Positions 1 to 64,000 of a stretch of 64,000 nt of DNA are shown in pieces. The stretch covers positions 1 through 64,000 of the forward strand of contig NZ_JNKN01000008.1 of the NCBI RefSeq assembly GCF_000702065.1. Reading direction: 5' to 3'. Both the position numbers and the translations under genes were made by a program. The stretch is from Kandleria vitulina DSM 20405 (GTDB lineage Bacteria; Bacillota_I; Bacilli_A; Erysipelotrichales; Coprobacillaceae). Under the pieces are notes generated by a model. That model did no database searches. It saw nothing but the letters and a program-made list of their open reading frames with translations, and had not been told where the DNA came from. The first letter of the stretch is position 1; every line of letters begins with the position of its first letter.

Positions 1-189
1 GTTAGGGCTGTTCTTTAAAAGAGTGTAATTCTTTTCGTATTTTAAAAACTCGCCCTCAGAAAAGTAATACTGTCTTACATTGTAAATGGCTTCATTGGCA
101 AGATTCTTTGCTATATGGCACAGTTCTCTTATAGTTCTGTAATCTTCCTTTGAAAGACGCTTTACTTGCTGTTTTACGGTAAGATGCAT
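1..189 (-). CDS. tnpB: TnpB RNA-guided nuclease / IS200-IS605 OrfB, N-terminal part (cut by window edge)
   Basis: This is a 63-codon open frame starting with ATG at 189 and running off the left edge, so only the N-terminus is seen. The translation begins MHLTVKQQVKRL and continues with an RELCHIAKNLANEAIYNVRQ-type segment, which is the usual N-terminal helix of TnpB/OrfB proteins of IS200/IS605 elements. A good ribosome site (AAAGGAG) lies 8 bases upstream. Proteins of this family are omega-RNA-guided DNA nucleases; the RuvC and zinc-finger parts and the omega-RNA would be outside the window. No tnpA lies between this start and the hairpin at 268-290, so the element is either tnpB-only or carries tnpA on the far side. 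Intactness cannot be judged. Confidence 0.85.
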   Translation of the reverse strand, partial: MHLTVKQQVKRLSKEDYRTIRELCHIAKNLANEAIYNVRQYYFSEGEFLKYEKNYTLLKNSPN

Positions 190-267
190 ACAGCTTTCTC
201 CTTTCTAAAGACTCGGAAATAGGATTTCCTGTATGTATATTATACCATATATTTTACTGATATTTAT

Positions 268-290
268 CCCACGGCCTAAAGGCACGTGGG
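268..290 (-). mobile_element. Left-end hairpin of the IS200/IS605-type element
   Basis: The arms CCCACG-GCC and GGC-(A)-CGTGGG form a 9-bp stem with one bulged A and a TAAA loop, about 80 bases upstream of the tnpB start. Imperfect subterminal hairpins with a bulge are the recognition structures at the ends of IS200/IS605 elements. The exact element boundary is not defined here; it probably lies between this hairpin and the thrB terminator at about 300-312. Confidence 0.65.
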
Positions 291-310
291 TTTTCTGTCG
301 GGAACTTTAT

Positions 311-334
311 AAAAATAGGAACATTTCTGCTCCT
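311..334 (-). terminator. Intrinsic terminator of thrC-thrB
   Basis: On the minus strand AGGAGCA and TGTTCCT pair over 7 bp (one G-T) around a GAAA tetraloop and are followed by ATTTTTATA. The stem begins inside the thrB stop codon. Confidence 0.7.
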
Positions 335-1229
335 ATAAATAATCACAAGTGTATCCACGTGTGTCTAATTCTAGTTTTTCAACTCTCCATCCTTTAATCA
401 GATCACCAAGTTCATCTTTTATTCTTACAACGCCCTTAGTGTCTTCTGCTTTGATTAAAGCCATGATAGTTGGGCCTGCTCCTGAAAGATAAGCGCCAAG
501 CACGCCTTCATCTTTTTCAAGGCATTCCATAATTGGGAAAAAGTTATTGATAAGCTGACCACGATATGGCTGGTGGAAACGATCCTTAAATCCAAGCTTC
601 AAGCCATGATCATAGCCGTTAATGATTGAAGCTACCATCAATGCAAGGTGTGAGACATTGGCAATAGCATCTTTTCTCTCAAGCTGTTCAGGAAGAACTG
701 AACGAGCTTTCTCAGTGGACAAGGTAAAAGGTGGGATAAGAGCAACAAAGCGATAATCGTGCTTTACTGGCAATGATAATGTAGTAACGTTGTAGTCTGC
801 TTCTACAACCGATACAGTCATGCCCCCAAAGATGGCAGGAGCAACATTGTCAGGATGCCCTTCAATTTCAGTTGCAAGATTAAGAATCTCTTTTCTTTCA
901 TCAGCACGATCCATTAATGCATACGCACCGACAATTCCTGCAACAATACAAGTGGAAGAAGAACCAAGACCTCTAGTAAAAGGTACTTCAGTCTTAGTGT
1001 GGATTTTTACATTATGATATTCTAACCCAACCTGCTTGGCAGCTTTCTTGAAAGCCTGGTAAGTTAGATTATCTTCATTAGCAAACTGTTCTGGACAGCC
1101 AGTAATTTCTAATGGCCCATCTGTCAGTTCAAAGGTAAATGTGTTATAGAGTGTTACAGCTAAACCAGCGACATCAAAGCCAGGGCCAAGATTGGCACTT
1201 GTAGCAGGAACTTTCACTTTAACATACAT
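333..1229 (-). CDS. thrB: Homoserine kinase
   Basis: This 298-residue GHMP-family kinase phosphorylates L-homoserine with ATP, the penultimate step of threonine synthesis in the cytoplasm. The N-terminus MYVKVKVPATSANLGPGFD and the ATP-binding motif PFTRGLGSSST are characteristic, and the C-terminal GAYLSGAGPTIMAL motif is the third GHMP motif. Length is normal for the family (about 300). It starts 3 bases after the thrC stop, so the two genes are translationally linked. The stop codon overlaps the terminator that ends the operon, and the IS-type element begins directly beyond it. Confidence 0.95.
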   Translation of the reverse strand: MYVKVKVPATSANLGPGFDVAGLAVTLYNTFTFELTDGPLEITGCPEQFANEDNLTYQAFKKAAKQVGLEYHNVKIHTKTEVPFTRGLGSSSTCIVAGIVGAYALMDRADERKEILNLATEIEGHPDNVAPAIFGGMTVSVVEADYNVTTLSLPVKHDYRFVALIPPFTLSTEKARSVLPEQLERKDAIANVSHLALMVASIINGYDHGLKLGFKDRFHQPYRGQLINNFFPIMECLEKDEGVLGAYLSGAGPTIMALIKAEDTKGVVRIKDELGDLIKGWRVEKLELDTRGYTCDYL

Positions 1230-1232
1230 ATT

Positions 1233-2717
1233 TTAAAACTCCTTGATTCTTTCGCCAATAAAAGAAAGAATATGATCTTTCGCGATTACGCCTTCATGTA
1301 ATGTTTCACGTTCCTTTAATCCTTTTAATGGGTAAGGAATTTCAACATTTGTCATTTCATTTAAGGCATCGATAGCTGTGAATACATCTGTCTTCTTTTC
1401 AGTCAATGCTTCATAAACAGATTCAGGGAACTTATAAGGAGATGCTGTTGCAAGAAGAACATTTGGAGTCTTATCTCCAGTTTCCTTTACGTATTCATTG
1501 TAGACACCATAACCAACTGCTGTATGAGTATCTAATAAGTAATGTGTCTTATCATAACAGTCCTTGATATTTTCAAGAACCTGTTCTTCACTCTGACATC
1601 CTGCAACGAATTCTTTCTGGATACGTGCAAGTGTTTCTTCATCTACACGATAAACGCCTTCATCAGATAATGATTTATAGAACTGATCTACTTTTTCACT
1701 ATTTCCATCTACCATAAACCATACAAGACGTTCAAGGTTACTTGATACTAAAATATCCATTGCTGGGGCATTTGTCTTATAAAATTCTCTGTGTGTATCA
1801 TAAACACCTGTCTTAAAGAAGTCTGTTAAGATATTGTTCTTATTGCTTGCAACGATGAACTTATTAACTGGAAGTCCCATGTTTTTAGCAATCCATCCAG
1901 CTAAGCAGTCACCAAAGTTTCCTGATGGAACAGTGAAGTTAACCTGATCACCAAGCTTAATTTCTCCTCTATTGACAAGTACGCTATATGAATGGAAATA
2001 ATACACAATCTGTGGAATCAAACGTCCAATATTGATTGAGTTGGCACTTGATAAGAATACATGGTGCTGATCACAAAGATCCTTTAATTCTTCAGAAGCA
2101 AATGCTTTCTTGACTGCTGTCTGTGCATCATCGAAGTTTCCTTCAATACCGATGACTTCTACATTCTTTCCTGTTGTAGTAACCATCTGTCTCTTCTGAA
2201 TAGCTGATACACCATCAATTGGATAGAAGACCTTAATGCAAGTTCCTTCTACATCCTTAAATCCTTCAAGTGCAGCTTTACCAGTATCACCAGAAGTAGC
2301 GGCAAGAATCATTACTTCACGTTCTTCACCTTTCTTCTTTAAAGATAATGTCATAAATCTAGGCAATAAAGATAAAGCCAAATCCTTAAATGCGGCTGTA
2401 GGACCCTGGAATAGCTCTGTTACAAAAGTATTGCCAACTTTTTCAACTGGTACAACGCCTTCCTTAAATAATCCTGTATCATAAGCACCCTGGCATGCTT
2501 TTCTAATATCTTCAACGGCATCCTCTGGTACAAATGCCTTAATAACCTCTGTTGCAAGGTCTACATAATTTAAAGAAAGAAGTGCATTTAAATCTTTCTT
2601 TTCAAATGGAAAGTCAGGTACAAGCAAACCTCCATCGTCTGCAATCCCCTGTAAAATGGACGTGTAGAAATCCAATGGTTTCTGATGTCCTCTTGTACTT
2701 TTATATAGCTTTTCCAT
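1233..2717 (-). CDS. thrC: Threonine synthase
   Basis: This 494-residue PLP enzyme converts O-phospho-L-homoserine to L-threonine. It is the long type of threonine synthase, with an N-terminal YKSTRGHQKPLDFYTSILQG segment, the PLP-lysine motif TAAFKDLALSLLP, and the ATSGDTGKAALEGF phosphate-binding loop. The start ATG is preceded by a strong GGAGG ribosome site (2721-2730 on the minus strand) and a clear promoter. It is the first gene of thrC-thrB. No homoserine dehydrogenase or regulator is adjacent, so the earlier aspartate-pathway steps are encoded elsewhere. Confidence 0.95.
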   Translation of the reverse strand: MEKLYKSTRGHQKPLDFYTSILQGIADDGGLLVPDFPFEKKDLNALLSLNYVDLATEVIKAFVPEDAVEDIRKACQGAYDTGLFKEGVVPVEKVGNTFVTELFQGPTAAFKDLALSLLPRFMTLSLKKKGEEREVMILAATSGDTGKAALEGFKDVEGTCIKVFYPIDGVSAIQKRQMVTTTGKNVEVIGIEGNFDDAQTAVKKAFASEELKDLCDQHHVFLSSANSINIGRLIPQIVYYFHSYSVLVNRGEIKLGDQVNFTVPSGNFGDCLAGWIAKNMGLPVNKFIVASNKNNILTDFFKTGVYDTHREFYKTNAPAMDILVSSNLERLVWFMVDGNSEKVDQFYKSLSDEGVYRVDEETLARIQKEFVAGCQSEEQVLENIKDCYDKTHYLLDTHTAVGYGVYNEYVKETGDKTPNVLLATASPYKFPESVYEALTEKKTDVFTAIDALNEMTNVEIPYPLKGLKERETLHEGVIAKDHILSFIGERIKEF

Positions 2718-2742
2718 AATCCACCCTCCTTGTGTTTATGTC

Positions 2743-2771
2743 ATTGTATTAGATAAGATAATTTAAGTCAA
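2743..2771 (-). promoter_or_regulatory. Sigma-A promoter of thrC-thrB
   Basis: On the minus strand TTGACT, a 17-nt spacer and TACAAT precede thrC. The initiation site should be near 2736, giving a very short leader with no room for an attenuator or T-box. Confidence 0.75.
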
Positions 2772-2936
2772 TAAAATTCATCTTATATTTATGATAATAC
2801 AAAAGAATAGCTATCACAATTATCAATTTTCTAATTGTGCCCATCAATCTTTTTAAATTTATCTCCTAATTTACTTTTTTGATTAAAATAATCCTCTTTT
2901 TTCAATAATTGGTGCTATTTGTCGAGAAAAATCCTC

Positions 2937-2965
2937 TTGATTACATCAAATAACTATCTTATAAT
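2937..2965 (+). promoter_or_regulatory. Sigma-A promoter of asnA
   Basis: TTGATT at 2937-2942 and TATAAT at 2960-2965 are 17 nt apart. Transcription should begin near 2972, downstream of any longer in-frame start, so the promoter fixes the asnA start at 2991. The rest of the 2772-2936 spacer is AT-rich with no other structure seen. Confidence 0.8.
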
Positions 2966-2990
2966 GCAGGAAAGCAAAGGAGATAGAAGT

Positions 2991-4007
2991 ATGAGTAAAA
3001 TTTTAATTCCTGAGGATTACAGTTCTCCTCTCGATCTTATCGAAACCGAAGTAGCTGTCAAAATGATAAAAGATACATTTGAAAGAAGACTTGCAGAACA
3101 GTTACGTTTAACAAGAGTTTCTGCCCCACTCTTCTTATTAAAGAATACAGGTCTTAATGACAACTTAAATGGTGTAGAAAAACCAGTATCATTTAAATCC
3201 TACGAATTAAATAATGATGATGAAATTGAAATCATTCACTCATTAGCAAAATGGAAAAGAGATGCTCTTCATAGATATAATTTTGAACCACACACAGGTC
3301 TTTACACTGATATGAACGCTATCAGAAAAGATGAAGAACTCGACAACATTCATTCAATGTATGTAGATCAGTGGGACTGGGAAATGGTCATCAATAAAGA
3401 AGATCGTACTAAACAGTATTTTGAATCAACTGTTAAGAAGATCTATAAAGCTTTATTAGATGTTGAATTCACAATGATCAGACATTATCCTCAACTTGGT
3501 AAACCGATTCTTCCTGAACAGATCTACTTTATTACAACTCAGGAACTTGAAGATCGTTATCCTGATCTAACACCAAAAGAAAGAGAAAACGCTATTGCGA
3601 AAGAGAAGAAAGCAGTCTGCATTGAACAGATTGGTGATGTTCTAAAATCAGGTGAAAAACATGACGGACGTGCTCCTGACTATGATGATTGGGCATTAAA
3701 TGGTGATATTCTTGTCTATAATAGTGTACTTGATAATGCCTTAGAATTATCATCTATGGGTATTCGTGTTGATGCTAAGAGCTTAAAAGAACAGCTAGAA
3801 AAAGCTGATGCATTAGATCGTCTTGAATTACCTTTCCATAAACATATCATGGAAAATGTTCTTCCTTTATCTCTAGGTGGAGGAATCGGACAGAGCCGTA
3901 TCTGTATGTTCTTCTTAAGAAAATGTCACATCGGTGAAGTTCAGGCTTCATTATGGGATGAAGATACAATGCGTATCTGTGAAGAAAACAATGTTTCACT
4001 TCTATAA
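2991..4007 (+). CDS. asnA: Aspartate-ammonia ligase (ammonia-dependent asparagine synthetase)
   Basis: This 338-residue enzyme makes asparagine from aspartate, ammonia and ATP. It is related to class II aminoacyl-tRNA synthetases. The N-terminus [22 protein letters not shown], the central [10 protein letters not shown] and VDQWDWE motifs and the C-terminal [14 protein letters not shown] motif identify it. An upstream in-frame start at 2919 is rejected because it lies before the promoter at 2937-2965; the ATG at 2991 has an AAAGGAG ribosome site 8 bases upstream. It is a single-gene transcription unit ending at a bidirectional terminator. Confidence 0.96.
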
Positions 4008-4011
4008 TCAA

Positions 4012-4038
4012 AACCGACTCAATTGAGTCGGTTTTTTT
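4012..4038. terminator. Bidirectional terminator between asnA and the ATP-grasp gene
   Basis: AACCGACTCAATTGAGTCGG is a near-perfect inverted repeat followed by seven T on the plus strand. It serves asnA and probably the convergent gene. Confidence 0.85.
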
Positions 4039-5368
4039 AAATGACAATTTCTAATTCCCGTGCTTTCTTTTTAGCATCTTCTAGCGCTTTTTTTGCATTT
4101 TCTGCCTGTTCTTGCGCCTTCTTCATTTCTTCTTGAGAAATGAGAAGCTGTTCATATGCGAAAAATTCTTCTCGTTCACTAGCAGGCATAAGAATGTCAT
4201 GACGTATCTTCTTCATTTCTTCGACTGTATCAGTTCTATAAATGAAGATATGATGTCCCATTGCTTCAGCTAAAGCATCAGGAACATATTCTTCCTGTAA
4301 TATATGATTGCCATGTCGATCATATATTTCTTTAGTCGTTAAAGCATACGCTTTCTCTTTACGTCTTCCAGCATACTCTACGTAATACTTTCTTTCTATA
4401 TCATAGTAGCATTTATCATACAGCAGCATATCAGCCCAGATTGTATAGACATCAACATCGTAACAGAAGTTCATCATATCTGGAATATAGGCTCCTGGTG
4501 CTCTCATATTGACTTCAAGTCCTACAAGATCACCTTTCTTTCCTAATTGTTCATGATCTTCATCAAGTCTCATGAATTCAAAGTGGAAGAATCTTCCTTT
4601 AGCTTCAAATGCTTCTACTGTACGTTTTCCTATTTCATAAATATCAGTACCTTCAATAGGCTGAGAATAAAAGATTGTATCTTTACCCTCGTTGACATTA
4701 TCCATTACCTGATTAACCATCACATGTGATGTAGCAATAAGGATATTCATCTTTGAATCAGTAATGCCTTCAAATGTTTCTACATGACCAGGTACGCATA
4801 CTTCTAGAATATAAGGTACATCTTCCTGTTTATTCTTCATGAATGTCTTTAGATCTTCATCACAAGTCAACTTGTGTGTATCACTTGCCCCCATGCCATT
4901 ATCTGGTTTAACAACAAGCGGATAGCCATTCTCTCTTGCAAATGCAAGTCCCTCTTCTTCGCTTTCAACAATCGTATAGTTAGCAACTGGAATACCGGCG
5001 TTCTTATAGATAGTCTTCATATGAGATTTATATCTTAATTTACCCATATCTTCAATATGAGGACCAGTTGGTACATTATAATCAGTACGCAATTTTGCTT
5101 CTAGATTAAGCCAATACTCATTTTCAGATTCAATCCAGTCAATACGACCGTATTTAGCAATATAGTGTGCTACAGCCTTGTAGACATCATCATAGTTCTT
5201 TAATGATGAAACATAGTAATACTCTGTAACACTGTTCTTAGTATCCAAGGAAATATCAGCATATGGCGTATCTCCGATACCTAATACATTAACACCTCTC
5301 CTTTTTAAACGATCACAGAAATTGTAATAGTAGTAAGGAAAGTGTGGTGAAATAAATATGACATTCAT
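4037..5368 (-). CDS. ATP-grasp carboxylate-amine/thiol ligase-like protein with C-terminal coiled coil
   Basis: This 443-residue protein has a Rossmann-like N-terminal domain (MNVIFISPHFPYYYYNFCDR), then an ATP-grasp fold. The nucleotide-binding loop YPLVVKPDNGMGASDTHKL and the magnesium site EVNMRAPGAYIPDM are visible. The last 50 or so residues are Lys/Glu/Ala-rich (SQEEMKKAQEQAENAKKALEDAKKK) and should form a coiled coil. ATP-grasp enzymes join a carboxylate to an amine or thiol through an acyl-phosphate; the substrate here is unknown. It follows an esterase gene by 15 nt on the same transcript, which suggests the two act on one compound. Often annotated as carbamoyl-phosphate synthase-like, but it lacks the size and paired domains of CarB. 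Confidence 0.8.
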   Translation of the reverse strand: MNVIFISPHFPYYYYNFCDRLKRRGVNVLGIGDTPYADISLDTKNSVTEYYYVSSLKNYDDVYKAVAHYIAKYGRIDWIESENEYWLNLEAKLRTDYNVPTGPHIEDMGKLRYKSHMKTIYKNAGIPVANYTIVESEEEGLAFARENGYPLVVKPDNGMGASDTHKLTCDEDLKTFMKNKQEDVPYILEVCVPGHVETFEGITDSKMNILIATSHVMVNQVMDNVNEGKDTIFYSQPIEGTDIYEIGKRTVEAFEAKGRFFHFEFMRLDEDHEQLGKKGDLVGLEVNMRAPGAYIPDMMNFCYDVDVYTIWADMLLYDKCYYDIERKYYVEYAGRRKEKAYALTTKEIYDRHGNHILQEEYVPDALAEAMGHHIFIYRTDTVEEMKKIRHDILMPASEREEFFAYEQLLISQEEMKKAQEQAENAKKALEDAKKKARELEIVI

Positions 5369-5383
5369 TGAATTATATCCCCC

Positions 5384-6142
5384 TTAATCATCAAATAGAA
5401 TGTGCTCCATAAAATATGGAAATTGAATTCTCCACCAAGGCCAATCATGACTTACGTCATAGCCCCAAAAATCACACCAGGCAGGAATGTCTTTTGCATT
5501 AAGCAGTTCCTGCATACGTCCGGTAGATTTAACCATCTCATCTTCCCAAGCACCCTGTCCGCAGCAAAGTACAATACGGCATTCACGGTATTTCTGAACA
5601 TATGGATGATCATAATTCATACCGTTTAAATAACGAATAGGACTATTACGATATAAGATATCATCACAATAATTACCAAAGAAGATATCACAATCATAAT
5701 ATCCACTTAATCCGATGCATCCCTTAAATACATCAGGATTTCTAAACATAAAGTTAACTGCGTGAGAAGCACCTAATGAAACACCTGTTGTATAGATACC
5801 ATCCGCATAATCACCACCATTAGCATTGATTTCAAAAATACGTGGTACAAGTTCATTAACAATATAGAAATAATACTGTTCAATGATATAGGTACGATGT
5901 TCATATGGAAGATGACTCTCACTCCATCCTTCCTGATCGACACTATCTACACAGAATAACTGACAGTCGCCATTTTCAATGAAAGATGAAATTGTATCAA
6001 CCATGCCCTGATCTTCAAAATCATAGAACCTACCATCCTGCGATGGAAAAACAAGAATTGGACGTCCGGCATGACCATAAACCTTAAATTCCATATCTCT
6101 TTCGAGACATTGGCTGTATTCTTTGTAATATGCAATATTCAT
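5384..6142 (-). CDS. Esterase D/antigen-85-like alpha/beta hydrolase
   Basis: This 252-residue cytoplasmic protein resembles the Pfam esterase family (PF00756). The nucleophile elbow GVSLG puts the serine at about residue 122, preceded by DGIYTTG, and the catalytic histidine is likely in GYDVSHDWPWW near the C-terminus. There is no signal peptide. The substrate is not known. The ATG at 6140-6142 has an AGGAGG site just upstream. It is the first gene of a two-gene unit with the ATP-grasp ligase, so a bond made by the ligase may be cut by this enzyme, or the esterase may supply its substrate (inference). Confidence 0.8.
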   Translation of the reverse strand: MNIAYYKEYSQCLERDMEFKVYGHAGRPILVFPSQDGRFYDFEDQGMVDTISSFIENGDCQLFCVDSVDQEGWSESHLPYEHRTYIIEQYYFYIVNELVPRIFEINANGGDYADGIYTTGVSLGASHAVNFMFRNPDVFKGCIGLSGYYDCDIFFGNYCDDILYRNSPIRYLNGMNYDHPYVQKYRECRIVLCCGQGAWEDEMVKSTGRMQELLNAKDIPAWCDFWGYDVSHDWPWWRIQFPYFMEHILFDD

Positions 6143-6203
6143 ACTAACCCTCCTTTTTTATGATGTGAAAAAACATCATCATAGCAATAGAATTCTTTTA
6201 TTC

Positions 6204-6212
6204 ATTATACCA
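6204..6212 (-). promoter_or_regulatory. Extended -10 promoter of the esterase/ATP-grasp unit
   Basis: On the minus strand TGGTATAAT is an extended -10 element without a good -35. The leader of about 60 nt holds a small hairpin (ATGATGT and ACATCAT arms, 6160-6179) just before the ribosome site. Confidence 0.55.
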
Positions 6213-6257
6213 TGACCTTTTTCATAACCATATCTTTTTCATAGTTTTTCATCATTA

Positions 6258-6284
6258 TTAGCACTCGCCTATTGACTCTGCTAA
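6258..6284 (+). promoter_or_regulatory. CIRCE-like HrcA operator
   Basis: The left arm TTAGCACTC matches the CIRCE consensus exactly. After 9 nt the right arm is CTCTGCTAA, matching 6 of 9 positions of GAGTGCTAA. It overlaps the -35 hexamer of the hsp20 promoter, a sensible place for repression by HrcA. Confidence 0.75.
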
Positions 6285-6299
6285 AATAAGTGCTACAAT
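6272..6299 (+). promoter_or_regulatory. Sigma-A promoter of hsp20
   Basis: TTGACT at 6272-6277 and TACAAT at 6294-6299 are separated by 16 nt, with the -35 hexamer inside the CIRCE-like operator. Confidence 0.75.
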
Positions 6300-6345
6300 A
6301 AAGTTGTACCAAGGGTACAGAACAATTGAGAAAAGGGGCGATAGT

Positions 6346-6759
6346 ATGAAATTATTACCAAGTATGCAGTCTATGTTTGATGATTTCTTTGATGATGGCT
6401 TCTTTACTCCGCAAAAAAGAGTAAACAGTATGAGATGTGATATTAAGGAGACAGATAATGACTATAAAATGAGCATTGAGCTTCCTGGATTCAAAAAAGA
6501 AGATATCACAATTAACCTTGATCAAGGTTACCTCAATATCTCTGCAAATACTCAGAATGAAAACGAAGAAAAGAATGATGAAGGTCACGTAATCCGTAAA
6601 GAACGCTATTCCGGCAGCATGAGCCGTAGCTTCTATGTAGGTGATCAATATGAAGCAGGTGATTTCAATGCTTCATTTGATAATGGTGAATTAAATATCA
6701 CTATTCCAAAGAAAGATGCCTACATTGAAGATCATTCTTCACGTATTCCTATTGAATAA
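6346..6759 (+). CDS. Small heat-shock protein, Hsp20/alpha-crystallin family
   Basis: This 137-residue ATP-independent holdase has the alpha-crystallin domain from about residue 25 to 125, with the motifs ELPGFKKEDITINLD and the conserved C-terminal DNGELNITIPK. A short IPIE-type C-terminal end resembles the IxI motif used for oligomer assembly. The ATG at 6346 follows AAAGGGG; a longer TTG start at 6304 would lie at the transcription start and is rejected. Heat induction through HrcA/CIRCE is predicted from the operator. It is a single-gene unit. Confidence 0.92.
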   Translation: MKLLPSMQSMFDDFFDDGFFTPQKRVNSMRCDIKETDNDYKMSIELPGFKKEDITINLDQGYLNISANTQNENEEKNDEGHVIRKERYSGSMSRSFYVGDQYEAGDFNASFDNGELNITIPKKDAYIEDHSSRIPIE

Positions 6760-6789
6760 AAAAGAAGATGCCTCGCGCATCTTCTTTTT
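6759..6789. terminator. Bidirectional terminator between hsp20 and the dehydrogenase
   Basis: The arms AAAAAGAAGATGC and GCATCTTCTTTTT pair around a 5-nt loop, with A and T runs on both sides so it works in both directions. Confidence 0.85.
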
Positions 6790-7726
6790 ACTTATATTTA
6801 TAGAAACCTTCACCAGCATTGATGCCTGTTTTTCCTTCATCAATATAGCTCTTAAGCATATTGGCAATCTTGCCTTGAACTGTTTCAGGATTTTTAGCAT
6901 CAGGATGCATAATGACAATATTATAGGCTGTTGTTAATCCTACAATATCCAATATTCTAAATGGTCCTGCTGGTGCACCAGTACCAAGCATCCATGTCTG
7001 ATCGATAGTCTTGGCATCAGCCACACCTGTCGCCAGCAGCATTTCTGCAGCTGATAAGAAAGGTACAAGCATACTATTTAAGATATAGCCTGGCTGTTCT
7101 TTCTTTAAGCATAATGGTACCATGTGAATGCTTTTTGCAAATTCTACCACTTGATCATATGCTTTCTGATCAGTGCCTTCATGCCCCATAACTTCAGCAG
7201 TATTATTTCTCCAGATTTCATTTGCAAAATGTAAAGCTAAATATTTATCTGCTCTATTCGTATATGGGGCAAAAGTACTTGGCAGCATCGTAGATGAGTT
7301 AGTAGCAAGAATCGCTTCATCTTTTAAATATTGGCTTGCTTTCTTATAAAATGCAATCTTCTGTTCTGGATCTTCCGCAATTGTTTCAATCACAAAGTCC
7401 GCATTTGAAAATGCGTCTTCGTAGCTTGTAGTTAAATGAAGATGACGATATGCTTCTTCTACATATTCCTTTAAAAGATCAATCTCTTCATCTGATAAAT
7501 CAGTACGATCACTTAATCCTCTTGCATAGGCACGAGGATCTGTTTTCATTTTTTCTAGTGTATCAAGATAGATCGCCTTAAGACGTTCTAACTTAGGTCT
7601 TGCACGTTCAATTGACGCTTCACTTCTTAGCCAGATTGTGACATCATAGCCACTATATGCACTCTGAAAAGCAATCTGACTTCCTAATACACCACCGCCG
7701 GCAACGACGATATGTTTCCAATTCAT
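6788..7726 (-). CDS. 3-hydroxyacyl-CoA dehydrogenase family oxidoreductase
   Basis: This 312-residue NAD-dependent enzyme has an N-terminal Rossmann fold with the loop VVAGGGVLGSQIAFQSAYSGYDV, an acidic catalytic region (FVIETIAEDPEQK), the catalytic-histidine segment LALHFANEIWRNN, and the C-terminal helical domain ending GEGFYKYK. Length and order match short 3-hydroxybutyryl-CoA dehydrogenases and related L-gulonate dehydrogenases. No thiolase, crotonase or acyl-CoA dehydrogenase is near, so a role in butyrate or fatty-acid metabolism is not supported by context. An AAGGAGG site precedes the ATG, and an extended -10 (TGATACAAT on the minus strand, 7756-7764) lies further upstream. Confidence 0.85.
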   Translation of the reverse strand: MNWKHIVVAGGGVLGSQIAFQSAYSGYDVTIWLRSEASIERARPKLERLKAIYLDTLEKMKTDPRAYARGLSDRTDLSDEEIDLLKEYVEEAYRHLHLTTSYEDAFSNADFVIETIAEDPEQKIAFYKKASQYLKDEAILATNSSTMLPSTFAPYTNRADKYLALHFANEIWRNNTAEVMGHEGTDQKAYDQVVEFAKSIHMVPLCLKKEQPGYILNSMLVPFLSAAEMLLATGVADAKTIDQTWMLGTGAPAGPFRILDIVGLTTAYNIVIMHPDAKNPETVQGKIANMLKSYIDEGKTGINAGEGFYKYK

Positions 7727-7796
7727 ATGAGAATACCTCCTTTTTTGATATTCTCATTGTATCAATTTCTAATTTATTAAAAAGCAATATGCACTT

Positions 7797-9473
7797 TTAA
7801 ATATTTGGGAAACGTATCGTGATAGTTGTTCCCACCTCTGGAGTACTTGTTAAAGTGAGTTTTCCTTTATTAAATGAAACAATATGTTTTACAATTGCCA
7901 ATCCCAATCCAGTACCGCCTTTCATACGACTACGTCCTTTATCGACACGGTAGAATCGTTCAAAGACACGGTTTTGATCTTCTTGAGGAATACCTATTCC
8001 TGTATCGCTTACTTCGATAAAAAGATCATCTTCATTTTTATAGACATTAACATTAACCAATCCTCCTGGATGATTATACTTAATAGCATTAGAAATAAGG
8101 TTACTTAACAAGTTAGCCATCTGTTGCGGATGGAACAGGATGTTAACATCTTCTACTTCCTTATGAATAGTAATCTCTTCTTTAAGACAAAGAGATTCAT
8201 AGCTTGAAACAATGTCTTCAACTGTACTTTTCATATTGACTGGTACTCGTTCTACAACGATATCATCATTATCAAAACGAGAGAGAAGAAGAATATCATT
8301 AATAAGATTGGACATATTATCCACCTGCTTTTGAATCTTCTCTAACATATCATGCTGAAGGGAAGGATCAGTAACAACCCCTTCTGATAGAAGTTCACTA
8401 TAGCCTCTAATTGAAGTAATCGGTGTCTTTAATTCATGTGAGACACTTGAGAAGAAATCTTCTCTCATCTTTTCCGCATTCTTAGCGGCAGTAATATCTA
8501 CAAAGAATAAGGCTGTACCAAAAGGAAACTTTGAAACATAACATTTATAGTAGCGATTATTTAATTTCAATTTAACGCGAATTTTTTCTTCTGGTGAATG
8601 CAAGGCATCACGAAGAGCTTCTAGCTTGATGTCCTTGAAGTCATCTTTTTCATGAAGTGGTCCCACAATCTTCTTGGCTGACTTATTGATACTAAGAACT
8701 CTTTTCTTTTCATCAAGAAGTATGAATCCTTCATTCATTCTTCGTATAATAAGATCAATTTTGTTTTGTTCAAACTGCGTTTCTCTCATCGATTTTCTTA
8801 ATCGATGAGAAAGCTTCTCAATCGTTGCAACGATATTATTGTATTCTTCATGAGGATACTTATGAACACTAAAACGATAGTCATCTGTCATATTGTTTAA
8901 GGATTCAGATATCTCAGTCAATGGCTGAGATATTCTTTTAGCAAGCAGTCTTGCAATAATGACAGCGACAATAAAAGCAATAGTGAAACTTAAAGCAAGA
9001 GAAGGTATCATCAGTGGCAGGAAGATACCAATGCCATTATAGGGAATGGATAATCTGACAATGTATTGTCCATCATAGTATGCTGCATACATTTCTCTTT
9101 CATTGATAGTTGAACTATTTCTAATCGCAAAGCCAGTATGATCTTTGCTTTTTAGTGCCTCTTTAACTTCTTCACGGTTTAAGTGATCTTTTCCTTGATG
9201 AATACCGTATGTATCCGCAATGACTTTTCCTTGTTTATCAATAACAGAAATTCTTGAATTATTTATTGATGATAAGGGACTAAGTTTATCAATCTGCTTG
9301 TTAAAATCTTTTTTATTGTTAAGGGCATAATCAATAAGCTGAACATCATAGATCAGTCTTTCTTTTGTATTATCTACCTGCTTAAATGAGAACAGTACAA
9401 AAGTAATTGATGAAGTAATGACAAGGGATATAAGTAGGACGATAATGAAATGCTTGATAATATATCTAGTCAT
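7797..9473 (-). CDS. Sensor histidine kinase, PhoR/WalK-like with PAS domain
   Basis: This 558-residue membrane kinase has one transmembrane helix near residues 8-30, an extracytoplasmic sensor domain, and a second helix near 150-175. These are followed by HAMP, a PAS domain (QNKIDLIIRRMNEGFILLD...), the phospho-acceptor box FFSSVSHELKTPITSIRGYSELL, and an ATPase domain with N-box LISNAIKYN, DTGIGIPQED and GGTGLGLAIVKHI. The layout matches PhoR/PnpS kinases. Its start overlaps the end of the response-regulator gene by 8 bases, so the pair is cotranscribed. The signal is unknown; no phosphate-transport genes are adjacent. Confidence 0.9.
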   Translation of the reverse strand: MTRYIIKHFIIVLLISLVITSSITFVLFSFKQVDNTKERLIYDVQLIDYALNNKKDFNKQIDKLSPLSSINNSRISVIDKQGKVIADTYGIHQGKDHLNREEVKEALKSKDHTGFAIRNSSTINEREMYAAYYDGQYIVRLSIPYNGIGIFLPLMIPSLALSFTIAFIVAVIIARLLAKRISQPLTEISESLNNMTDDYRFSVHKYPHEEYNNIVATIEKLSHRLRKSMRETQFEQNKIDLIIRRMNEGFILLDEKKRVLSINKSAKKIVGPLHEKDDFKDIKLEALRDALHSPEEKIRVKLKLNNRYYKCYVSKFPFGTALFFVDITAAKNAEKMREDFFSSVSHELKTPITSIRGYSELLSEGVVTDPSLQHDMLEKIQKQVDNMSNLINDILLLSRFDNDDIVVERVPVNMKSTVEDIVSSYESLCLKEEITIHKEVEDVNILFHPQQMANLLSNLISNAIKYNHPGGLVNVNVYKNEDDLFIEVSDTGIGIPQEDQNRVFERFYRVDKGRSRMKGGTGLGLAIVKHIVSFNKGKLTLTSTPEVGTTITIRFPNI

Positions 9474-10146
9474 TGAGATCCTCTATAAAACGATAGCCCA
9501 CTGATCGTATTGTCTTAATATATTTTGTCCCATCATCTTTAAGCTTCGCTCTTAATGATCTGATATGTACATCAATTGAACGAGACTCTCCTACATAGTC
9601 ATAACCCCATATTTCTTGCAAGAGTTCTTCTCTTTTTACAACATGATCTCTGTTTTCTATAAGATAGACGAGAACCTGATATTCTTTGTGAGTAAGTTCT
9701 ATCTTCTCTTCGTTTAAGATCACATTGTGGGCATTGTCATCTATTCTTAATGTGGAGGTATGGAAAACTTTTCCTAACTTTTTAGAGCGTCTTAAAAGTG
9801 AACGTACTCGTGCATTAAGTTCTAATACCCCAAATGGTTTTGTCATATAGTCATCACAGCCACAGTCTAATCCTCTTACTTTGTCTATTTCTCTGTTTTT
9901 AGCAGATAGGATCATCAATGGTAATTCTTTATCCTTTTCTCTAATAAGCTTGATTGCTTCAATGCCATCCATTTCTGGCAACATGATATCAAAGATTGCT
10001 AAATCGGGTGTTTCCTTGTTTATTTCTTTAACAGCATCTTCTGCATTATCAAATAAGGTGATTTCATACCCATTAGATTCTAATGCTAGTTTCACTATTT
10101 CCTGAATATTTTCATCATCTTCTACTACAAATACTCTTTCTGCCAT
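9466..10146 (-). CDS. Response regulator, OmpR/PhoP family
   Basis: This 226-residue regulator has a receiver domain with acidic pocket VVEDDENIQ and phospho-acceptor aspartate in LAIFDIMLPEMDG, then a winged-helix DNA-binding domain ending RSIDVHIRSLRAKLKDDGTKYIKTIRSVGYRF. The start at MAERVF has AAAGGAG 8 bases upstream; a longer in-frame start is not supported. It is the first gene of the two-component operon and is divergent from the YitT-like gene. Confidence 0.92.
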   Translation of the reverse strand: MAERVFVVEDDENIQEIVKLALESNGYEITLFDNAEDAVKEINKETPDLAIFDIMLPEMDGIEAIKLIREKDKELPLMILSAKNREIDKVRGLDCGCDDYMTKPFGVLELNARVRSLLRRSKKLGKVFHTSTLRIDDNAHNVILNEEKIELTHKEYQVLVYLIENRDHVVKREELLQEIWGYDYVGESRSIDVHIRSLRAKLKDDGTKYIKTIRSVGYRFIEDLND

Positions 10147-10170
10147 GCTTCTACTCCTTTTATACAAATC

Positions 10171-10200
10171 TTATCATAAAAAAAGTAAAGATAATGTCAA
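10171..10200 (-). promoter_or_regulatory. Promoter of the two-component operon
   Basis: On the minus strand TTGACA, an 18-nt spacer and TGATAA lie about 25 nt before the response-regulator start. Confidence 0.55.
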
Positions 10201-10253
10201 TAACCTGTTTTCTTTAATTGCTAAAAAGGTTAGAATGGCTCCAGGTGAAAATT

Positions 10254-11114
10254 ATGAAATCTATTATTATCAAGTATATAAAATCTTTTCTCTTTGTCTT
10301 ATTGGCATCTTTGATCATGTCATTTAACATTAAGACATTCGTTCATTCAGGGAATCTGGTTCCAGGTGGTCTTACAGGGATGACTTTGCTTATTCAAAGA
10401 AGTGCGATGAAGTTCTTTGATCTTCCTCTTCCCTATTCCATTATCAATATTGCATTAAATGCGGTTCCAGCAGCTTTAGGATTTAAACTTGTGGGCAAGA
10501 AGTTTACCGCCTTCAGTGTTATTATGATTATCTTGAACTCTTTTATGGTTGATCTTCTTCCAAGTTATACCATTACCAATGACCCATTGTTAATTGCGTT
10601 ATTTGGTGGTCTACTAAATGGTATTGCAATTACGATTGCCTTAAAAGGAAAAGCCAGTTCGGGAGGAACTGACTTTATTGCCATATTTTTAAATAGAAAA
10701 TATAACATGTCATCATGGAATATTATTTTAGGTCTTAATATCTGTATTCTTATTACAGCAGGCTTCCTATTTGGCTTTGAAGCTTCCCTTTACTCCATTG
10801 TTTTTCAATTTGTTTCCACTGAAGCTATCAAGACTTTCCATACCAATGATCATCAGATCACAATGTTTATTGTTACAAATAAAGCTGATGAAATTGAAAA
10901 GATGCTTTATGAGAAAACAAAACATGGAAGTACAAGAATTTCTGCTAAAGGAAGCTATAAGCATGAAAATCGTACTATGCTTTATTCAGTCATAAGTGAA
11001 AATGAATTATCGATAGCCATGGATTCTATCATGACCATTGATCCTAATGCTTTTGTCAATGTCACCCACTCTATGGCAATTAAAGGAAAATTTTATCAGG
11101 AACCTTTGGATTAG
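10254..11114 (+). CDS. YitT family membrane protein (DUF161/DUF2179)
   Basis: This is a 286-residue protein with about five or six hydrophobic segments (SFLFVLLASLIMSF, YSIINIALNAVPAAL, FSVIMIILNSFMVDLL, LLIALFGGLLNGIAITIAL, IILGLNICILITAGFLFGF) and the family motif GNLVPGGLTGMTLLI. A cytoplasmic C-terminal DUF2179 domain follows (DHQITMFIVTNKADEIEKMLYEKTKHGSTRI). Function in the family is not established. ATG at 10254 is preferred over a TTG at 10218 because AGGTGA sits 6 bases upstream. It ends at its own terminator. Confidence 0.88.
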   Translation: MKSIIIKYIKSFLFVLLASLIMSFNIKTFVHSGNLVPGGLTGMTLLIQRSAMKFFDLPLPYSIINIALNAVPAALGFKLVGKKFTAFSVIMIILNSFMVDLLPSYTITNDPLLIALFGGLLNGIAITIALKGKASSGGTDFIAIFLNRKYNMSSWNIILGLNICILITAGFLFGFEASLYSIVFQFVSTEAIKTFHTNDHQITMFIVTNKADEIEKMLYEKTKHGSTRISAKGSYKHENRTMLYSVISENELSIAMDSIMTIDPNAFVNVTHSMAIKGKFYQEPLD

Positions 11115-11139
11115 CACATTTTCAGAATGTGCTTTTTTT
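11113..11139 (+). terminator. Terminator of the YitT-like gene
   Basis: AGCACATT and AATGTGCT pair over 8 bp around a 4-nt loop and are followed by a run of seven or eight T. Confidence 0.85.
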
Positions 11140-11186
11140 GTATTTTTTATTGGATCCTTTGTTAAAATGAAAATGGAGGATATGAT

Positions 11187-12032
11187 ATGAAAAAAATAAT
11201 ATTTCTTGATGTAGATGGTACATTAATCAACTATGAAGCAAAACTGCCTGTCTCTGCTGAAAAAGCAGTCAATATGGCTAGAGAAAATGGACATAAGGTC
11301 TATATTTGTACTGGATGCTCTAAGGCTGAAATTGAACAGCGTGATTTTAGAACTATGAAACTAGATGGCATGATTGGTGCTAATGGTGGGTATGTGGAAG
11401 ATCAAGGAGAAGTCATCATGCACAAGAGTCTTTCTAAAGACGATGTAAAAGCGATTGTTAATTGGTGCAATGAAAGAGAAATAGGCTTTTATCTTGAAGC
11501 AAACAGTGGAATGTATATCAATGACTACTATATCAAGCAGGGGCCAGAAGCTTTAGCGAAGTATGTTCTTGGCAAAGGGAAAAAGATTGATGATCTTGCT
11601 AAATTTAAAGCGGAAAGCATGAATCAGTATATTCATCTTCAAGGAGAAGATCTCTATCGTGATGATGTCAATAAAGTATCATTCGTCTTAAGAAGCTATC
11701 AGGATCATCTTGATTCTATCAAAGACTTCCCTAACCTTGTTGCTAATACATGGGGTGGAAAAGATGAGCAGGCTTTATTTGGTGATCTTGGCGTTAAGGG
11801 TATTACTAAGAAACATGCGATTGAAGTATTGCTTGATCATCTTCATGCTAGTAAAGAAGAAACAATTTCATTTGGTGATGCGAAAATTGATTTATCTATG
11901 TTTGAATGCTGCAATTATAATGTCGCTATGGGAAATGGTGGAAAACAGATCAAGGAAGCTGCTGATTATATTACTGATGATGTTGATGAAGATGGCTTAT
12001 ATAATGCCTTTAAGAAACTTAATCTCATATAA
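11187..12032 (+). CDS. HAD superfamily phosphatase, Cof-type
   Basis: This 281-residue cytoplasmic phosphatase has motif I FLDVDGTLIN with the nucleophile and general-acid aspartates, motif II ICTGCSKAE (usually CTGR in this group, here Cys-Ser), and the C-terminal motif ISFGDAKIDLSMFECCNYNVAMGNG, which normally reads GDxxND and here reads GDAKID. A large C2B cap lies between motifs II and III. Substrates of this group are usually sugar phosphates or flavin/PLP phosphates, and cannot be told from sequence. GGAGG lies 6-7 bases upstream of the ATG. Single-gene unit. Confidence 0.88.
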   Translation: MKKIIFLDVDGTLINYEAKLPVSAEKAVNMARENGHKVYICTGCSKAEIEQRDFRTMKLDGMIGANGGYVEDQGEVIMHKSLSKDDVKAIVNWCNEREIGFYLEANSGMYINDYYIKQGPEALAKYVLGKGKKIDDLAKFKAESMNQYIHLQGEDLYRDDVNKVSFVLRSYQDHLDSIKDFPNLVANTWGGKDEQALFGDLGVKGITKKHAIEVLLDHLHASKEETISFGDAKIDLSMFECCNYNVAMGNGGKQIKEAADYITDDVDEDGLYNAFKKLNLI

Positions 12033-12035
12033 AAA

Positions 12036-12060
12036 AGAATGGCCTAGGCCATTCTCTTTT
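12036..12060. terminator. Bidirectional terminator between HAD gene and serA
   Basis: AGAATGGCCTAGGCCATTCT is a perfect palindrome with A-rich left and T-rich right flanks. Confidence 0.8.
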
Positions 12061-12062
12061 TA

Positions 12063-13232
12063 TTAGAATACTACTTTTGCAATAATACGTGCCTTGATGA
12101 CACCTTCCTGTTTTTCAATAGCTTTAGTGATATCTTCACTTAAATCATTAGTATCAATGATTGTGTAAGCATAGTCTCCTTTTGCCTTATTGACCATGTT
12201 TTCGATGTTCATATCTTTTTTAGCAATAGTACCAGCGAACTTCGCTAACATGTTAGGAATGTTCTTATGAATAATACATAATCTATATGTAGTAGTACGT
12301 GGTTCTACAACTGATGGGAAGTTAACTGAATGTTTGATATTACCGTTTTCTAAGAATTCTCTGATTTCATCAACGGCCATAGTTGCACAGTTTTCTTCTG
12401 ATTCTGGAGTAGATGCACCTAAATGTGGCATTACCACAACATTTTCAGTGTTAGCTAGTTTTTCACTACCGAAGTCAGTAATATAACGTGCTACTTTATT
12501 TTTTCTTAAAGCATCGATCATGTCTTCTTCATTGACAAGATCACCACGTGCAAAGTTTAAGATATGCACGCCTGATTTCATCAAATTGATAGCTTTTTCA
12601 TCAATCATCCCCTGTGTTTCTGGAGTTGATGGAACATGAATTGTAATATAGTCACATTCTTTGAAGATTTCTTCTACAGTGCTCGCTTTACGAACCCATT
12701 TTGACATTCCCCAAGCTGCATTTACTGAAATATATGGATCATATCCATGAACTTCCATACCAAGCTTAACAGCAGCGTTAGCTACTGCTACACCGATGGC
12801 ACCAAGTCCGATAACCCCTAATTTCTTTCCATCGATTTCAGGTCCGACAAATGCCTTCTTTCCTGCTTCTACCTGTTTAGCATAGTCGTCACCTTTTAAT
12901 GATTTAGCCCATTCGATTCCTTCTAATACACGTCTAGAAGAAAGGAATAAGGCACAAAGTACCAATTCTTTAACCGCATTGGCATTTGCTCCTGGTGTAT
13001 TGAATACGACAATCCCCTTTTTAGCGCATTCTTCTACTGGAATATTATTTGTACCTGCCCCCGCACGTGCAATTGCTTTTAAATTTTCTGGGAAATCATA
13101 GTCATGAAGTTTTGCAGATCTGACAAGAATCGCATCTTCGTTTTCAACATTTTCCCCTACTTCATATCTTTCGTCAAATAACTGCAATCCCTTTTCAGAG
13201 ATCTTATTGACTGTCTTAACCTTAATAGCCAT
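12063..13232 (-). CDS. serA: D-3-phosphoglycerate dehydrogenase
   Basis: This 389-residue NAD enzyme oxidises 3-phosphoglycerate to 3-phosphohydroxypyruvate, the first step of serine synthesis. The Rossmann loop GVIGLGAIGVAVANAAVKLGMEV, the substrate-arginine segment ILNFARGDLVNEED and the catalytic-histidine segment VMPHLGASTPESEENCA are present. The C-terminus carries a short ACT-like domain (KNIPNMLAKFAGTIAKKDMNIENM), which could bind serine for feedback control. The long intervening domain of Bacillus-type enzymes is absent, giving the compact form. It lies 15 nt after serC in the same operon. SerB is not nearby. Confidence 0.95.
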   Translation of the reverse strand: MAIKVKTVNKISEKGLQLFDERYEVGENVENEDAILVRSAKLHDYDFPENLKAIARAGAGTNNIPVEECAKKGIVVFNTPGANANAVKELVLCALFLSSRRVLEGIEWAKSLKGDDYAKQVEAGKKAFVGPEIDGKKLGVIGLGAIGVAVANAAVKLGMEVHGYDPYISVNAAWGMSKWVRKASTVEEIFKECDYITIHVPSTPETQGMIDEKAINLMKSGVHILNFARGDLVNEEDMIDALRKNKVARYITDFGSEKLANTENVVVMPHLGASTPESEENCATMAVDEIREFLENGNIKHSVNFPSVVEPRTTTYRLCIIHKNIPNMLAKFAGTIAKKDMNIENMVNKAKGDYAYTIIDTNDLSEDITKAIEKQEGVIKARIIAKVVF

Positions 13233-13247
13233 ATTTTTTCCCCCGAA

Positions 13248-14333
13248 TTAACGATTTTCTTCTTCAAATTTCTTCATGAACTGAAGTAGATATTCTACTC
13301 CTTCATAAGGCATTGCATTATAAATAGAAGCTCTAATGCCACCTACAGCACGATGTCCTTTTAAGTTTGTCATGCCTGCTTCAATTGATTCTTTTACAAA
13401 TTTAGCATCTAGATCTTTATTTGGTGTCTTGAATGCCACATTCATACGTGAACGTGAGCCTTTTTCTGTTTCGTAGATATAGAAATCACTTTGATCAAGA
13501 TAATCCTGTAATAAAGCAGCTTTCTTGATATTGCGTTTTTCCATTTCTTCAAGTCCACCCTGTTTTTCAACCCATTTAAGCACAAGTCCTAAAACATAGA
13601 TAGCGTATGCTGGTGGTGTATTGTACATAGAATCTTTATCTGCCATTGTGTCGTATTCAGCTAATACCTGAATGTTTTCTTTATGTGGCTTAATTAAATC
13701 TTCTCTAATGATCACAACACCTAAACCGGCGATTCCCATGTTTTTCTGTGCGCCTGCATAAATTACGCCATAGCGTGATACATCTACTGGTCTAGATAAG
13801 ATATCTGAAGACATATCTGCTACAAGTGGTGCTCCTTTTGTATCAGGTACATAATTCCACTCTGTTCCATAGATTGTGTTGTTCTGGCAGATATGAACAT
13901 AGTCGATATCATCTCTGATATCTAATTCATCCTGTGTTGGAATATGTGTATAGTTGTTATCTTTGCCATCATAGGCAATATGAACATCTCCAAATTTAGC
14001 TGCTTCCTGTGCTGCCTTCTTAGAGAAATTTCCAGTTACGACATAGTCAGCTCTTCCCTTGTCCATTAAGTTAAGGGCCACAGCACCAAACTGCTGTGTT
14101 GCTCCACCATGTAAGAATAAGATTTTATAGTTATCTGGAATATTCATTAATCTTTTTAAAGTTGCTTTTGTATCATCAAAAATTTTCTGGTATGTGGAGG
14201 ATCTATGACTCATCTCCATTACGCTCATACCAGAGCCTTCATAATTTAGCATCTGATCACGTGCTGTCTCCAATACTTCCAATGGAAGCTGTGAAGGCCC
14301 CGCACTAAAATTGTAAACTCTTTTGTTAGTCAT
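13248..14333 (-). CDS. serC: Phosphoserine aminotransferase
   Basis: This 361-residue PLP enzyme transaminates 3-phosphohydroxypyruvate with glutamate to give phosphoserine. The N-terminus VYNFSAGPSQLPLEVLE and SGMSVMEMSHRSSTYQKI, and the PLP-lysine motif IYAGAQKNMGIAGLGVVI are diagnostic. The C-terminus AVGGIRASIYNAMPYEGVEYLLQFM is typical. It is the first gene of serC-serA with a strong promoter about 30 bases upstream and a GGAGGAG ribosome site. Confidence 0.96.
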   Translation of the reverse strand: MTNKRVYNFSAGPSQLPLEVLETARDQMLNYEGSGMSVMEMSHRSSTYQKIFDDTKATLKRLMNIPDNYKILFLHGGATQQFGAVALNLMDKGRADYVVTGNFSKKAAQEAAKFGDVHIAYDGKDNNYTHIPTQDELDIRDDIDYVHICQNNTIYGTEWNYVPDTKGAPLVADMSSDILSRPVDVSRYGVIYAGAQKNMGIAGLGVVIIREDLIKPHKENIQVLAEYDTMADKDSMYNTPPAYAIYVLGLVLKWVEKQGGLEEMEKRNIKKAALLQDYLDQSDFYIYETEKGSRSRMNVAFKTPNKDLDAKFVKESIEAGMTNLKGHRAVGGIRASIYNAMPYEGVEYLLQFMKKFEEENR

Positions 14334-14364
14334 TCTTTCTCCTCCTCAAAACTAATTTAATGAG

Positions 14365-14393
14365 ATTATATGTCTTTTCCATAAATTTGTAAA
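14365..14393 (-). promoter_or_regulatory. Sigma-A promoter of serC-serA
   Basis: On the minus strand TTTACA, a 17-nt spacer and a consensus TATAAT precede serC. The region from here to the folT promoter at 14495 is AT-rich with no other feature seen. Confidence 0.8.
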
Positions 14394-14494
14394 CAGTGAT
14401 TATTAAAAAAGACAAATAATTTATACATTTTTATTTTTTGTATACAATTAATTAGGCATGTGACAATAATTTGTCTGAAGATTCAAATTCTTCC

Positions 14495-14523
14495 TTGCAT
14501 AGTTTGCTAAGTTACTATATAGT
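14495..14523 (+). promoter_or_regulatory. Sigma-A promoter of the folT transcript
   Basis: TTGCAT and TATAGT are separated by 17 nt. Transcription should start near 14530, just before the riboswitch. Confidence 0.7.
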
Positions 14524-14542
14524 AATGTCATAAATTAAAAGT

Positions 14543-14639
14543 GCAGAGTAGATGACGAGGCGTTAAGTGCCTAGTGAACGGGGAGTTGTCACTAGGACGA
14601 AAAGTATTATCTTGCGGTTTCATCATCGCATCCCGCTGC
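14543..14639 (+). promoter_or_regulatory. Tetrahydrofolate (THF) riboswitch
   Basis: The 97-nt element starts GCAGAGTAGATGA and ends CATCGCATCCCGCTGC, with the internal conserved block GGCGTTAAGTGCC and the arm pair CCTAGTG/CACTAGG. The outer stem is GCAG/CTGC, with GATGA pairing to TCATC inside. These blocks match the class I THF riboswitch consensus known from Firmicutes folT and folate genes. Its place directly in front of a FolT-type transporter agrees. Ligand binding normally lowers expression of folate uptake. Confidence 0.93.
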
Positions 14640-14654
14640 TACAGACTAGGTACT

Positions 14655-14700
14655 AGACACCTTCAATGTAGTAAAAGGACATACTGCAGAGGAGGTGTTT
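14655..14700 (+). promoter_or_regulatory. Expression platform: anti-Shine-Dalgarno helix of the THF riboswitch
   Basis: AGACACCT (14655-14662) can pair over 8 bp, with one G-T, to AGGTGTTT (14693-14700), which includes part of the folT ribosome site. No T-rich terminator follows the aptamer, so control of translation start is likely. The ACTAGGTACTAG stretch at 14645-14656 also resembles the aptamer arm CTAGTG/CACTAG and could form the competing fold. Confidence 0.6.
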
Positions 14701-14703
14701 TTG

Positions 14704-15228
14704 ATGTCTAAATTGAAAGACATAAAAGTTTTAAGTGCTGCTGCCATGTTAGCAGCAATCGCAATTGTGCTCGGATTCTTTAAGATCCCTTTAAATCAAG
14801 TGATTGAAATCAGATTCGGGTCACTCCCACTATCAGTAACTGGATTCTTATTTGGTCCTGTTATTGGTGCTATCGTTGGTGCTGTCGCTGATGTAGGAGG
14901 ATACTTAATTCGTCCTACTGGTCCATTCTTTGTGGGCTTCACAATCAGCAGTATTGTGGCTGGTACGATTTTTGGTGTTATGCTTCACAATAAAGAAGTG
15001 ACAATCTGGAGAATTGTATTAACAGAAGTCTTACAGATGCTTATTGTTAATCTATTCCTTAATACCTTATGGTTATCCATGCTTTATGGTAAAGCGTTCA
15101 TTCCACTAGTTGGTGCACGTATTGTCAAGGAACTTATCATGTTGCCTATCAACTGTGCATTAATCACGTTTATCTTAAAGTCAGTAAGCCACATTCCACA
15201 ATTAAAAAAGAGTGTCACACTCAACTAA
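14704..15228 (+). CDS. folT: Folate-specific ECF transporter S component
   Basis: This 174-residue integral membrane protein has about six hydrophobic segments. It carries the AAMLAAIAIVLGFFKI N-terminus, the IRFGSLPLSVTGFLFGPVIGAIVGAVADVGGYLIRP signature of FolT-type S components, and a C-terminal MLPINCALITFIL helix. It binds folate and works with the shared EcfT/EcfA1/EcfA2 module, which is not in this window. The ATG at 14704 follows GGAGG by 8 bases; a GTG at 14695 overlaps that site and is rejected. Control by the upstream THF riboswitch strongly supports the substrate. Confidence 0.93.
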   Translation: MSKLKDIKVLSAAAMLAAIAIVLGFFKIPLNQVIEIRFGSLPLSVTGFLFGPVIGAIVGAVADVGGYLIRPTGPFFVGFTISSIVAGTIFGVMLHNKEVTIWRIVLTEVLQMLIVNLFLNTLWLSMLYGKAFIPLVGARIVKELIMLPINCALITFILKSVSHIPQLKKSVTLN

Positions 15229-15249
15229 AAAGACCTTCGGGTCTTTTTT
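15227..15249 (+). terminator. Terminator of folT
   Basis: AAAAGACC and GGTCTTTT flank a TTCG tetraloop and are followed by T residues. Confidence 0.88.
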
Positions 15250-15325
15250 CATGCTTTAAGCATATTTTTCTTATAAACTTGACAAAGGTGCTATAATACA
15301 TGTGATTTGAAAGGAGAAATTTCTA

Positions 15326-16453
15326 ATGAGCAAAGTTGATATTATTTCTGGCTTCCTTGGAGCTGGTAAAACAACATTAATAAAAAAACTATTAAAAGAA
15401 TCATCTTTAAAAGATGAAAAAGTTGTCTTAATTGAAAACGAATTTGGAGAAATCGGCATCGATGGTGGCTTCATGAGAGAAGCTGGCGTTGAAGTCAATG
15501 AATTATCTCAGGGCTGCATCTGTTGTAGTCTTGTAGGTGACTTTGAAAAATCACTTTCTGAAGTTATTGAATCATATCATCCTGATCGTATTATCATTGA
15601 ACCTTCTGGTGTTGGTAAGCTTTCAGATATCATTGCAGCAGTTAAGAATGTAAAGAGTCAGGAACTTGAACTTGATCGTTTCTTAGCTGTAGTAGATGCT
15701 AAAAAATGTAAGATGTATCATAAGAACTTCGGTGAATTCTTCAACAACCAGATCGCCTCTGCTTCTTGTGTTGTTCTTTCAAGAACACAGGATGTTACTG
15801 AAGAAAAAATTGAAGAATGTCTTGATATCGTAAGAGAACTTAATGATCATGCTCCAGTTGTTACAACTAGCTGGGATGACATTACTGGTGATCAGATTCT
15901 TGAAGCTACTAATAACAAAGAAGCTTTAGAAAAAGCTTTAGTAGCTGCTGAATTGGAACATCAGCATGAACATGAACATCATCACCATCATCATGAACAT
16001 GATCATGACCATGAATGTGAATGTGGTCATCATCACCATGATCATGAAGAATGTGAATGTGGACATCACCATGAACATGAACATCATCACCATCATCATG
16101 ACCATGATCATTCACATGCAGCTATTCATGATGAAGAAAGTAAAGCTTACTTTGATGAAGATGATTTACATGATGCTGATGAAGTCTTCAACTCAATTGG
16201 TATTGAAACAGCACACGCTTTCTCTCATGATGAATTAGATGAAAAACTTAAGGTTCTTGCTAGTGATCATTCTTTAGGTCATATTCTTCGTTCTAAGGGT
16301 ATTGTAAAAGGAAAAGATGGAAAATGGTTTGAGTTTGATTTTGTAGCAGGTGATTATGAAATCAGAGAAACTACACCTGATGTAGGTGGAAGACTATGTG
16401 TAATTGGACAGGATATTGATGCCCATAAAATTTATGCATTAATGAAAGGATAA
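15326..16453 (+). CDS. COG0523/CobW-type metallochaperone GTPase with His-rich metal-binding loop
   Basis: This 375-residue G3E-family GTPase has Walker A GFLGAGKTT at residues 9-17, the family's metal-binding CxCC motif (GCICC) at 64-67, and IIEPSGVGKL as Walker B region. A low-complexity insert at about residues 211-267 holds some 30 histidines and two CECG motifs, suited to hold zinc or another soft metal. A CobW C-terminal domain follows. Related proteins (ZagA/YciC, ZNG1) hand zinc to target proteins. It starts an apparent two-gene unit with the fused GTPase-DUF1980 gene 3 nt downstream. TATAAT at 15292-15297 may be its -10; no clear Zur box is seen. Confidence 0.9.
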   Translation: MSKVDIISGFLGAGKTTLIKKLLKESSLKDEKVVLIENEFGEIGIDGGFMREAGVEVNELSQGCICCSLVGDFEKSLSEVIESYHPDRIIIEPSGVGKLSDIIAAVKNVKSQELELDRFLAVVDAKKCKMYHKNFGEFFNNQIASASCVVLSRTQDVTEEKIEECLDIVRELNDHAPVVTTSWDDITGDQILEATNNKEALEKALVAAELEHQHEHEHHHHHHEHDHDHECECGHHHHDHEECECGHHHEHEHHHHHHDHDHSHAAIHDEESKAYFDEDDLHDADEVFNSIGIETAHAFSHDELDEKLKVLASDHSLGHILRSKGIVKGKDGKWFEFDFVAGDYEIRETTPDVGGRLCVIGQDIDAHKIYALMKG

Positions 16454-16456
16454 AAC

Positions 16457-17410
16457 ATGGATAATTTACAGGTAAGAATGTACTTGTTTACTGGGTTCCT
16501 TGAATCTGGTAAATCAACTTTTATCAATGATACAATCGTCAATACAAACTTTACTGATGGTGAACGTTCTGTTCTTATTGTCACTGAAGAAGGTGAAGTT
16601 GAATATAAGAAAGAAGAACTTGAAGCGAAAGGAACACATATGATTGTGGTAGAAGATCCTGAAGAATTTACTTTGGACTTCTGGAATAAGATCAAGGAGG
16701 ATTATGATCCTACTCAGATTCTTATTGAATTTAATGGTATGTGGGATGTTGATAAGTTTATCGAGAAAGAACGCCCTGATGGATGGCAGATTGTTCAGAT
16801 CTTAACTACAATCAATGCTTCTACATTCCAGCTTTTCGTACAGAATATGCGTGCATTGCTTTTCCAGCATTGTTCACGTTCTGATCTTGTAATCTTTAAT
16901 AGATTACCTAAGGGTGCTAAGAAGCGTCCTTATAGAAATAATATTAAGGCGATGAATCCACAGTGTCAGATCATCTATGAACTTGAAGATGGTACAATTG
17001 ACAACAATGTCGAAGAAGAATTGCCTTATAATTATGAAGATCATGATCTTAACATTGAAGATCATGACTTCGGAATCTTCTGTTATGATTTAATGGAACA
17101 TCCTGAAAGATATGATAATAAACATATTCGTATTAAAGGTAAGTTCATTGGAAAAGACCGTGTTCAAGAAAACGGATTTGTACTTGGACGATATGCCATG
17201 GTATGCTGCGAGCAAGATACTTCATTAATTGGGCTCATCTGTATTTCTAAAGAATACCGTGATCAGCTTATTCCTAATGAGTGGATTATCGTAGAAGGTG
17301 ATACTCATACACAGTATGATCCTGAATATGGACAGAATATTTGTGTGATGGATGTTACAAAGCTTGAAGGTACAAAACCTCTTTCTTACGAGTATGTCAC
17401 TTTTGATTAA
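16457..17410 (+). CDS. CobW-like GTPase fused to a DUF1980 (YcgQ/TIGR03943)-like C-terminal domain
   Basis: The 317 residues fall into two parts. Residues 1 to about 190 form a G3E-type NTPase with Walker A GFLESGKST (13-21) and ILIEFNGMWD in place of the usual Walker B; the CxCC motif is absent. Residues about 205-317 (PERYDNKHIRIKGKFIGKD...FVLGRYAMVCCEQDTSLIGLICISKE...NEWIIVEG) resemble the C-terminal domain of YcgQ/DUF1980 proteins, with the RYAMVCC motif (Cys250-Cys251). DUF1980 proteins usually travel with a YcgR-type permease and COG0523 proteins in zinc-responsive loci. No permease is present here. The role is unknown; zinc or other metal homeostasis is inferred from domains and the neighbour. 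Confidence 0.78.
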   Translation: MDNLQVRMYLFTGFLESGKSTFINDTIVNTNFTDGERSVLIVTEEGEVEYKKEELEAKGTHMIVVEDPEEFTLDFWNKIKEDYDPTQILIEFNGMWDVDKFIEKERPDGWQIVQILTTINASTFQLFVQNMRALLFQHCSRSDLVIFNRLPKGAKKRPYRNNIKAMNPQCQIIYELEDGTIDNNVEEELPYNYEDHDLNIEDHDFGIFCYDLMEHPERYDNKHIRIKGKFIGKDRVQENGFVLGRYAMVCCEQDTSLIGLICISKEYRDQLIPNEWIIVEGDTHTQYDPEYGQNICVMDVTKLEGTKPLSYEYVTFD

Positions 17411-17436
17411 TACAAAGCCATTGGCTTTGTATTTTT
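17409..17436 (+). terminator. Terminator of the metallochaperone pair
   Basis: ATACAAAGCCA and TGGCTTTGTAT form an 11-bp stem that is followed by five T. Confidence 0.85.
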
Positions 17437-17438
17437 CT

Positions 17439-17467
17439 TTGTCTTTAACGTACTTTTTATGTATAAT
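17439..17467 (+). promoter_or_regulatory. Promoter of tgt-queA-queH
   Basis: TTGTCT and consensus TATAAT are 17 nt apart, ending 27 nt before tgt. There is no room for a preQ1 riboswitch between this promoter and the gene. Confidence 0.65.
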
Positions 17468-17485
17468 GGTTATGCAATTTGATGA

Positions 17486-18628
<1,143 letters not shown>

Positions 18629-18629
18629 T

Positions 18630-19679
18630 ATGGAAACATTAGATATTAATTTATTTGACTATGAACTCCCAGAAGAGTTAATTGCACAGACACCATTACA
18701 GAAAAGAGATACTTCTCACTTAATGGTACTTAATAAAGAAACTGGTGATATTACACATAAGCATTTCTATGATATTATCGATTATCTTAAACCTGGAGAT
18801 GTTCTTGTAAGAAATAATACTAAAGTTATTCCTGCAAGATTATTTGGAACTAAGGAAGAAACAAATGCCCATGTGGAAGTATTGCTTTTAAAGAATACTC
18901 ATGATGATGTATGGGAATGTCTTTGTGGTAATGCTAAAAAGATTAAAGTTGATACAGTTATTTCTTTTGGAGATGGCAGACTTAAAGCTAAATGTCTAGA
19001 AGTAAGAGATGAAGGTATTCGTATCTTAGAGATGATTTATGATGGTATCTTCTATGAAATTTTAGATCAGCTTGGTATTATGCCTCTTCCTCCTTATATT
19101 AAGGAAAAATTAAATGATCCAGATCGTTATCAGACTGTCTATGCGAAAGTAGAAGGCAGCGCAGCTGCTCCTACTGCTGGTCTACATTTTACTCCTGAAC
19201 TTTTAGAAAAAGTTAGAGAGAAAGGTGTAGAAATACTTGATGTGACTTTACATGTTGGATTAGGTACATTTAGACCTGTTAAAGTAGAGAACGTATTGGA
19301 ACATCACATGCATAGTGAATATTATGAGATTAGTGAAGATGTTGCTAATGAACTTAATAAAGCTAAAAAAGAAGGTCGTCGTATTATTGCAGTAGGTACA
19401 ACTTCATGTCGTACTCTTGAATCTAATATCAAGAAATATGGTCAGTTCACTGCTGCTCATGAAAATACTTCAATCTTTATTTATCCAGGATATAAGTTTG
19501 AAGCTATTGACTGCCTGATCACAAACTTCCATCTTCCTAAATCTACTCTTGTGATGCTTGTATCTGCACTTGCTTCAAGAGAAAAGATTCTTCATGCCTA
19601 CAAGGTAGCCGTAGAAAAGAAATATAGATTCTTCTCTTTCGGTGATTCGATGTTTATTACCAATGAAACAGAACTATGA
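18630..19679 (+). CDS. queA: S-adenosylmethionine:tRNA ribosyltransferase-isomerase
   Basis: This 349-residue enzyme moves the ribosyl part of SAM onto preQ1-34 tRNA to give epoxyqueuosine. The N-terminus [27 protein letters not shown], the PLPPYIK and [14 protein letters not shown] motifs and [21 protein letters not shown] are diagnostic. The ATG at 18630 is one base after the tgt stop; a longer in-frame start inside tgt is rejected. The normal length for the family is about 340-350. Confidence 0.96.
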
Positions 19680-20295
19680 TTTAATGATGCAAGAAGAACT
19701 TAAGACGCTAGTTGGGCGTCCTAAGCTTCTTCTTCATGTTTGTTGCGGGCCATGTTCAAGCAATGTCATTAAAGAATTAAGTGAATATTTTGATATCACT
19801 ATCTTTTATTCTAACTCTAATATTTATCCTGAAAGTGAGTATGTCAGAAGACGTGATGAACTGCTGACATTTATTCCTCAGTTTAATGAGAAAGAAAATC
19901 AGTCTATCACTGTCGTTGAAGATGATTATGATCTAAGGAGCTATACACAAAAGCTTGCTCCACTTAAGGATACTGGTGAAAAAGGTGAACGATGTCATCT
20001 TTGTTATGAGATGAGAATGAAGAAAGCATTCGCTTATGCAAAAGAGAATGACTTTGATTATTGGACAACGGTTCTTTCCGTTTCTCCTCATAAGATCAGC
20101 AGATGGATCAATGAGATTGGCGAGTCACTTATGTGTGATCACCCTAAGTTTCTGCATTCAGATTTTAAAAAACGCAACGGCTATCTGAAATCAGTACAAA
20201 CAGCTGATGCGTATCATATGTATAGACAAAGCTACTGTGGCTGTGTTTACAGCTATCAGGAAAGTCTAGAACGTCAAAAAGATAATCAGGAATGA
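19663..20295 (+). CDS. queH: Epoxyqueuosine reductase QueH
   Basis: This 210-residue protein carries out the last step, reduction of epoxyqueuosine to queuosine. It is the iron-sulfur QueH family (formerly DUF208), not QueG. Visible cysteine motifs are CCGPCSS near the N-terminus, [10 protein letters not shown] in the middle and YCGCVYS near the end, matching the metal and cluster ligands of the family. ATG at 19663 is chosen because [14 protein letters not shown] matches the usual N-terminus; it overlaps the end of queA by 17 bases. GTG at 19642 and ATG at 19684 are alternatives. Confidence 0.93.
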
Positions 20296-20306
20296 TTATC
20301 TTTTTT
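20276..20306. terminator. Terminator of the queuosine operon
   Basis: GATAATCA and TGATTATC flank a GGAA loop, extended by A and T runs, so it may serve both queH and the convergent hydrolase gene. It overlaps both coding ends. Confidence 0.8.
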
Positions 20307-21030
20307 TCATGAGATATTCATCTATCCAGTAACATGTTTCTTTAAGACAACTGCGAAAATCATGTGTACCATTATTAATAAGATGAATAGTACTATGTTT
20401 TAAGTGTTTATAATAGAGCCATGTTTTCTTATAGGAAACAATCTCATCTTTTTTTCCTTGAAGGATAAGCACTTCTTTTTCACAAGGCTTTAACGATACG
20501 TCTCTTGTTTCTTCAAGATAGTGTTTACTGATGGCTCTTCCTTCTAAATTAAGACGTCTTGGCAGACGTTTTTTATTAAAACGTCGATTATAGAATAAAC
20601 CTTCTTTTATTGTATCAGCGACATCACATGATGGACCTAATAGAATGATGCTTTCACAAGGCACTTCATCCGCAATCATGGCTGCAATATTTCCCCCTAT
20701 TCCATGTCCTAAAAGAATGATGCGACTAGTAAATTCCAACTCAGAAACATATGAGACCATGGCCTTGGCATCTTCTATTTGTTTTTTTAATGTATACTTT
20801 TCAATTCTGCCATCGCTTCTTCCGTGTCCACTAAAATCAAAGCGTACGACTGCGTAGGCATATTGGATAAATAATTGTGCAAGTGTATCTGAAGGATATA
20901 CACGCGAAGATGACATGATATCATGAAAAAAGATAACGACTGGTGCCTTTTGATCAATTGATAGCTGTGGCATATCAATAGTTCCTCTAAGCGTGGTTCT
21001 TCCTCTTTTCGTTTCAATAAACTGTCTCAT
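20296..21030 (-). CDS. Alpha/beta hydrolase-fold protein with glycine at the nucleophile position
   Basis: This 244-residue protein has the alpha/beta hydrolase core: oxyanion-loop region VVIFFHDIMSSSRVYPSD, the RFDFSGHGRSDG strand-turn, and a probable acid and histidine in GKKDEIVSYKKT and INNGTHDFRSC. The nucleophile elbow reads LLGHGIGGNIAA, so position 110 is glycine instead of the expected serine (GHSxGG). The codon is clearly GGA. The rest of the triad appears kept. It may have lost hydrolysis or use another chemistry. The start at 21030 follows a GGGGGG-type site; an upstream in-frame ATG is less likely. Not in an operon. Confidence 0.8.
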   Translation of the reverse strand: MRQFIETKRGRTTLRGTIDMPQLSIDQKAPVVIFFHDIMSSSRVYPSDTLAQLFIQYAYAVVRFDFSGHGRSDGRIEKYTLKKQIEDAKAMVSYVSELEFTSRIILLGHGIGGNIAAMIADEVPCESIILLGPSCDVADTIKEGLFYNRRFNKKRLPRRLNLEGRAISKHYLEETRDVSLKPCEKEVLILQGKKDEIVSYKKTWLYYKHLKHSTIHLINNGTHDFRSCLKETCYWIDEYLMKKR

Positions 21031-21160
21031 AGTATTCCCCCCAATAGAATCTATTATACACAAATTTCATAATGATTACATTTCATAATAAAAAAGGGTA
21101 AATGTACCTCTTTTATTTACATATATTTTCATATATAATCTACAATGGAGTGTAAAAAGT

Positions 21161-21577
21161 ATGGATAAAATCTATAATATTTATCAGATCAATAGTTTCC
21201 TATTTGATGCGAAAGTAATTCACCTCAGTGTTGTAGAAAATAATAAAGCAAAAAGCTGTCCTATCGAAATGCATATGTATTATGATCATAAGCTCATGTT
21301 TGCGATTGGTACTGATAATCCACTTTATCAGTCAATGAAGACAAATCCCCATATATGTCTGACTGCCTATCGCAATGATCGTAAATGGTTTCGCTATACT
21401 GGAAAAGCTGTATTTGAAAATGATCCACGCTATTCTCAGATGATGATAAGACGTTGCCCTACTCTTACTAGATATTATAATAATACAACCGGATATCAGC
21501 TGATGATGTTTCATCTTGAAGACTCTTCATCATATATCATTGATGAATTCAATAACACATTTCGTACAACTATTTAA
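21161..21577 (+). CDS. Pyridoxamine 5'-phosphate oxidase-type (split-barrel flavin-binding) protein
   Basis: This 138-residue protein has the small FMN-binding split-barrel pattern: VIHLSVVENNKAKSCPIEMHMYYDHKLMFAIGTDNPLYQSMKTNPHICLTAYRNDRKWFRYTGKAVFE. It is shorter than PdxH and lacks its C-terminal dimer segment, so it belongs to the general PPOX-like group used in flavin-dependent redox or stress roles. Substrate unknown. Single gene ending at a shared terminator. Confidence 0.8.
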   Translation: MDKIYNIYQINSFLFDAKVIHLSVVENNKAKSCPIEMHMYYDHKLMFAIGTDNPLYQSMKTNPHICLTAYRNDRKWFRYTGKAVFENDPRYSQMMIRRCPTLTRYYNNTTGYQLMMFHLEDSSSYIIDEFNNTFRTTI

Positions 21578-21607
21578 AAAAGAACGCTTATTTTGCGTTC
21601 TTTTTTA
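21575..21607. terminator. Bidirectional terminator
   Basis: AAAAAAGAACGC and GCGTTCTTTTTT pair around a 7-nt loop between the PPOX-type gene and the convergent aminotransferase gene. Confidence 0.88.
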
Positions 21608-22766
21608 AGTTATCTAAGAATATTCTCATCTTTTCCATCGCAATCTTTAATTCTTCAAGTGAATAAGCATAAGAGATTCTTACAAACCCTTCTCCACTTT
21701 CACCAAAAGCATTTCCTGGTACACAGGCTACCTTTTGGTCTTCTAGCAATTTATTACAGAATTCTTCAGATGTTAATCCTGTAGATTGAATGCTTGGGAA
21801 TACATAGAATGCGCCTTGTGGCTTAAATGTTGTTAAGCCCATATCATTTAATTCTTTAACAAGATAATTTCGACGAGATAAGTAAGCTTCTCGCATTTCT
21901 TCTACTTCATCACGGCATGAACGAAGTCCATCGATTGCGCCATACTGTGGTGCCGTTGGAGCTGACATGATAACATACTGATGGATTTTAACCATAGCTT
22001 TAGTCAAGATGGGATTAGCTAACACGTAACCAAGTCTCCATCCAGTCATAGCGAATGCTTTTGAAAAACCGCTGATAGTAATGACCTGATCTTTGATTTC
22101 ATCAAAAGAAGCTAAGGAACAGAATTCCTGTTCATAGCTCAATTCACCATAGATTTCATCCGAGATAACAATAATCCCTGATTCTTTGATGATTGGTACA
22201 ATTTTAGCATAATCTTCTCTGCTCATGAATCCACCTGTTGGATTGGATGGATAGTTAATAAGCAATAGCTTTGTTTTATCAGAAATAGCTTCTTTAAGTT
22301 TTTCTGGAGTAAGCTTAAATTCATCTTTTTCTTCTAGATGAACACGCACCGGTGTTCCTCCTGATAAGATAATTGATGGTTCATATGCTACATAACCAGG
22401 ATCCATGATAATCATTTCTTCTCCTGGATTTAGTAGTGCTCTTACTGCGATATCGATACCTTCTGATCCACCAACTGTGACAATGCATTCTTTTTCTGGA
22501 TCATATTTTACATGAAAACGTTCGTCGTAATAGCGACAGATTTCCTGACGTAATTCCAATAATCCCTTATTGGCTGTATAGAATGTACGTCCTTTTTCAA
22601 TTGAATAGATGGCAGATTCTCTAATTGTCCATGGTGTAGTGAAATCTGGTTCCCCTACCCCTAAAGAAATGACACCTTCAATCTGATTGGCAAGATCAAA
22701 GAATTTTCTGATACCGCTAGGCTTAATTGCCTTTGCTTTATCACTAATTAATGATTCATAATCCAT
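21588..22766 (-). CDS. Class I/II aminotransferase
   Basis: This 392-residue PLP aminotransferase has fold type I motifs: SLGVGEPDFTTPW near the N-terminus, VTVGGSEGIDIAVRALLNPGEE, INYPSNPTGG, the ISDEIYGELSYE aspartate, and the PLP-lysine ISGFSKAFAMTGWRLGY. The C-terminal FVRISYA holds the substrate arginine. The family includes PatA-type aspartate/N-acetyl-diaminopimelate aminotransferases; the substrate is not settled. It starts one base after an Lrp-type regulator gene, a pairing common in Firmicutes. Confidence 0.9.
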   Translation of the reverse strand: MDYESLISDKAKAIKPSGIRKFFDLANQIEGVISLGVGEPDFTTPWTIRESAIYSIEKGRTFYTANKGLLELRQEICRYYDERFHVKYDPEKECIVTVGGSEGIDIAVRALLNPGEEMIIMDPGYVAYEPSIILSGGTPVRVHLEEKDEFKLTPEKLKEAISDKTKLLLINYPSNPTGGFMSREDYAKIVPIIKESGIIVISDEIYGELSYEQEFCSLASFDEIKDQVITISGFSKAFAMTGWRLGYVLANPILTKAMVKIHQYVIMSAPTAPQYGAIDGLRSCRDEVEEMREAYLSRRNYLVKELNDMGLTTFKPQGAFYVFPSIQSTGLTSEEFCNKLLEDQKVACVPGNAFGESGEGFVRISYAYSLEELKIAMEKMRIFLDNLKKNAK

Positions 22767-22767
22767 A

Positions 22768-23259
22768 CTATGGTGTCACCACCAATCTGTCATTCTTGCC
22801 ATCTTCATCTTCAATCATAATAAGACCACTATTCTTATAATTCTTCAATACAAATGTAGTAACAGTTTCTGTTACACCTGAAATTGGTGCGAGTTTACTT
22901 GCTACAAAGTGAGCAACTTGCTGCATTGTATGTCCTTTGATAATTAAAGCGAAATCATATCTTCCGGCAAGAAGATACATTGTTTCAACTTCTGGATATT
23001 TATAGATTCTTGAGGCAATGCGATCATACCCATATTCTCTTTCTGGTTCAGCCTTGATTTCAATCAATGCTGTTACAACATCAGTGTTTGTTTTATCCCA
23101 ATTGACGACAGTATGATAACCACAGATGACTTTTTCTTTTTCTAATCGTGTTAATTCGTCAATGACATCTTCTTTTGACTCATCCAATGTTGCTGCTAAA
23201 TCAGTAAGTTTGATACGTGCATTTTTTTGCATAACCGCAAGCAATAGCTTATCGTCCAT
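22768..23259 (-). CDS. Lrp/AsnC family transcriptional regulator
   Basis: The 163 residues form an N-terminal winged HTH (LLLAVMQKNARIKLTDLAATLDESKEDVIDELTRLEKEKVICGYHTVV) and a C-terminal RAM ligand-binding domain (VVTALIEIKAEPEREYGYDRIASRIYKYPEVETMYLLAGRYDFALIIKG). The start at MDDKLL has AAAGGAGAG 9 bases upstream; an earlier in-frame ATG is not supported. It probably senses an amino acid and controls itself and the cotranscribed aminotransferase. Confidence 0.9.
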   Translation of the reverse strand: MDDKLLLAVMQKNARIKLTDLAATLDESKEDVIDELTRLEKEKVICGYHTVVNWDKTNTDVVTALIEIKAEPEREYGYDRIASRIYKYPEVETMYLLAGRYDFALIIKGHTMQQVAHFVASKLAPISGVTETVTTFVLKNYKNSGLIMIEDEDGKNDRLVVTP

Positions 23260-23421
23260 AATATATTCTCTCCTTTTTATTTTTATCATTATAATTCAAT
23301 ATTTTAAGTGTGTAAAGAAATCGCTTAACGATGAATAAGAATAATTATTCAAAATTTGGAAAAATCCCTATTTATAACGCTTGCATATGGTAAAATATAA
23401 AAAAGAAAGAGGTATCAGAAA

Positions 23422-24450
23422 ATGAAGATGATTTATGTTGCTAGTTATGGAAAAGGCGAAGATAAGGGCATTTATACGTTATCTTTTGATCCTTATACAA
23501 TGAAATTAAAAAAAGAAGAACATATCCCAACAAAGGATTTTCCTTCGTATATGATCACTCGAGATGATCATCTCTATGTTGCCTATAAAAATGCAGACAA
23601 TACCAATGATGGTGGTGGATTAGGAAGTTTTTTAATTGAAGATAATAAGCTTATCAAAGAAAGCAATTATTCTTCAAGTGGAAGAAGCTATACCCACTTA
23701 TGTTTAAGTGATGATCAGGAATATATTTTTGCAGCTAATTATCATATTGGTGCAACAGCTTCCTATAAGGTCAATGATCATAAGATTGATCATAAGATCG
23801 TTGCTGTAAGACATAAGGGATTTGGTCCTGACTTATTAAAAAGACAGACATCTCCCCATGTTCACAATGTTGGATTTACTCCTGATAAGCGTTTTGTTTA
23901 CAGTGTAGATCTTGGCTCTGATCGTATTGTTATGTATGATTATAAAAATGGTCAATTAGAAGAAAATAAAGATTATTCTGTCAGTGTCATTCCTGGAAGT
24001 GGTCCTCGTCATATGATTTTTTCTCAGGATGGACGTTTTGCTTATCTGGTAAATGAGATTGCTAACTCGGTGATGGTCTTTAAGGTAGCGGATAATCATT
24101 TTAGTCTTATTCAAAATGTAAGCTGTATACCACATCATTTTACGGGCTTTTCAGCAGCTGCAGCTATTCGTATGACTTCTACAGGAAAACATCTGTTTAT
24201 TTCTAATAGAGGACATGATTCTATTGCTCTTTATCGTATTAATCAGGAAACAGGAAAGATTTCTTTATTGTATATGGTACACACTGATAAAGATCCTCGT
24301 GATTTCAATATCATTGATGATGCCTACTTGATTGTTGCTTGTCAGAATGGAAATCTCTTACAGGTAATGAGCTTTGATGAAGAAAATGAGAAACTTCTTC
24401 TTACTCCACAAGCTATTTCTTTACCACAGCCGGTCTGTGTTGCATTATAA
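23422..24450 (+). CDS. Lactonase family beta-propeller (6-phosphogluconolactonase-like, COG2706)
   Basis: This 342-residue seven-bladed-propeller type protein begins MIYVASYGKGEDKGIYTLSFD and has the conserved segments SPHVHNVGFTPDKRFVYSVDLGSDRIVMYDY, GSGPRHMIFSQDGRFAYLVNEIANSVMVF and HLFISNRGHDSIALYRI. E. coli Pgl (YbhE) of this family hydrolyses 6-phosphogluconolactone. No other pentose-phosphate genes are adjacent, so the substrate is an inference. Single-gene unit; upstream spacer has no clear promoter hexamers. Confidence 0.85.
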   Translation: MKMIYVASYGKGEDKGIYTLSFDPYTMKLKKEEHIPTKDFPSYMITRDDHLYVAYKNADNTNDGGGLGSFLIEDNKLIKESNYSSSGRSYTHLCLSDDQEYIFAANYHIGATASYKVNDHKIDHKIVAVRHKGFGPDLLKRQTSPHVHNVGFTPDKRFVYSVDLGSDRIVMYDYKNGQLEENKDYSVSVIPGSGPRHMIFSQDGRFAYLVNEIANSVMVFKVADNHFSLIQNVSCIPHHFTGFSAAAAIRMTSTGKHLFISNRGHDSIALYRINQETGKISLLYMVHTDKDPRDFNIIDDAYLIVACQNGNLLQVMSFDEENEKLLLTPQAISLPQPVCVAL

Positions 24451-24475
24451 AAGGTACCAATCGGTACCTTTTTAT
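24449..24475. terminator. Bidirectional terminator between lactonase gene and noc
   Basis: AAAAGGTACC and GGTACCTTTTT pair around AATC. Confidence 0.85.
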
Positions 24476-25284
24476 TTCTTTATATGAATTGTAACTAAAA
24501 CTTCATCGTTGCTTTCACTTTGATCAAGATAAGCATCTACACCAAAATCTTTCATTGTCTTAATGGCCTTGTTGATTGATTTTACAGGTAGTGTATTTAA
24601 GGCAATCTGAATATTTTGAGAAAGGTTCTTGCTGCTGCCTTTAATATTCACATTTTTCTTTTTCTTTGGTTCAAGTTTCTTCTTGATCTGCTTTTCTGTT
24701 TCTTCAACTGTCAGTTCATCCTTGATGATACGCTTTAACATCTGATTTCTTTCAGTTGTTGTCTTAAGCTTCAGCAAAGCACGTGCATGTCTTTCAGTGA
24801 TTTCTTTCTTCTTAACAGACTCTTGTACAGTAATAGGGAGCTGTAATAGTCTTAGTTTATTCGCAATGGTAGACTGCTTCTTCCCCATCTTGTCAGCTAA
24901 TTCTTTTTGAGTAAGATCCTGTGAATCAAGAATCTGCTGATAAGCGAGCGCTTCTTCAATAGCCGATAAGTTTTCTCTTTGAATATTTTCTACCAAAGCC
25001 GCATTGGCTGTTTCATCGTCATCTAATTCCTGAATAAGCACAGGGACTTCCTTGATATTAGCAAGCTTGCAGGCACGATATCGTCTTTCCCCTACGACAA
25101 TCTGGTATTTTTTATTGAGGACTGAACCGCCATGTGGACGAACAACAATAGGCTGCAATAGCCCATTTTCTTTAATGGATTCAGAGAGTTCCTGAATCTT
25201 CTCATCTTCAAAATGTGTTCTTGGCTGTTCTTTATTAGGTTCGATCTTTGAAATATCGATAAATTTGTAGACATTCTTTTTCAT
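24472..25284 (-). CDS. noc: ParB/Noc family DNA-binding protein (probable nucleoid occlusion protein)
   Basis: This 270-residue protein has the ParB/Srx CTP-binding domain (IEPNKEQPRTHF, VVGERRYRACKLA, LVENIQRENLSAIEEALAY), a central HTH (LTQKELADKMGKKQSTIANKLRLLQLP), and a C-terminal dimer domain after a Lys-rich linker. Noc and ParB/Spo0J are paralogues and hard to separate by eye. The position directly after rsmG, with no parA/soj beside it, matches noc in Bacillus, where it keeps division off the nucleoid. ParB is the alternative. Confidence 0.75.
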   Translation of the reverse strand: MKKNVYKFIDISKIEPNKEQPRTHFEDEKIQELSESIKENGLLQPIVVRPHGGSVLNKKYQIVVGERRYRACKLANIKEVPVLIQELDDDETANAALVENIQRENLSAIEEALAYQQILDSQDLTQKELADKMGKKQSTIANKLRLLQLPITVQESVKKKEITERHARALLKLKTTTERNQMLKRIIKDELTVEETEKQIKKKLEPKKKKNVNIKGSSKNLSQNIQIALNTLPVKSINKAIKTMKDFGVDAYLDQSESNDEVLVTIHIKK

Positions 25285-25299
25285 AAAAATCCCTCTTTC

Positions 25300-25998
25300 T
25301 TAAAGCGGCTTCTTTTTAATAGTGCCGAAAGCTCTCGGGTATTTCTTTGGTGTTTCTTTTACTTTTTTGATTACAAGGTTATGACGGTGATCATCTTCAC
25401 CACTTAATGTGAAATGATGATCCTTCACAAACTCACCACCAAGTGTCGCAATGCCCTTTTTTGCTTCCTGATACTCTTCTTCTCCCTGTTTACCTTTAAG
25501 AACAAGGAAGTATCCACCCTTCTTGACAAGTGGGAGACATAGTTCATCAAGAATATTTAATCTTGCGACTGCTCTTGCAGTGGCAAGATCAAATGCTTCG
25601 CGATGATCTTTCGCAAATTCCTCTGCACGTGCATGAACAGCTTTTACATCTTTTAACTGCAGTTCTTCAATAAGATGATTCAAGAAAGTAATTCTTTTTC
25701 CTAAACTATCTACGATAGTCACCTTGAGTTCTGGATGGATGATCTTTAATGGAATAGAAGGGAATCCAGCCCCTGCTCCTACATCGACAAGTGACTGGTT
25801 CTCAAAAGAGAAATCAAAAGATATGGTGATTGAATCATAAAAATGTTTTAACGCAACACCTTCTTCATCAGTAATTGCGGTTAGATTCATCTTCTGATTC
25901 CATTCTACCAATAGTTCATAGTATCTCTGAAATTGTTTTTTTTGAGTATCATTCAAATGAATATCATGCTCTTTTAAAATCTCTTCTAGTATTTTCAT
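25300..25998 (-). CDS. rsmG: 16S rRNA (guanine-527-N7)-methyltransferase
   Basis: This 232-residue SAM methyltransferase (GidB) modifies G527 of 16S rRNA. The SAM loop [29 protein letters not shown] and the [28 protein letters not shown] segment are typical. It starts one base after mnmG and precedes noc by 15 nt, the classic mnmG-rsmG-noc order of Firmicutes. Confidence 0.95.
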
Positions 25999-25999
25999 A

Positions 26000-27859
26000 T
26001 TATTCTCCGTATTCTGATTTCAGGTAAATAAGCAATACTGAGATATCAGCTGGATTAATACCTGAAATACGTGAAGCCTGTCCTACTGTCAATGGACGTA
26101 CTTCTTCTAATTTTTGCTTTGCTTCTAAGGCAAGATTAACAACTTTGTCATAATCTATGTCAGAAGGAATCTTCTTTTCTTCCATAGCTTTGACTTTTTC
26201 TACCTGTCTTAATGCTTTATCAATATATCCTTTATACTTGATATTGATTGTAACACGCTGTCTTTCTTCTTTAGTTAAATCAGTTTCTCCAAGATAATCC
26301 TTGATTTTCTCATAAGTCAATTCTGGTCTTTGAAGAAGTTCTTTAGCACTAATTCCTTCTTTTAGACGTGTTGATCCTAATTCTTCAATACGATCATTGA
26401 TGTCACTCTTTGGAGTAAAACGAATTGTCTTTAATCTTTCTATTTCATTTGCAATACGTTCCATCTTTCTTTCATATTGATCATAGACATCTTTCTTTAC
26501 AAGACCTGCTTCATAGCCATATTTTCTTAATCTTTCATCAGCATTATCATGTCTTAAAAGAAGACGGTATTCTGCTCTACTTGTTAACATTCTATAAGGT
26601 TCTTTTGTACCTTTAGTTACAAGATCATCAATAAGTACACCAATATATGATTCATCTCTTCTAAGAATCATAGGTTCTTTTCCATCAACTTTTTTAGCCG
26701 CATTGATACCAGCTACAATACCCTGACCGGCAGCTTCTTCATAACCGCTTGTTCCATTGATCTGACCAGCAGTAAATAAGTTCTTGATAACTTTTGTTTC
26801 TAATGAAGGCCAAAGCTGTAATGGATCGATAGCATCATATTCAATAGCGTAAGCATATTTTAAAATGACACAGTCTTCTAATCCTGGTAATGTTCTTACC
26901 ATCTTTTCCTGAATATCATGAGGCATTGAAGTAGAGAATCCCTGTACATAAATAGAATTCATTTCTCTTGATTCAGGTTCTAGGAAAATCTGATGTCTTT
27001 TTTTATCAGCGAACTTTACAACCTTATCTTCAATGGATGGACAATAACGTGGTCCAATTCCTTTAACGATTCCTGAATACATTGAGCTCTTATCTAAGTT
27101 ATCTCGGATGAGCTTATGTGTTTCTTCATTTGTATAAGTCAACCAGCATGTATCCTGCTTTTCAACAGGCATGAATGTATCTGTTTCATATGAGAATGCC
27201 AATTCATCATCTGTTCCTGGCTGTACTTCTGTTTTTGAATAATCAATACTGTCAGCTGCAACTCTAGGTGGAGTTCCTGTCTTTAATCTCTGGATTCTAA
27301 AACCATAGTCTTTTAACTTGCTTGAAAGGAACTTAGAATAGCGTTCATTGTCTGGTCCACTTGGTGTCTTTGTATCTCCAACAAGTATTTCAGCCTTAAG
27401 ATATGTACCTGTTGTTAACACGACAGTATGAGATTCATAGCGTGTTCCATCTTCTAAGATGACACCTTTACATTCCTGATCTTCTATAATAAGATCTTCA
27501 ACCATTGATTCTACAATATCAAGGTTTTCCTGTTCCTTAAGAACCTTCTGCATATATCTAGGATATGCTTTCTTATCTTCCTGCGAGCGTAATGCCCATA
27601 CACCTGGCCCTTTGGCAGTATTAAGCATTTTCATCTGTGTATAATTGCGATCTGCACTTTTTCCCATCTGTCCGCCAAGTGCATCCACTTCTCTTACAAT
27701 AATCCCTTTGGCAGGTCCACCAATGGCGGTATTACATGGCATCTGTCCTGCATTTTCAAAGTGACTTGTTACTAATAACGTTTTCTTACCAATTCTTGCA
27801 CCAGCAAGGCATGCTTCAATCCCGGCATGTCCCGCCCCTACAACGATAATATCATACAT
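26000..27859 (-). CDS. mnmG: tRNA uridine-34 5-carboxymethylaminomethyl modification enzyme
   Basis: This 619-residue FAD protein (GidA) works with MnmE to modify U34 of tRNAs. The N-terminal dinucleotide-binding loop [33 protein letters not shown] with a catalytic cysteine, the second cysteine motif [13 protein letters not shown], and [18 protein letters not shown] are all present. Full length. mnmE is not directly upstream, where it lies in Bacillus; instead a strong promoter starts the operon here. Confidence 0.97.
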
Positions 27860-27885
27860 AAAAACGACCTTCTTTCACATATTGA

Positions 27886-27914
27886 ACTATATCATAACAT
27901 TATGTCTATTTCAA
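27886..27914 (-). promoter_or_regulatory. Promoter of mnmG-rsmG-noc
   Basis: On the minus strand TTGAAA, 17 nt and TATAGT lie about 27 nt before the mnmG start. Confidence 0.65.
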
Positions 27915-27939
27915 TCAATGTAAGTGGCAATCCAATGAA

Positions 27940-27966
27940 ATAGAGGCATGATTTTCATGCCTCTAT
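27940..27966 (-). terminator. Terminator at the end of the malto-oligosaccharide transport operon
   Basis: ATAGAGGCATGA and TCATGCCTCTAT form a perfect 12-bp stem with a 3-nt loop; the T-tract on the minus strand is short (TTTCATT), so termination may be partial. Confidence 0.6.
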
Positions 27967-29588
27967 CACTTCTTTATTTCTTGATTGACTTCCTTGGTAA
28001 TCTCACTTCCACCATGTTCATACCACTTCTTTACAAATTGATCAAATGAAGACACTGAATCTTTTCCACATATAATTTTTAGATAAGTATCTTTTTCCAT
28101 TTCTTCTAGACGCCACCATTTGATCATCATCGTTTTCGTTGTACCAAAGTATACTGAGTTGACCTCCTTAACTAAAGGAGTCTCCAATAATTTCAGAGCT
28201 TCTATTCTTGAAGCATAGGCTGCCCAGTTTTCAGCCTGGTTCTTTTTATCATTCTTCAAATAATTTTTGCATGCTTCAGCATATGGATAATCTATTGCCA
28301 TGACATCTCTTTTCTTTTCTCCATTGAGAATAGCTTGAACATTCTCATAACTACGATGTAAGGCGTTTTTATAATCTACATTAATAGAAATAGGTCTTGC
28401 GGTAGGATCAACATTTAAACGATAGTAATCATTGATTTCTTTTACATTCTTATTCTCATAACGAAGATAATCAAAGATAACGGAAATGATCTTAAAGATA
28501 ATTTCCGGATGCTTAAATCCCTTTCTTACAACAACATACTTTGTAGAAGGATTAATAGAATGATAAGTTGTTTCTCCATTCTTATTTGTCTCAATGCGAT
28601 AAGGTTTCCAATTAATAGAAGCATCTTTCTGCTTAGCCGTAACAAGTGGATTATTTGGTACCCACCATGGTCCAAAGAAAGCCCCGCATTGTCCATCAAT
28701 GATCAATTGAGCAATATTATTGGAAGTTCTTTCTAAGAACTTCTGATCGAGTACTCCTTCTTTATAAAGTTCATGAAGATGAGAAAGCACCTTCTTGACA
28801 TTCTGATCCACCGATCCATAGTTTGCCTGATTGCCTTTCATGATCCACTGCTTGGGATAAGTGTTGTAAGACGCAAAATAAAGATTCAGTAAATACTCAC
28901 TACTAAATCCTGTTCCTGCCGTCAATGATGTATCAGTAACAAGACCCACTGTTTTCTTCTTTTTCTTGAAAGTACGTACAATATTTTCTACATCAGTAAG
29001 TGTCTTTGGCGCCTGAAGACCACATTCCTTTAACCAATCTTCACGACACCAGAACAAGTTTGGTCCATCATTGATATTTGTTTCTGGCATAGCATAAAGT
29101 TTTCCATTGATTGTAACGTGATTAAAGATGGAAGGATAGCTATTATAAATATCCTTAATACGCTGAGTGGTACATTTTTTATAAGCGGTAGATAGATCTT
29201 CTATCATATCATGTTCTACAAGATACTGTAGATCATGATAGTTATTGATAATCATGACATCAGGAATATTCTTTTTTAAGATTGAATAATTAACTGATTT
29301 AAAATAACGATCTTCTACTTCATCAATCTTATTGATATTTTGAATATTCAGCTTCTTAGAAAGATAGCGTGTATACGCATTATTTTCCGATGTATCTCCT
29401 TCTGGCATATAGGAGTTGTTTACTCCTGCCATATGTGCCAATGTGTAGGTCACCGTTTCAGGGTATCGTCCATAAGGTGTATTTTGTGCATATTTGTAAG
29501 ACGCATCAAAGGAGTCGCGTAGCGACCCCGTTTGACATGATGTAATTATAATTAAGGAAAGGAAAATGAAACTTAGTTTTTTTAACAT
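27966..29588 (-). CDS. Second extracellular solute-binding lipoprotein of the malto-oligosaccharide operon
   Basis: This 540-residue protein has a lipoprotein signal (MLKKLSFIFLSLIIITSC) with the lipobox cysteine at about residue 18. The mature part resembles large family-1 sugar-binding proteins of the LplA type (DVMIINNYHDLQYLVEHDMIEDLS, WCREDWLKECGLQAPKTLTDVENIV, GAFFGPWWVPNN). It begins 4 nt after malG, so it is cotranscribed with malEFG although malE is already present. It may bind longer or branched glucans, or act as an accessory receptor. Ligand is not known. Confidence 0.82.
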   Translation of the reverse strand: MLKKLSFIFLSLIIITSCQTGSLRDSFDASYKYAQNTPYGRYPETVTYTLAHMAGVNNSYMPEGDTSENNAYTRYLSKKLNIQNINKIDEVEDRYFKSVNYSILKKNIPDVMIINNYHDLQYLVEHDMIEDLSTAYKKCTTQRIKDIYNSYPSIFNHVTINGKLYAMPETNINDGPNLFWCREDWLKECGLQAPKTLTDVENIVRTFKKKKKTVGLVTDTSLTAGTGFSSEYLLNLYFASYNTYPKQWIMKGNQANYGSVDQNVKKVLSHLHELYKEGVLDQKFLERTSNNIAQLIIDGQCGAFFGPWWVPNNPLVTAKQKDASINWKPYRIETNKNGETTYHSINPSTKYVVVRKGFKHPEIIFKIISVIFDYLRYENKNVKEINDYYRLNVDPTARPISINVDYKNALHRSYENVQAILNGEKKRDVMAIDYPYAEACKNYLKNDKKNQAENWAAYASRIEALKLLETPLVKEVNSVYFGTTKTMMIKWWRLEEMEKDTYLKIICGKDSVSSFDQFVKKWYEHGGSEITKEVNQEIKK

Positions 29589-29592
29589 ATAA

Positions 29593-30453
29593 TCAACCCT
29601 TTACTGCACCTGACATTCCTTCGGCGTAGAATCTTTGCATATATATAAATAATACAGCAATAGGAATAGATACGCAAACGGCTCCGGCAGCAAATCGTGT
29701 ATACCATACGTCGATATACTCTTTTGTCAGCATGTTCCATAAACCAATTGCGACTGTATAGTAGTCAGCATTGGCACGGCAGATAACTTTTGCAAAAATA
29801 AAGTCAAGCCATGGCGCTAAGAATGATGTTAAGACAGTATATACAATGATTGGCTTAGAGAGAGGTATAGTTAATCTTGTAAATACTTGCCATTTTGTAG
29901 CACCATCAATATAGGCTGCTTCATCGATTGCCTTAGGAATTGTATCAAAGAACCCTTTGGCAATATAGAAGCCTACTCCAGAACCTGCACTGTAGACAAG
30001 TACAAGTGCAACTCTGATCATAGCACCTTCAGATAATCCCACTGTCTTTAAGATATAGTAGATAGCAACCATGCTCATGAACCCTGGGAATAATCCTAAG
30101 ATCATTGCGATATTCATGAAAGGCTTACGTAACTTGAATCTTAATCTACTCATACAGTAAGCTACTGATAATACAAAGAAGCAGCTAATCAAGCATGAGA
30201 AGATAGCAATGATCAATGTATTCATAAACATACGTGGGAAGTTTAAGATGTTTGTATCAGTAAAGAGTTTAATATAATTATCAAAAGTATAAGATTTAGG
30301 GAAGAAGGTATCCACATAGCTTCCTGGTTCTGCTCTAAATGAAGTAAGCACAACCCAGAAGATTGGCAATAGCCAAATGGCAGCTAAGATTGCAAGAAAT
30401 ACATGTACGATGATATTCTTGATTTTTCTTTTTTGACTATAAGATGATTTCAT
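29593..30453 (-). CDS. malG: Maltose/maltodextrin ABC transporter permease MalG-like
   Basis: This 286-residue permease has six transmembrane helices and the ATPase-docking EAA loop IPKAIDEAAYIDGATKWQVFTRLTIPLSKP. The C-terminus RFYAEGMSGAVKG is the classic MalG ending. Its ATG shares a base with the malF stop (TAATG), so translation is coupled. It transports malto-oligosaccharides with MalF; the ATPase is probably the msmX-type gene at 39 kb. Confidence 0.93.
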   Translation of the reverse strand: MKSSYSQKRKIKNIIVHVFLAILAAIWLLPIFWVVLTSFRAEPGSYVDTFFPKSYTFDNYIKLFTDTNILNFPRMFMNTLIIAIFSCLISCFFVLSVAYCMSRLRFKLRKPFMNIAMILGLFPGFMSMVAIYYILKTVGLSEGAMIRVALVLVYSAGSGVGFYIAKGFFDTIPKAIDEAAYIDGATKWQVFTRLTIPLSKPIIVYTVLTSFLAPWLDFIFAKVICRANADYYTVAIGLWNMLTKEYIDVWYTRFAAGAVCVSIPIAVLFIYMQRFYAEGMSGAVKG

Positions 30454-31820
30454 TACATGAATCCCTCCTCATCCTTATAGCTTCCCGTATTACGGTAAGT
30501 CAATAAGGCAACGATAGCTAAGACTACGAATGTCATAATACCAATGACAGCTCCGATAGAATAATACTGTTTATCAATTGTTAATTTATATAACCAAGTG
30601 ACAAGCAAGTCAGTCTTACCGGCAGTTGCACCTACAGGAGTAGGATCACCACCAGATAATAGGTAGATGACATTGAAGTTGTTTACATTGCCAGTAAACT
30701 GTGTAATAAGATATGGTGTGGTTACGAATAGCATATATGGCAATGTGATCTTTGTGAATGTTGTGAAGGCATTTGCGCCATCCATTTTTGCAGACTCATA
30801 AAGTTCAGCAGGAATATTCTGAAGAATACCTGTAACCTGCATCATTGTATATGGGATACCAACCCAAAGGTTGATCACAATAACAGTTACCCTTGCCCAT
30901 GTCGCATTTGAGAAGAATGGCAATGCATTATTGATAAGACCAGCATTCTTTAATAGAACATTGATTGCCCCTTCAGGCTGTAACATTGTTCTCATGATCA
31001 ATAATGAAACGAACTGAGGAACCGCAATACTTAAGATAAAGCAGAATCTCCAGAATGCTTTACCTCGTGTATCTTTTCTATTGATCAAGATTGCTAGCAA
31101 CATACCAAAGATATAATTTAAGAATGTGGCGAAGACTGCCCATACTAACGTCCAGGCCAATACACCCCAGAACTGTTTACCAATTGAACTTCCGAAGTTC
31201 AATATGTCGACAAAGTTCTTTAGGCCGACCCAATCAAATAATATCAAATGATTATCTTGAATACTGTAGTTTGTAAAGGCCATTGAGATCATGAAAACAA
31301 GGGGCAGGATTGTGAAGACAAGAACACCTGCAACTGGTCCTGTCAATAAGAGTTTATGTAAGTTTTCATCAAATAATGACTTTACATCTTCCTTGAAAGT
31401 ATTAAGATGTAATCCATGTTCTTCCTGATACTGCGCTTTGTAGTTCGCAATCAGGTTGCTTCTCCAAATAAGAATAAATCCGACAAGCAAGAATAATGTG
31501 GCAACTCCATAGAGCAGGATCAATAAAGAATTGTCTCCTGCACTATATTCAAAGATGCCTTTAGCTTCATTCCATACTTCTTTTTGTGCAGAAGTACCAA
31601 GACTTGGTAACTTTGCAAGATTATTGAAGCCATTTAATACCATAAATAAGATAAACGCTATTTCAGATAAAAGATATAGAGCACCTTTTACAAAACGTTT
31701 TCTTTTTAATAAACCGACTCCCATCAACACCATGGAGAGCTTGGTAGTAGCATCTCCCTTTATAACCGCATTTTCGAACGTATAGGGAGTCGTATTATGT
31801 TTAATTTTCTTTTTCTTCAT
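30453..31820 (-). CDS. malF: Maltose/maltodextrin ABC transporter permease MalF-like
   Basis: This 455-residue protein has two extra N-terminal hydrophobic segments (ALYLLSEIAFILFMVLNGF, LLILLYGVATLFLLVGFILIW), then the six-helix permease core from about residue 155. The EAA loop is IPAELYESAKMDGANAFTTFTKITLPYM. The long form is usual for MalF of Firmicutes. It follows malE after a spacer with a 12-bp hairpin, and couples to malG. Confidence 0.93.
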   Translation of the reverse strand: MKKKKIKHNTTPYTFENAVIKGDATTKLSMVLMGVGLLKRKRFVKGALYLLSEIAFILFMVLNGFNNLAKLPSLGTSAQKEVWNEAKGIFEYSAGDNSLLILLYGVATLFLLVGFILIWRSNLIANYKAQYQEEHGLHLNTFKEDVKSLFDENLHKLLLTGPVAGVLVFTILPLVFMISMAFTNYSIQDNHLILFDWVGLKNFVDILNFGSSIGKQFWGVLAWTLVWAVFATFLNYIFGMLLAILINRKDTRGKAFWRFCFILSIAVPQFVSLLIMRTMLQPEGAINVLLKNAGLINNALPFFSNATWARVTVIVINLWVGIPYTMMQVTGILQNIPAELYESAKMDGANAFTTFTKITLPYMLFVTTPYLITQFTGNVNNFNVIYLLSGGDPTPVGATAGKTDLLVTWLYKLTIDKQYYSIGAVIGIMTFVVLAIVALLTYRNTGSYKDEEGFM

Positions 31821-31833
31821 ACGTATCTCCTAG

Positions 31834-31860
31834 AAAGGTCTCTATTTTATAGAGACCTTT
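31834..31860 (-). repeat. Intercistronic stem-loop between malE and malF
   Basis: AAAGGTCTCTAT and ATAGAGACCTTT form a perfect 12-bp stem with a 3-nt loop. No T-tract follows on the minus strand, and the malF ribosome site comes directly after. Such stem-loops protect the 3' end of binding-protein mRNAs and lower permease expression relative to the receptor. Confidence 0.7.
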
Positions 31861-31867
31861 AAATCAA

Positions 31868-33100
31868 TTATTTTCCATTAATACCTTTAACAAACGCATC
31901 TGTTTTTTCTTTATAGTTATTAGCGTTTACCTGTTTACCAGCTAATGCTTTACCAAATGTTTCAGCAGGTCCCCAGAAGTTAGACATTTCAGTAATTGTA
32001 GGCTGTAATACTGATGTTTCATTAATAGTATCATTCTGAGCTGTGATCAATGGATCTTTAGAAATAGAATCTTTCTTTAATAATTCTGTGTTACATGGAA
32101 TAATGCTTCTCATTGTGTAATGATCTTCCTGAGCTTTAGATCCACCTAAATATTTAGCAAGTGCAACAGCAACTTCCTGATGTTTAGAGTTAGGGTTAAC
32201 TGCAAGTGCTTTAGAACCAGCGAAAGCTTTTAACTGTTTTTCCTGACCGTTGATTGTGATTGTTGGTAATTTAGCACAAGCGAAGTTTTTACCTAATGCT
32301 TTCTTAACTGAATCATAATCCCAAGAACCAGAGAACATTGCTTTAACTGTACCAGAACGTAATCCTGATAAACCTTTTCCACCAGCATCATCAACGAAGT
32401 TCTTATTATTAACTAAATTGATTAAATACTGAGTTACCTGATATCCTTTTTCTCCACCGAAATCAATACCTTTGCTGGCGTCAGTACCATCACCGTACAT
32501 CTTTCCACCGTTAGCATAGAAGAATGAAGGTAAGTTCCAAGCATTTGATATTGGGAATGCAACTGTATGTTTAGCGATCATCTTATCTAATGATTTCACT
32601 TCATCATCAGTGAAAGCTGATTTATCATAGTACATAAAGTAAGTATTGGCAGTAAATGGAATACCATATACTTTTCCATTAGAAGTAACACTCTTTAACA
32701 TAGTTGAAGAGTTAGTCTTCTTGATTTCTTCTAATGTTTCCCCACCAAACTGTGCAATTGCTTTTGCATCAATTAACTGTCCTAACTGGTCATTAGCATA
32801 CATGTAAACATCAGCTGCTGCAGATGGATCCTGTGAAACAACTTTTCCAGCATCAGCTTCTGAACATACACCATAATCGAAAGTTAATTTCCACTTAGGA
32901 TGTGCCTTATTGAATGCATCACACTGTTTCTGAAGCCAGTTTCCACTGTCTTTAGACTGATCTTCCTGTGGTGACCATACTTTAATTGTAGCTGTTAATT
33001 CTTTGTCTTCCGTAGTTGCAGGTTTGCTAGAGCTACATCCAACAACCCCTGCCATCATTGTTGCGGCTAAAGCCGCAGCACAAATTTTTTTCAAGTTCAT
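31868..33100 (-). CDS. malE: Maltose/malto-oligosaccharide-binding lipoprotein
   Basis: This 410-residue receptor has a lipoprotein signal MNLKKICAAALAATMMAGVVGC with the lipobox cysteine at residue 22. The mature domain (ATIKVWSPQEDQS, LQKQCDAFNKAHPKWKLTFDYGVCSEADAGKVVSQDPSAAADVYMYANDQLGQLIDAKAIAQ) matches MalE/MdxE-type binding proteins. It is the first gene of malE-malF-malG plus a second binding protein. TATAAT on the minus strand about 45 bases upstream is the likely -10. Confidence 0.92.
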   Translation of the reverse strand: MNLKKICAAALAATMMAGVVGCSSSKPATTEDKELTATIKVWSPQEDQSKDSGNWLQKQCDAFNKAHPKWKLTFDYGVCSEADAGKVVSQDPSAAADVYMYANDQLGQLIDAKAIAQFGGETLEEIKKTNSSTMLKSVTSNGKVYGIPFTANTYFMYYDKSAFTDDEVKSLDKMIAKHTVAFPISNAWNLPSFFYANGGKMYGDGTDASKGIDFGGEKGYQVTQYLINLVNNKNFVDDAGGKGLSGLRSGTVKAMFSGSWDYDSVKKALGKNFACAKLPTITINGQEKQLKAFAGSKALAVNPNSKHQEVAVALAKYLGGSKAQEDHYTMRSIIPCNTELLKKDSISKDPLITAQNDTINETSVLQPTITEMSNFWGPAETFGKALAGKQVNANNYKEKTDAFVKGINGK

Positions 33101-33117
33101 GATTTCTCCTCCTTTTT

Positions 33118-33133
33118 ACGAAAGCGTATTCAT
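33118..33133 (-). promoter_or_regulatory. Possible cre or LacI-family operator upstream of malE
   Basis: On the minus strand ATGAATACGCTTTCGT resembles the CcpA cre consensus (TG, central CG, AT-rich right half) but misses the terminal CA. It lies between the likely -10 and the ribosome site, where binding would block transcription. Confidence 0.35.
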
Positions 33134-33221
33134 TTATTACAATTCTTATTATAGAGTTACCTATTCTTCATTCACATATCATAAAATTTTGAATTATATA
33201 AAAATTTTTAGAATATGAAAA

Positions 33222-33250
33222 AACAGAAACATTTTTTATACGTTCCTGTT
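33222..33250 (-). terminator. Terminator of the YesMN-type operon
   Basis: On the minus strand AACAGGAAC and GTTTCTGTT pair over 9 bp (one G-T) and a run of six T follows. It separates the sensor operon from malE. Confidence 0.72.
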
Positions 33251-34933
33251 TTTGAAAACTATTTTTGGAAGACGAATTGTTACTAATGTTCCTTCGCCTA
33301 TTACGCTTTCTATATGAAGACCGTATTCTTCACCATATAAAAGCTTAATACGCTGATTGACATTTCTCATGCCATATCCCTTTGAATTCTCATTTAGCAT
33401 ACGATGTTTCGTCTCTTCATCCATTCCTACACCATTATCTTCTACCATGATGAAGACCTGATCTTCATTTTCAGTAGCATAGACCTTAATGACACCTTTT
33501 CTTTCTTCCAATAGATCAATACCATGTCCAATCGCATTTTCTACAATCGGCTGAAGAATAAGATTAGGACTTTCGTACCCTCTGATTTCTTCATCTATTT
33601 CTATGTCTAACTCAAAATCATAGTCATGCATCATCTGCTGGATATCAAGATAGGCCTTCATGTTCTTAAGTTCATCATCAAGACTGCAGGTATTATTTCC
33701 TTTATTTAATGCTGTTCGATAAAAGTCACTTAACGAAAGAGTAATCTTCGATATATCGTTTTGTCCACTTTCAATGGCCATGAAGTTAATCATTGATAAT
33801 GTGTTATACAAGAAATGCGGATTGATCTGCTGCTGTAAAGCACGCATTTCAAAGTTCTTTTCTTTGATCTTGCTTTCATAGACTTCTTCAATAAGGAATT
33901 TGATACGATTGATCATCTCACCAAATCCTCTGATAAGAGAACCGATTTCATCCTGATCTTCACTAGTGACAGTAACTTCAAGTGCACCCTCTTCAACTGC
34001 TTTCACATTATCCTGAAGCGCTTCTAGTCTTGCGACAATCCCTCTTGAAGTAACCCATATCGCAAAGGCCATCAATAATGATGAAATAAATACGACGACA
34101 ATCATAAACTGTGTTGTCTTTTGTACCGTATTATCTGACATGGATGTAAAGGAATTATAATAATAAAGAGTCCATCCTGTTTCTTCTGATGACTTTGTTA
34201 ACACGTGACCATCTTTCTTTTTAGATAATGCGACACACTGCTTATAGCTAAGCATGTCCTTATAATAGCCATGTTCAAAGTTCTGATGATTATAGATAAC
34301 ATTTCCTTTAGCATCTGCAATGTAAATACCATAGTTCTTATTTTTTAAGTTGGTAAAGCTTTTAAAGACATCATCATAGTTGATTGTAATCGCAATAATC
34401 CCCAGTTGCCCTTTTCTTTCTAGAATAGGCATTTTTCTTACATTGAGAACATTTTTCCCATGTACAATCCATAAGGGATCATTGCTTTTTTTTACTTGAT
34501 TGTACCAAGATTCATTTTGAATCTTGCTTAATGGCATCAAGGTTGTACTATGTGAAATATTCTTTTGTGAATAGACTGTAATTGAAGAAATATCCGTATG
34601 GAAATTAGAAACCGATGTCAGCAAGGGATCAAAGCCTGTCGTTAATGCCTTATAGAGATCATACTCAGAATCAAACTGATAAGTAAGCAGATTACCGACA
34701 GTATCACTGTAGGCTAAGTAATTAGAGAGGTTGTTATAGACCTTTATATCTCCATCAAGGGCATTCTTAGCGACTTTAATCATATTCTTGGATGTACTTT
34801 TTTCTTGTTCATTGACAAGATGTCCAATTCTTTGCATCGCAAATGTATCTACAATGACAAGAGGAACAAAGGCTATAAGAGAATAGATGAGAATCATCTT
34901 ATAGCGCAGTTTCATGTTTCTAAGGATTTTCAT
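33236..34933 (-). CDS. YesM-type sensor histidine kinase
   Basis: This 565-residue kinase has a transmembrane helix at about residues 12-30, an extracytoplasmic dCACHE-like domain, a second helix near 275-298 (FMIVVVFISSLLMAFAIWV), HAMP, and the HisK_5 type kinase core. The phospho-histidine is in LQQQINPHFLYNTLSMINFMA, and ATP-binding motifs are PIVENAIGHGID, VEDNGVGMD and GYGMRNVNQRIKLLYG. The family senses sugars or oligosaccharides with a YesN regulator. It follows the regulator by 2 nt and precedes malE, so malto-oligosaccharide sensing is inferred. Confidence 0.92.
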   Translation of the reverse strand: MKILRNMKLRYKMILIYSLIAFVPLVIVDTFAMQRIGHLVNEQEKSTSKNMIKVAKNALDGDIKVYNNLSNYLAYSDTVGNLLTYQFDSEYDLYKALTTGFDPLLTSVSNFHTDISSITVYSQKNISHSTTLMPLSKIQNESWYNQVKKSNDPLWIVHGKNVLNVRKMPILERKGQLGIIAITINYDDVFKSFTNLKNKNYGIYIADAKGNVIYNHQNFEHGYYKDMLSYKQCVALSKKKDGHVLTKSSEETGWTLYYYNSFTSMSDNTVQKTTQFMIVVVFISSLLMAFAIWVTSRGIVARLEALQDNVKAVEEGALEVTVTSEDQDEIGSLIRGFGEMINRIKFLIEEVYESKIKEKNFEMRALQQQINPHFLYNTLSMINFMAIESGQNDISKITLSLSDFYRTALNKGNNTCSLDDELKNMKAYLDIQQMMHDYDFELDIEIDEEIRGYESPNLILQPIVENAIGHGIDLLEERKGVIKVYATENEDQVFIMVEDNGVGMDEETKHRMLNENSKGYGMRNVNQRIKLLYGEEYGLHIESVIGEGTLVTIRLPKIVFKNRNV

Positions 34934-34935
34934 GA

Positions 34936-36450
34936 CTATTCTCCCTTGCTGCGATACTTCTGTGGTGAAAGGCCATAGTATTCTCTAAAGCTTTGACAGA
35001 AGTAAGAAACGTTGCTATAGCCTACTGCTACAGCGATGCTGACAATCTTTTCATGCGTTGTCTCAAGCATCTCCTTAGCTTTTTCCATTCTTACTCGTTT
35101 AATAAATTTACCTAAGTTTTCTCCTGTTTCCTTTTTGAAAATATGAGAAAGGTAGCTTGGGGCAAGATTAACAGCGTTAGCTAATGATTCTACTCCTAAA
35201 TCAAGATTATAGTGATTATAGACATATCTGATAACATCCTTAACTTCACTGTGTGACAATGATTCAGATTTCTCAAATTCTTTTGCTAATAGATCTACAA
35301 ATTCATCCATGATCTGCTTCATTGCCTTAAAGTCAGTTGTACGATAGAATCTGACGATCATCTGATCAAGCATCTTCTCATCAGTATGAGATAATGCCTG
35401 ATAAATATCCTTGATCATACCTGAGAACAGGAATTTCATATAATCATTGGTATAATCATTTTGTGAATAGTAAAGTGCATAAAAGTTTTCAAAGTCTTTC
35501 TTTATTGCATTGATATCTTTAACATGAATATCATGCTTTACTCTTGCAGTGAGTGCTTCTACATCTTCATATGGCTTAATATCAAGTTCTTCTTCTCCAT
35601 CACCCTGATAAATATGTTTATGAGGATGATAATACATTCCTTCAAGAAGATCCTCTAATCTTTCTACTTCTCCTTCAATATCTTCTAATGATGTAATCTT
35701 AGTAGATATCGCAAGATATCCTTTTGTATGATATGTAATCTGCAACATGTTATAGATTTCATGAGCTACTGCATTAAGTTTTTCATTGTCTTCTTCTTCA
35801 AAGAAGAACAGTGATTGAGAAAGATTCAAGTTAAGATAATCAAATGGAATACGAATATGTTTCTTGAAATCTTCCTGAATATCTGGTGATTGATCAAAGA
35901 ATGTACCAGGAAATTCTAGCAATATGATACTGTGATATGGTGCAATATAATCTTCAATTGGCTTTCCATTCAGCTGCTTTTCAATAGCTTTTAAGTTATT
36001 GCCATTTACAAGATTATAAAGGACATGTTCTTTTAATATTTCTTCATGTCTTTGACTTTGTTCAGATCTCTGGTGATCCATATCTACCTGATGAATGACT
36101 TTTTTAATAGTAGACTTAAATTCTTCTGGATTGACTGGTTTTAAAATATATTCCATTACTCCTAAAGATAATGCTTTTTTAGCATATTCAAAATCACTGT
36201 ATCCACTAAATATAGCTATTTTGATATGAGGCTGTATTTTTAATGCTTCTCCAATGAGTTCAATACCATCAATAAATGGCATCTTAATATCTGTTAAAAG
36301 AATATCGATGGGATTGTTTTCAATATAATGGAGTGCTTCTTTTCCGTTCTTTGCTTCTACGATACTTAATTCTTCTTCCATCTGATCTAGAAGGAAATGA
36401 ACACCTTTTCTACCTATCTTTTCATCATCTGCGACCAATACTTTATACAT
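34936..36450 (-). CDS. YesN-type response regulator with AraC DNA-binding domain
   Basis: The 504 residues form a receiver domain (VLVADDEKIGRKG, phospho-acceptor in IDILLTDIKMPFIDG), a long middle region typical of YesN, and a C-terminal AraC pair of HTHs (LGVESLANAVNLAPSYLSHIFKKETGENLGKFIKRVRMEKAKEMLE...GYSNVSYFCQSFREYYGLSPQKYR). It likely activates the malE operon and perhaps the divergent debranching-enzyme gene. It sits 3 nt after a small membrane-protein gene and 2 nt before the kinase. Confidence 0.92.
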   Translation of the reverse strand: MYKVLVADDEKIGRKGVHFLLDQMEEELSIVEAKNGKEALHYIENNPIDILLTDIKMPFIDGIELIGEALKIQPHIKIAIFSGYSDFEYAKKALSLGVMEYILKPVNPEEFKSTIKKVIHQVDMDHQRSEQSQRHEEILKEHVLYNLVNGNNLKAIEKQLNGKPIEDYIAPYHSIILLEFPGTFFDQSPDIQEDFKKHIRIPFDYLNLNLSQSLFFFEEEDNEKLNAVAHEIYNMLQITYHTKGYLAISTKITSLEDIEGEVERLEDLLEGMYYHPHKHIYQGDGEEELDIKPYEDVEALTARVKHDIHVKDINAIKKDFENFYALYYSQNDYTNDYMKFLFSGMIKDIYQALSHTDEKMLDQMIVRFYRTTDFKAMKQIMDEFVDLLAKEFEKSESLSHSEVKDVIRYVYNHYNLDLGVESLANAVNLAPSYLSHIFKKETGENLGKFIKRVRMEKAKEMLETTHEKIVSIAVAVGYSNVSYFCQSFREYYGLSPQKYRSKGE

Positions 36451-36453
36451 AGA

Positions 36454-36948
36454 TTACACCTTCATCACACGATTGTGTCTTTTCTGCAATGCTTCAATGA
36501 GTTCCTGATTACAGTGCATTCTTAGACATGTGTGCATATTGCCTTTCTCTAACATAAATAAATAAATGGGATCAGTGTTTTTCTTTGACTGATATGTTTT
36601 AATCTTATATGAGATATGCTCATATTTTTTATAGAAATGTGGGTTTTCTTTTTCACAATCTATAAGTGTACTTAGATCATAACGCGCTACTTTTTTTCTT
36701 TTTGATAGATTTAAGATGCGATCGATGGCTAAATCATCATCAAGTAGGATATATTCATATTCACTATTAAAGGATTTATGGTAATAATAGCCTAAGATGA
36801 TAAACAACAATGCAACGGGAATAAAGATGGGCACAAATAAGCTATAGAATGATAATACTGCAGCTATAGCTACTAAACCACTAAAGATAAGACGGGATGT
36901 CATTGGGACATCTCTTTCATAATTATATTCTACATAAACGTTATTCAT
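36454..36948 (-). CDS. Small membrane protein (DUF6106-like), first gene of the sensor operon
   Basis: The 164 residues start with a short cytoplasmic part, then two hydrophobic segments (MTSRLIFSGLVAIAAVLSFYSLF, IFIPVALLFIILGYYY), then a soluble domain (EYILLDDDLAIDRILNLSKRKKVARYDLSTLIDC) that resembles small PH-like cytoplasmic domains seen in uncharacterised Firmicutes proteins. Function unknown. It leads the operon with the response regulator and kinase, so it may influence their signalling or simply share the promoter. Confidence 0.7.
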   Translation of the reverse strand: MNNVYVEYNYERDVPMTSRLIFSGLVAIAAVLSFYSLFVPIFIPVALLFIILGYYYHKSFNSEYEYILLDDDLAIDRILNLSKRKKVARYDLSTLIDCEKENPHFYKKYEHISYKIKTYQSKKNTDPIYLFMLEKGNMHTCLRMHCNQELIEALQKRHNRVMKV

Positions 36949-37092
36949 GACATAATCCTCCTTATTATATATTTCATTATAAAAGAGACAAAAATATAAA
37001 CTATATGAATCCTTTTAGATAAATATCACTTTTTTTAGATGCTCTATATTTTTTTAAAAAACTGTTTTATAGTGTGAATGGAGGTAGATGAT

Positions 37093-38943
37093 ATGAAGAG
37101 TAATCTTGACATATTCAACATAAAAGAATGGCTACTCACAAATGGTCTTGGTGGCTATAGTTATATGAGTCTCCCACTTATTAATACTAGCTGTTATCAA
37201 TCATTGATGTGTGTAGCACTTCATACACCGGTGGATCGCTATAGTGTGCTAGAAAATGTAAATGAAGAAGTCATCATTGATAATAATACCTACCTGCTCA
37301 ATGAACATATTGTCAGTGTTGACGTCGAAGATATTGTCACATATACCTTTCAGATTAAAAATATTAGCATCAAAAAAGAAATAGCATATGCCTATGATCA
37401 AAATACTTTAGCTATATCATATCATATCACAAACCCCGGTAAAAAGTTGCAATTATTTGTCTCTCCGGAATTAGCGTTACGTTCTCATCATGAAGGAAAT
37501 CGCCATAAGCCTGAATGTATGGTGACTTCCTATAAAGACACAATCAATATCATTCCTTTAAAACACAAAGAACTTTGTATTTCTATGTCTCTTGAGGATA
37601 GTACGTTTATTCAAAAGGAAACCTGTAAATCCTACCATTACGACTTTGGTGAACTAACTGGGGGTACAGTTAGTGACAAGGTCGTTATTCCAGGTACCTT
37701 TCATATCTCCAATATGGAATCAAGAAGTTATTCTTTTATCTGCAGCCTTGATCTGGAAAATTCTGCCCTTAATGCAAATACCATTATTTTTAATGAAAAG
37801 AGACGTATTAACTCACTTTATCTTGGAAATGACCGTCTCTTAAAACAGCTTTATAAGGCAAGTGACCAGTTTATTGTTAAAAGAGGAGATAGTCATTCTA
37901 TTATTGCCGGATACCCTTGGTTTAATGACTGGGGAAGAGATACCCTTATTTCTCTTGAAGGACTTACTCTCTGTACTGGGCGCTTCCATGATGCTAAAGA
38001 TATTTTATTGACATTTGTTCATCATCTTAAAGATGGACTATGCGTCAATATGTTCACTGATCAAGAACCTCCACTCTACAATACGGTTGATGGCTCACTT
38101 TGGCTTATTCATGCGTGCTATCAATATTTGCTTTATACCAATGACTTCGCTTTTATTCAATCCATCTACCCTGCCTTGAAAACGATTATTTCCCACTATG
38201 TCACAGGCACAAAACATAATATTCATATGTCTGATGACTTCCTCCTTTTCGCAGGCAGCGGTGAAGATCAGATTACCTGGATGGATGTTAGAATTCATGG
38301 AAAGGCTGTCACACCAAGACATGGTAAGCCAGTAGAAGTCAACGCCCTTTGGTATAATGCACTTAAGATTATGAATGTCTTTGCCGGCTTTACCGATAAT
38401 GATCCAAGTTATGATATTATTGCGATTAAGGTGAAAGAGAACTTCGTCAAAGTATTCTTTGATGAACAGCTAGGCTATCTAAAAGATACCGACACAGATC
38501 CCACACTGCGTCCTAATCAGTTATACGCCTTCTCTCTTCCTTTCCCTGTCGCCAATATTTCAATTGCTCGTCGAGCATTCCCTATCATTACTGAAAAGCT
38601 TTATGTTGGGCGTGGCCTTCGTAGTCTTACTCCCGATGATCCTCAATATATAGGCACATATCTAGGCCCACTTGAATCAAGAGATTATGCCTATCATCAA
38701 GGAACATCTTGGGGTTATCTCATTGGTCCCTATATCAGAACCTTCCTAAAACTCAATCATTCTCGTGAAGAAGCACTGAAACTTCTTGACCCGCTTCTTC
38801 AATCAATCAATGAACAGCTGATAGGTGGAATCAATGAAATCTATGATGGCAATGCTCCACATACCGGCAAAGGCTGTGTGAATCAGGCATGGAGTGTAGC
38901 TGAAGTTTTATGTCTTTATCAATCGTTAAGCAAGATGCAATAA
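37093..38943 (+). CDS. Glycogen debranching enzyme, amylo-alpha-1,6-glucosidase (GH133) family
   Basis: This 616-residue protein has an N-terminal glycogen-debranching beta domain (WLLTNGLGGYSYMSLPLINTSCYQSLMCVAL...) and a C-terminal (alpha/alpha)6 domain with the motifs AGYPWFNDWGRDTLISLEGL, NTVDGSLWLIHACYQYL and TWMDVRIHGKAVTPRHGKPVEVNALWYNAL. It removes alpha-1,6 branch glucose from limit dextrins or glycogen in the cytoplasm. ATG at 37093 is chosen because GGAGG lies inside the longer alternative starting at 37078. It is divergent from the sensor operon and followed by the MsmX-type ATPase. Confidence 0.9.
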   Translation: MKSNLDIFNIKEWLLTNGLGGYSYMSLPLINTSCYQSLMCVALHTPVDRYSVLENVNEEVIIDNNTYLLNEHIVSVDVEDIVTYTFQIKNISIKKEIAYAYDQNTLAISYHITNPGKKLQLFVSPELALRSHHEGNRHKPECMVTSYKDTINIIPLKHKELCISMSLEDSTFIQKETCKSYHYDFGELTGGTVSDKVVIPGTFHISNMESRSYSFICSLDLENSALNANTIIFNEKRRINSLYLGNDRLLKQLYKASDQFIVKRGDSHSIIAGYPWFNDWGRDTLISLEGLTLCTGRFHDAKDILLTFVHHLKDGLCVNMFTDQEPPLYNTVDGSLWLIHACYQYLLYTNDFAFIQSIYPALKTIISHYVTGTKHNIHMSDDFLLFAGSGEDQITWMDVRIHGKAVTPRHGKPVEVNALWYNALKIMNVFAGFTDNDPSYDIIAIKVKENFVKVFFDEQLGYLKDTDTDPTLRPNQLYAFSLPFPVANISIARRAFPIITEKLYVGRGLRSLTPDDPQYIGTYLGPLESRDYAYHQGTSWGYLIGPYIRTFLKLNHSREEALKLLDPLLQSINEQLIGGINEIYDGNAPHTGKGCVNQAWSVAEVLCLYQSLSKMQ

Positions 38944-38956
38944 GCATCTTGTTTTT
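38931..38956 (+). terminator. Terminator of the debranching-enzyme gene
   Basis: CAAGATGC and GCATCTTG flank a 5-nt loop that contains part of the stop codon; five T follow. Confidence 0.82.
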
Positions 38957-39036
38957 CTTATATCTTTCTAAAAATACTGATATTTCCCCTTTTTTTATTA
39001 CATGTTATTCTTTTTATATCAAAGGAGAAACTCATT

Positions 39037-40146
39037 ATGGCACAATTATCATTAGAACATATTTATAAGACATATCCTAATGGGTTTGAAGCTGTAAAAG
39101 ACTTCAATCTCGATATCAAAGATAAAGAATTTATTATTTTCGTAGGACCATCAGGATGTGGAAAATCAACAGTATTACGTATGATTGCAGGATTAGAGGA
39201 TATCACTGACGGAACATTAACAATTGGTGATACTATCTGCAATGATGTCGAACCAAAGGATAGAGATATCGCCATGGTCTTCCAGAACTATGCGCTATAT
39301 CCTCATATGACAGTTTATGAAAACATGGCTTTTGCATTAAAGATTGCGAAAGTAGATTCAAAGATCATTGATGAAAAAGTACATGAAGCAGCTAAAATGC
39401 TTGATATCGAAAAACTGTTAGATCGTAAACCAAAAGCATTATCAGGTGGACAAAGACAGCGTGTCGCTATGGGACGTGCAATTGTCAGAAACCCTAAGGT
39501 CTTCTTAATGGATGAACCACTAAGTAACCTTGATGCTAAACTTCGTGTACAGATGCGTGTTGTTATTTCTAAACTTCACCAAAAATTAGGAACAACTTTC
39601 ATCTATGTAACACATGACCAGACAGAAGCCATGACTCTTGGTACACGAATTGTCGTATTAAAAGAAGGTGTTGTTCAGCAGATTGATACACCACAGAATC
39701 TTTATAATAAACCTGCTAACTTATTCGTAGCTGGATTTATTGGATCACCTCAGATGAACTTCTTAAAAGCAAATGTTGTTTTAGAAAAAGATGGTGTTCA
39801 TCTTGTATTAGAAAACGGTGTTAATATCAAAGCTGATGCTGAAAGAGAAAAGAAATTAATGACTGGTGGATATATTGGATCATCTGTCATCTTCGGTATT
39901 AGACCTGAAGATATTTATGATAAAAAATCTTTCGTGGAAGCACATCAGGACACTGCTTTTGATGCACACATTGATGTATATGAAACATTAGGTGCTGAAG
40001 TATATCTCTATTTCAATATTGGAGATACAAAAGTAACTGCCCGTGTTGATCCTACAACTGATGCAAAACAAGGTGAAACAACAACTTTTGCATTGGATCT
40101 TAAGAATTATCATCTATTTAATAAGGATACAGAAATTGCCCTATAA
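39037..40146 (+). CDS. msmX: Multi-sugar ABC transporter ATPase, MsmX/MalK type
   Basis: The 369 residues form an ABC ATPase with Walker A GPSGCGKST, Q-loop QNYALYPHMT, signature LSGGQRQRVAMGRA, Walker B VFLMDEPLSNLDA and switch VTHDQTEAM, followed by an MalK-type OB/TOBE regulatory region (FGIRPEDIYDKKSF). In Firmicutes one such ATPase often serves several sugar transporters lacking their own. The nearby malEFG operon has none, so this is its likely partner. Single gene between terminators. Confidence 0.93.
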   Translation: MAQLSLEHIYKTYPNGFEAVKDFNLDIKDKEFIIFVGPSGCGKSTVLRMIAGLEDITDGTLTIGDTICNDVEPKDRDIAMVFQNYALYPHMTVYENMAFALKIAKVDSKIIDEKVHEAAKMLDIEKLLDRKPKALSGGQRQRVAMGRAIVRNPKVFLMDEPLSNLDAKLRVQMRVVISKLHQKLGTTFIYVTHDQTEAMTLGTRIVVLKEGVVQQIDTPQNLYNKPANLFVAGFIGSPQMNFLKANVVLEKDGVHLVLENGVNIKADAEREKKLMTGGYIGSSVIFGIRPEDIYDKKSFVEAHQDTAFDAHIDVYETLGAEVYLYFNIGDTKVTARVDPTTDAKQGETTTFALDLKNYHLFNKDTEIAL

Positions 40147-40177
40147 GAAAATGTGTTTATCACATTTTCTTTTTTTT
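40146..40177 (+). terminator. Terminator of msmX
   Basis: AGAAAATGTG and CACATTTTCT form a 10-bp stem with a 5-nt loop and eight T after it. Confidence 0.88.
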
Positions 40178-40200
40178 GAACTTAGATTGTAAATTCAATT

Positions 40201-40274
40201 AAAAAAAAGAAGGCTTTCGCCTTCTTCATCTTGAAGATGTTTTTTATTAAAAAATCGCTAACAATGTTAGCGAT
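40201..40274 (-). terminator. Tandem terminators of malQ
   Basis: On the minus strand the first stem (ATCGCTAACA/TGTTAGCGAT, 40254-40274) overlaps the malQ stop and is followed by six T. A second stem (AGAAGGC/GCCTTCT with a 4-nt loop, 40208-40226) is followed by eight T. Confidence 0.8.
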
Positions 40275-41658
40275 CATACTCATTTAATAGTTGTCTAATG
40301 AAACCTAGTTTACTCTCGAACTTATAGAAATCTCTTAATTTCCATTCCCAATTAGGAGAACCTACTGTTCCTGGCGTATTGAGACGACTTTCTCCTCCTA
40401 GGAATATGAAATCCTGCACTGGTATTATGCTTAATATGCAGTCAGAATCAAGCGTGAATCGTAAAATCTTCTCTGGTGCTTTTCCCTTGTAGCGATGAAG
40501 AATACGTCTTACTCGTCTTTTTTCCTTTTTACTTTGGCTATCATACCATCCTTTTACTGAGTCATTATCATGTGTTCCGGTATAAACAATGCAGTATTCA
40601 GGTAATTTAAAATCTTCTTTTTCTTCCTGTTTGCCTAAGCTATATTGTCCAATGCGCATTCCTAATAGATGATAGTGGTCTTTTAATGTTAATACTTCTT
40701 CTCTTAAGTCCCCTAAGTCTTCTGCAATCAGTTTGATATCAGGATAAACCTTAAATAGCTGATCAAAGAAATCATAGCTTGGACCTAATAGCCATTCTCC
40801 ATGACGTGCTGTTTTCTCTTTTGCAGGAATAGACCAGTATGTATCAAAAGCACGGAAATGATCAATACGGATGATATCATAAAGATCTTTATTCCAAGAA
40901 AGACGTTTCATCCAGAACTGGTACCCATCTTTCTTCTGCTTTTCCCAATCATACAATGGGTTTCCCCATAGCTGACCATCCTTGCTGAAGTAATCAGGTG
41001 GTACGCCAGCAACACTTGTTGGATAGCCATCTTCATCTAGAAGAAAATCTTCTCTGCTATAATAAACATCAGCGCTATCTAGTCCTACATACATTGGCAT
41101 ATCTCCAATAATCTGAATGCCTTTCTTATTGGCATATGCTTTAATATCCATCCATTGCTTATAGAATAGATACTGAATAAAGCACTGATATTCTACTTCT
41201 TCTAGATCTTCTTTTTCATTTTTCCATTCTTGCCATGATGAACTATTTTGTTTTTTCATTGTCATAAAGTGAGCATAGTCATCAAGCCAGAAAGCTTTTT
41301 TCTTAAATGCTTCATAGTCTTCATCTTTTTCAAATTTATTATAGGCTTCTCTTAAATATTTTTCTTTCCAGTTTCTTGCACCATCATAATCAATTTTTGT
41401 AGATGAGATATCATAATGAGGCATATCTTCTAAATAAATATAGATTTCATCTCCTGCGAATGATGAATAAGGCTGATATGGTGAATTGCCAAATCCCAAA
41501 GGATTTAATGGCAGTATCTGCCAGTATTTTAATTGTGTTTTACTGATTAAATCAATAAACTTATAGGCTTCCGGACCAAACTCACCTATTCCATGACGGG
41601 AAGGAAGGCTAGCAATTGGCATCAGGATTCCTGCTTCTCTTTGTGTTAATGTAAACAT
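40267..41658 (-). CDS. malQ: 4-alpha-glucanotransferase (amylomaltase, GH77)
   Basis: This 463-residue enzyme transfers alpha-1,4-glucan chains between malto-oligosaccharides and frees glucose. It has the GH77 opening REAGILMPIASLPSRHGIGEFG, the nucleophile motif IIRIDHFRAFDTYWSIPA, acid/base LIAEDLGDL and third acidic residue YTGTHDNDSVKGW. It is the short bacterial form. The ATG at 41658 follows an AGGAGG site; a TTG two codons upstream is less likely. It completes the cytoplasmic maltodextrin set with the debranching enzyme. Confidence 0.95.
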   Translation of the reverse strand: MFTLTQREAGILMPIASLPSRHGIGEFGPEAYKFIDLISKTQLKYWQILPLNPLGFGNSPYQPYSSFAGDEIYIYLEDMPHYDISSTKIDYDGARNWKEKYLREAYNKFEKDEDYEAFKKKAFWLDDYAHFMTMKKQNSSSWQEWKNEKEDLEEVEYQCFIQYLFYKQWMDIKAYANKKGIQIIGDMPMYVGLDSADVYYSREDFLLDEDGYPTSVAGVPPDYFSKDGQLWGNPLYDWEKQKKDGYQFWMKRLSWNKDLYDIIRIDHFRAFDTYWSIPAKEKTARHGEWLLGPSYDFFDQLFKVYPDIKLIAEDLGDLREEVLTLKDHYHLLGMRIGQYSLGKQEEKEDFKLPEYCIVYTGTHDNDSVKGWYDSQSKKEKRRVRRILHRYKGKAPEKILRFTLDSDCILSIIPVQDFIFLGGESRLNTPGTVGSPNWEWKLRDFYKFESKLGFIRQLLNEYDR

Positions 41659-41740
41659 AATCAATCCTCCTGATTCTAATATTAAAACCCCCTTTTTCTT
41701 GTGTAAATGTCACCTAAGAAAATTGATATATATCACAAAA

Positions 41741-41768
41741 AAACAATAGCCTTATTGGGCTATTGTTT
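41741..41768 (-). terminator. Terminator of the DUF975 gene
   Basis: AAACAATAGCC and GGCTATTGTTT pair around a 6-nt loop overlapping the stop codon, with seven T following on the minus strand. Confidence 0.8.
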
Positions 41769-42420
41769 TAAGTGTAACGTATAATTCAGCATCTGAAGCA
41801 CATACGTATGGACTAACAAAGAATACTCCTAATAATCCAAATGTAATTGCTGAACCAAGATACCAAAGAATAAATGATAAATCATAAACGAATGTATCTG
41901 CTTTATGTCCATTCATAATTGATTTAGAGATATCTAATGCCTGTCTCCATTCCAAATCAGGATTTTCTGCTAAAAGATATGGTACAAGACGATATTGATA
42001 AGCCTTAATTATTCCTGGAATAATAAATAATAATGTCCAAAGGAAAGTGAATAGCCCTCTCATAAACATTGTTTTCACAATATTCATATAGTTTGAACGG
42101 AATCCATAAATAAGCGTATCGATTAAGGCTGGTCCTTCTCTATTGTTTAAGAAGAATCTTTTTCCCCCTACTTCGATTACATTAAATACAAAGATACCAA
42201 TGCATAAACCAATAATAGTGCCTAATGTTGCTACCGTGATAAATAAATCAAAAGAAGATGAAATATTGTCTACTACAACATTAGCATCCTGTCCATTTAC
42301 TGAACGTGAACTTAATCCACTTACTAATAATGATAATATAAATGCAACAACTACACATTTCCAGTAGTTTCTAAGGAACGCTGCTTTACCTCGACTTTTG
42401 ATTTCTTTTCTAGACCACAT
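41752..42420 (-). CDS. DUF975 family integral membrane protein
   Basis: The 222 residues begin MWSRKEIKSRGKAAFLRNYWKCVVVAFILSLL, the usual start of DUF975 proteins (RGKKALRGNYWKA-like). About five hydrophobic segments follow, with the family motif RGLFTFLWTLLFIIPGIIKAYQYRLVPYLLAENPDL and a RQALDISKSIMNGHKADTFVYDLSFILWYL segment. Function is not established. GGAGG precedes the start. Confidence 0.88.
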   Translation of the reverse strand: MWSRKEIKSRGKAAFLRNYWKCVVVAFILSLLVSGLSSRSVNGQDANVVVDNISSSFDLFITVATLGTIIGLCIGIFVFNVIEVGGKRFFLNNREGPALIDTLIYGFRSNYMNIVKTMFMRGLFTFLWTLLFIIPGIIKAYQYRLVPYLLAENPDLEWRQALDISKSIMNGHKADTFVYDLSFILWYLGSAITFGLLGVFFVSPYVCASDAELYVTLKTIAQ

Positions 42421-42462
42421 AAAAACCCCTCCTTTTTCTAATACTTATTATAACATGATAAT

Positions 42463-43215
42463 TTAAATATGAAATATGTCTTTAGCATTGTCAAAAGTTT
42501 GTCTTTCTACTTCTTCAATAGAACATTCTTTTAATTCCGCAATCTTTTCTGCAATATAAACAACATTTGCTGGTTCATTTCTTGTTCCTCTTAAAGGTAC
42601 TGGGGCCATATAGGGATCATCAGTTTCAATAAGAAGCTTATCAAGCGGTACATTTTTAGCAACCAGCTTAGGCATTTTAGCATTCTTGAAAGTTACAGGT
42701 CCAGCTAAAGAAATATAGAAGCCCAGCTGAACAAAGCGCATAGCCATCTGGTCACTTCCACTATAGCAATGCATGATTCCTTTACATCCTGATTCTTTTA
42801 GCATATTATAGCAGTCTTCATAGGCATCACGGCAATGAATGACAATGGGAAGATCTAACTCTTTAGCTAATTCAAGATGTTTATTAAAAACACGTTTCTG
42901 TAATTTCTTATCTGTATCATAGTAATAATCTAGACCAATTTCGCCAATAGCGACAACTTCTTCATCTCTTGCAAGAACAGCAATCTCTTTAAAGGCTTCT
43001 TCACTGTAATCTTCACAATCATTTGGAGAAATGCCTACTGTTGCATGAATGCATTCATATTCATGTGCAAGTGCTACTGCTCTTTTTGAAGATGCGAGAT
43101 CATAACCTACAACTGTCATTTCTGTAACATTTTTTTCAAAGCAGTTTTTAATAAGCTGTTCTCTTTCTTCATAAAGATCATCACTATTTAAATGTGTGTG
43201 TGTATTAAAGAACAT
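42463..43215 (-). CDS. tatD: TatD family metal-dependent hydrolase
   Basis: This 250-residue TIM-barrel hydrolase starts MFFNTHTHLNSDDL with the HxH metal motif, and has VAIGEIGLDYYYD with the bridging glutamate, PIVIHCRDAYED and the IETDDPYMAPVP aspartate. TatD proteins act as DNA 3'-exonucleases or deoxyribonucleases and may have roles in D-aminoacyl-tRNA quality control. In Bacillus it lies near rnmV and ksgA; here it follows prs after a terminator. Confidence 0.93.
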   Translation of the reverse strand: MFFNTHTHLNSDDLYEEREQLIKNCFEKNVTEMTVVGYDLASSKRAVALAHEYECIHATVGISPNDCEDYSEEAFKEIAVLARDEEVVAIGEIGLDYYYDTDKKLQKRVFNKHLELAKELDLPIVIHCRDAYEDCYNMLKESGCKGIMHCYSGSDQMAMRFVQLGFYISLAGPVTFKNAKMPKLVAKNVPLDKLLIETDDPYMAPVPLRGTRNEPANVVYIAEKIAELKECSIEEVERQTFDNAKDIFHI

Positions 43216-43234
43216 AATTAATCTCCTTAAGAAA

Positions 43235-43259
43235 AAGTCATATCATTATGATATGACTT
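43235..43259 (-). terminator. Terminator of prs
   Basis: AAGTCATATCA and TGATATGACTT form an 11-bp stem with a 3-nt loop, followed by TTTTTCTT on the minus strand. Confidence 0.8.
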
Positions 43260-43265
43260 CATTCA

Positions 43266-44219
43266 TTATTTCCAGCCGTATCTTAATACTACATCACTGA
43301 CTGGTAAATTATTTTCAATGTTTTCGATTGTATGTGCTAATAAATCAGCAACTGTAACAACCTTGATTTTATCTAACTGTTTTTCTGGTGGAAGTGGAAT
43401 TGTATCTGTTACAACGACTTCCTTAGCATCACAGTTTGCAAGTCTATTAATAGCTGGGCCAGATAATACACCGTGTGTACATGCGATATATACATCTTTA
43501 GCACCCTTCTGTTTTAACATATCAACACCAGCAGTAATTGTTCCACCAGTATCAATCATATCATCAATTAAGATACAGTTCTTGCCTGAAACGTCACCGA
43601 TGATTCCCATAACTTCAGCAACATTTGGTTTAGGTCTTCTCTTGTCAATGATCGCAATTGGACAATCGAAGTATTCAGACATCTGTCTAGCACGTGTAGC
43701 TCCACCGTGGTCTGGAGAGACAACACATAAATCTTCAAGATTCTGATCTTTAAAGTATTTACAAATTAATGGCAATGCCTGCATTTCATCTACAGGAATA
43801 TCAAAGAATCCCTGAATCTGTCTTGCATGAAGATCAATAGTTACAACTCTATTAACACCAGCAACTGTTAATAAGTCAGCAACTAATTTAGATGTAATTG
43901 GCTGTCTTGGTTTAGCTTTTCTATCCTGTCTTGCATATCCAAAGTATGGGATAACAGCTGTGATCTGCTTAGCAGATGCACGTTTTAAAGCATCACATAA
44001 TACTAGGATTTCCATTAAGTTTTCAGTTACAGGATTGCATGTAGACTGTACGATAAATACATCTTTTCCACGTACGGATTCACCGATTTCTACAAGGATT
44101 TCTCCATCTGCGAAGTGATGTACATCACATTTTCCAACTTCTGTACCTAAAATCTTGGCAATATCTTTTGCTAAACCTTGACTTGCTGATAAAGCAAATA
44201 CTGTAATTTTGTTTTTCAT
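43266..44219 (-). CDS. prs: Ribose-phosphate pyrophosphokinase
   Basis: This 317-residue enzyme makes PRPP from ribose 5-phosphate and ATP for nucleotide, histidine, tryptophan and NAD synthesis. It has the FALSASQGLAKDIAKILG start, GESVRGKDVFIVQSTC, the catalytic YARQDRKAKPRQPI flexible loop, VVSPDHGGATRAR and the PRPP-binding motif CILIDDMIDTGGTI. It follows glmU by 51 nt, as in Bacillus. Confidence 0.97.
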   Translation of the reverse strand: MKNKITVFALSASQGLAKDIAKILGTEVGKCDVHHFADGEILVEIGESVRGKDVFIVQSTCNPVTENLMEILVLCDALKRASAKQITAVIPYFGYARQDRKAKPRQPITSKLVADLLTVAGVNRVVTIDLHARQIQGFFDIPVDEMQALPLICKYFKDQNLEDLCVVSPDHGGATRARQMSEYFDCPIAIIDKRRPKPNVAEVMGIIGDVSGKNCILIDDMIDTGGTITAGVDMLKQKGAKDVYIACTHGVLSGPAINRLANCDAKEVVVTDTIPLPPEKQLDKIKVVTVADLLAHTIENIENNLPVSDVVLRYGWK

Positions 44220-44270
44220 TTGTTTGTTTGACCCCTTTAATTAATAAACAATTTTCTTAAATGATGATAG

Positions 44271-45215
44271 TTATCTTTTTGTATAAGCGTCGATTTGTTC
44301 GCCATCTTCTACAACAACATCGTGAAGTATAGAATAAGCACCAATATGTGCATGTGATCCAATTCGACTATGACCAGTGATGATGCATCCTGGTTCTATA
44401 ACAGCATCCGCACCAATTTCAACATCTCTACCGATATAAGTAGTTGATGCATCAATAATGCTGACACCTTCTACTAGCCAATCATGATTGATTCTCTTCT
44501 GAAGCATCTTTGTCGCGTCTTCTAAAGCAACACGATCATTGACTCCTCCTACTTCGTTGAAGTCATCAATCTTGTATGTATCAACTTTTAAACCTTTGTT
44601 ATTCATGATGCCAATGACATCAGTAAGGTAATACTCATTTTGAGCATTTTCATTAGAAACTTCTTCAAGTGCTTCAAATAAGGCTTTGTTGTCAAAGCAA
44701 TATTCACCTGTATTCATTTCAGTAATGTCCATCTGATCTGGCTGAAGATCTTTAAATTCCACAATACCAGTTACCTGACCGTCTTCTTTGACGATTCTTC
44801 CATAATGTGTAGATGTATCACAATCTGCAGTCATTACAGTTCCCATATTGTGGTTCTTTTCATGTGCTTCAATCATACCCTGAAGCGTTTCAGCTCTAAT
44901 CAATGGGGCATCGCCGCAAAGAATCAAAGTCATACCTTCTTTATCACCTAAGGCTTCTTTAGCCATTAATACAGCATGACCTGTTCCAAGCTGCTCTTTT
45001 TGATAAACAGCTGTAACGGAATCATCAAGCAAAGCTTTAACTTGCTCAGCTTCATGTCCCACAACAACAATAGTCTCATCCGCACCGATTTTTTTTAGTT
45101 CATCTACCACATGATTAATCATAGGCTTATAAAGCACTTCATGAACAACCTTTGGCTTGTCAGATTTCATACGAGTACCTTTACCCGCCGCTAAAACAAT
45201 CGCATAGACTTTCAT
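44271..45215 (-). CDS. glmU: UDP-GlcNAc pyrophosphorylase, short GlmU lacking the acetyltransferase domain
   Basis: The 314 residues include a complete nucleotidyltransferase domain: AIVLAAGKGTRMKSDKPKVVHEV, YQKEQLGTGHAVLMAKEAL, ILCGDAPLI, and EMNTGEYCFDNKALF. This domain makes UDP-GlcNAc from GlcNAc-1-P and UTP. A few left-handed beta-helix repeats follow (STTYIGRDVEIGADAVIEPGCIITGHSRIGSHAHIGAYS), then a stop. Bifunctional GlmU is about 456 residues, so the acetyltransferase catalytic part is absent and only 51 nt separate the stop from prs. The start at 45215 (MKVYAIVLAAG) follows AGGAG; an earlier in-frame ATG is rejected. Confidence 0.92.
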   Translation of the reverse strand: MKVYAIVLAAGKGTRMKSDKPKVVHEVLYKPMINHVVDELKKIGADETIVVVGHEAEQVKALLDDSVTAVYQKEQLGTGHAVLMAKEALGDKEGMTLILCGDAPLIRAETLQGMIEAHEKNHNMGTVMTADCDTSTHYGRIVKEDGQVTGIVEFKDLQPDQMDITEMNTGEYCFDNKALFEALEEVSNENAQNEYYLTDVIGIMNNKGLKVDTYKIDDFNEVGGVNDRVALEDATKMLQKRINHDWLVEGVSIIDASTTYIGRDVEIGADAVIEPGCIITGHSRIGSHAHIGAYSILHDVVVEDGEQIDAYTKR

Positions 45216-45241
45216 TTTTTCATTTTCTCCTATCCGGTAAC

Positions 45242-45270
45242 ATTCTAACAAAAATGACTATAATTGAAAA
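45242..45270 (-). promoter_or_regulatory. Possible promoter of glmU-prs
   Basis: On the minus strand TTTTCA, 17 nt and TAGAAT precede glmU, downstream of the ispE terminator. Confidence 0.5.
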
Positions 45271-45308
45271 GAGATAACTTTCTTATGAGCAATATTTCCC
45301 CAAAAAGA

Positions 45309-45331
45309 AAAGGTAGCTCATGGCTACCTTT
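45309..45331 (-). terminator. Terminator of rsmA-ispE
   Basis: AAAGGTAGC and GCTACCTTT pair around a 5-nt loop that overlaps the ispE stop; TTCTTTTT follows on the minus strand. Confidence 0.8.
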
Positions 45332-46172
45332 CAAGGATTTTCGTTTTTCTTACAAACGGATATCTTGCTCTAAAGAATGGAATTGCTCTTTCAATTAGTT
45401 CTTCATCTTGTGTAATACCAAATACACAAGACCCACTTCCGCTCATCAATGCGCCATCAAAGCCCATTGATCTCATTTCATCCTTTATTTTCTCAATATC
45501 CTTAACCATCTTCAACGATGGTGTTTCCAACGTATTTCCTAGTGAAGCCACAACTTTTTCATAATCATTCTCTTGAATTCCCTGTTTCATCTTATCAATA
45601 TCAGGATGAGATGACTCAGGTATATTCAACGATTCAAAACAGCGTTTTGTAGAAACACCTTTTTTTGGTTTCACTAAAAGAAGATGCGCCTGGAAATGAT
45701 TGTCATTAATAAACGTAAGATCTTCCCCGATTCCCTTTACCAATGCAATCTTATTATGAATACAGAACGGAATATCCGCTCCAACTTCTTTACCTAAAGC
45801 CGCAAGCTCTTCATTAGAAAGATGAAGCTTATAAAGCTTATTAATAGCTCGCATGACTGCAGCACCATCTGCACTTCCTCCAGCAAGTCCTGCTTGCGAA
45901 GGAATATGTTTATAAACATGCATACGTACACCACCATCAATATGATATTTATCTATCATAAGCTTGGCAACCTTATACATGATATTTCTTTCATCCGTAG
46001 GAACACGATACGTATTTGCGGTTAGCTCAATACCACTCTCAATTCGATCAATAATAATCAAATCATGTAGTGCAATTGGCGCCATGATCATTTCTAGATC
46101 ATGATACCCATCTTCCCTTTTTCTTACGACATCCAAGGCAAGATTTACTTTTGCATAAGCTCTAACTTTCAT
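45324..46172 (-). CDS. ispE: 4-diphosphocytidyl-2-C-methyl-D-erythritol kinase
   Basis: This 282-residue GHMP kinase acts in the MEP isoprenoid pathway. It begins MKVRAYAKVNLALDVVRKREDGYHDLEMIM, has the ATP loop IPSQAGLAGGSADGAAVMRAI and ends with the GALMSGSGSCVFGI motif. Its ATG overlaps the rsmA stop (ATGA), so an earlier in-frame ATG in rsmA is rejected. rsmA-ispE adjacency is the conserved Firmicutes order with the sporulation genes of Bacillus missing. Confidence 0.95.
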   Translation of the reverse strand: MKVRAYAKVNLALDVVRKREDGYHDLEMIMAPIALHDLIIIDRIESGIELTANTYRVPTDERNIMYKVAKLMIDKYHIDGGVRMHVYKHIPSQAGLAGGSADGAAVMRAINKLYKLHLSNEELAALGKEVGADIPFCIHNKIALVKGIGEDLTFINDNHFQAHLLLVKPKKGVSTKRCFESLNIPESSHPDIDKMKQGIQENDYEKVVASLGNTLETPSLKMVKDIEKIKDEMRSMGFDGALMSGSGSCVFGITQDEELIERAIPFFRARYPFVRKTKILER

Positions 46173-46987
46173 ACGCGTTTCCTTTCCTGTGCAAGCGCAC
46201 AATAATCTTCCAATGTAAGCTCCTGGGCTCTTTTCTTTGCATCAATATGACAGGCATCAAGAACATCCTGAGGATGATCAAATAAAGCCTTCATATTATT
46301 AAGAATAGTTTTTCTTTTCTGTTTAAATGCCCCTTCTACTACTTCAATAAAGCTATCTTCTAGATTTCTTTCTTTATTGATTCTAATAACCGCACTATCC
46401 ACATGCGGAGCAGGCATAAAGACATTCTTAGAGACTGTCATCACATATGAGATGTTTCCAACATAATCAATCATGACACTCATTGGGCTCTTTTCATCTG
46501 AAGTAAACTTTAATGCGACTTCCTTCTGTACCATCGCAATCATACGATTGATCGATGAACGTGACTTAAGAACCTTCATAATAATATCACTCGTAATATA
46601 GTATGGCAAATTCGTAACCACACATATATCCTTATAATCCTTAGAAAGATCCTTCACACACTGATCTAAATCAGCTTTCATGAAATCCTGAAAGATCACT
46701 GTCACATTCTCATGTTCAGACAATGTTTCTTTTAAAACAGGCTTTAAACGCTCATCTATTTCATAACAGATCAGCTTTCCAGCTTTTCTCGCTAACCCTT
46801 CACTTAGCGCACCAATTCCTGGACCTATTTCAATAACTGCTGTCTCTTTTGTAATATCGCTAGACGTTACAATCTTTTCAATGATATTTGGATCAACGAG
46901 GAAGTTTTGTCCAAACTTCTTAGAAGCTGTCAACGAATAGCGCTGTAATATATCCATTGTGTTTGATTTTTTTGCGACATTTTTCAT
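46169..46987 (-). CDS. rsmA: 16S rRNA dimethyladenosine transferase
   Basis: This 272-residue SAM enzyme (KsgA) dimethylates A1518 and A1519 of 16S rRNA. The motifs SKKFGQNFLVDPNIIEKIV, VIEIGPGIGALSEGLARKAGKLICYEID and VVTNLPYYITSDIIMKVL (NLPY) are diagnostic. The start is uncertain: ATG at 46987 lies only about 7 bases after a consensus TATAAT, so the message would have almost no leader; the next in-frame ATG (MDILQRYS) lacks a ribosome site. Confidence 0.94.
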   Translation of the reverse strand: MKNVAKKSNTMDILQRYSLTASKKFGQNFLVDPNIIEKIVTSSDITKETAVIEIGPGIGALSEGLARKAGKLICYEIDERLKPVLKETLSEHENVTVIFQDFMKADLDQCVKDLSKDYKDICVVTNLPYYITSDIIMKVLKSRSSINRMIAMVQKEVALKFTSDEKSPMSVMIDYVGNISYVMTVSKNVFMPAPHVDSAVIRINKERNLEDSFIEVVEGAFKQKRKTILNNMKALFDHPQDVLDACHIDAKKRAQELTLEDYCALAQERKRV

Positions 46988-46993
46988 ATCACC

Positions 46994-47022
46994 ATTATAG
47001 ACAAATTTTTTTAAAAAGAAAA
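46994..47022 (-). promoter_or_regulatory. Promoter of rsmA-ispE overlapping the glnH terminator
   Basis: On the minus strand TTTTCT, 17 nt and TATAAT. The -35 hexamer lies in the T-tract of the upstream terminator. Confidence 0.55.
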
Positions 47023-47043
47023 CATCCTATAAAAATAGGATGT
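47022..47043 (-). terminator. Terminator of glnPQH
   Basis: ACATCCTAT and ATAGGATGT flank a 4-nt loop, followed by TTTTCTTTTT on the minus strand. Confidence 0.8.
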
Positions 47044-47050
47044 AAAATGA

Positions 47051-47797
47051 TTAACCAAGATATTTCTTTAAAATCTTGTCGTATTCACCATTTTCTTTTA
47101 ATGCCTTTAATCCTGCATTAAATTTCTTTAATAGTTCTTTGTTAGAACCCTTGTAAACAGCGAAACCATAGTTGAATTTACCTTCAGTACCTGTTGGCAA
47201 TTCAAAGTTTACCTGTTTTGAAGCAATATTGTATTTAATAACTGGAGTATCTTCAAATAATGCTACTGCATCGCCATTCTTTACTTTCTGATACATGATA
47301 GAAGATTCTTCTACTACTTCTAGCTTATAGCCATATTTCTTCTTATTTGCATTTGCAAATTCAAATCCTGATGTAGAAGTCTTAGCCACAACAGTCTTTC
47401 CTTTTAAGTCATTATAAGACTTAATTCCAGAACCCTTAGCAGTTGCCATTGATACACTTGAAGTATAGTAAGGATCAGAGAAATCATATTTCTTCTTTCT
47501 TGAATCATTGATTGTCATACCGGCAATCATACCATCAGCTTCACCTGCTTCTACAGCAGTCATTGATGCATCAAAACCAATTGATTTCCATTCAACAGTA
47601 AATCCCTGGTTTTTAGCAATTGCGTTCATTAAGTCAATATCAATACCTGTCAACTTACCTTTTCCATCTTTCCATTCAAAAGGTACAAACGCTGTATCAG
47701 TTGCAATAATGAACTTGTTTGAATCCTTTTTTTGGCCACATGCTGCTAAAGAAAAGACACATGCACAAGCCAACAACGCTTTAAATAATTTCTTCAT
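47051..47797 (-). CDS. glnH: Polar amino-acid (glutamine-type) ABC transporter binding lipoprotein
   Basis: The 248 residues start with a lipoprotein signal MKKLFKALLACACVFSLAACG (lipobox cysteine at residue 20). A family-3 binding domain follows: IIATDTAFVPFEWKDGKGKLTGIDIDLMNAIAKNQGFTVEWKSIGFDASMTAVEAGEADGMIAGMTI. Substrate is probably glutamine or another polar amino acid; it cannot be fixed by eye. It is the last gene of the permease-ATPase-receptor operon. Confidence 0.9.
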   Translation of the reverse strand: MKKLFKALLACACVFSLAACGQKKDSNKFIIATDTAFVPFEWKDGKGKLTGIDIDLMNAIAKNQGFTVEWKSIGFDASMTAVEAGEADGMIAGMTINDSRKKKYDFSDPYYTSSVSMATAKGSGIKSYNDLKGKTVVAKTSTSGFEFANANKKKYGYKLEVVEESSIMYQKVKNGDAVALFEDTPVIKYNIASKQVNFELPTGTEGKFNYGFAVYKGSNKELLKKFNAGLKALKENGEYDKILKKYLG

Positions 47798-47808
47798 TCT
47801 TATCCCTC

Positions 47809-48540
47809 CTAAAGTACCTGATTTAAGAAATCAATAGTACGCTTTTCCTTTGGATGATTAATTAATTCCTGTGGATTTCCTTCTTCTACGATATAGCCTC
47901 CATCCATGAAAATAACACGGTCAGATACTTCTCTCGCAAATCCCATTTCGTGTGTTACAACAACCATTGTCATACCATCTTTAGCTAATTCTTTCATTAC
48001 ATTTAAAACTTCACCAACCATCTCAGGATCCAGTGCTGATGTAGGTTCATCAAATAACATAATATTTGGTTTCATAGCTAAAGATCTTGCGATTGCTACA
48101 CGCTGCTTTTGTCCACCTGACAACTGACTAGGATAAGCATCTGCTTTATCCGCTAATCCAACTCTTTCAAGTAGCTGCATTGCTAGCACGTCAGCTTCTT
48201 CCTTAGTCATCTTTTTTAATTCAACAGGTGCTAAAGTAATATTCTGCTTAACAGTCTTATGAGGAAATAAATTAAAATGCTGGAAAACCATCCCAATATT
48301 TTCTCTTACTTTATTAATATCGACCTTTGGATCAGTGATATCATATCCATCTACGATAACCTGTCCTCCAGAAATTTCTTCTAATCTATTAAGACATCTT
48401 AAAAAAGTTGATTTACCACTACCAGAAGGACCAATAATACAAAGTACTTCCCCTTCTTTAACTGTAGTACTAATACTCTTTAATACTTCATTTTCACCAA
48501 ATGATTTTCTTAAGTCTTTAACAATAACTTTATCTGCCAT
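47809..48540 (-). CDS. glnQ: Polar amino-acid ABC transporter ATPase
   Basis: This 243-residue ATPase has Walker [20 protein letters not shown]-loop [11 protein letters not shown], signature [17 protein letters not shown], Walker [17 protein letters not shown] and [11 protein letters not shown], all typical of the GlnQ/HisP group. It overlaps the permease gene by 11 nt. Confidence 0.95.
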
Positions 48541-49231
48541 AACTCATCCTCTTTTCTAAAAGTCTCGCTACACGTGATAAGGTAAAACAGATCACAAAAT
48601 AGAATAAACCAGTAAACGCATAAAGCAATAATGTCTGTGAACTCCACATCGAACTGATTGTTTTTGCATTATTTGTCAATTCAGCAACCCCAACAGCTGA
48701 TAATAATGAAGTATCCTTAATAGTAATGATGAACTGGTTAATAATACTTGGCAACATTGTTCTAATCGCCTGAGGCAAAATAACCTTTGTCATAGTCTTG
48801 CCATAAGGTAAACCAAGCGAGCGAGCAGCTTCCACCTGTCCACTATCCACTGATTCAATTCCAGCACGAACAATTTCAGCCATATAAGCTCCAGCATTCA
48901 ATGTTAACACGACAATCCCCGCAGTGAACATTCCACCAACACTAGCCCATGTAAATCCAGTAATAGGTCTTAACGCAGCTGGTACACCAAAACAGAAGAA
49001 TAAGATCTGTACAAGCATTGGTGTCCCTCTGATAATTTCAATATAAATATTCGCTAAGCCTCTAAGAAGCTTCATAAATATATTTTTAGATTTAGTTGTA
49101 TTAATAAGTCCCACTAAAATACCAACAACAGTTGCTAGCACTAAAGAAATAAGCGCTAATGAGATTGTAACTGTAAATGCGGTAAAAAAGAGTGGTAAGT
49201 ATTTACCGATATTAGAAATAAAATCGCTCAT
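48530..49231 (-). CDS. glnP: Polar amino-acid ABC transporter permease
   Basis: This 233-residue HisM/GlnP-type permease has about five hydrophobic helices and the motifs [19 protein letters not shown] and the EAA-type loop [38 protein letters not shown]. The start at 49231 follows GGAGGAG; an earlier ATG is less likely. It is the first gene of the operon. A TTGCGC-17-TAATAT pair upstream is a possible promoter. Confidence 0.94.
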
Positions 49232-49411
49232 AATTCTCCTCCTCGCCAAGATATATTACTATAATTACATTTTGTGCGCAATACGTTTAGGATATTTCTT
49301 ATTTATTATATCATACTTTCTTTTTTATCTACTTTTCAAGTAATTTTTATAACGTTTGTATTATTGTATGACTGCATGTCATTTCATAAAGACATCTTTA
49401 TATAAACAAAA

Positions 49412-49436
49412 ATACCAATCAATTACTGATTGGTAT
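49412..49436 (-). terminator. Terminator of the exported-protein gene
   Basis: ATACCAATCA and TGATTGGTAT form a 10-bp stem with a 5-nt loop and TTTTT after it on the minus strand. Confidence 0.8.
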
Positions 49437-49443
49437 CCTATTA

Positions 49444-50139
49444 TTATTTAATTTGTACATTAACAGTAGCTTCAGGCCCATTTTTTAAATCCATCTTAGG
49501 ATTAAATCGTACATCTGGAGAGAGAACACCTACAAATCTTATAATTAACGAAGGATTCAAAGAAATTCCTTTTGTCCCATATGTGCAAGGTAGCTTACAG
49601 TTTTTCTTTCTTCCATCTGTTGCCCACAAAATTGTCAATTTACCTTGTTTTACTTTTGTATATTGCATCGAATAATCCACAAAATTCGTACCAGGAATTC
49701 TTACAGACTTAGTACCTGGAAGCTTTACAGTCTTTGACAGAGGAAATGCAATATAAGCCTCATGACCAAAGTCATTTAAATCAACAGTTGGATGAGACAC
49801 ATTTCTTATTTCACCAAGTTCACCAAAATAATCATTTTCTGCATAGCTCACGTCGGCTTTTGTTTCTACTGCATAAAAATTATTACTACATTTCACAGAA
49901 AGCACATTAGCATCATTATTAAAGAATGCTGCTTTACTCCAGTTAAAAGTAATCTCTGATGAAACATATGACTTTTCTGCTTTTTCATCATACCACGCAT
50001 CTTTCACAGCAATTGAATAGGACACATTGCCATCATTTGCACTTCCTTCTTTAACTTCCCACTTTTCTTTTGGATAAAACAACACTAATCCCATTAACAA
50101 TACAACTACCATAAAACATGCTAAAATCAATCTCTTCAT
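49444..50139 (-). CDS. Exported or membrane-anchored protein of unknown function
   Basis: The 231 residues begin with a single hydrophobic segment (MKRLILACFMVVVLLMGLVLFYP) that could be an anchor or uncleaved signal. The rest is soluble and predicted beta-rich, with regular alternation such as VSYSIAVKDAWYDEKAEKSYVSSEITFNW and KQGKLTILWATDGRKKNCKLPC. No family is recognised. Single gene with a GGAGG ribosome site and its own terminator. Confidence 0.7.
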   Translation of the reverse strand: MKRLILACFMVVVLLMGLVLFYPKEKWEVKEGSANDGNVSYSIAVKDAWYDEKAEKSYVSSEITFNWSKAAFFNNDANVLSVKCSNNFYAVETKADVSYAENDYFGELGEIRNVSHPTVDLNDFGHEAYIAFPLSKTVKLPGTKSVRIPGTNFVDYSMQYTKVKQGKLTILWATDGRKKNCKLPCTYGTKGISLNPSLIIRFVGVLSPDVRFNPKMDLKNGPEATVNVQIK

Positions 50140-50223
50140 ACCATTTCCTCCCCTTTTTTTCTATCATAACAATTTATGGTAATTCTAACGTCAATACATA
50201 TTTTATTAAGTCTATTAAAAAAA

Positions 50224-50251
50224 ATGATCAGCTCTCATTTGAGCTGATCAT
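50224..50251 (-). terminator. Terminator of the sucrose operon's last gene
   Basis: ATGATCAGCTC and GAGCTGATCAT form an 11-bp stem with a 6-nt loop, followed by eight T on the minus strand. Confidence 0.88.
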
Positions 50252-50257
50252 CTATTA

Positions 50258-50959
50258 CTATTTCTTTCCATGAAGCTGAGCTTCTTCTTCAGCAGCAACG
50301 ACTTCTGCAGTCTTCTTGATATTTTCTGCATCTAACTTATGATAAGGTGCATTTAAATAATATTCAATACGACCGATTTTACCTTTATCCTGCTTTAGAA
50401 CAACTTTTTCTTCACTCTTACCAGCTGCTCTAGTTGCAACTGTATATTTTTCTTCATTTACTGTTTCTTCTTTTACAGTAAATCCAGCTTTGCTTAATGT
50501 ATCTTTGGCCTGATCTAATGTATCAGTAAGAGATACGCCATAAATCTTATATGATTTATAACCATTCTTTAAGATTGTTACATAGTTAACAGTCTTACCA
50601 TCTGTTGCATAAACGATTTCACCATTTAATACAGTCATCTTAGTATATGCACTATATGGATCAGCAAAAGCAGCATCACCTTTAAGTTTGTTGTCTGTAT
50701 TATAGCGAGCAGCAGCAGTCACTTCTGTTAACTCATCTGTAGACTGATAGCGATAGTTGGCACCATCAGAAGCTAAGTTTCCAGAAATACCACCATCTTT
50801 AAACTGACCACCATCTGTCTGTTTACGTAACTGTGAATAAGTGCTTTTTGGTGATTGACCAACATAATCAGTTAAATCAACTGTTTTAGCACTTGCACCA
50901 TTAGAACATCCCACTAAGCAGACAGCTAACGCTGCAAATAAAACATTTTTTAATTTCAT
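50258..50959 (-). CDS. Lipoprotein of unknown function
   Basis: The 233 residues start MKLKNVLFAALAVCLVGC, a lipoprotein signal with the lipobox cysteine at residue 18. The mature part has two parallel halves that mention structure seen in small repeat lipoproteins (VNYVTILKNGYKSYKIYGVSLTDTLDQAKDTLSKAGFTVKEETVNEEKYTV, then KGKIGRIEYYLNAPYHKLDAENIKKTAEVV). No known family is recognised. It lies 47 nt after the HPr gene, behind a hairpin without a T-tract, so expression may be partly linked to the sucrose operon. Confidence 0.72.
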   Translation of the reverse strand: MKLKNVLFAALAVCLVGCSNGASAKTVDLTDYVGQSPKSTYSQLRKQTDGGQFKDGGISGNLASDGANYRYQSTDELTEVTAAARYNTDNKLKGDAAFADPYSAYTKMTVLNGEIVYATDGKTVNYVTILKNGYKSYKIYGVSLTDTLDQAKDTLSKAGFTVKEETVNEEKYTVATRAAGKSEEKVVLKQDKGKIGRIEYYLNAPYHKLDAENIKKTAEVVAAEEEAQLHGKK

Positions 50960-50976
50960 TTTAATCTCTCCTTAGT

Positions 50977-50999
50977 AGGTGAGGGATAAATTCCCACCT
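50977..50999 (-). repeat. Stem-loop between the HPr and lipoprotein genes
   Basis: On the minus strand AGGTGGGA and TCCCTCACCT pair with one unpaired base around ATTTA. There is no T-tract, so it is more likely a processing or stability element than a terminator. Confidence 0.55.
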
Positions 51000-51006
51000 G
51001 AATCTT

Positions 51007-51264
51007 TTATAAATTATCCTCGAATACTTTCTTTAACGCAACTTCAGCCTTATCTTCATCAGCACCTTCAGTTCGAATAACGACTGTGTCACCTTTTGCT
51101 ACATTAGCACCCATGACACTTAGAAGTTTCTTAAGGTCATACTCGTTTCCATCAGCCCATAAAGTTGTATGACATTCAAATTCCTTTGCTTTTGCTACAA
51201 CCTGACCTGCTGGACGTGCATGAATTCCTTCAGGATCTTTTATTGTATATGTAAATTCTTTCAT
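51007..51264 (-). CDS. HPr-family phosphocarrier protein lacking the Ser46 regulatory site
   Basis: The 85 residues align without gaps to Bacillus HPr over the first 58 positions. The active-site GIHARPAG places the phospho-histidine at residue 15. The regulatory serine at position 46 is replaced by lysine (DLKKLLSVMGANVAKGD). The protein can carry phosphate to EIIA but should not be a target of HPr kinase for CcpA-mediated repression. It is encoded 43 nt after the sucrose EIIBCA, so it may be dedicated to this transporter. Confidence 0.9.
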   Translation of the reverse strand: MKEFTYTIKDPEGIHARPAGQVVAKAKEFECHTTLWADGNEYDLKKLLSVMGANVAKGDTVVIRTEGADEDKAEVALKKVFEDNL

Positions 51265-51307
51265 ATCTCTATCCTTTCTTGAAGTTGTTTAAGTATAAGA
51301 CTTAATG

Positions 51308-53173
51308 TTAAGCAGCTTTCTTGATATCAGTTAATGCGTCTTTGTTTGTAATAACAACGACAACTGTATCAGAGTATCCTGCCTGTTTAATTTCAGCACG
51401 ATCAAATGTCAATAATAGATCTCCAGTAGAAATCTTATCACCTTGTTCTACATTAGCACCAAAGCCTTTACCTTCCATGTTGACTGTATCTACACCAACA
51501 TGAATTAATAATTCTACACCATCATCACTCTGGATACCGATAGCGTGTTTAGTTGGGAAAATCATTGAAACTGTACCATTGAATGGAGCATAAACTTTAC
51601 CTTCAACTGGTTCAACACCGATTGATGGACCCATAGTTTCAGCAGAGAACATTGGATCAGGAATTTCAGAAGCTGGTACAACTTTACCATTTACTGGTAC
51701 TAATACTTCACCTTTATCAGTAGTGAAAGCTACTTCTTTAGGAGCTTCTAATCCTTCTGGTTCTGCAGCAGGAATATCATCAGGATCTTCATGCCAGATA
51801 ACCATTGTTAATGCGAATGCAATACCACCTGCGATAGCTAACTCAATTGTATAAACTGCAGGATTTGTAATTGTTAAGTAACCTGGAATACCAGTAACAC
51901 CATAAGCAGAAGCGCCTAATTTAGAAATTGCACCGAACCAAGCACCAATAGCACCACCGATCATACCAGCGATGAAAGGTTTCATTAATCGTAAGTTAAC
52001 CCCAAAGATTGCAGGTTCTGTGATACCTAATGAAGCAGATAATGCAGATGGAATAGCAACTGTTCTCATCTTAGGATTCTTAGTCTTAACGGCAACAGCC
52101 AAACATGCACCGAACTGTGCGAAGTTAGCTGCAGATGCGATAGGCATCCAAATATTTAAATTACCAAAATCTTTAGATGCTAATAAACCTGCTTCGATTA
52201 CGTTGTACATATGATGTAAACCAGCTACAACTGTAATTGGATATACAGCACCCATTACAGCTGAACCGATACCAGCACCAACTGTAATTAATACCTGTGC
52301 AGCCTGTAATACGTAAGTTTCAAGTGTTGAGAAAATAGGACCAATAACGATGAAAGTTAAGAATGCAGTAACTAATACTGTAGTTAATGGAGTTACAAAT
52401 AAATCAACAACAGCAGGAACAACGTCATGAAGTTTCTTTTCAATCTTAGACATGAACCATACTGCGATAATAACTGGAATTACGTGCCCCTGATAACCTA
52501 ACTGGTTGATCTGACCTAAAACGTAATCACCAATTCTAGCATGTCCAAATAGATACCATACTTTGTATCCATTTGCAGCATTCCAGCCGTTTGTTAAGTT
52601 TGAATGAATCATCAATAAACCAACAACAGCGCCCAAGAAGATATTACCACCAAATACTCTTGCAGCAGAAACTGCAACGATTACTGGTAAGTAAGCAAAG
52701 GCAGTATTTGAAACCATATCAAGGAATGCGAACCAGTCAGTAGCCCCAAATCCAGGCATTGCTTTTGCCAAGGCTTCAACAAGACCCATCATTAAACCTG
52801 ATGCAACGATTGCAGGTAAGATAGGTACGAATACATCACCAAGAGTTTTTACCATTCTCTGTGGTAATGGCTGGTTAGCAGCTGCAGCAGCTTTTACATC
52901 ATCTTTAGTTGCAGCAGATAAACCAGTAACAGCTAAGAATTCATCGTAAACATGATTTACAGTTCCAGTACCGATGATACACTGTAACTGTCCGTTTGAA
53001 CTGAATACACCCTGTACTCCTTCAACATTTTCAAGTGCTTTCGTATCAACTTTATCGATATCAACAATCGCAAGTCTTAAACGCGTAGCACAATGAGCCG
53101 CAGAAGCAATATTATCTTTTCCACCTAAGTGGCTATAGATTTCTTCTGCACATTTTCTGTAATCTAGTGCCAT
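51308..53173 (-). CDS. scrA: PTS EIIBCA, sucrose/glucoside family
   Basis: The 621 residues contain EIIB (1-85, phospho-cysteine in AHCATRLRLAI), the EIIC membrane domain (about 105-450, ten or so hydrophobic segments, GLHHMYNVIEAGLLA, GITEPAIFGVNLRLMKPF), and a C-terminal EIIA of the glucose type (EGKVYAPFNGTVSMIF...LLIHVGVDTVNMEGKGF, with the phospho-histidine in LIHVG). It imports and phosphorylates a disaccharide, most likely sucrose given the fructokinase and amylosucrase-type enzyme in the operon; trehalose is the main alternative. Confidence 0.88.
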   Translation of the reverse strand: MALDYRKCAEEIYSHLGGKDNIASAAHCATRLRLAIVDIDKVDTKALENVEGVQGVFSSNGQLQCIIGTGTVNHVYDEFLAVTGLSAATKDDVKAAAAANQPLPQRMVKTLGDVFVPILPAIVASGLMMGLVEALAKAMPGFGATDWFAFLDMVSNTAFAYLPVIVAVSAARVFGGNIFLGAVVGLLMIHSNLTNGWNAANGYKVWYLFGHARIGDYVLGQINQLGYQGHVIPVIIAVWFMSKIEKKLHDVVPAVVDLFVTPLTTVLVTAFLTFIVIGPIFSTLETYVLQAAQVLITVGAGIGSAVMGAVYPITVVAGLHHMYNVIEAGLLASKDFGNLNIWMPIASAANFAQFGACLAVAVKTKNPKMRTVAIPSALSASLGITEPAIFGVNLRLMKPFIAGMIGGAIGAWFGAISKLGASAYGVTGIPGYLTITNPAVYTIELAIAGGIAFALTMVIWHEDPDDIPAAEPEGLEAPKEVAFTTDKGEVLVPVNGKVVPASEIPDPMFSAETMGPSIGVEPVEGKVYAPFNGTVSMIFPTKHAIGIQSDDGVELLIHVGVDTVNMEGKGFGANVEQGDKISTGDLLLTFDRAEIKQAGYSDTVVVVITNKDALTDIKKAA

Positions 53174-53215
53174 TTTTTGTTCCCCTCTCTTTACACTAAA
53201 TTTTGTGATTTATAA

Positions 53216-53236
53216 AACATAGAAACTAGCTATGTT
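53216..53236 (-). repeat. Small stem-loop between the HAD and EIIBCA genes
   Basis: AACATAG and CTATGTT form a 7-bp stem followed by TTTT on the minus strand. It may cause partial termination inside the sucrose operon. Confidence 0.4.
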
Positions 53237-53240
53237 CTCA

Positions 53241-54071
53241 CTAAATTAAACCAAGTTCTTCAAACGATCTATAAATACCATCTTCAGTAACAGAAGGCGC
53301 AATAACATCAGCCATTCTCTTTAATACCTCACTGCCATTTTCCATGACAACAGAAGTACCGACTGTTTCGATCATTTCTAGATCATTGATAGAATCTCCA
53401 AAACCATATGTATCCTTGATATCCACACCCAATGTCTTACAAATACGCTTAATGCCAAGACCCTTATCAAACTTTCTGTTTACAAGATCTCCATTAAGGC
53501 AATTATGAGCGGCAACATCCTGAATCATGAATGCGAAATCACCTTCAAGATATTTCTTTGCTTCATCGAGCTGTTCACTCTTATTACACATGATAACAAC
53601 TTTATAAATTGGACGGCCATCATATTCACTCATTGGCTTAATGCCCAATCCTTCAGCAAGAGCTTTACGCCATCTTTCAATTTCACTGTTACCCTCAGTC
53701 TGATCACTTAAGAAATCTCCTAAGCTTTCATCTCCAAAAGTTGCGTCTTTTGCTTCAATGGTTCTGAATACACCATTCTTGCCAAGTACATCTAAAGCGA
53801 TATCACGTTGTCTATCCGACATTGGACAGTCAAAGATGACATCATCACCGACAGTTACATACCCTCCTCCAAGTGCAACTAGTCCATCAAATCCATACTT
53901 TAAAAGTGGTGCCAGCATTGCAACATTACGACCAGTGCAAAGGAAAACTTTGTTTCCTTTTGCCTTAGTCATTTCCAATGCCTTAAGAGCACTTTCTGGA
54001 GGTGTATTTGAGCCTGGCTCTGTTAATGTTCCATCAATATCAAGGAAAATTAGTTTACCACTCTTACTCAT
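53241..54071 (-). CDS. HAD superfamily phosphatase, Cof-type
   Basis: The 276 residues have motif I LIFLDIDGTLTEPGS, the CTGR motif VFLCTGRNVAMLAPLL, and the final motif DTYGFGDSINDLEMIETVGTSVVMENG, with a C2B cap between. The gene begins one base after the amylosucrase-type gene and precedes EIIBCA, so it is part of the sucrose operon. A possible task is removing phosphate from a sugar phosphate made by the PTS, but the substrate is not known. Confidence 0.88.
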   Translation of the reverse strand: MSKSGKLIFLDIDGTLTEPGSNTPPESALKALEMTKAKGNKVFLCTGRNVAMLAPLLKYGFDGLVALGGGYVTVGDDVIFDCPMSDRQRDIALDVLGKNGVFRTIEAKDATFGDESLGDFLSDQTEGNSEIERWRKALAEGLGIKPMSEYDGRPIYKVVIMCNKSEQLDEAKKYLEGDFAFMIQDVAAHNCLNGDLVNRKFDKGLGIKRICKTLGVDIKDTYGFGDSINDLEMIETVGTSVVMENGSEVLKRMADVIAPSVTEDGIYRSFEELGLI

Positions 54072-54072
54072 A

Positions 54073-56280
54073 CTATTTCCCTTTCGCTTTTGTACTCTTT
54101 GATTTTGTCTTTTTTACTGTCGAAGACTTCTTAGTCTCTTTTTTTGCTGCAGTTTTCACTGCTGGCTTTGTTTCTTTCTTAACAGCAGCCTTAGTCTCTT
54201 TAACTTCAGCCTTAGCTGCTGGTTTTGTTTCTTTCTTAGCAGCTACAGTTTTAGCTGCTGCTTTAGTTTCCTTGACTTCAGTTTTCACTTCAGTCTTAGT
54301 TTCTTTCTTAGCAGCTTTAGCTTTTACTGTTTTTTTAGCAGTTGTCTTTTTTGCTGCTTTTTTAGCTGGCGCTTTTTTCTTTGGCTTAGTTAAAGCTTCA
54401 AGATCTGGCGCAGTCATTGTTTTCTTGTTTTCTTTATAAGAATGGAATAACCATACGAAACCATGTGGTGGTAACTGTACAGCTTTTGCTTCACGTTTTT
54501 CACCAGTCATTAATTCAATGAAATCTTCTGGTTCATCAATCCATGCTGTCTGCTCATTATCCGCAAAGTTGAATAATGCAATCAGCTTCTGATCATTATA
54601 ATATCTACCGATACCTAAGATATGATCATTCCATGGTTCAACAATCCATGTATCTGCATTGCTGTCAAATACATCATATGAAGCTCTTAAGATCTGTAAT
54701 TTCTTGATAGCCTGGAACAACTGTCCCTGTCTAGTAGAAAGATCTTCTCTCATAGCGACATGATCCCAATTCAACTTACCTCTATGAAGGTATCTTGAAT
54801 CATCCCATTTTAATGGATCATCATGATAAGAATAATCATTAAGCTGACCAATTTCATCACCACTGTAAAGAACTGGAATACCACTTTGAGTAAATAGGAA
54901 TGCATGAAGAGTAATATCTAAATCAATTGCCATCTTCAATTTCCATTTATTCTGTTCAAAATCAGCAGCTTCAACACCACAAAGCGATGCTGTTGTACCA
55001 CACATTCTGGCATCACCTAAACGTGGATCATCATTATAAAGTTCACCACGTGCCTGAGATTCCCACAATGCACCTTTTAAATAATCATTCAAGTATTTCT
55101 TATGAGATACTTCTTCAATACCGAACTGTCCTAAGAAATCATAATCAAGTCCCCAACCGATATCATCATGACATCTTAAGTAGTTAAGGAATGTATATGA
55201 CTTAGGTAAAGCAAATACAGTTTCTAGCTGATGTCTTAATAATCTAACATCCTTAGTTGCAACTGTATGCCATGTAGAAGCCATTGTTGTAACATTATAA
55301 AGCATGTGACATTCTGGCTTATCAACTGTACCAAAGTAAGGTACAACCTTTGAAGGTTCCATAACAACTTCACCTAATAACAATGTACCAGGACATACGA
55401 TATCAGCAGCCATGTGCATGATTCTAACTAATGTATGTACCTGAGGTAGGTTTCGACAAGTTGTTCCTAATGTTTTCCAAATATAAGGAACAGCATCTAA
55501 ACGAATGATATCTACACCGTTATTACATAAGTAAAGCATATTGGCAGTCATATCATTAAATACAGTTGGATTAGCATAATTCAAATCCCACTGATAAGGA
55601 TAGAATGTAGTCATTACAACCTTACCAGCTTCATCACACCAAGAGAAGTTTCCAGGTGCTGTCTGTGGGAATACCTGAGGAACTGTCTTCTCAAATTCAT
55701 TTGGAATATTCCAATTATCAAAGAAGAAGTAACGATCCTGATACTCTTTTTCACCAGCTCTTGCTCGTCTTGCCCATTCATGATCTTCTGAAGTATGATT
55801 CATAACGAAATCAAGACATAACGACATACCTTTAGCATGACATTCATCTGCAAGTGCAGCTAAGTCTTCCATAGTACCAATTTCAGGCTGAACTTTTCTA
55901 AAATCAGATACCGCATATCCACCATCACTACGTCCTTCAGGTGATTCAAGCAATGGCATTAAATGGAGATAATTAATACGGCATTCTTTTAAATAATCAA
56001 GTTTTTCCTTAAGACCTTTTAAATCTTCATTAAAACACTGAGTATACATCAACTCTCCCATCATATCGTTTCCACGATACCAATCAGGGACAGCGAGTCT
56101 TGCTTCATCCCACTCTTTAAGAAGTGGTTTTCTTTGTACGTAATAATCATGTAGCATTGTACAGAAATAATTGAAAGCTTCTTCATTATTATTGTAGATT
56201 TCTGCATAAAGCCACTTTAATTCATCATAATGCTTTTCAAGTCTTTCTTTAAATTCTGGTTCCCAATTTGGATTAATCAC
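54073..56280 (-). CDS. Amylosucrase-type GH13_4 enzyme with a Lys/Ala-rich, histone-H1-like C-terminal tail
   Basis: Residues 1 to about 620 match amylosucrases: N-terminal helices with RKPLLKEWDEARLAVPDWY, LHLMPLLESPEGRSDGGYAVSDF, LCLDFVMNHTSEDHEWA, nucleophile in DIIRLDAVPYIWK, acid/base in LLLGEVVMEP, and LRCHDDIGWG. Such enzymes cleave sucrose and either build alpha-glucan or release glucose. Residues 632-735 form a low-complexity tail of about 40 Lys in 104, plus Ala, Thr and Glu (KPKKKAPAKKAAKKTTAKK...), like bacterial H1-type proteins. The reading frame is continuous. It follows fructokinase by 12 nt. Polymer, nucleic-acid or membrane binding by the tail is speculation. Confidence 0.88.
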   Translation of the reverse strand: MINPNWEPEFKERLEKHYDELKWLYAEIYNNNEEAFNYFCTMLHDYYVQRKPLLKEWDEARLAVPDWYRGNDMMGELMYTQCFNEDLKGLKEKLDYLKECRINYLHLMPLLESPEGRSDGGYAVSDFRKVQPEIGTMEDLAALADECHAKGMSLCLDFVMNHTSEDHEWARRARAGEKEYQDRYFFFDNWNIPNEFEKTVPQVFPQTAPGNFSWCDEAGKVVMTTFYPYQWDLNYANPTVFNDMTANMLYLCNNGVDIIRLDAVPYIWKTLGTTCRNLPQVHTLVRIMHMAADIVCPGTLLLGEVVMEPSKVVPYFGTVDKPECHMLYNVTTMASTWHTVATKDVRLLRHQLETVFALPKSYTFLNYLRCHDDIGWGLDYDFLGQFGIEEVSHKKYLNDYLKGALWESQARGELYNDDPRLGDARMCGTTASLCGVEAADFEQNKWKLKMAIDLDITLHAFLFTQSGIPVLYSGDEIGQLNDYSYHDDPLKWDDSRYLHRGKLNWDHVAMREDLSTRQGQLFQAIKKLQILRASYDVFDSNADTWIVEPWNDHILGIGRYYNDQKLIALFNFADNEQTAWIDEPEDFIELMTGEKREAKAVQLPPHGFVWLFHSYKENKKTMTAPDLEALTKPKKKAPAKKAAKKTTAKKTVKAKAAKKETKTEVKTEVKETKAAAKTVAAKKETKPAAKAEVKETKAAVKKETKPAVKTAAKKETKKSSTVKKTKSKSTKAKGK

Positions 56281-56292
56281 AAGATGTCCTCC

Positions 56293-57270
56293 TTAATAGT
56301 TATTGATAAACTGATCTACATCTTCAACATGAGGCATAACTCTTAATGCCCCTTTCTTAGTTGTAATCATTGAAGCTGCACCGTTTGCAAAAGTGATAAT
56401 TGTTTTAATTTTTTCTTCATCAAGGTGATCAAGACCGTTTTCCAATACACCATTAAGAACACATGCACAGAAAGTATCTCCGGCACCTGTAGTTTCGATT
56501 GTTTTATCCTGAAGGAAAGCAGGGATAGTAACATCAACCTGATCCTTATAGATAGCTCTTGATCCGTCTGGACCTAATGAAAGACAAATTAACTGAATAT
56601 TAGGGTAATGAGACTGTAAATATGCAATACCATCATCATAATTATCTTTTCCTGTAAACCATAAGATTTCATTATCAGAAATCTTTAATACATGGCAATG
56701 TTTCATACCATAATCAAAAGCTTCTTTTGCATCATCTAATGAATCCCATAGTGGTTCTCTTAAGTTAGGATCAAAAGAAATGATCAAATCATTCCTTTCA
56801 GCAACTTCGATTGCTTTCTTAGTTGCACTCTTAACTGGTTCATCAGTTAATGACAAAGTTCCAAAATGGAACAAACGTGAGCCTGCAATTAAATCTTCAT
56901 CTACTTCTTCAGCTTTAAGATTAATATCAGCTCCTGGTTTTCTATAGAATGAGAAATCACGATCCCCATTCTCTAATTTATGTACAAGTGCCAATGTTGT
57001 ATGTACATCTTCATCAAAACAAAGACCACGTGTACTGATTCCTTGTTCTTCGATAGCCTGTGCTAGCTGTTCACCAAAGCCATCTTTACCAACCTTCCCA
57101 ATGAAGGCAACCTTTTTCCCAAAACGAGTCAACATTGATAATACGTTACATGGAGCTCCTCCTGGATTAGCTTCGAACATCGGATTCCCCTGTTCCGAAA
57201 TTCCTCCTTGCGTGAAGTCAATGAGCAGCTCTCCCAATGCTACTACATCAAATTCTTTTAAATCACTCAT
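56293..57270 (-). CDS. scrK: Fructokinase, PfkB family
   Basis: This 325-residue ribokinase-family enzyme starts MSDLKEFDVVALGELLIDFTQGG, has the N-terminal motif NPGGAPCNVLSMLTRFGKKVAFIGKVGKDGFG and the C-terminal signature IETTGAGDTFCACVLNGVLE with the catalytic aspartate. It phosphorylates fructose released by the amylosucrase-type enzyme. The start at 57270 follows AAAGGGG; longer in-frame starts lie in the promoter region and are rejected. First gene of the sucrose operon, preceded by two inverted-repeat operators. Confidence 0.93.
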   Translation of the reverse strand: MSDLKEFDVVALGELLIDFTQGGISEQGNPMFEANPGGAPCNVLSMLTRFGKKVAFIGKVGKDGFGEQLAQAIEEQGISTRGLCFDEDVHTTLALVHKLENGDRDFSFYRKPGADINLKAEEVDEDLIAGSRLFHFGTLSLTDEPVKSATKKAIEVAERNDLIISFDPNLREPLWDSLDDAKEAFDYGMKHCHVLKISDNEILWFTGKDNYDDGIAYLQSHYPNIQLICLSLGPDGSRAIYKDQVDVTIPAFLQDKTIETTGAGDTFCACVLNGVLENGLDHLDEEKIKTIITFANGAASMITTKKGALRVMPHVEDVDQFINNY

Positions 57271-57328
57271 TTTTATACCCCTTTCATGTTGTTTCATTAT
57301 CATCACTATACAATAATTTTTTTTATGA

Positions 57329-57341
57329 TGAAAGCGTTTCA
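57329..57341. promoter_or_regulatory. LacI-family-like operator, copy 1
   Basis: TGAAAGCGTTTCA is an inverted repeat TGAAA-N3-TTTCA. It covers the -35 position for a possible TATAGT -10 (minus strand, 57305-57310). It is one base shorter than a CcpA cre site. Confidence 0.6.
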
Positions 57342-57361
57342 CTTTTCAAATTATAAAAACA

Positions 57362-57374
57362 TGAAAACCTTTCA
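57362..57374. promoter_or_regulatory. LacI-family-like operator, copy 2
   Basis: TGAAAACCTTTCA repeats the TGAAA-N3-TTTCA pattern 33 bp from copy 1, about three helical turns. A LacI-type sucrose repressor is the likely ligand; its gene is not in the window. Confidence 0.6.
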
Positions 57375-57466
57375 TTTTAACGATATTTTTTATAAAAAAA
57401 TATTTTCACTTGATTTTTTTAAATCTTTTGTATAGGGAGGGATTTTTTGCACTTTTACCAGTTTGT

Positions 57467-57495
57467 TTGCATTAACTTACTCTTTCTTTTATAAT
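57467..57495 (+). promoter_or_regulatory. Promoter of the niaR-like gene
   Basis: TTGCAT and TATAAT are 17 nt apart; the start point near 57502 supports translation from 57514. Confidence 0.72.
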
Positions 57496-57513
57496 GAGCA
57501 AAAGGTGATGAAA

Positions 57514-58014
57514 ATGGATAGAAAACAAAAAGTAATTGAACGTATTACCCAATCTGAAAAACCACTTTCCGCAAGTGCTCTTGCTAAAGAGCTTGGCGTT
57601 TCTCGTCAGATTATCGTTGGTGATGTTGCCCTTCTTAGAGCAAGTGGCCATAAGATCATTGCGACACCTCGCGGGTATGTTATTGATCAGCCTTCACTAG
57701 GGATTTCAAAAACCATCGCAGTAAAACATGATGATAAAGATATGGAAAAAGAGCTTAATCTTATTATTGATATGGGTGGCTACATTGAAAATGTGATTGT
57801 TGAACATCCTGTCTATGGAGAAATCAAAGGAAATATGAAATTAAAATCCCGCTATGACATCCTTAAGTTTATGGAAAAAGTCAATAACTATGATGCAACC
57901 TCTCTTTCTTCCTTAACAGGTGGAGTACACCTGCATACCATCTACGCTGACTCTACAGAGATTCTTGATCGTATTGAAGAAGCTCTAAAAGAAAATGGAT
58001 TCTTATTGAAATAA
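57514..58014 (+). CDS. niaR: NiaR-like transcriptional repressor (HTH_11 plus 3H domain)
   Basis: The 166 residues have an N-terminal winged HTH (MDRKQKVIERITQSEKPLSASALAKELGVSRQIIVGDVALLRASGHKIIATPRGYVI) and the 3H domain, with histidines in VKHDD, VEHPVYGEI and GGVHLHTI that bind a metal and nicotinate in characterised members. NiaR represses NAD synthesis or niacin uptake genes when nicotinate is present. ATG at 57514 follows AAAAGGTGA. No NAD genes are adjacent, but a palindrome lies in front of the convergent neighbour at 59.1 kb. Confidence 0.88.
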   Translation: MDRKQKVIERITQSEKPLSASALAKELGVSRQIIVGDVALLRASGHKIIATPRGYVIDQPSLGISKTIAVKHDDKDMEKELNLIIDMGGYIENVIVEHPVYGEIKGNMKLKSRYDILKFMEKVNNYDATSLSSLTGGVHLHTIYADSTEILDRIEEALKENGFLLK

Positions 58015-58043
58015 AAAAACGTGGCAAAAGCCACGTCTTTTTT
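58013..58043. terminator. Bidirectional terminator between niaR and the EIIC gene
   Basis: AAAAAACGTGGC and GCCACGTCTTTTTT flank an AAAA loop. Confidence 0.85.
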
Positions 58044-59088
58044 ATAGATCTAATTTTAAATCTCCATCTTCAATGAGATTGAAATGTCTCATTATTTTCG
58101 CAATTACAAAAGTTAATACTGCTGGCAAGATAAAGCTGATCATAAATAATCCTATCCAATCAAAAGTTGTTATTGGCATTTTCTTTGTAACCCATCCAGT
58201 ATAGACACCAATCTGTCCAACAAAGCCGCATGTTCCCATACCTGAAGATATTGGTGCACCCTCCATCTTCAATTTAAAGAAGCATGTCGCAATTGGTCCA
58301 GTAATAGCTGATGCAATAATTGGCGGTAGCCACACAATTGGCTTTTTGACAATGTTTGGCATCTGCAGCATGGAAGTACCAATACCCTGAGCTACAAGTC
58401 CTCCAACACCATTTTCTTTAAATGACATAACCGCAAAGCCGACCATCTGTGCACAACATCCTGCTAACGCAGCACCACCGGCAAGACCAGTCAAGCTTAA
58501 CGCAGCACAGATCGCTGCACTTGAAATTGGCAATGTTAAAGCAATACCAACAATCACTGATACGATAACTCCCATCGTAAATGGCTTAAGCACAGTCGCC
58601 CAGCGAATAGCTTCACCTAGCGTACTAGCACCCTTTCCAATCACCGGGGCCCACCAGATACTCAATCCTACCCCAATAAGAAGCGTAACAGCTGGTGTTA
58701 CAAGAATATCGATCTTTGTTTCCTTAGAAACAAGTTTACCAAATTCTCCTGCCAGAATCGCAATTATTAGAACTGCCAATGGCCCTCCAGCACCACCTAA
58801 GCTATTTGAAGCATAACCAACAGTAATCAAGGAAAATAATACAAGCGGAGGACATTCTAGTGCCTGTCCAATGGCAACAGCCATCGCTGCTCCAGACATC
58901 ATTTTTGCGAATGTTCCAATATCTACCAATAACTTAATGTTTGCCTGACTTCCCAGTGTCTCAAGAATTGTCCCCATCAATAATGAGGCAAATAAACCCT
59001 GTGCCATGGCTCCTAAAGCATCAATACCATATCTCTTAAGAGATATCTTGACATTCTTCTTTTCTAAAAATGCTTTGATTGTGTTCAT
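58042..59088 (-). CDS. Orphan PTS_EIIC_2 family membrane protein
   Basis: The 348 residues are strongly hydrophobic with about nine or ten segments and the PF13303-type pattern MNTIKAFLEKKNVKISLKRYGIDALGAMAQGLFASLLMGTILETLG. Gly-rich loops (GGAALAGCCAQMVGFAVMSFKENGVGGLVAQGIGTSMLQMPNI, GMGTCGFVGQIGVY) follow. No EIIA, EIIB or HPr partner is adjacent. Members are annotated as PTS sugar permeases but their substrates are not established. The ATG at 59088 follows GGGAG. A large palindrome sits directly upstream. Confidence 0.8.
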   Translation of the reverse strand: MNTIKAFLEKKNVKISLKRYGIDALGAMAQGLFASLLMGTILETLGSQANIKLLVDIGTFAKMMSGAAMAVAIGQALECPPLVLFSLITVGYASNSLGGAGGPLAVLIIAILAGEFGKLVSKETKIDILVTPAVTLLIGVGLSIWWAPVIGKGASTLGEAIRWATVLKPFTMGVIVSVIVGIALTLPISSAAICAALSLTGLAGGAALAGCCAQMVGFAVMSFKENGVGGLVAQGIGTSMLQMPNIVKKPIVWLPPIIASAITGPIATCFFKLKMEGAPISSGMGTCGFVGQIGVYTGWVTKKMPITTFDWIGLFMISFILPAVLTFVIAKIMRHFNLIEDGDLKLDL

Positions 59089-59102
59089 AGTAATCTCCCA
59101 TT

Positions 59103-59130
59103 CTATACATTTGTCTTGACACATGTATAG
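59103..59130. promoter_or_regulatory. 28-bp operator-like palindrome upstream of the EIIC gene
   Basis: The outer arms CTATACAT and ATGTATAG are perfect, and the inner TGTC-TT-GACA is also an inverted repeat, so 24 of 28 positions are symmetric. It lies 15 bases before the start codon and overlaps a TATAGA that could be the -10. A dimeric repressor is expected. Confidence 0.6.
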
Positions 59131-59167
59131 AGAATAACATAATTCTATTTATAATAAAAGAAAAAGA

Positions 59168-59187
59168 AGAATCAAATTACTGATTCT
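59168..59187 (-). terminator. Terminator of rnmV
   Basis: AGAATCA and TGATTCT form a 7-bp stem with a 6-nt loop, with TCTTTTTC following on the minus strand; it overlaps the stop codon. Confidence 0.65.
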
Positions 59188-59704
59188 CCTCTAATTTACG
59201 TATAATTTCATCTTTTGTAATGCCCACCATGTTAAGACGTTTAAATAATGTCTTCACATTTCCATAACCTAAATGGAACGCATCATATACAGCAAGACGT
59301 CTTTTCTTGTTGCCGATGATATCTAAATCAATGAACTCATCCCATGTAATAGAATCAGTAGCATCTTCAAAAGAAACCGCATTTTCAATAGCTTCTACAA
59401 TAGCACCTTTTCTTGCTTCAGCAATCCCTACTTTTCTTCTGCCAATCGCATCTTTCTTTGCGACAAAGGCATGTTTAGCAACAGGTACAGCCTTTACGAC
59501 CTTATCTCTGATTCTCATGCCAGGATAATCAGGATCTGTCAAGATGATAACACCTCTTGTCTTTGCAGCCTCTTTTATAAGTGAAATCACATGATCATCA
59601 ATAGCTGAACCATGTGTTTCGATTGTATCTACATCAAAAAGACTTTTAAGAACCTGTGTGTCTGTCTTTCCTTCAACTACAATTACTTCTTTTATTCTTT
59701 TCAT
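59177..59704 (-). CDS. rnmV: Ribonuclease M5 (5S rRNA maturation)
   Basis: This 175-residue TOPRIM nuclease trims precursor 5S rRNA in low-GC Gram-positives. It begins MKRIKEVIVVEGKTDTQVLKSLFD with the TOPRIM glutamate, and has GVIILTDPDYPGMRIRDKV (DxD-type motif) and KHAFVAKKDAIGRRKVGIAEA. The C-terminal rRNA-binding part is present. In Bacillus it is next to ksgA; here it is about 12 kb away on the same strand. Confidence 0.95.
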   Translation of the reverse strand: MKRIKEVIVVEGKTDTQVLKSLFDVDTIETHGSAIDDHVISLIKEAAKTRGVIILTDPDYPGMRIRDKVVKAVPVAKHAFVAKKDAIGRRKVGIAEARKGAIVEAIENAVSFEDATDSITWDEFIDLDIIGNKKRRLAVYDAFHLGYGNVKTLFKRLNMVGITKDEIIRKLEENQ

Positions 59705-59754
59705 ATATAATCACCAAAAGAATAATAAAAGAAAATGCTCATAAAGTAAAGAAA

Positions 59755-60303
59755 TTATGCTTTTTTAAGTGCAATACTTCCTTTCTCAGTTCCCCATATT
59801 CCCGTTTGTACTTCAAGAATGTTCGTATTTGATTTAGCGATATTTTCATTAACATCAAAGCAGATCATACCTTTCAATGTGGTATCAGGATTTACTTTTT
59901 TAAAGATAATGCTTTTATCCCCTAAATACAATGCAGCATCACTGCTTGAATCATAGGTCTTCTTGCCATTCTTCAACTTGAAGAAATCATCCGATACAGT
60001 GACAGACTGATCAGATCGATTAGTTACTTCCACACTCAATAACAAATACACCCCTTGTGCTTTCTGATTGATATACTCACTGCCAAGCTGCTTTTTTACA
60101 CTCATGTCTACAACCTTATATTCCATCTTTCCTACTTTAAGAAGTTCACCCATATGACATGTCTTCTCAACAGAAGTAGTCCCTTCACTTTTTGGTGCAC
60201 TCTTCTTTTCCTTGCTAGAACCGCCAAACATTACTGAAAGTACAATAATGACAGCTAACACAATAAACCACTTTCTTTTGTAAATAGGCTTCTTTTTTTC
60301 CAT
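59755..60303 (-). CDS. Membrane-anchored DUF4352-type protein
   Basis: The 182 residues begin with a Lys-rich start and one transmembrane segment (KWFIVLAVIIVLSVMFGG). A charged linker and an Ig-like DUF4352 domain follow (MEYKVVDMSVKKQLGSEYINQKAQGVYLLLSVEVTNRSDQSVTVSDDFFKLKNGKKTYDSSSDAALYLG...TLKGMICFDV). Such domains are exposed on the cell surface; function is unknown. The start at 60303 follows GGAGGGG. It lies after the kinase gene but a terminator separates them. Confidence 0.8.
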   Translation of the reverse strand: MEKKKPIYKRKWFIVLAVIIVLSVMFGGSSKEKKSAPKSEGTTSVEKTCHMGELLKVGKMEYKVVDMSVKKQLGSEYINQKAQGVYLLLSVEVTNRSDQSVTVSDDFFKLKNGKKTYDSSSDAALYLGDKSIIFKKVNPDTTLKGMICFDVNENIAKSNTNILEVQTGIWGTEKGSIALKKA

Positions 60304-60340
60304 AATTGCCCCTCCTTTTTTCTTATTATAAAAAGCAAAA

Positions 60341-60377
60341 AAGACGTTTTGGTATGCATTTAGCATACAAACGTCTT
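60341..60377 (-). terminator. Terminator of the Ser/Thr kinase gene
   Basis: A long stem (AAGACGTTT...GTATGC and GCATAC...AACGTCTT with a small bulge) overlaps the stop codon and is followed by six T on the minus strand. Confidence 0.8.
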
Positions 60378-61376
60378 GATAACTTCTTCGATCATCATGA
60401 GCAACATTGCGGAAGTAAAAAGGATAATAAGATAGAAAAGCAGTCCAATAAAGAGCTTTTTTATTTTGCTTCCTTTCATAAAGGGAATATGAGAATGTAA
60501 ATTGTTGTAATTAAAAATCATGGCGATAGTAAACATGAACATAAACAATGTCCAAAAACGTAATCCAAACTGTATTTTTCTTTGCGTATCAGTCATTGTG
60601 AAAGAACAATAAAGAATAGACAGATAGACTATTGTTCCAATAATCATATTCACTTTCTTTTTTGATCTAAAGCCAGGAAGCGGTGGAAAATCCGTTTTAT
60701 TGATTGCTTCCTTCATCTCAATAACATCCTTGTAGCGCTGTGATTGAATGGTCGCTGTCGCTTTGATGACCACTTTTCTAAGTGGACCTTCCACCACCTT
60801 TACCGAAGGCAATTCACCAGTAAGCAGGACATTCAATAATACTCCTAATGAGTAGATATCACTCAATGTGGTCGTCTGATTTAATCCAAACTGTTCCGGG
60901 GAAGCATAGCCAATAGAACCTAAAACCTGCGTATCTTTTGATGCTTCGCTAAGATGTCTAGCAATATCAAAATCACCGAGGATGACTGTCTTGCCGTCAT
61001 AGAATATATTTTCTGGCTTAATATCTCGATGAATAATAGGAGGTGTTACATTATGGAGAACATGAAGAATATCACACAGCTGACTCATTATCATCTTTAT
61101 TTCTAAAAGAGAGAGTTCATGTGTTTTCATATAATCTGATAATAAGGGCTTATCAATATATTCTTCAATGACAATCAGCTGATCTTCTTCTACTTCAATC
61201 TCTTCAATTTTAGGAATCTGAGTATCAAGATGAGAAAGCTCACGATAGAGCTTTTCATAGGATAAAGGAAGAATACGTTCAATAAATGGTGTATGAATGA
61301 TTTCTTCTCTTTCAACTTTAAAAATGCTTTTCTCTTTTGAAGTCTTAATCACTTCAAGATGACTATAGTTCTTCAT
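60360..61376 (-). CDS. Membrane-bound eukaryotic-type Ser/Thr protein kinase, variant DFD motif
   Basis: The 338 residues have a cytoplasmic kinase domain: catalytic loop IIHRDIKPENIFYDG, metal motif VILGDFDIARHL (DFD in place of DFG), activation segment LGSIGYASPEQFG and SDIYSLGVLLNVLLTGELPS. No clear glycine-rich loop is visible, and the beta-3 lysine is not obvious (FIERILPL). Three C-terminal hydrophobic segments follow (MIIGTIVYLSILYCSF, FWTLFMFMFTIAMIF, LFIGLLFYLIILFTSAMLLMM), with no PASTA repeats. It is divergent from an XRE regulator, a pairing I recall from other Firmicutes. Start at 61376 follows a GGGG site. Confidence 0.85.
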   Translation of the reverse strand: MKNYSHLEVIKTSKEKSIFKVEREEIIHTPFIERILPLSYEKLYRELSHLDTQIPKIEEIEVEEDQLIVIEEYIDKPLLSDYMKTHELSLLEIKMIMSQLCDILHVLHNVTPPIIHRDIKPENIFYDGKTVILGDFDIARHLSEASKDTQVLGSIGYASPEQFGLNQTTTLSDIYSLGVLLNVLLTGELPSVKVVEGPLRKVVIKATATIQSQRYKDVIEMKEAINKTDFPPLPGFRSKKKVNMIIGTIVYLSILYCSFTMTDTQRKIQFGLRFWTLFMFMFTIAMIFNYNNLHSHIPFMKGSKIKKLFIGLLFYLIILFTSAMLLMMIEEVIKTFVC

Positions 61377-61467
61377 AATATTCCCCTTATAATTATATAT
61401 CAATTATAGATGTTGATATATTAATAGACAAGAAGTAGTCAAACTTATTAATTATTTGACTTATTCT

Positions 61468-61496
61468 TGTCTTTAAAAAGTTGGCGTTATAAAATT
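61468..61496 (+). promoter_or_regulatory. Possible promoter of the XRE-GGDEF operon
   Basis: TTGTCT, 17 nt and TAAAAT. The start point would fall very close to the ribosome site, so the assignment is tentative. Confidence 0.4.
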
Positions 61497-61512
61497 AAAT
61501 TGGTGAGTACAT

Positions 61513-61914
61513 TTGAAAACAAGTGAATTAATGAATGCGTTAGAAAACAATAATATCGATGAAATCATCGATATTATTCCTAATACAAGTTTTCCTGATT
61601 ATTTTGAAGCATTACGTAAAAAATATAAATTAAAGAAATCTGATATTATCAAGAAGGCTAATATTGATCGTACTTATGGATATCAGATTATTAATGGAAC
61701 ACGCAACCCAGATAAAGACAAGGTCATCTGTCTTGCATTAAGCATGAAACTGACTCTAGATGAAACGAATCGCCTTTTATCATTAAGCAATAATGGCAAT
61801 CTTTATGCCAAGATAAAAAGAGATGCAATCATCATTTATTGCATTATTCGCAAAGCTGGTGTTATGAAAACAAACGAAATGCTTCATACTCATAATTTTG
61901 AGATATTGGAGTGA
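61513..61914 (+). CDS. XRE-type HTH regulator
   Basis: The 133 residues contain a helix-turn-helix (LRKKYKLKKSDIIKKANIDRTYGYQIINGTRNPDKDKVICLALSMKLTLDETNRLLSLS) followed by a short C-terminal segment YAKIKRDAIIIYCIIRKAGVMKTNEMLHTHNFEILE. The DRTYGYQI/NG.R.P pattern is one I recall for small regulators encoded beside Ser/Thr kinases. TTG at 61513 is chosen because GGTGAG lies about 5 bases upstream; ATG at 61531 is the alternative. The next gene begins 5 nt after the stop. Confidence 0.78.
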   Translation: MKTSELMNALENNNIDEIIDIIPNTSFPDYFEALRKKYKLKKSDIIKKANIDRTYGYQIINGTRNPDKDKVICLALSMKLTLDETNRLLSLSNNGNLYAKIKRDAIIIYCIIRKAGVMKTNEMLHTHNFEILE

Positions 61915-61919
61915 GTGAA

Positions 61920-64000
61920 TTGAAACGAAAAAAAGTTGGTCTTTTTATTGAGAACTCTGATCATTACAATATGGAAATGATCAGAGGTGCATTTTATGCC
62001 TGTCTAGAAATAGATCAGGATTTAGTAGTTTTTACTGGTTCTGGTACGACCAAAAGAGGGAGTTTTGAACATCTCTTAAATAAGAACTATGCCTATGAAC
62101 TTGCGGATTATATGGACATGGATCGTATTCTTGTACCCGTGGGATCAATTATGATTGGTCAGAATAATATGAATAAATATCTTGGTCATTTTAAAACCCC
62201 TATTATCACTCTTAATTATGATAATGACAATTACTATTCTTTCTCCTACGCCAGTGATAGCATCAAGGATATCGCGAAATATTTGATTGCTCAAAAGAAA
62301 TGCAAGAAGGTTGCTTTTATTGGTGGTCCTATCAATAAACATAGTACTTATACAAGATTGCATTCTTTCAAGGAAGCCTTAAAAGAATACAATCTTGAAT
62401 ATGATGAAGAATATACCTGTCATTGTTCTAACTACACTAGACATAATCACAATAGTATTAGACCTTTTTTGATATCTCATCCTGAAATAGATGGTATCAT
62501 CTGTGTTACAGATAAGCTTGCTTACTGCTGTTATGATATATTAAATGAAATGAATGTCCAGATAGGAAAAGACATCCTTATCGCTTCATTTGATGATGAA
62601 GTCACTTCTGCCTATCAGACACCCCCATTAGCTAGCGTGCATGCTGATAGTGCATACCTTGCCTTCACCGCTGTATATCGCAGCAACAACCACTATGAAA
62701 AAGTAAATGAATTCATTTCTACAAAATTTATGCCTCGTGAATCCATCGGCGTTTCCAACGATGATAGAAACTACGTTCACTATTTCCTCTTTCACTCTTT
62801 CTTAAAGCATGAACCACTTGACCATATCGCACAAGGATTAGCTATTTATCTTTGTGATGATAAGGTTATCTTTAATGATCAGCTTTATAGTCACATTGTT
62901 GATCTTTTCCATAATTTATTATTATCACATGATCAATGTGATAATAATATACTCAGAAAAATAGATGAACTATTGCCTTTAGTATTGACCGAAAATTCTT
63001 CGGCTCATATTGATATTATTAAACTAAACTATATTATCGATGAAATTTATCAGTTAAAATCACAGATATTAAAGCAGAAGATTCTTCGTACACATATTCA
63101 TATTTATCATCAGATTATTATGCGTTATCACTCTATCAAGTGTAATCTTTATAATACACTTACCAGTCATCTTCTTAATATCAATATTATCAATAGACTT
63201 TCAATGTTAAATAACAGTTCTTATAAGTTTCAAAATATGATAAGTGAGTGTATTTCTCTATTGAATATTAAACATGTTATGATTCTTACTTTCCCTTCTG
63301 TTGTTCATTTTGAACAAAATAAGAGTATTGAACCTCCTGATGAATTGAATATCATTCTTTACATTAAAGATGGCAAACGTCAATCTCTTTCTACTAATCA
63401 TTGTCAATTAGAAGATGTATTGGATTTTTTCCCTTCTCATTATAAGAGTGTGTCTTCTCTTTCATTTAATAATGATAATTATGGACTATTAATCACTGAT
63501 CATCCTTTTACTAGATTGGCTGATATTGACTATATTTCATCTCAGCTGGGTGCTTCTATATTTATTACAAATATGCTTGAACATTTGAATATGACATCCA
63601 TCACTGATGAACTTACTTCCATCTATAATCGTAGAGGAATCCAGAAACAAATTAGAATTATTCTTAATAATCTTAAAGAAAATGAATATGCTTATGTAGT
63701 CTTTATAGATTTAGATAAATTAAAACAAATCAATGATCGCTATGGTCATGAAAGTGGAGATTGTGCTATTATCATGGCTTCCAAGATTTTACTTGAAGCT
63801 TTCCCAGATGATATTGTTGGACGAGTAGGTGGAGATGAATTTTTAGTTGTAATTAAACCTGATCATATGAAAATAATCAAACATATCGATGATCGTATTG
63901 AAGCAGCTACTAAAGCATTAGAAAAAGAATATCAATATCCATTTACTGTCTCTTTATCTTATGGTATCAGTATCCTTGATTATTATACTGATGAACATAC
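61920..64000 (+). CDS. LacI-type sensor domain fused to a GGDEF diguanylate cyclase (3' end outside window)
   Basis: At least 693 codons are open to the window edge. The TTG start has GGAG about 7 bases upstream. Residues 1 to about 300 resemble a LacI/GalR ligand-binding domain without its HTH (KKVGLFIENSDHYNMEMIRGAFYACL, CKKVAFIGGPINKHSTYTRLHSFKEAL, DGIICVTDKLAYCCYDILNEMNV...ILIASFDDE). A middle region of unclear fold follows, then a GGDEF domain from about residue 560 (ITDELTSIYNRRGIQKQI, VFIDLDKLKQINDRYGHESGD, GRVGGDEFLVV at about 637). No transmembrane segment is seen, so it is a cytoplasmic sensor. The inhibitory RxxD site lacks its arginine (FPDD). Confidence 0.88.
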   Translation, partial: MKRKKVGLFIENSDHYNMEMIRGAFYACLEIDQDLVVFTGSGTTKRGSFEHLLNKNYAYELADYMDMDRILVPVGSIMIGQNNMNKYLGHFKTPIITLNYDNDNYYSFSYASDSIKDIAKYLIAQKKCKKVAFIGGPINKHSTYTRLHSFKEALKEYNLEYDEEYTCHCSNYTRHNHNSIRPFLISHPEIDGIICVTDKLAYCCYDILNEMNVQIGKDILIASFDDEVTSAYQTPPLASVHADSAYLAFTAVYRSNNHYEKVNEFISTKFMPRESIGVSNDDRNYVHYFLFHSFLKHEPLDHIAQGLAIYLCDDKVIFNDQLYSHIVDLFHNLLLSHDQCDNNILRKIDELLPLVLTENSSAHIDIIKLNYIIDEIYQLKSQILKQKILRTHIHIYHQIIMRYHSIKCNLYNTLTSHLLNINIINRLSMLNNSSYKFQNMISECISLLNIKHVMILTFPSVVHFEQNKSIEPPDELNIILYIKDGKRQSLSTNHCQLEDVLDFFPSHYKSVSSLSFNNDNYGLLITDHPFTRLADIDYISSQLGASIFITNMLEHLNMTSITDELTSIYNRRGIQKQIRIILNNLKENEYAYVVFIDLDKLKQINDRYGHESGDCAIIMASKILLEAFPDDIVGRVGGDEFLVVIKPDHMKIIKHIDDRIEAATKALEKEYQYPFTVSLSYGISILDYYTDEH

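Follow-up and report, generated by a model that had tools for sequence, protein, structure and literature searches.

The window, a stretch of 64,000 nt from Kandleria vitulina DSM 20405 (contig NZ_JNKN01000008.1), carries a GH13_4 gene on its minus strand (54073-56280 including the stop codon, GTG start) that encodes a protein of 735 aa with an unusual C-terminal extension. The features of this gene and of its neighbours are the following:

51308..53173, minus strand: PTS EIIBCA of the sucrose/beta-glucoside type (TIGR01995/TIGR01996 at about 1e-154, below their cut-offs; conserved neighbour)
53241..54071, minus strand: HAD-IIB (Cof-type) phosphatase, candidate sucrose-6-phosphate phosphatase (Pfam, neighbour conservation)
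54076..54429, minus strand: H1-like tail, residues 618-735 (118 aa), net charge about +31, predicted disordered (composition, AlphaFold2)
54076..54387, minus strand: segment of the tail richest in Lys (40), residues 632-735, with diverged repeats of ETKPA/VKETKA type (translation, DNA repeats)
54430..56280, minus strand: GH13_4 amylosucrase-type core, residues 1-617, with the catalytic (beta/alpha)8 and the C-terminal beta domain (phmmer, Pfam, orthologue identity)
56288..56293, minus strand: ribosome-binding site AGGAGG preceding the GTG start of the GH13_4 gene (sequence)
56293..57342, minus strand: PfkB-family fructokinase-like gene, the first of a conserved run, its true start probably an internal ATG (Pfam, NCBIfam, neighbour conservation)

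Residues 10-577 are similar to solved amylosucrases (phmmer E = 3e-136 for 7esh and 1e-130 for 1g5a of N. polysaccharea), the core is matched by Pfam Alpha-amylase (2.1e-50) and its mean column identity is 80% (11 orthologues). D262, E304, H371/D372 and the D119-R496 pair align with the N. polysaccharea amylosucrase, so both the similarity to characterised amylosucrases and the catalytic Asp/Glu/Asp that define GH13_4 amylosucrases are present. From family knowledge we take D262 to be the nucleophile and E304 the acid/base, and H371/D372 and the D119-R496 pair to have the roles usual in the family. An AlphaFold2 model (13-sequence alignment) has a poor core with a mean pLDDT of 54; the family assignment is secure because sequence similarity settles the family.

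The core terminates at ...FVWLFHS, about residue 617. The initial annotation held that amylosucrases end after their C-domain and that here a 104-residue tail with about 40 lysines follows in frame, and both points are borne out: the solved amylosucrases (1g5a, 7esh) share the catalytic and C-terminal beta domains and the catalytic residues, yet are 628-656 residues long and lack a Lys-rich tail, and residues 632-735 of the present protein hold exactly 40 Lys in an unbroken frame. This frame is continuous up to a stop codon that abuts the next start (TAG, T, ATG), the phosphatase gene beginning one base past it. Residues 618-735 as a whole comprise K43, R0, E11 and D1 (net about +31) and consist mostly of Lys, Ala, Thr and Glu, with degenerate 33-nt and 27-nt DNA repeats underlying them. 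AlphaFold2 gives a pLDDT below 50 across the tail, a weak indication given the shallow alignment. No match to the tail was found in Pfam, NCBIfam or PDB, which rules it out as a recognisable domain, and no curated Pfam model of histone-like families (linker histone, HC1/HC2) matches the tails; since no family model recognises these parts, 'H1-like' is a statement on composition only. In having a long, apparently disordered tail that is basic, rich in Lys and Ala and made of low-complexity repeats, the protein resembles tethers of the PhaF/AlgP type.

The run of PfkB fructokinase, GH13_4, HAD phosphatase and sucrose-type PTS (51308-57342) is kept in most relatives, in Bacillota and Spirochaetota. 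The fructokinase-like gene matches Pfam PfkB (6.9e-51) and the NCBIfam fructokinase model (3.4e-55, below cut-off), and the phosphatase matches Hydrolase_3 (4e-43) and, over its cut-off, S6PP (29.6 bits). Judging from these assignments, sucrose would enter through the PTS as sucrose-6-phosphate and be dephosphorylated by the HAD phosphatase, the amylosucrase would turn it into glucan and the released fructose would be phosphorylated; an ordinary sucrose route is also offered by several GH32 enzymes encoded at other loci of the genome. The tailed protein is predicted to be a cytoplasmic amylosucrase making alpha-1,4-glucan from sucrose, as part of an overall explanation, set out below, in which we place modest confidence. 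A tie between tail and operon was considered and ruled out, as the same operon is found with and without a tail.

Recurrence of the tails on glucan-synthesising enzymes

Mapping the combination of GH13_4 and a Lys-rich tail, as the initial annotation had proposed, showed it to be recurrent and patchy across Erysipelotrichales and Lachnospiraceae. Four related species (G019, G020, G030, G031) have GH13_4 tails that differ in sequence and resemble each other in make-up: in G019 and G020, whose cores are 87% identical, the tail is about 145-155 aa long and passes from a spacer rich in K, E and A into a strongly basic terminus (e.g. TRKTTKKPRSTTKKKGRK), while in G030 and G031 it is built of 13-residue units in tandem, VKAEAKPAEKKAE, and closes with a near-identical basic segment, KKTTRKPAAKKTRKTTKKASTKK. 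The G029 protein ends merely in KSKSGKKKKNKRSKKGH and that of G011 is tail-less. Tails of other sequence and like make-up occur in more distant Erysipelotrichales and in named Lachnospiraceae (loci L072, L073, L077, L079, L086, L088, L092 and L100); most other GH13_4 orthologues, including all those from Synergistota and Spirochaetota, have no such tail. A conserved motif that is not of low complexity, (E)ELT..(A)V..RKMPLKGAPAR, closes the GH13_4 C-tails of four f2 genomes (L046, L049, L050, L051).

A tree of 106 cores shows at least nine switches of the long-tail state, seven of them forced by well supported branches, with gain and loss indistinguishable on this tree. In close pairs the tails have dN/dS values, rough owing to repeat alignment, of 0.06 (GH13_4), 0.32 (GlgB) and 0.22-0.50 (GlgA2), against 0.02 for a core, and replacements in the tails of the closest pairs are mostly charge-preserving, which places the tails under purifying selection. 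Tail-less relatives with the same operon, one half of what the initial annotation would have counted against its reading of the tail, do exist (G011, G209, L112), showing that the GH13_4 tail is not required for the pathway; G011, however, retains a tail on its second glycogen synthase, GlgA2.

Two further enzymes of this genome (G000) are tailed:

L177:8345-10297 (G000:C10): branching enzyme GlgB with H1-like C-tail (sequence)
L269:9121-11394 (G000:C2): second glycogen synthase GlgA2, 757 aa, with an N-tail of ~275 residues (codon-pattern search)

The C-terminal end of GlgB reads RKPAEKKKTARKTTKKPVKKSKTTKTAKK, with final residues ...FEYRKPAEKKKTARKTTKKPVKKSKTTKTAKK, and its tail has a net charge of +14. 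Within family f1, long H1-like GlgB tails (29-117 aa) are found in G000, G019, G020, G030 and G031, precisely the set in which GH13_4 is long-tailed (Fisher p = 8e-6, shared ancestry ignored), and the remaining readable f1 GlgB proteins have no tail, short basic ends or, in G029, a helical K/E/A extension. GlgB tails are also present in f2 genomes devoid of GH13_4, e.g. G109, G097, G125 and G131. Among Lachnospiraceae, a GlgB tail by the criterion used accompanies the long GH13_4 tail in three of eight genomes, a weak trend, and the idea that it could flag tailed GH13_4 enzymes in that family was dropped. Side cases include L074 (Clostridium vitabionis), with a tail-less GH13_4 and a GlgB (L340) bearing an H1-like C-tail of ~80 aa, and L356, L343 and L354, where the GlgB tails sit at the N-terminus instead.

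The GlgA2 N-tail consists of about eleven 19-residue Lys/Ala/Glu repeats (KPAKKAAAKKTVKETKAEE), and such N-tails are carried by 11/12 GlgA2 in f1 and by 20/22 readable ones in the order, with a basic distal and an acidic core-proximal block. In G030 and G031 the GlgA2 and GH13_4 tails have a common repeat unit (72-85% DNA identity), which suggests exchange between the two genes or a common constraint. The cores of GlgA2 and GlgB match those of bacterial GlgA and GlgB, the difference lying in the N- or C-terminal H1-like tails. In the same genome no tail was found on GlgC, GlgD, GlgA1 (L331:10485-14160), phosphorylase or pullulanase (L177), and the tails are a trait of the synthesis side, the enzymes of supply and breakdown being bare.

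Such segments are scarce elsewhere. In a specificity sample of 859 kb (775 ORFs) from spaced stretches of G000, window included, and of G019, terminal segments of this kind were found on the two amylosucrases and on one 253-aa protein (no Pfam match). Three more proteins have them internally, and at least one of the three is probably secreted. Among the 815 ORFs that the fetched loci contain, a C-terminus that is strongly basic and poor in hydrophobic residues is present on 11/86 GH13_4 entries versus 3/729 others (Fisher p = 3e-9, relatedness ignored), the three others being one GlgB and two antisense ORFs of a GC-rich contig. Used as a query against its own genome, the tail sequence returned the self-match only, low-complexity filters hiding relatives. 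It was outdone by a KKxxKK codon-pattern search, most matches of which are non-coding chance, at similar levels in controls; a codon pattern for KK, any two residues from A/P/S/T, KK and again one from A/P/S/T is matched, in the whole genome, only in the GH13_4 tail and at one other place. The sample and the codon-pattern search together rule out that tails of this kind are simply common in Lys-rich genomes.

Several unrelated observations arose along the way. A 346-aa secreted-looking protein with dense internal KKTTKK repeats is encoded at L213 (G029:C75), and the start of a Cas9-like protein, with an N-terminus resembling RuvC-I by eye, lies at L269:16660-18000 (G000:C2). The sequence AAAAAAACACCTAAAAAA, probably a mobile or other repeat, is present on five contigs (G000:C15, C18, C35, C40, C42), two of which have it in about their first 200 bases.

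Possible targets of the tails

We consider it somewhat more probable than not, on sequence and by analogy with known granule tethers, that the tails of amylosucrase, GlgB and GlgA2 attach non-specifically to nucleic acid, with nucleoid DNA the likeliest target, and gather glucan synthesis there. The polycationic tails would tie the polymerising and branching enzymes to the nucleoid, the growing glucan would be held there along with them, and glucan granules might thereby be spaced and shared between daughter cells, as PHA granules are through PhaF/PhaM and polyphosphate granules through AlgP. That Erysipelotrichales and some Lachnospiraceae anchor their whole glucan-polymerising set (amylosucrase, GlgB, GlgA2) to the nucleoid in this way, by tails gained recurrently, is a wider proposal that we make more tentatively.

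The best pointer to nucleic acid is the GlgA2 of G207 (L370:1177-2949), whose N-terminus is a Rho_N domain scoring 41.4 bits against a cut-off of 24.9, with SAP and HeH matched less well. Behind this domain lie a short stretch rich in Lys and then an acidic linker; a PDB search gave weak Rho matches only. Domains of the Rho_N/SAP type are nucleic-acid binders, and this one, in one protein, is the sole clear domain-level indication. The GH13_4 tail of L072 contains a repeated KKRGRKTKAEKE, which is AT-hook-like by eye and has no Pfam AT-hook match. The initial annotation had suggested that the tail holds the enzyme on a polyanion (nucleic acid, teichoic acid or polyphosphate) or on its own glucan granule and thereby localises glucan synthesis. 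Its general idea gains from the recurrence of the tails, their selection, their presence on GlgB and GlgA2 and the Rho_N relative, with nucleic acid now the favoured target and the other three disfavoured. Teichoic acid is unlikely given a cytoplasmic pathway and the lack of any apparent signal peptide, and direct binding to a neutral glucan is unsupported as the tail is charge-rich.

The tails are polyampholytes, several of them Glu-rich, a property that would also suit co-assembly or binding to RNA or ribosomes. Co-assembly is the main rival, one we think unlikely: GlgA2, GlgB and amylosucrase would bind each other through their mixed-charge tails and form a condensate or multi-enzyme particle without nucleic acid, channelling glucan chains from elongation to branching. 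The polyampholyte character of the tails on all three enzymes agrees with this, as do the basic distal and acidic proximal blocks of GlgA2, the repeat unit common to GlgA2 and GH13_4 within one genome (G030/G031) and the position of the untailed enzymes on the supply and breakdown sides. However, in this genome both the GH13_4 (+31) and the GlgB (+14) tail have a strong excess of basic charge, no acidic partner was found for them and a Rho_N domain on one GlgA2 better suits nucleic acid. Co-assembly is compatible with nucleic-acid tethering and the two could act together.

Lys-rich disordered tails bind many polyanions, and a target other than DNA, namely RNA or ribosomes, the anionic inner membrane or polyphosphate, is a little less probable again than co-assembly. 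AlgP associates with polyphosphate granules (PMC9239181), which speaks for the last of these, yet PPK1 (PF02503) is absent from the 99.9% complete genome, making polyphosphate less likely here, and the tail shows neither an amphipathic nor a hydrophobic anchor. It is quite improbable that the tails are functionless by-products of repeat slippage tolerated at protein termini: their tandem repeats, their variable length and presence and the tail-less orthologues that retain the operon would fit, but the dN/dS range of 0.06-0.50 with mostly charge-preserving replacements in the closest pairs, the near-absence of such segments elsewhere in the sampled genomes and the fact that three glucan enzymes that are not orthologous bear them, at different ends, do not. 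Finally, a sequencing or assembly frameshift before the tail, which the initial annotation had allowed for and which would have fused a foreign reading frame to the amylosucrase, is refuted to the point of negligible probability by in-frame tails of like make-up on relatives in independent assemblies, among them the single-contig genome G019.

Known tethers and implications for glycogen placement

The proposed tethering of synthesis to nucleic acid by the tails has counterparts for other storage polymers. In Pseudomonas aeruginosa, removal of the KPAA tail of AlgP disturbs the number and spacing of polyphosphate granules (PMC9239181); AlgP likewise combines a long disordered Lys/Ala/Pro-rich repeat tail with association to a storage polymer, whereas it is a non-enzyme acting on polyphosphate through KPAA repeats and here the carrier is the synthase itself, whose polymer would be alpha-glucan. 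PhaF and PhaM tether PHA granules to the nucleoid and have a role in granule distribution (PMC13052382), with one end on the storage polymer or synthase and the other a histone-like DNA-binding region, an arrangement that the tailed enzymes would share. They differ in being phasin-type or synthase-activating proteins unconnected with glucan, and the likeness of the tails is one of composition. As Pfam finds only GH13 domains in the tailed GH13_4 protein, and no phasin N-terminal domain, it is not a member of the phasin family and at most works alike.

The genetic setting has a parallel in the sucrose operon of Synechococcus PCC 7002, spsA-sppA-frkA-amsA, described in part of a 2024 review of prokaryotic alpha-glucan enzymes (PMC11046441), where an amylosucrase gene likewise stands beside genes for sucrose-phosphate phosphatase and fructokinase; sucrose is synthesised there and seemingly PTS-imported here, and that part of the review mentions no tail on the enzyme. 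The portion of the review drawn on here describes bacterial glycogen as being without protein content to cluster particles and does not speak of Lys-rich or disordered regions, of histone or of nucleoid. Glycogen is absent from a 2025 review on how bacteria position their organelles, which does deal with the tethers of PHA and polyphosphate (PMC13052382). Literature searches on amylosucrase and Catenibacterium, on a glycogen granule-nucleoid tether and on branching enzyme with a Lys-rich tail found no earlier report of tailed glucan enzymes. The principle of an H1-like tail serving a storage polymer is known; what is new is the polymer and the placement of the tail on the polymerising enzymes themselves.

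The existence of such tails is perhaps of interest to enzyme producers, and the placement and inheritance of bacterial glycogen are largely unstudied; the tail is a concrete, easily deleted module that would make the question of glycogen placement testable. Sharpea azabuensis, a rumen species, is presumably close to this genome. In the sheep rumen its glycogen synthase and two GlgC-type subunits are among the ten most expressed genes (PMC5069950), so that the tailed system may be of importance to how carbon is stored in the gut. Should tethering to the nucleoid hold true, a nucleoid-positioned glycogen granule would provide protein-based positioning and inheritance for a polymer for which none is described in PMC13052382 or in the part of PMC11046441 cited above, and one strategy, the H1-like tail, would span PHA, polyphosphate and glucan.
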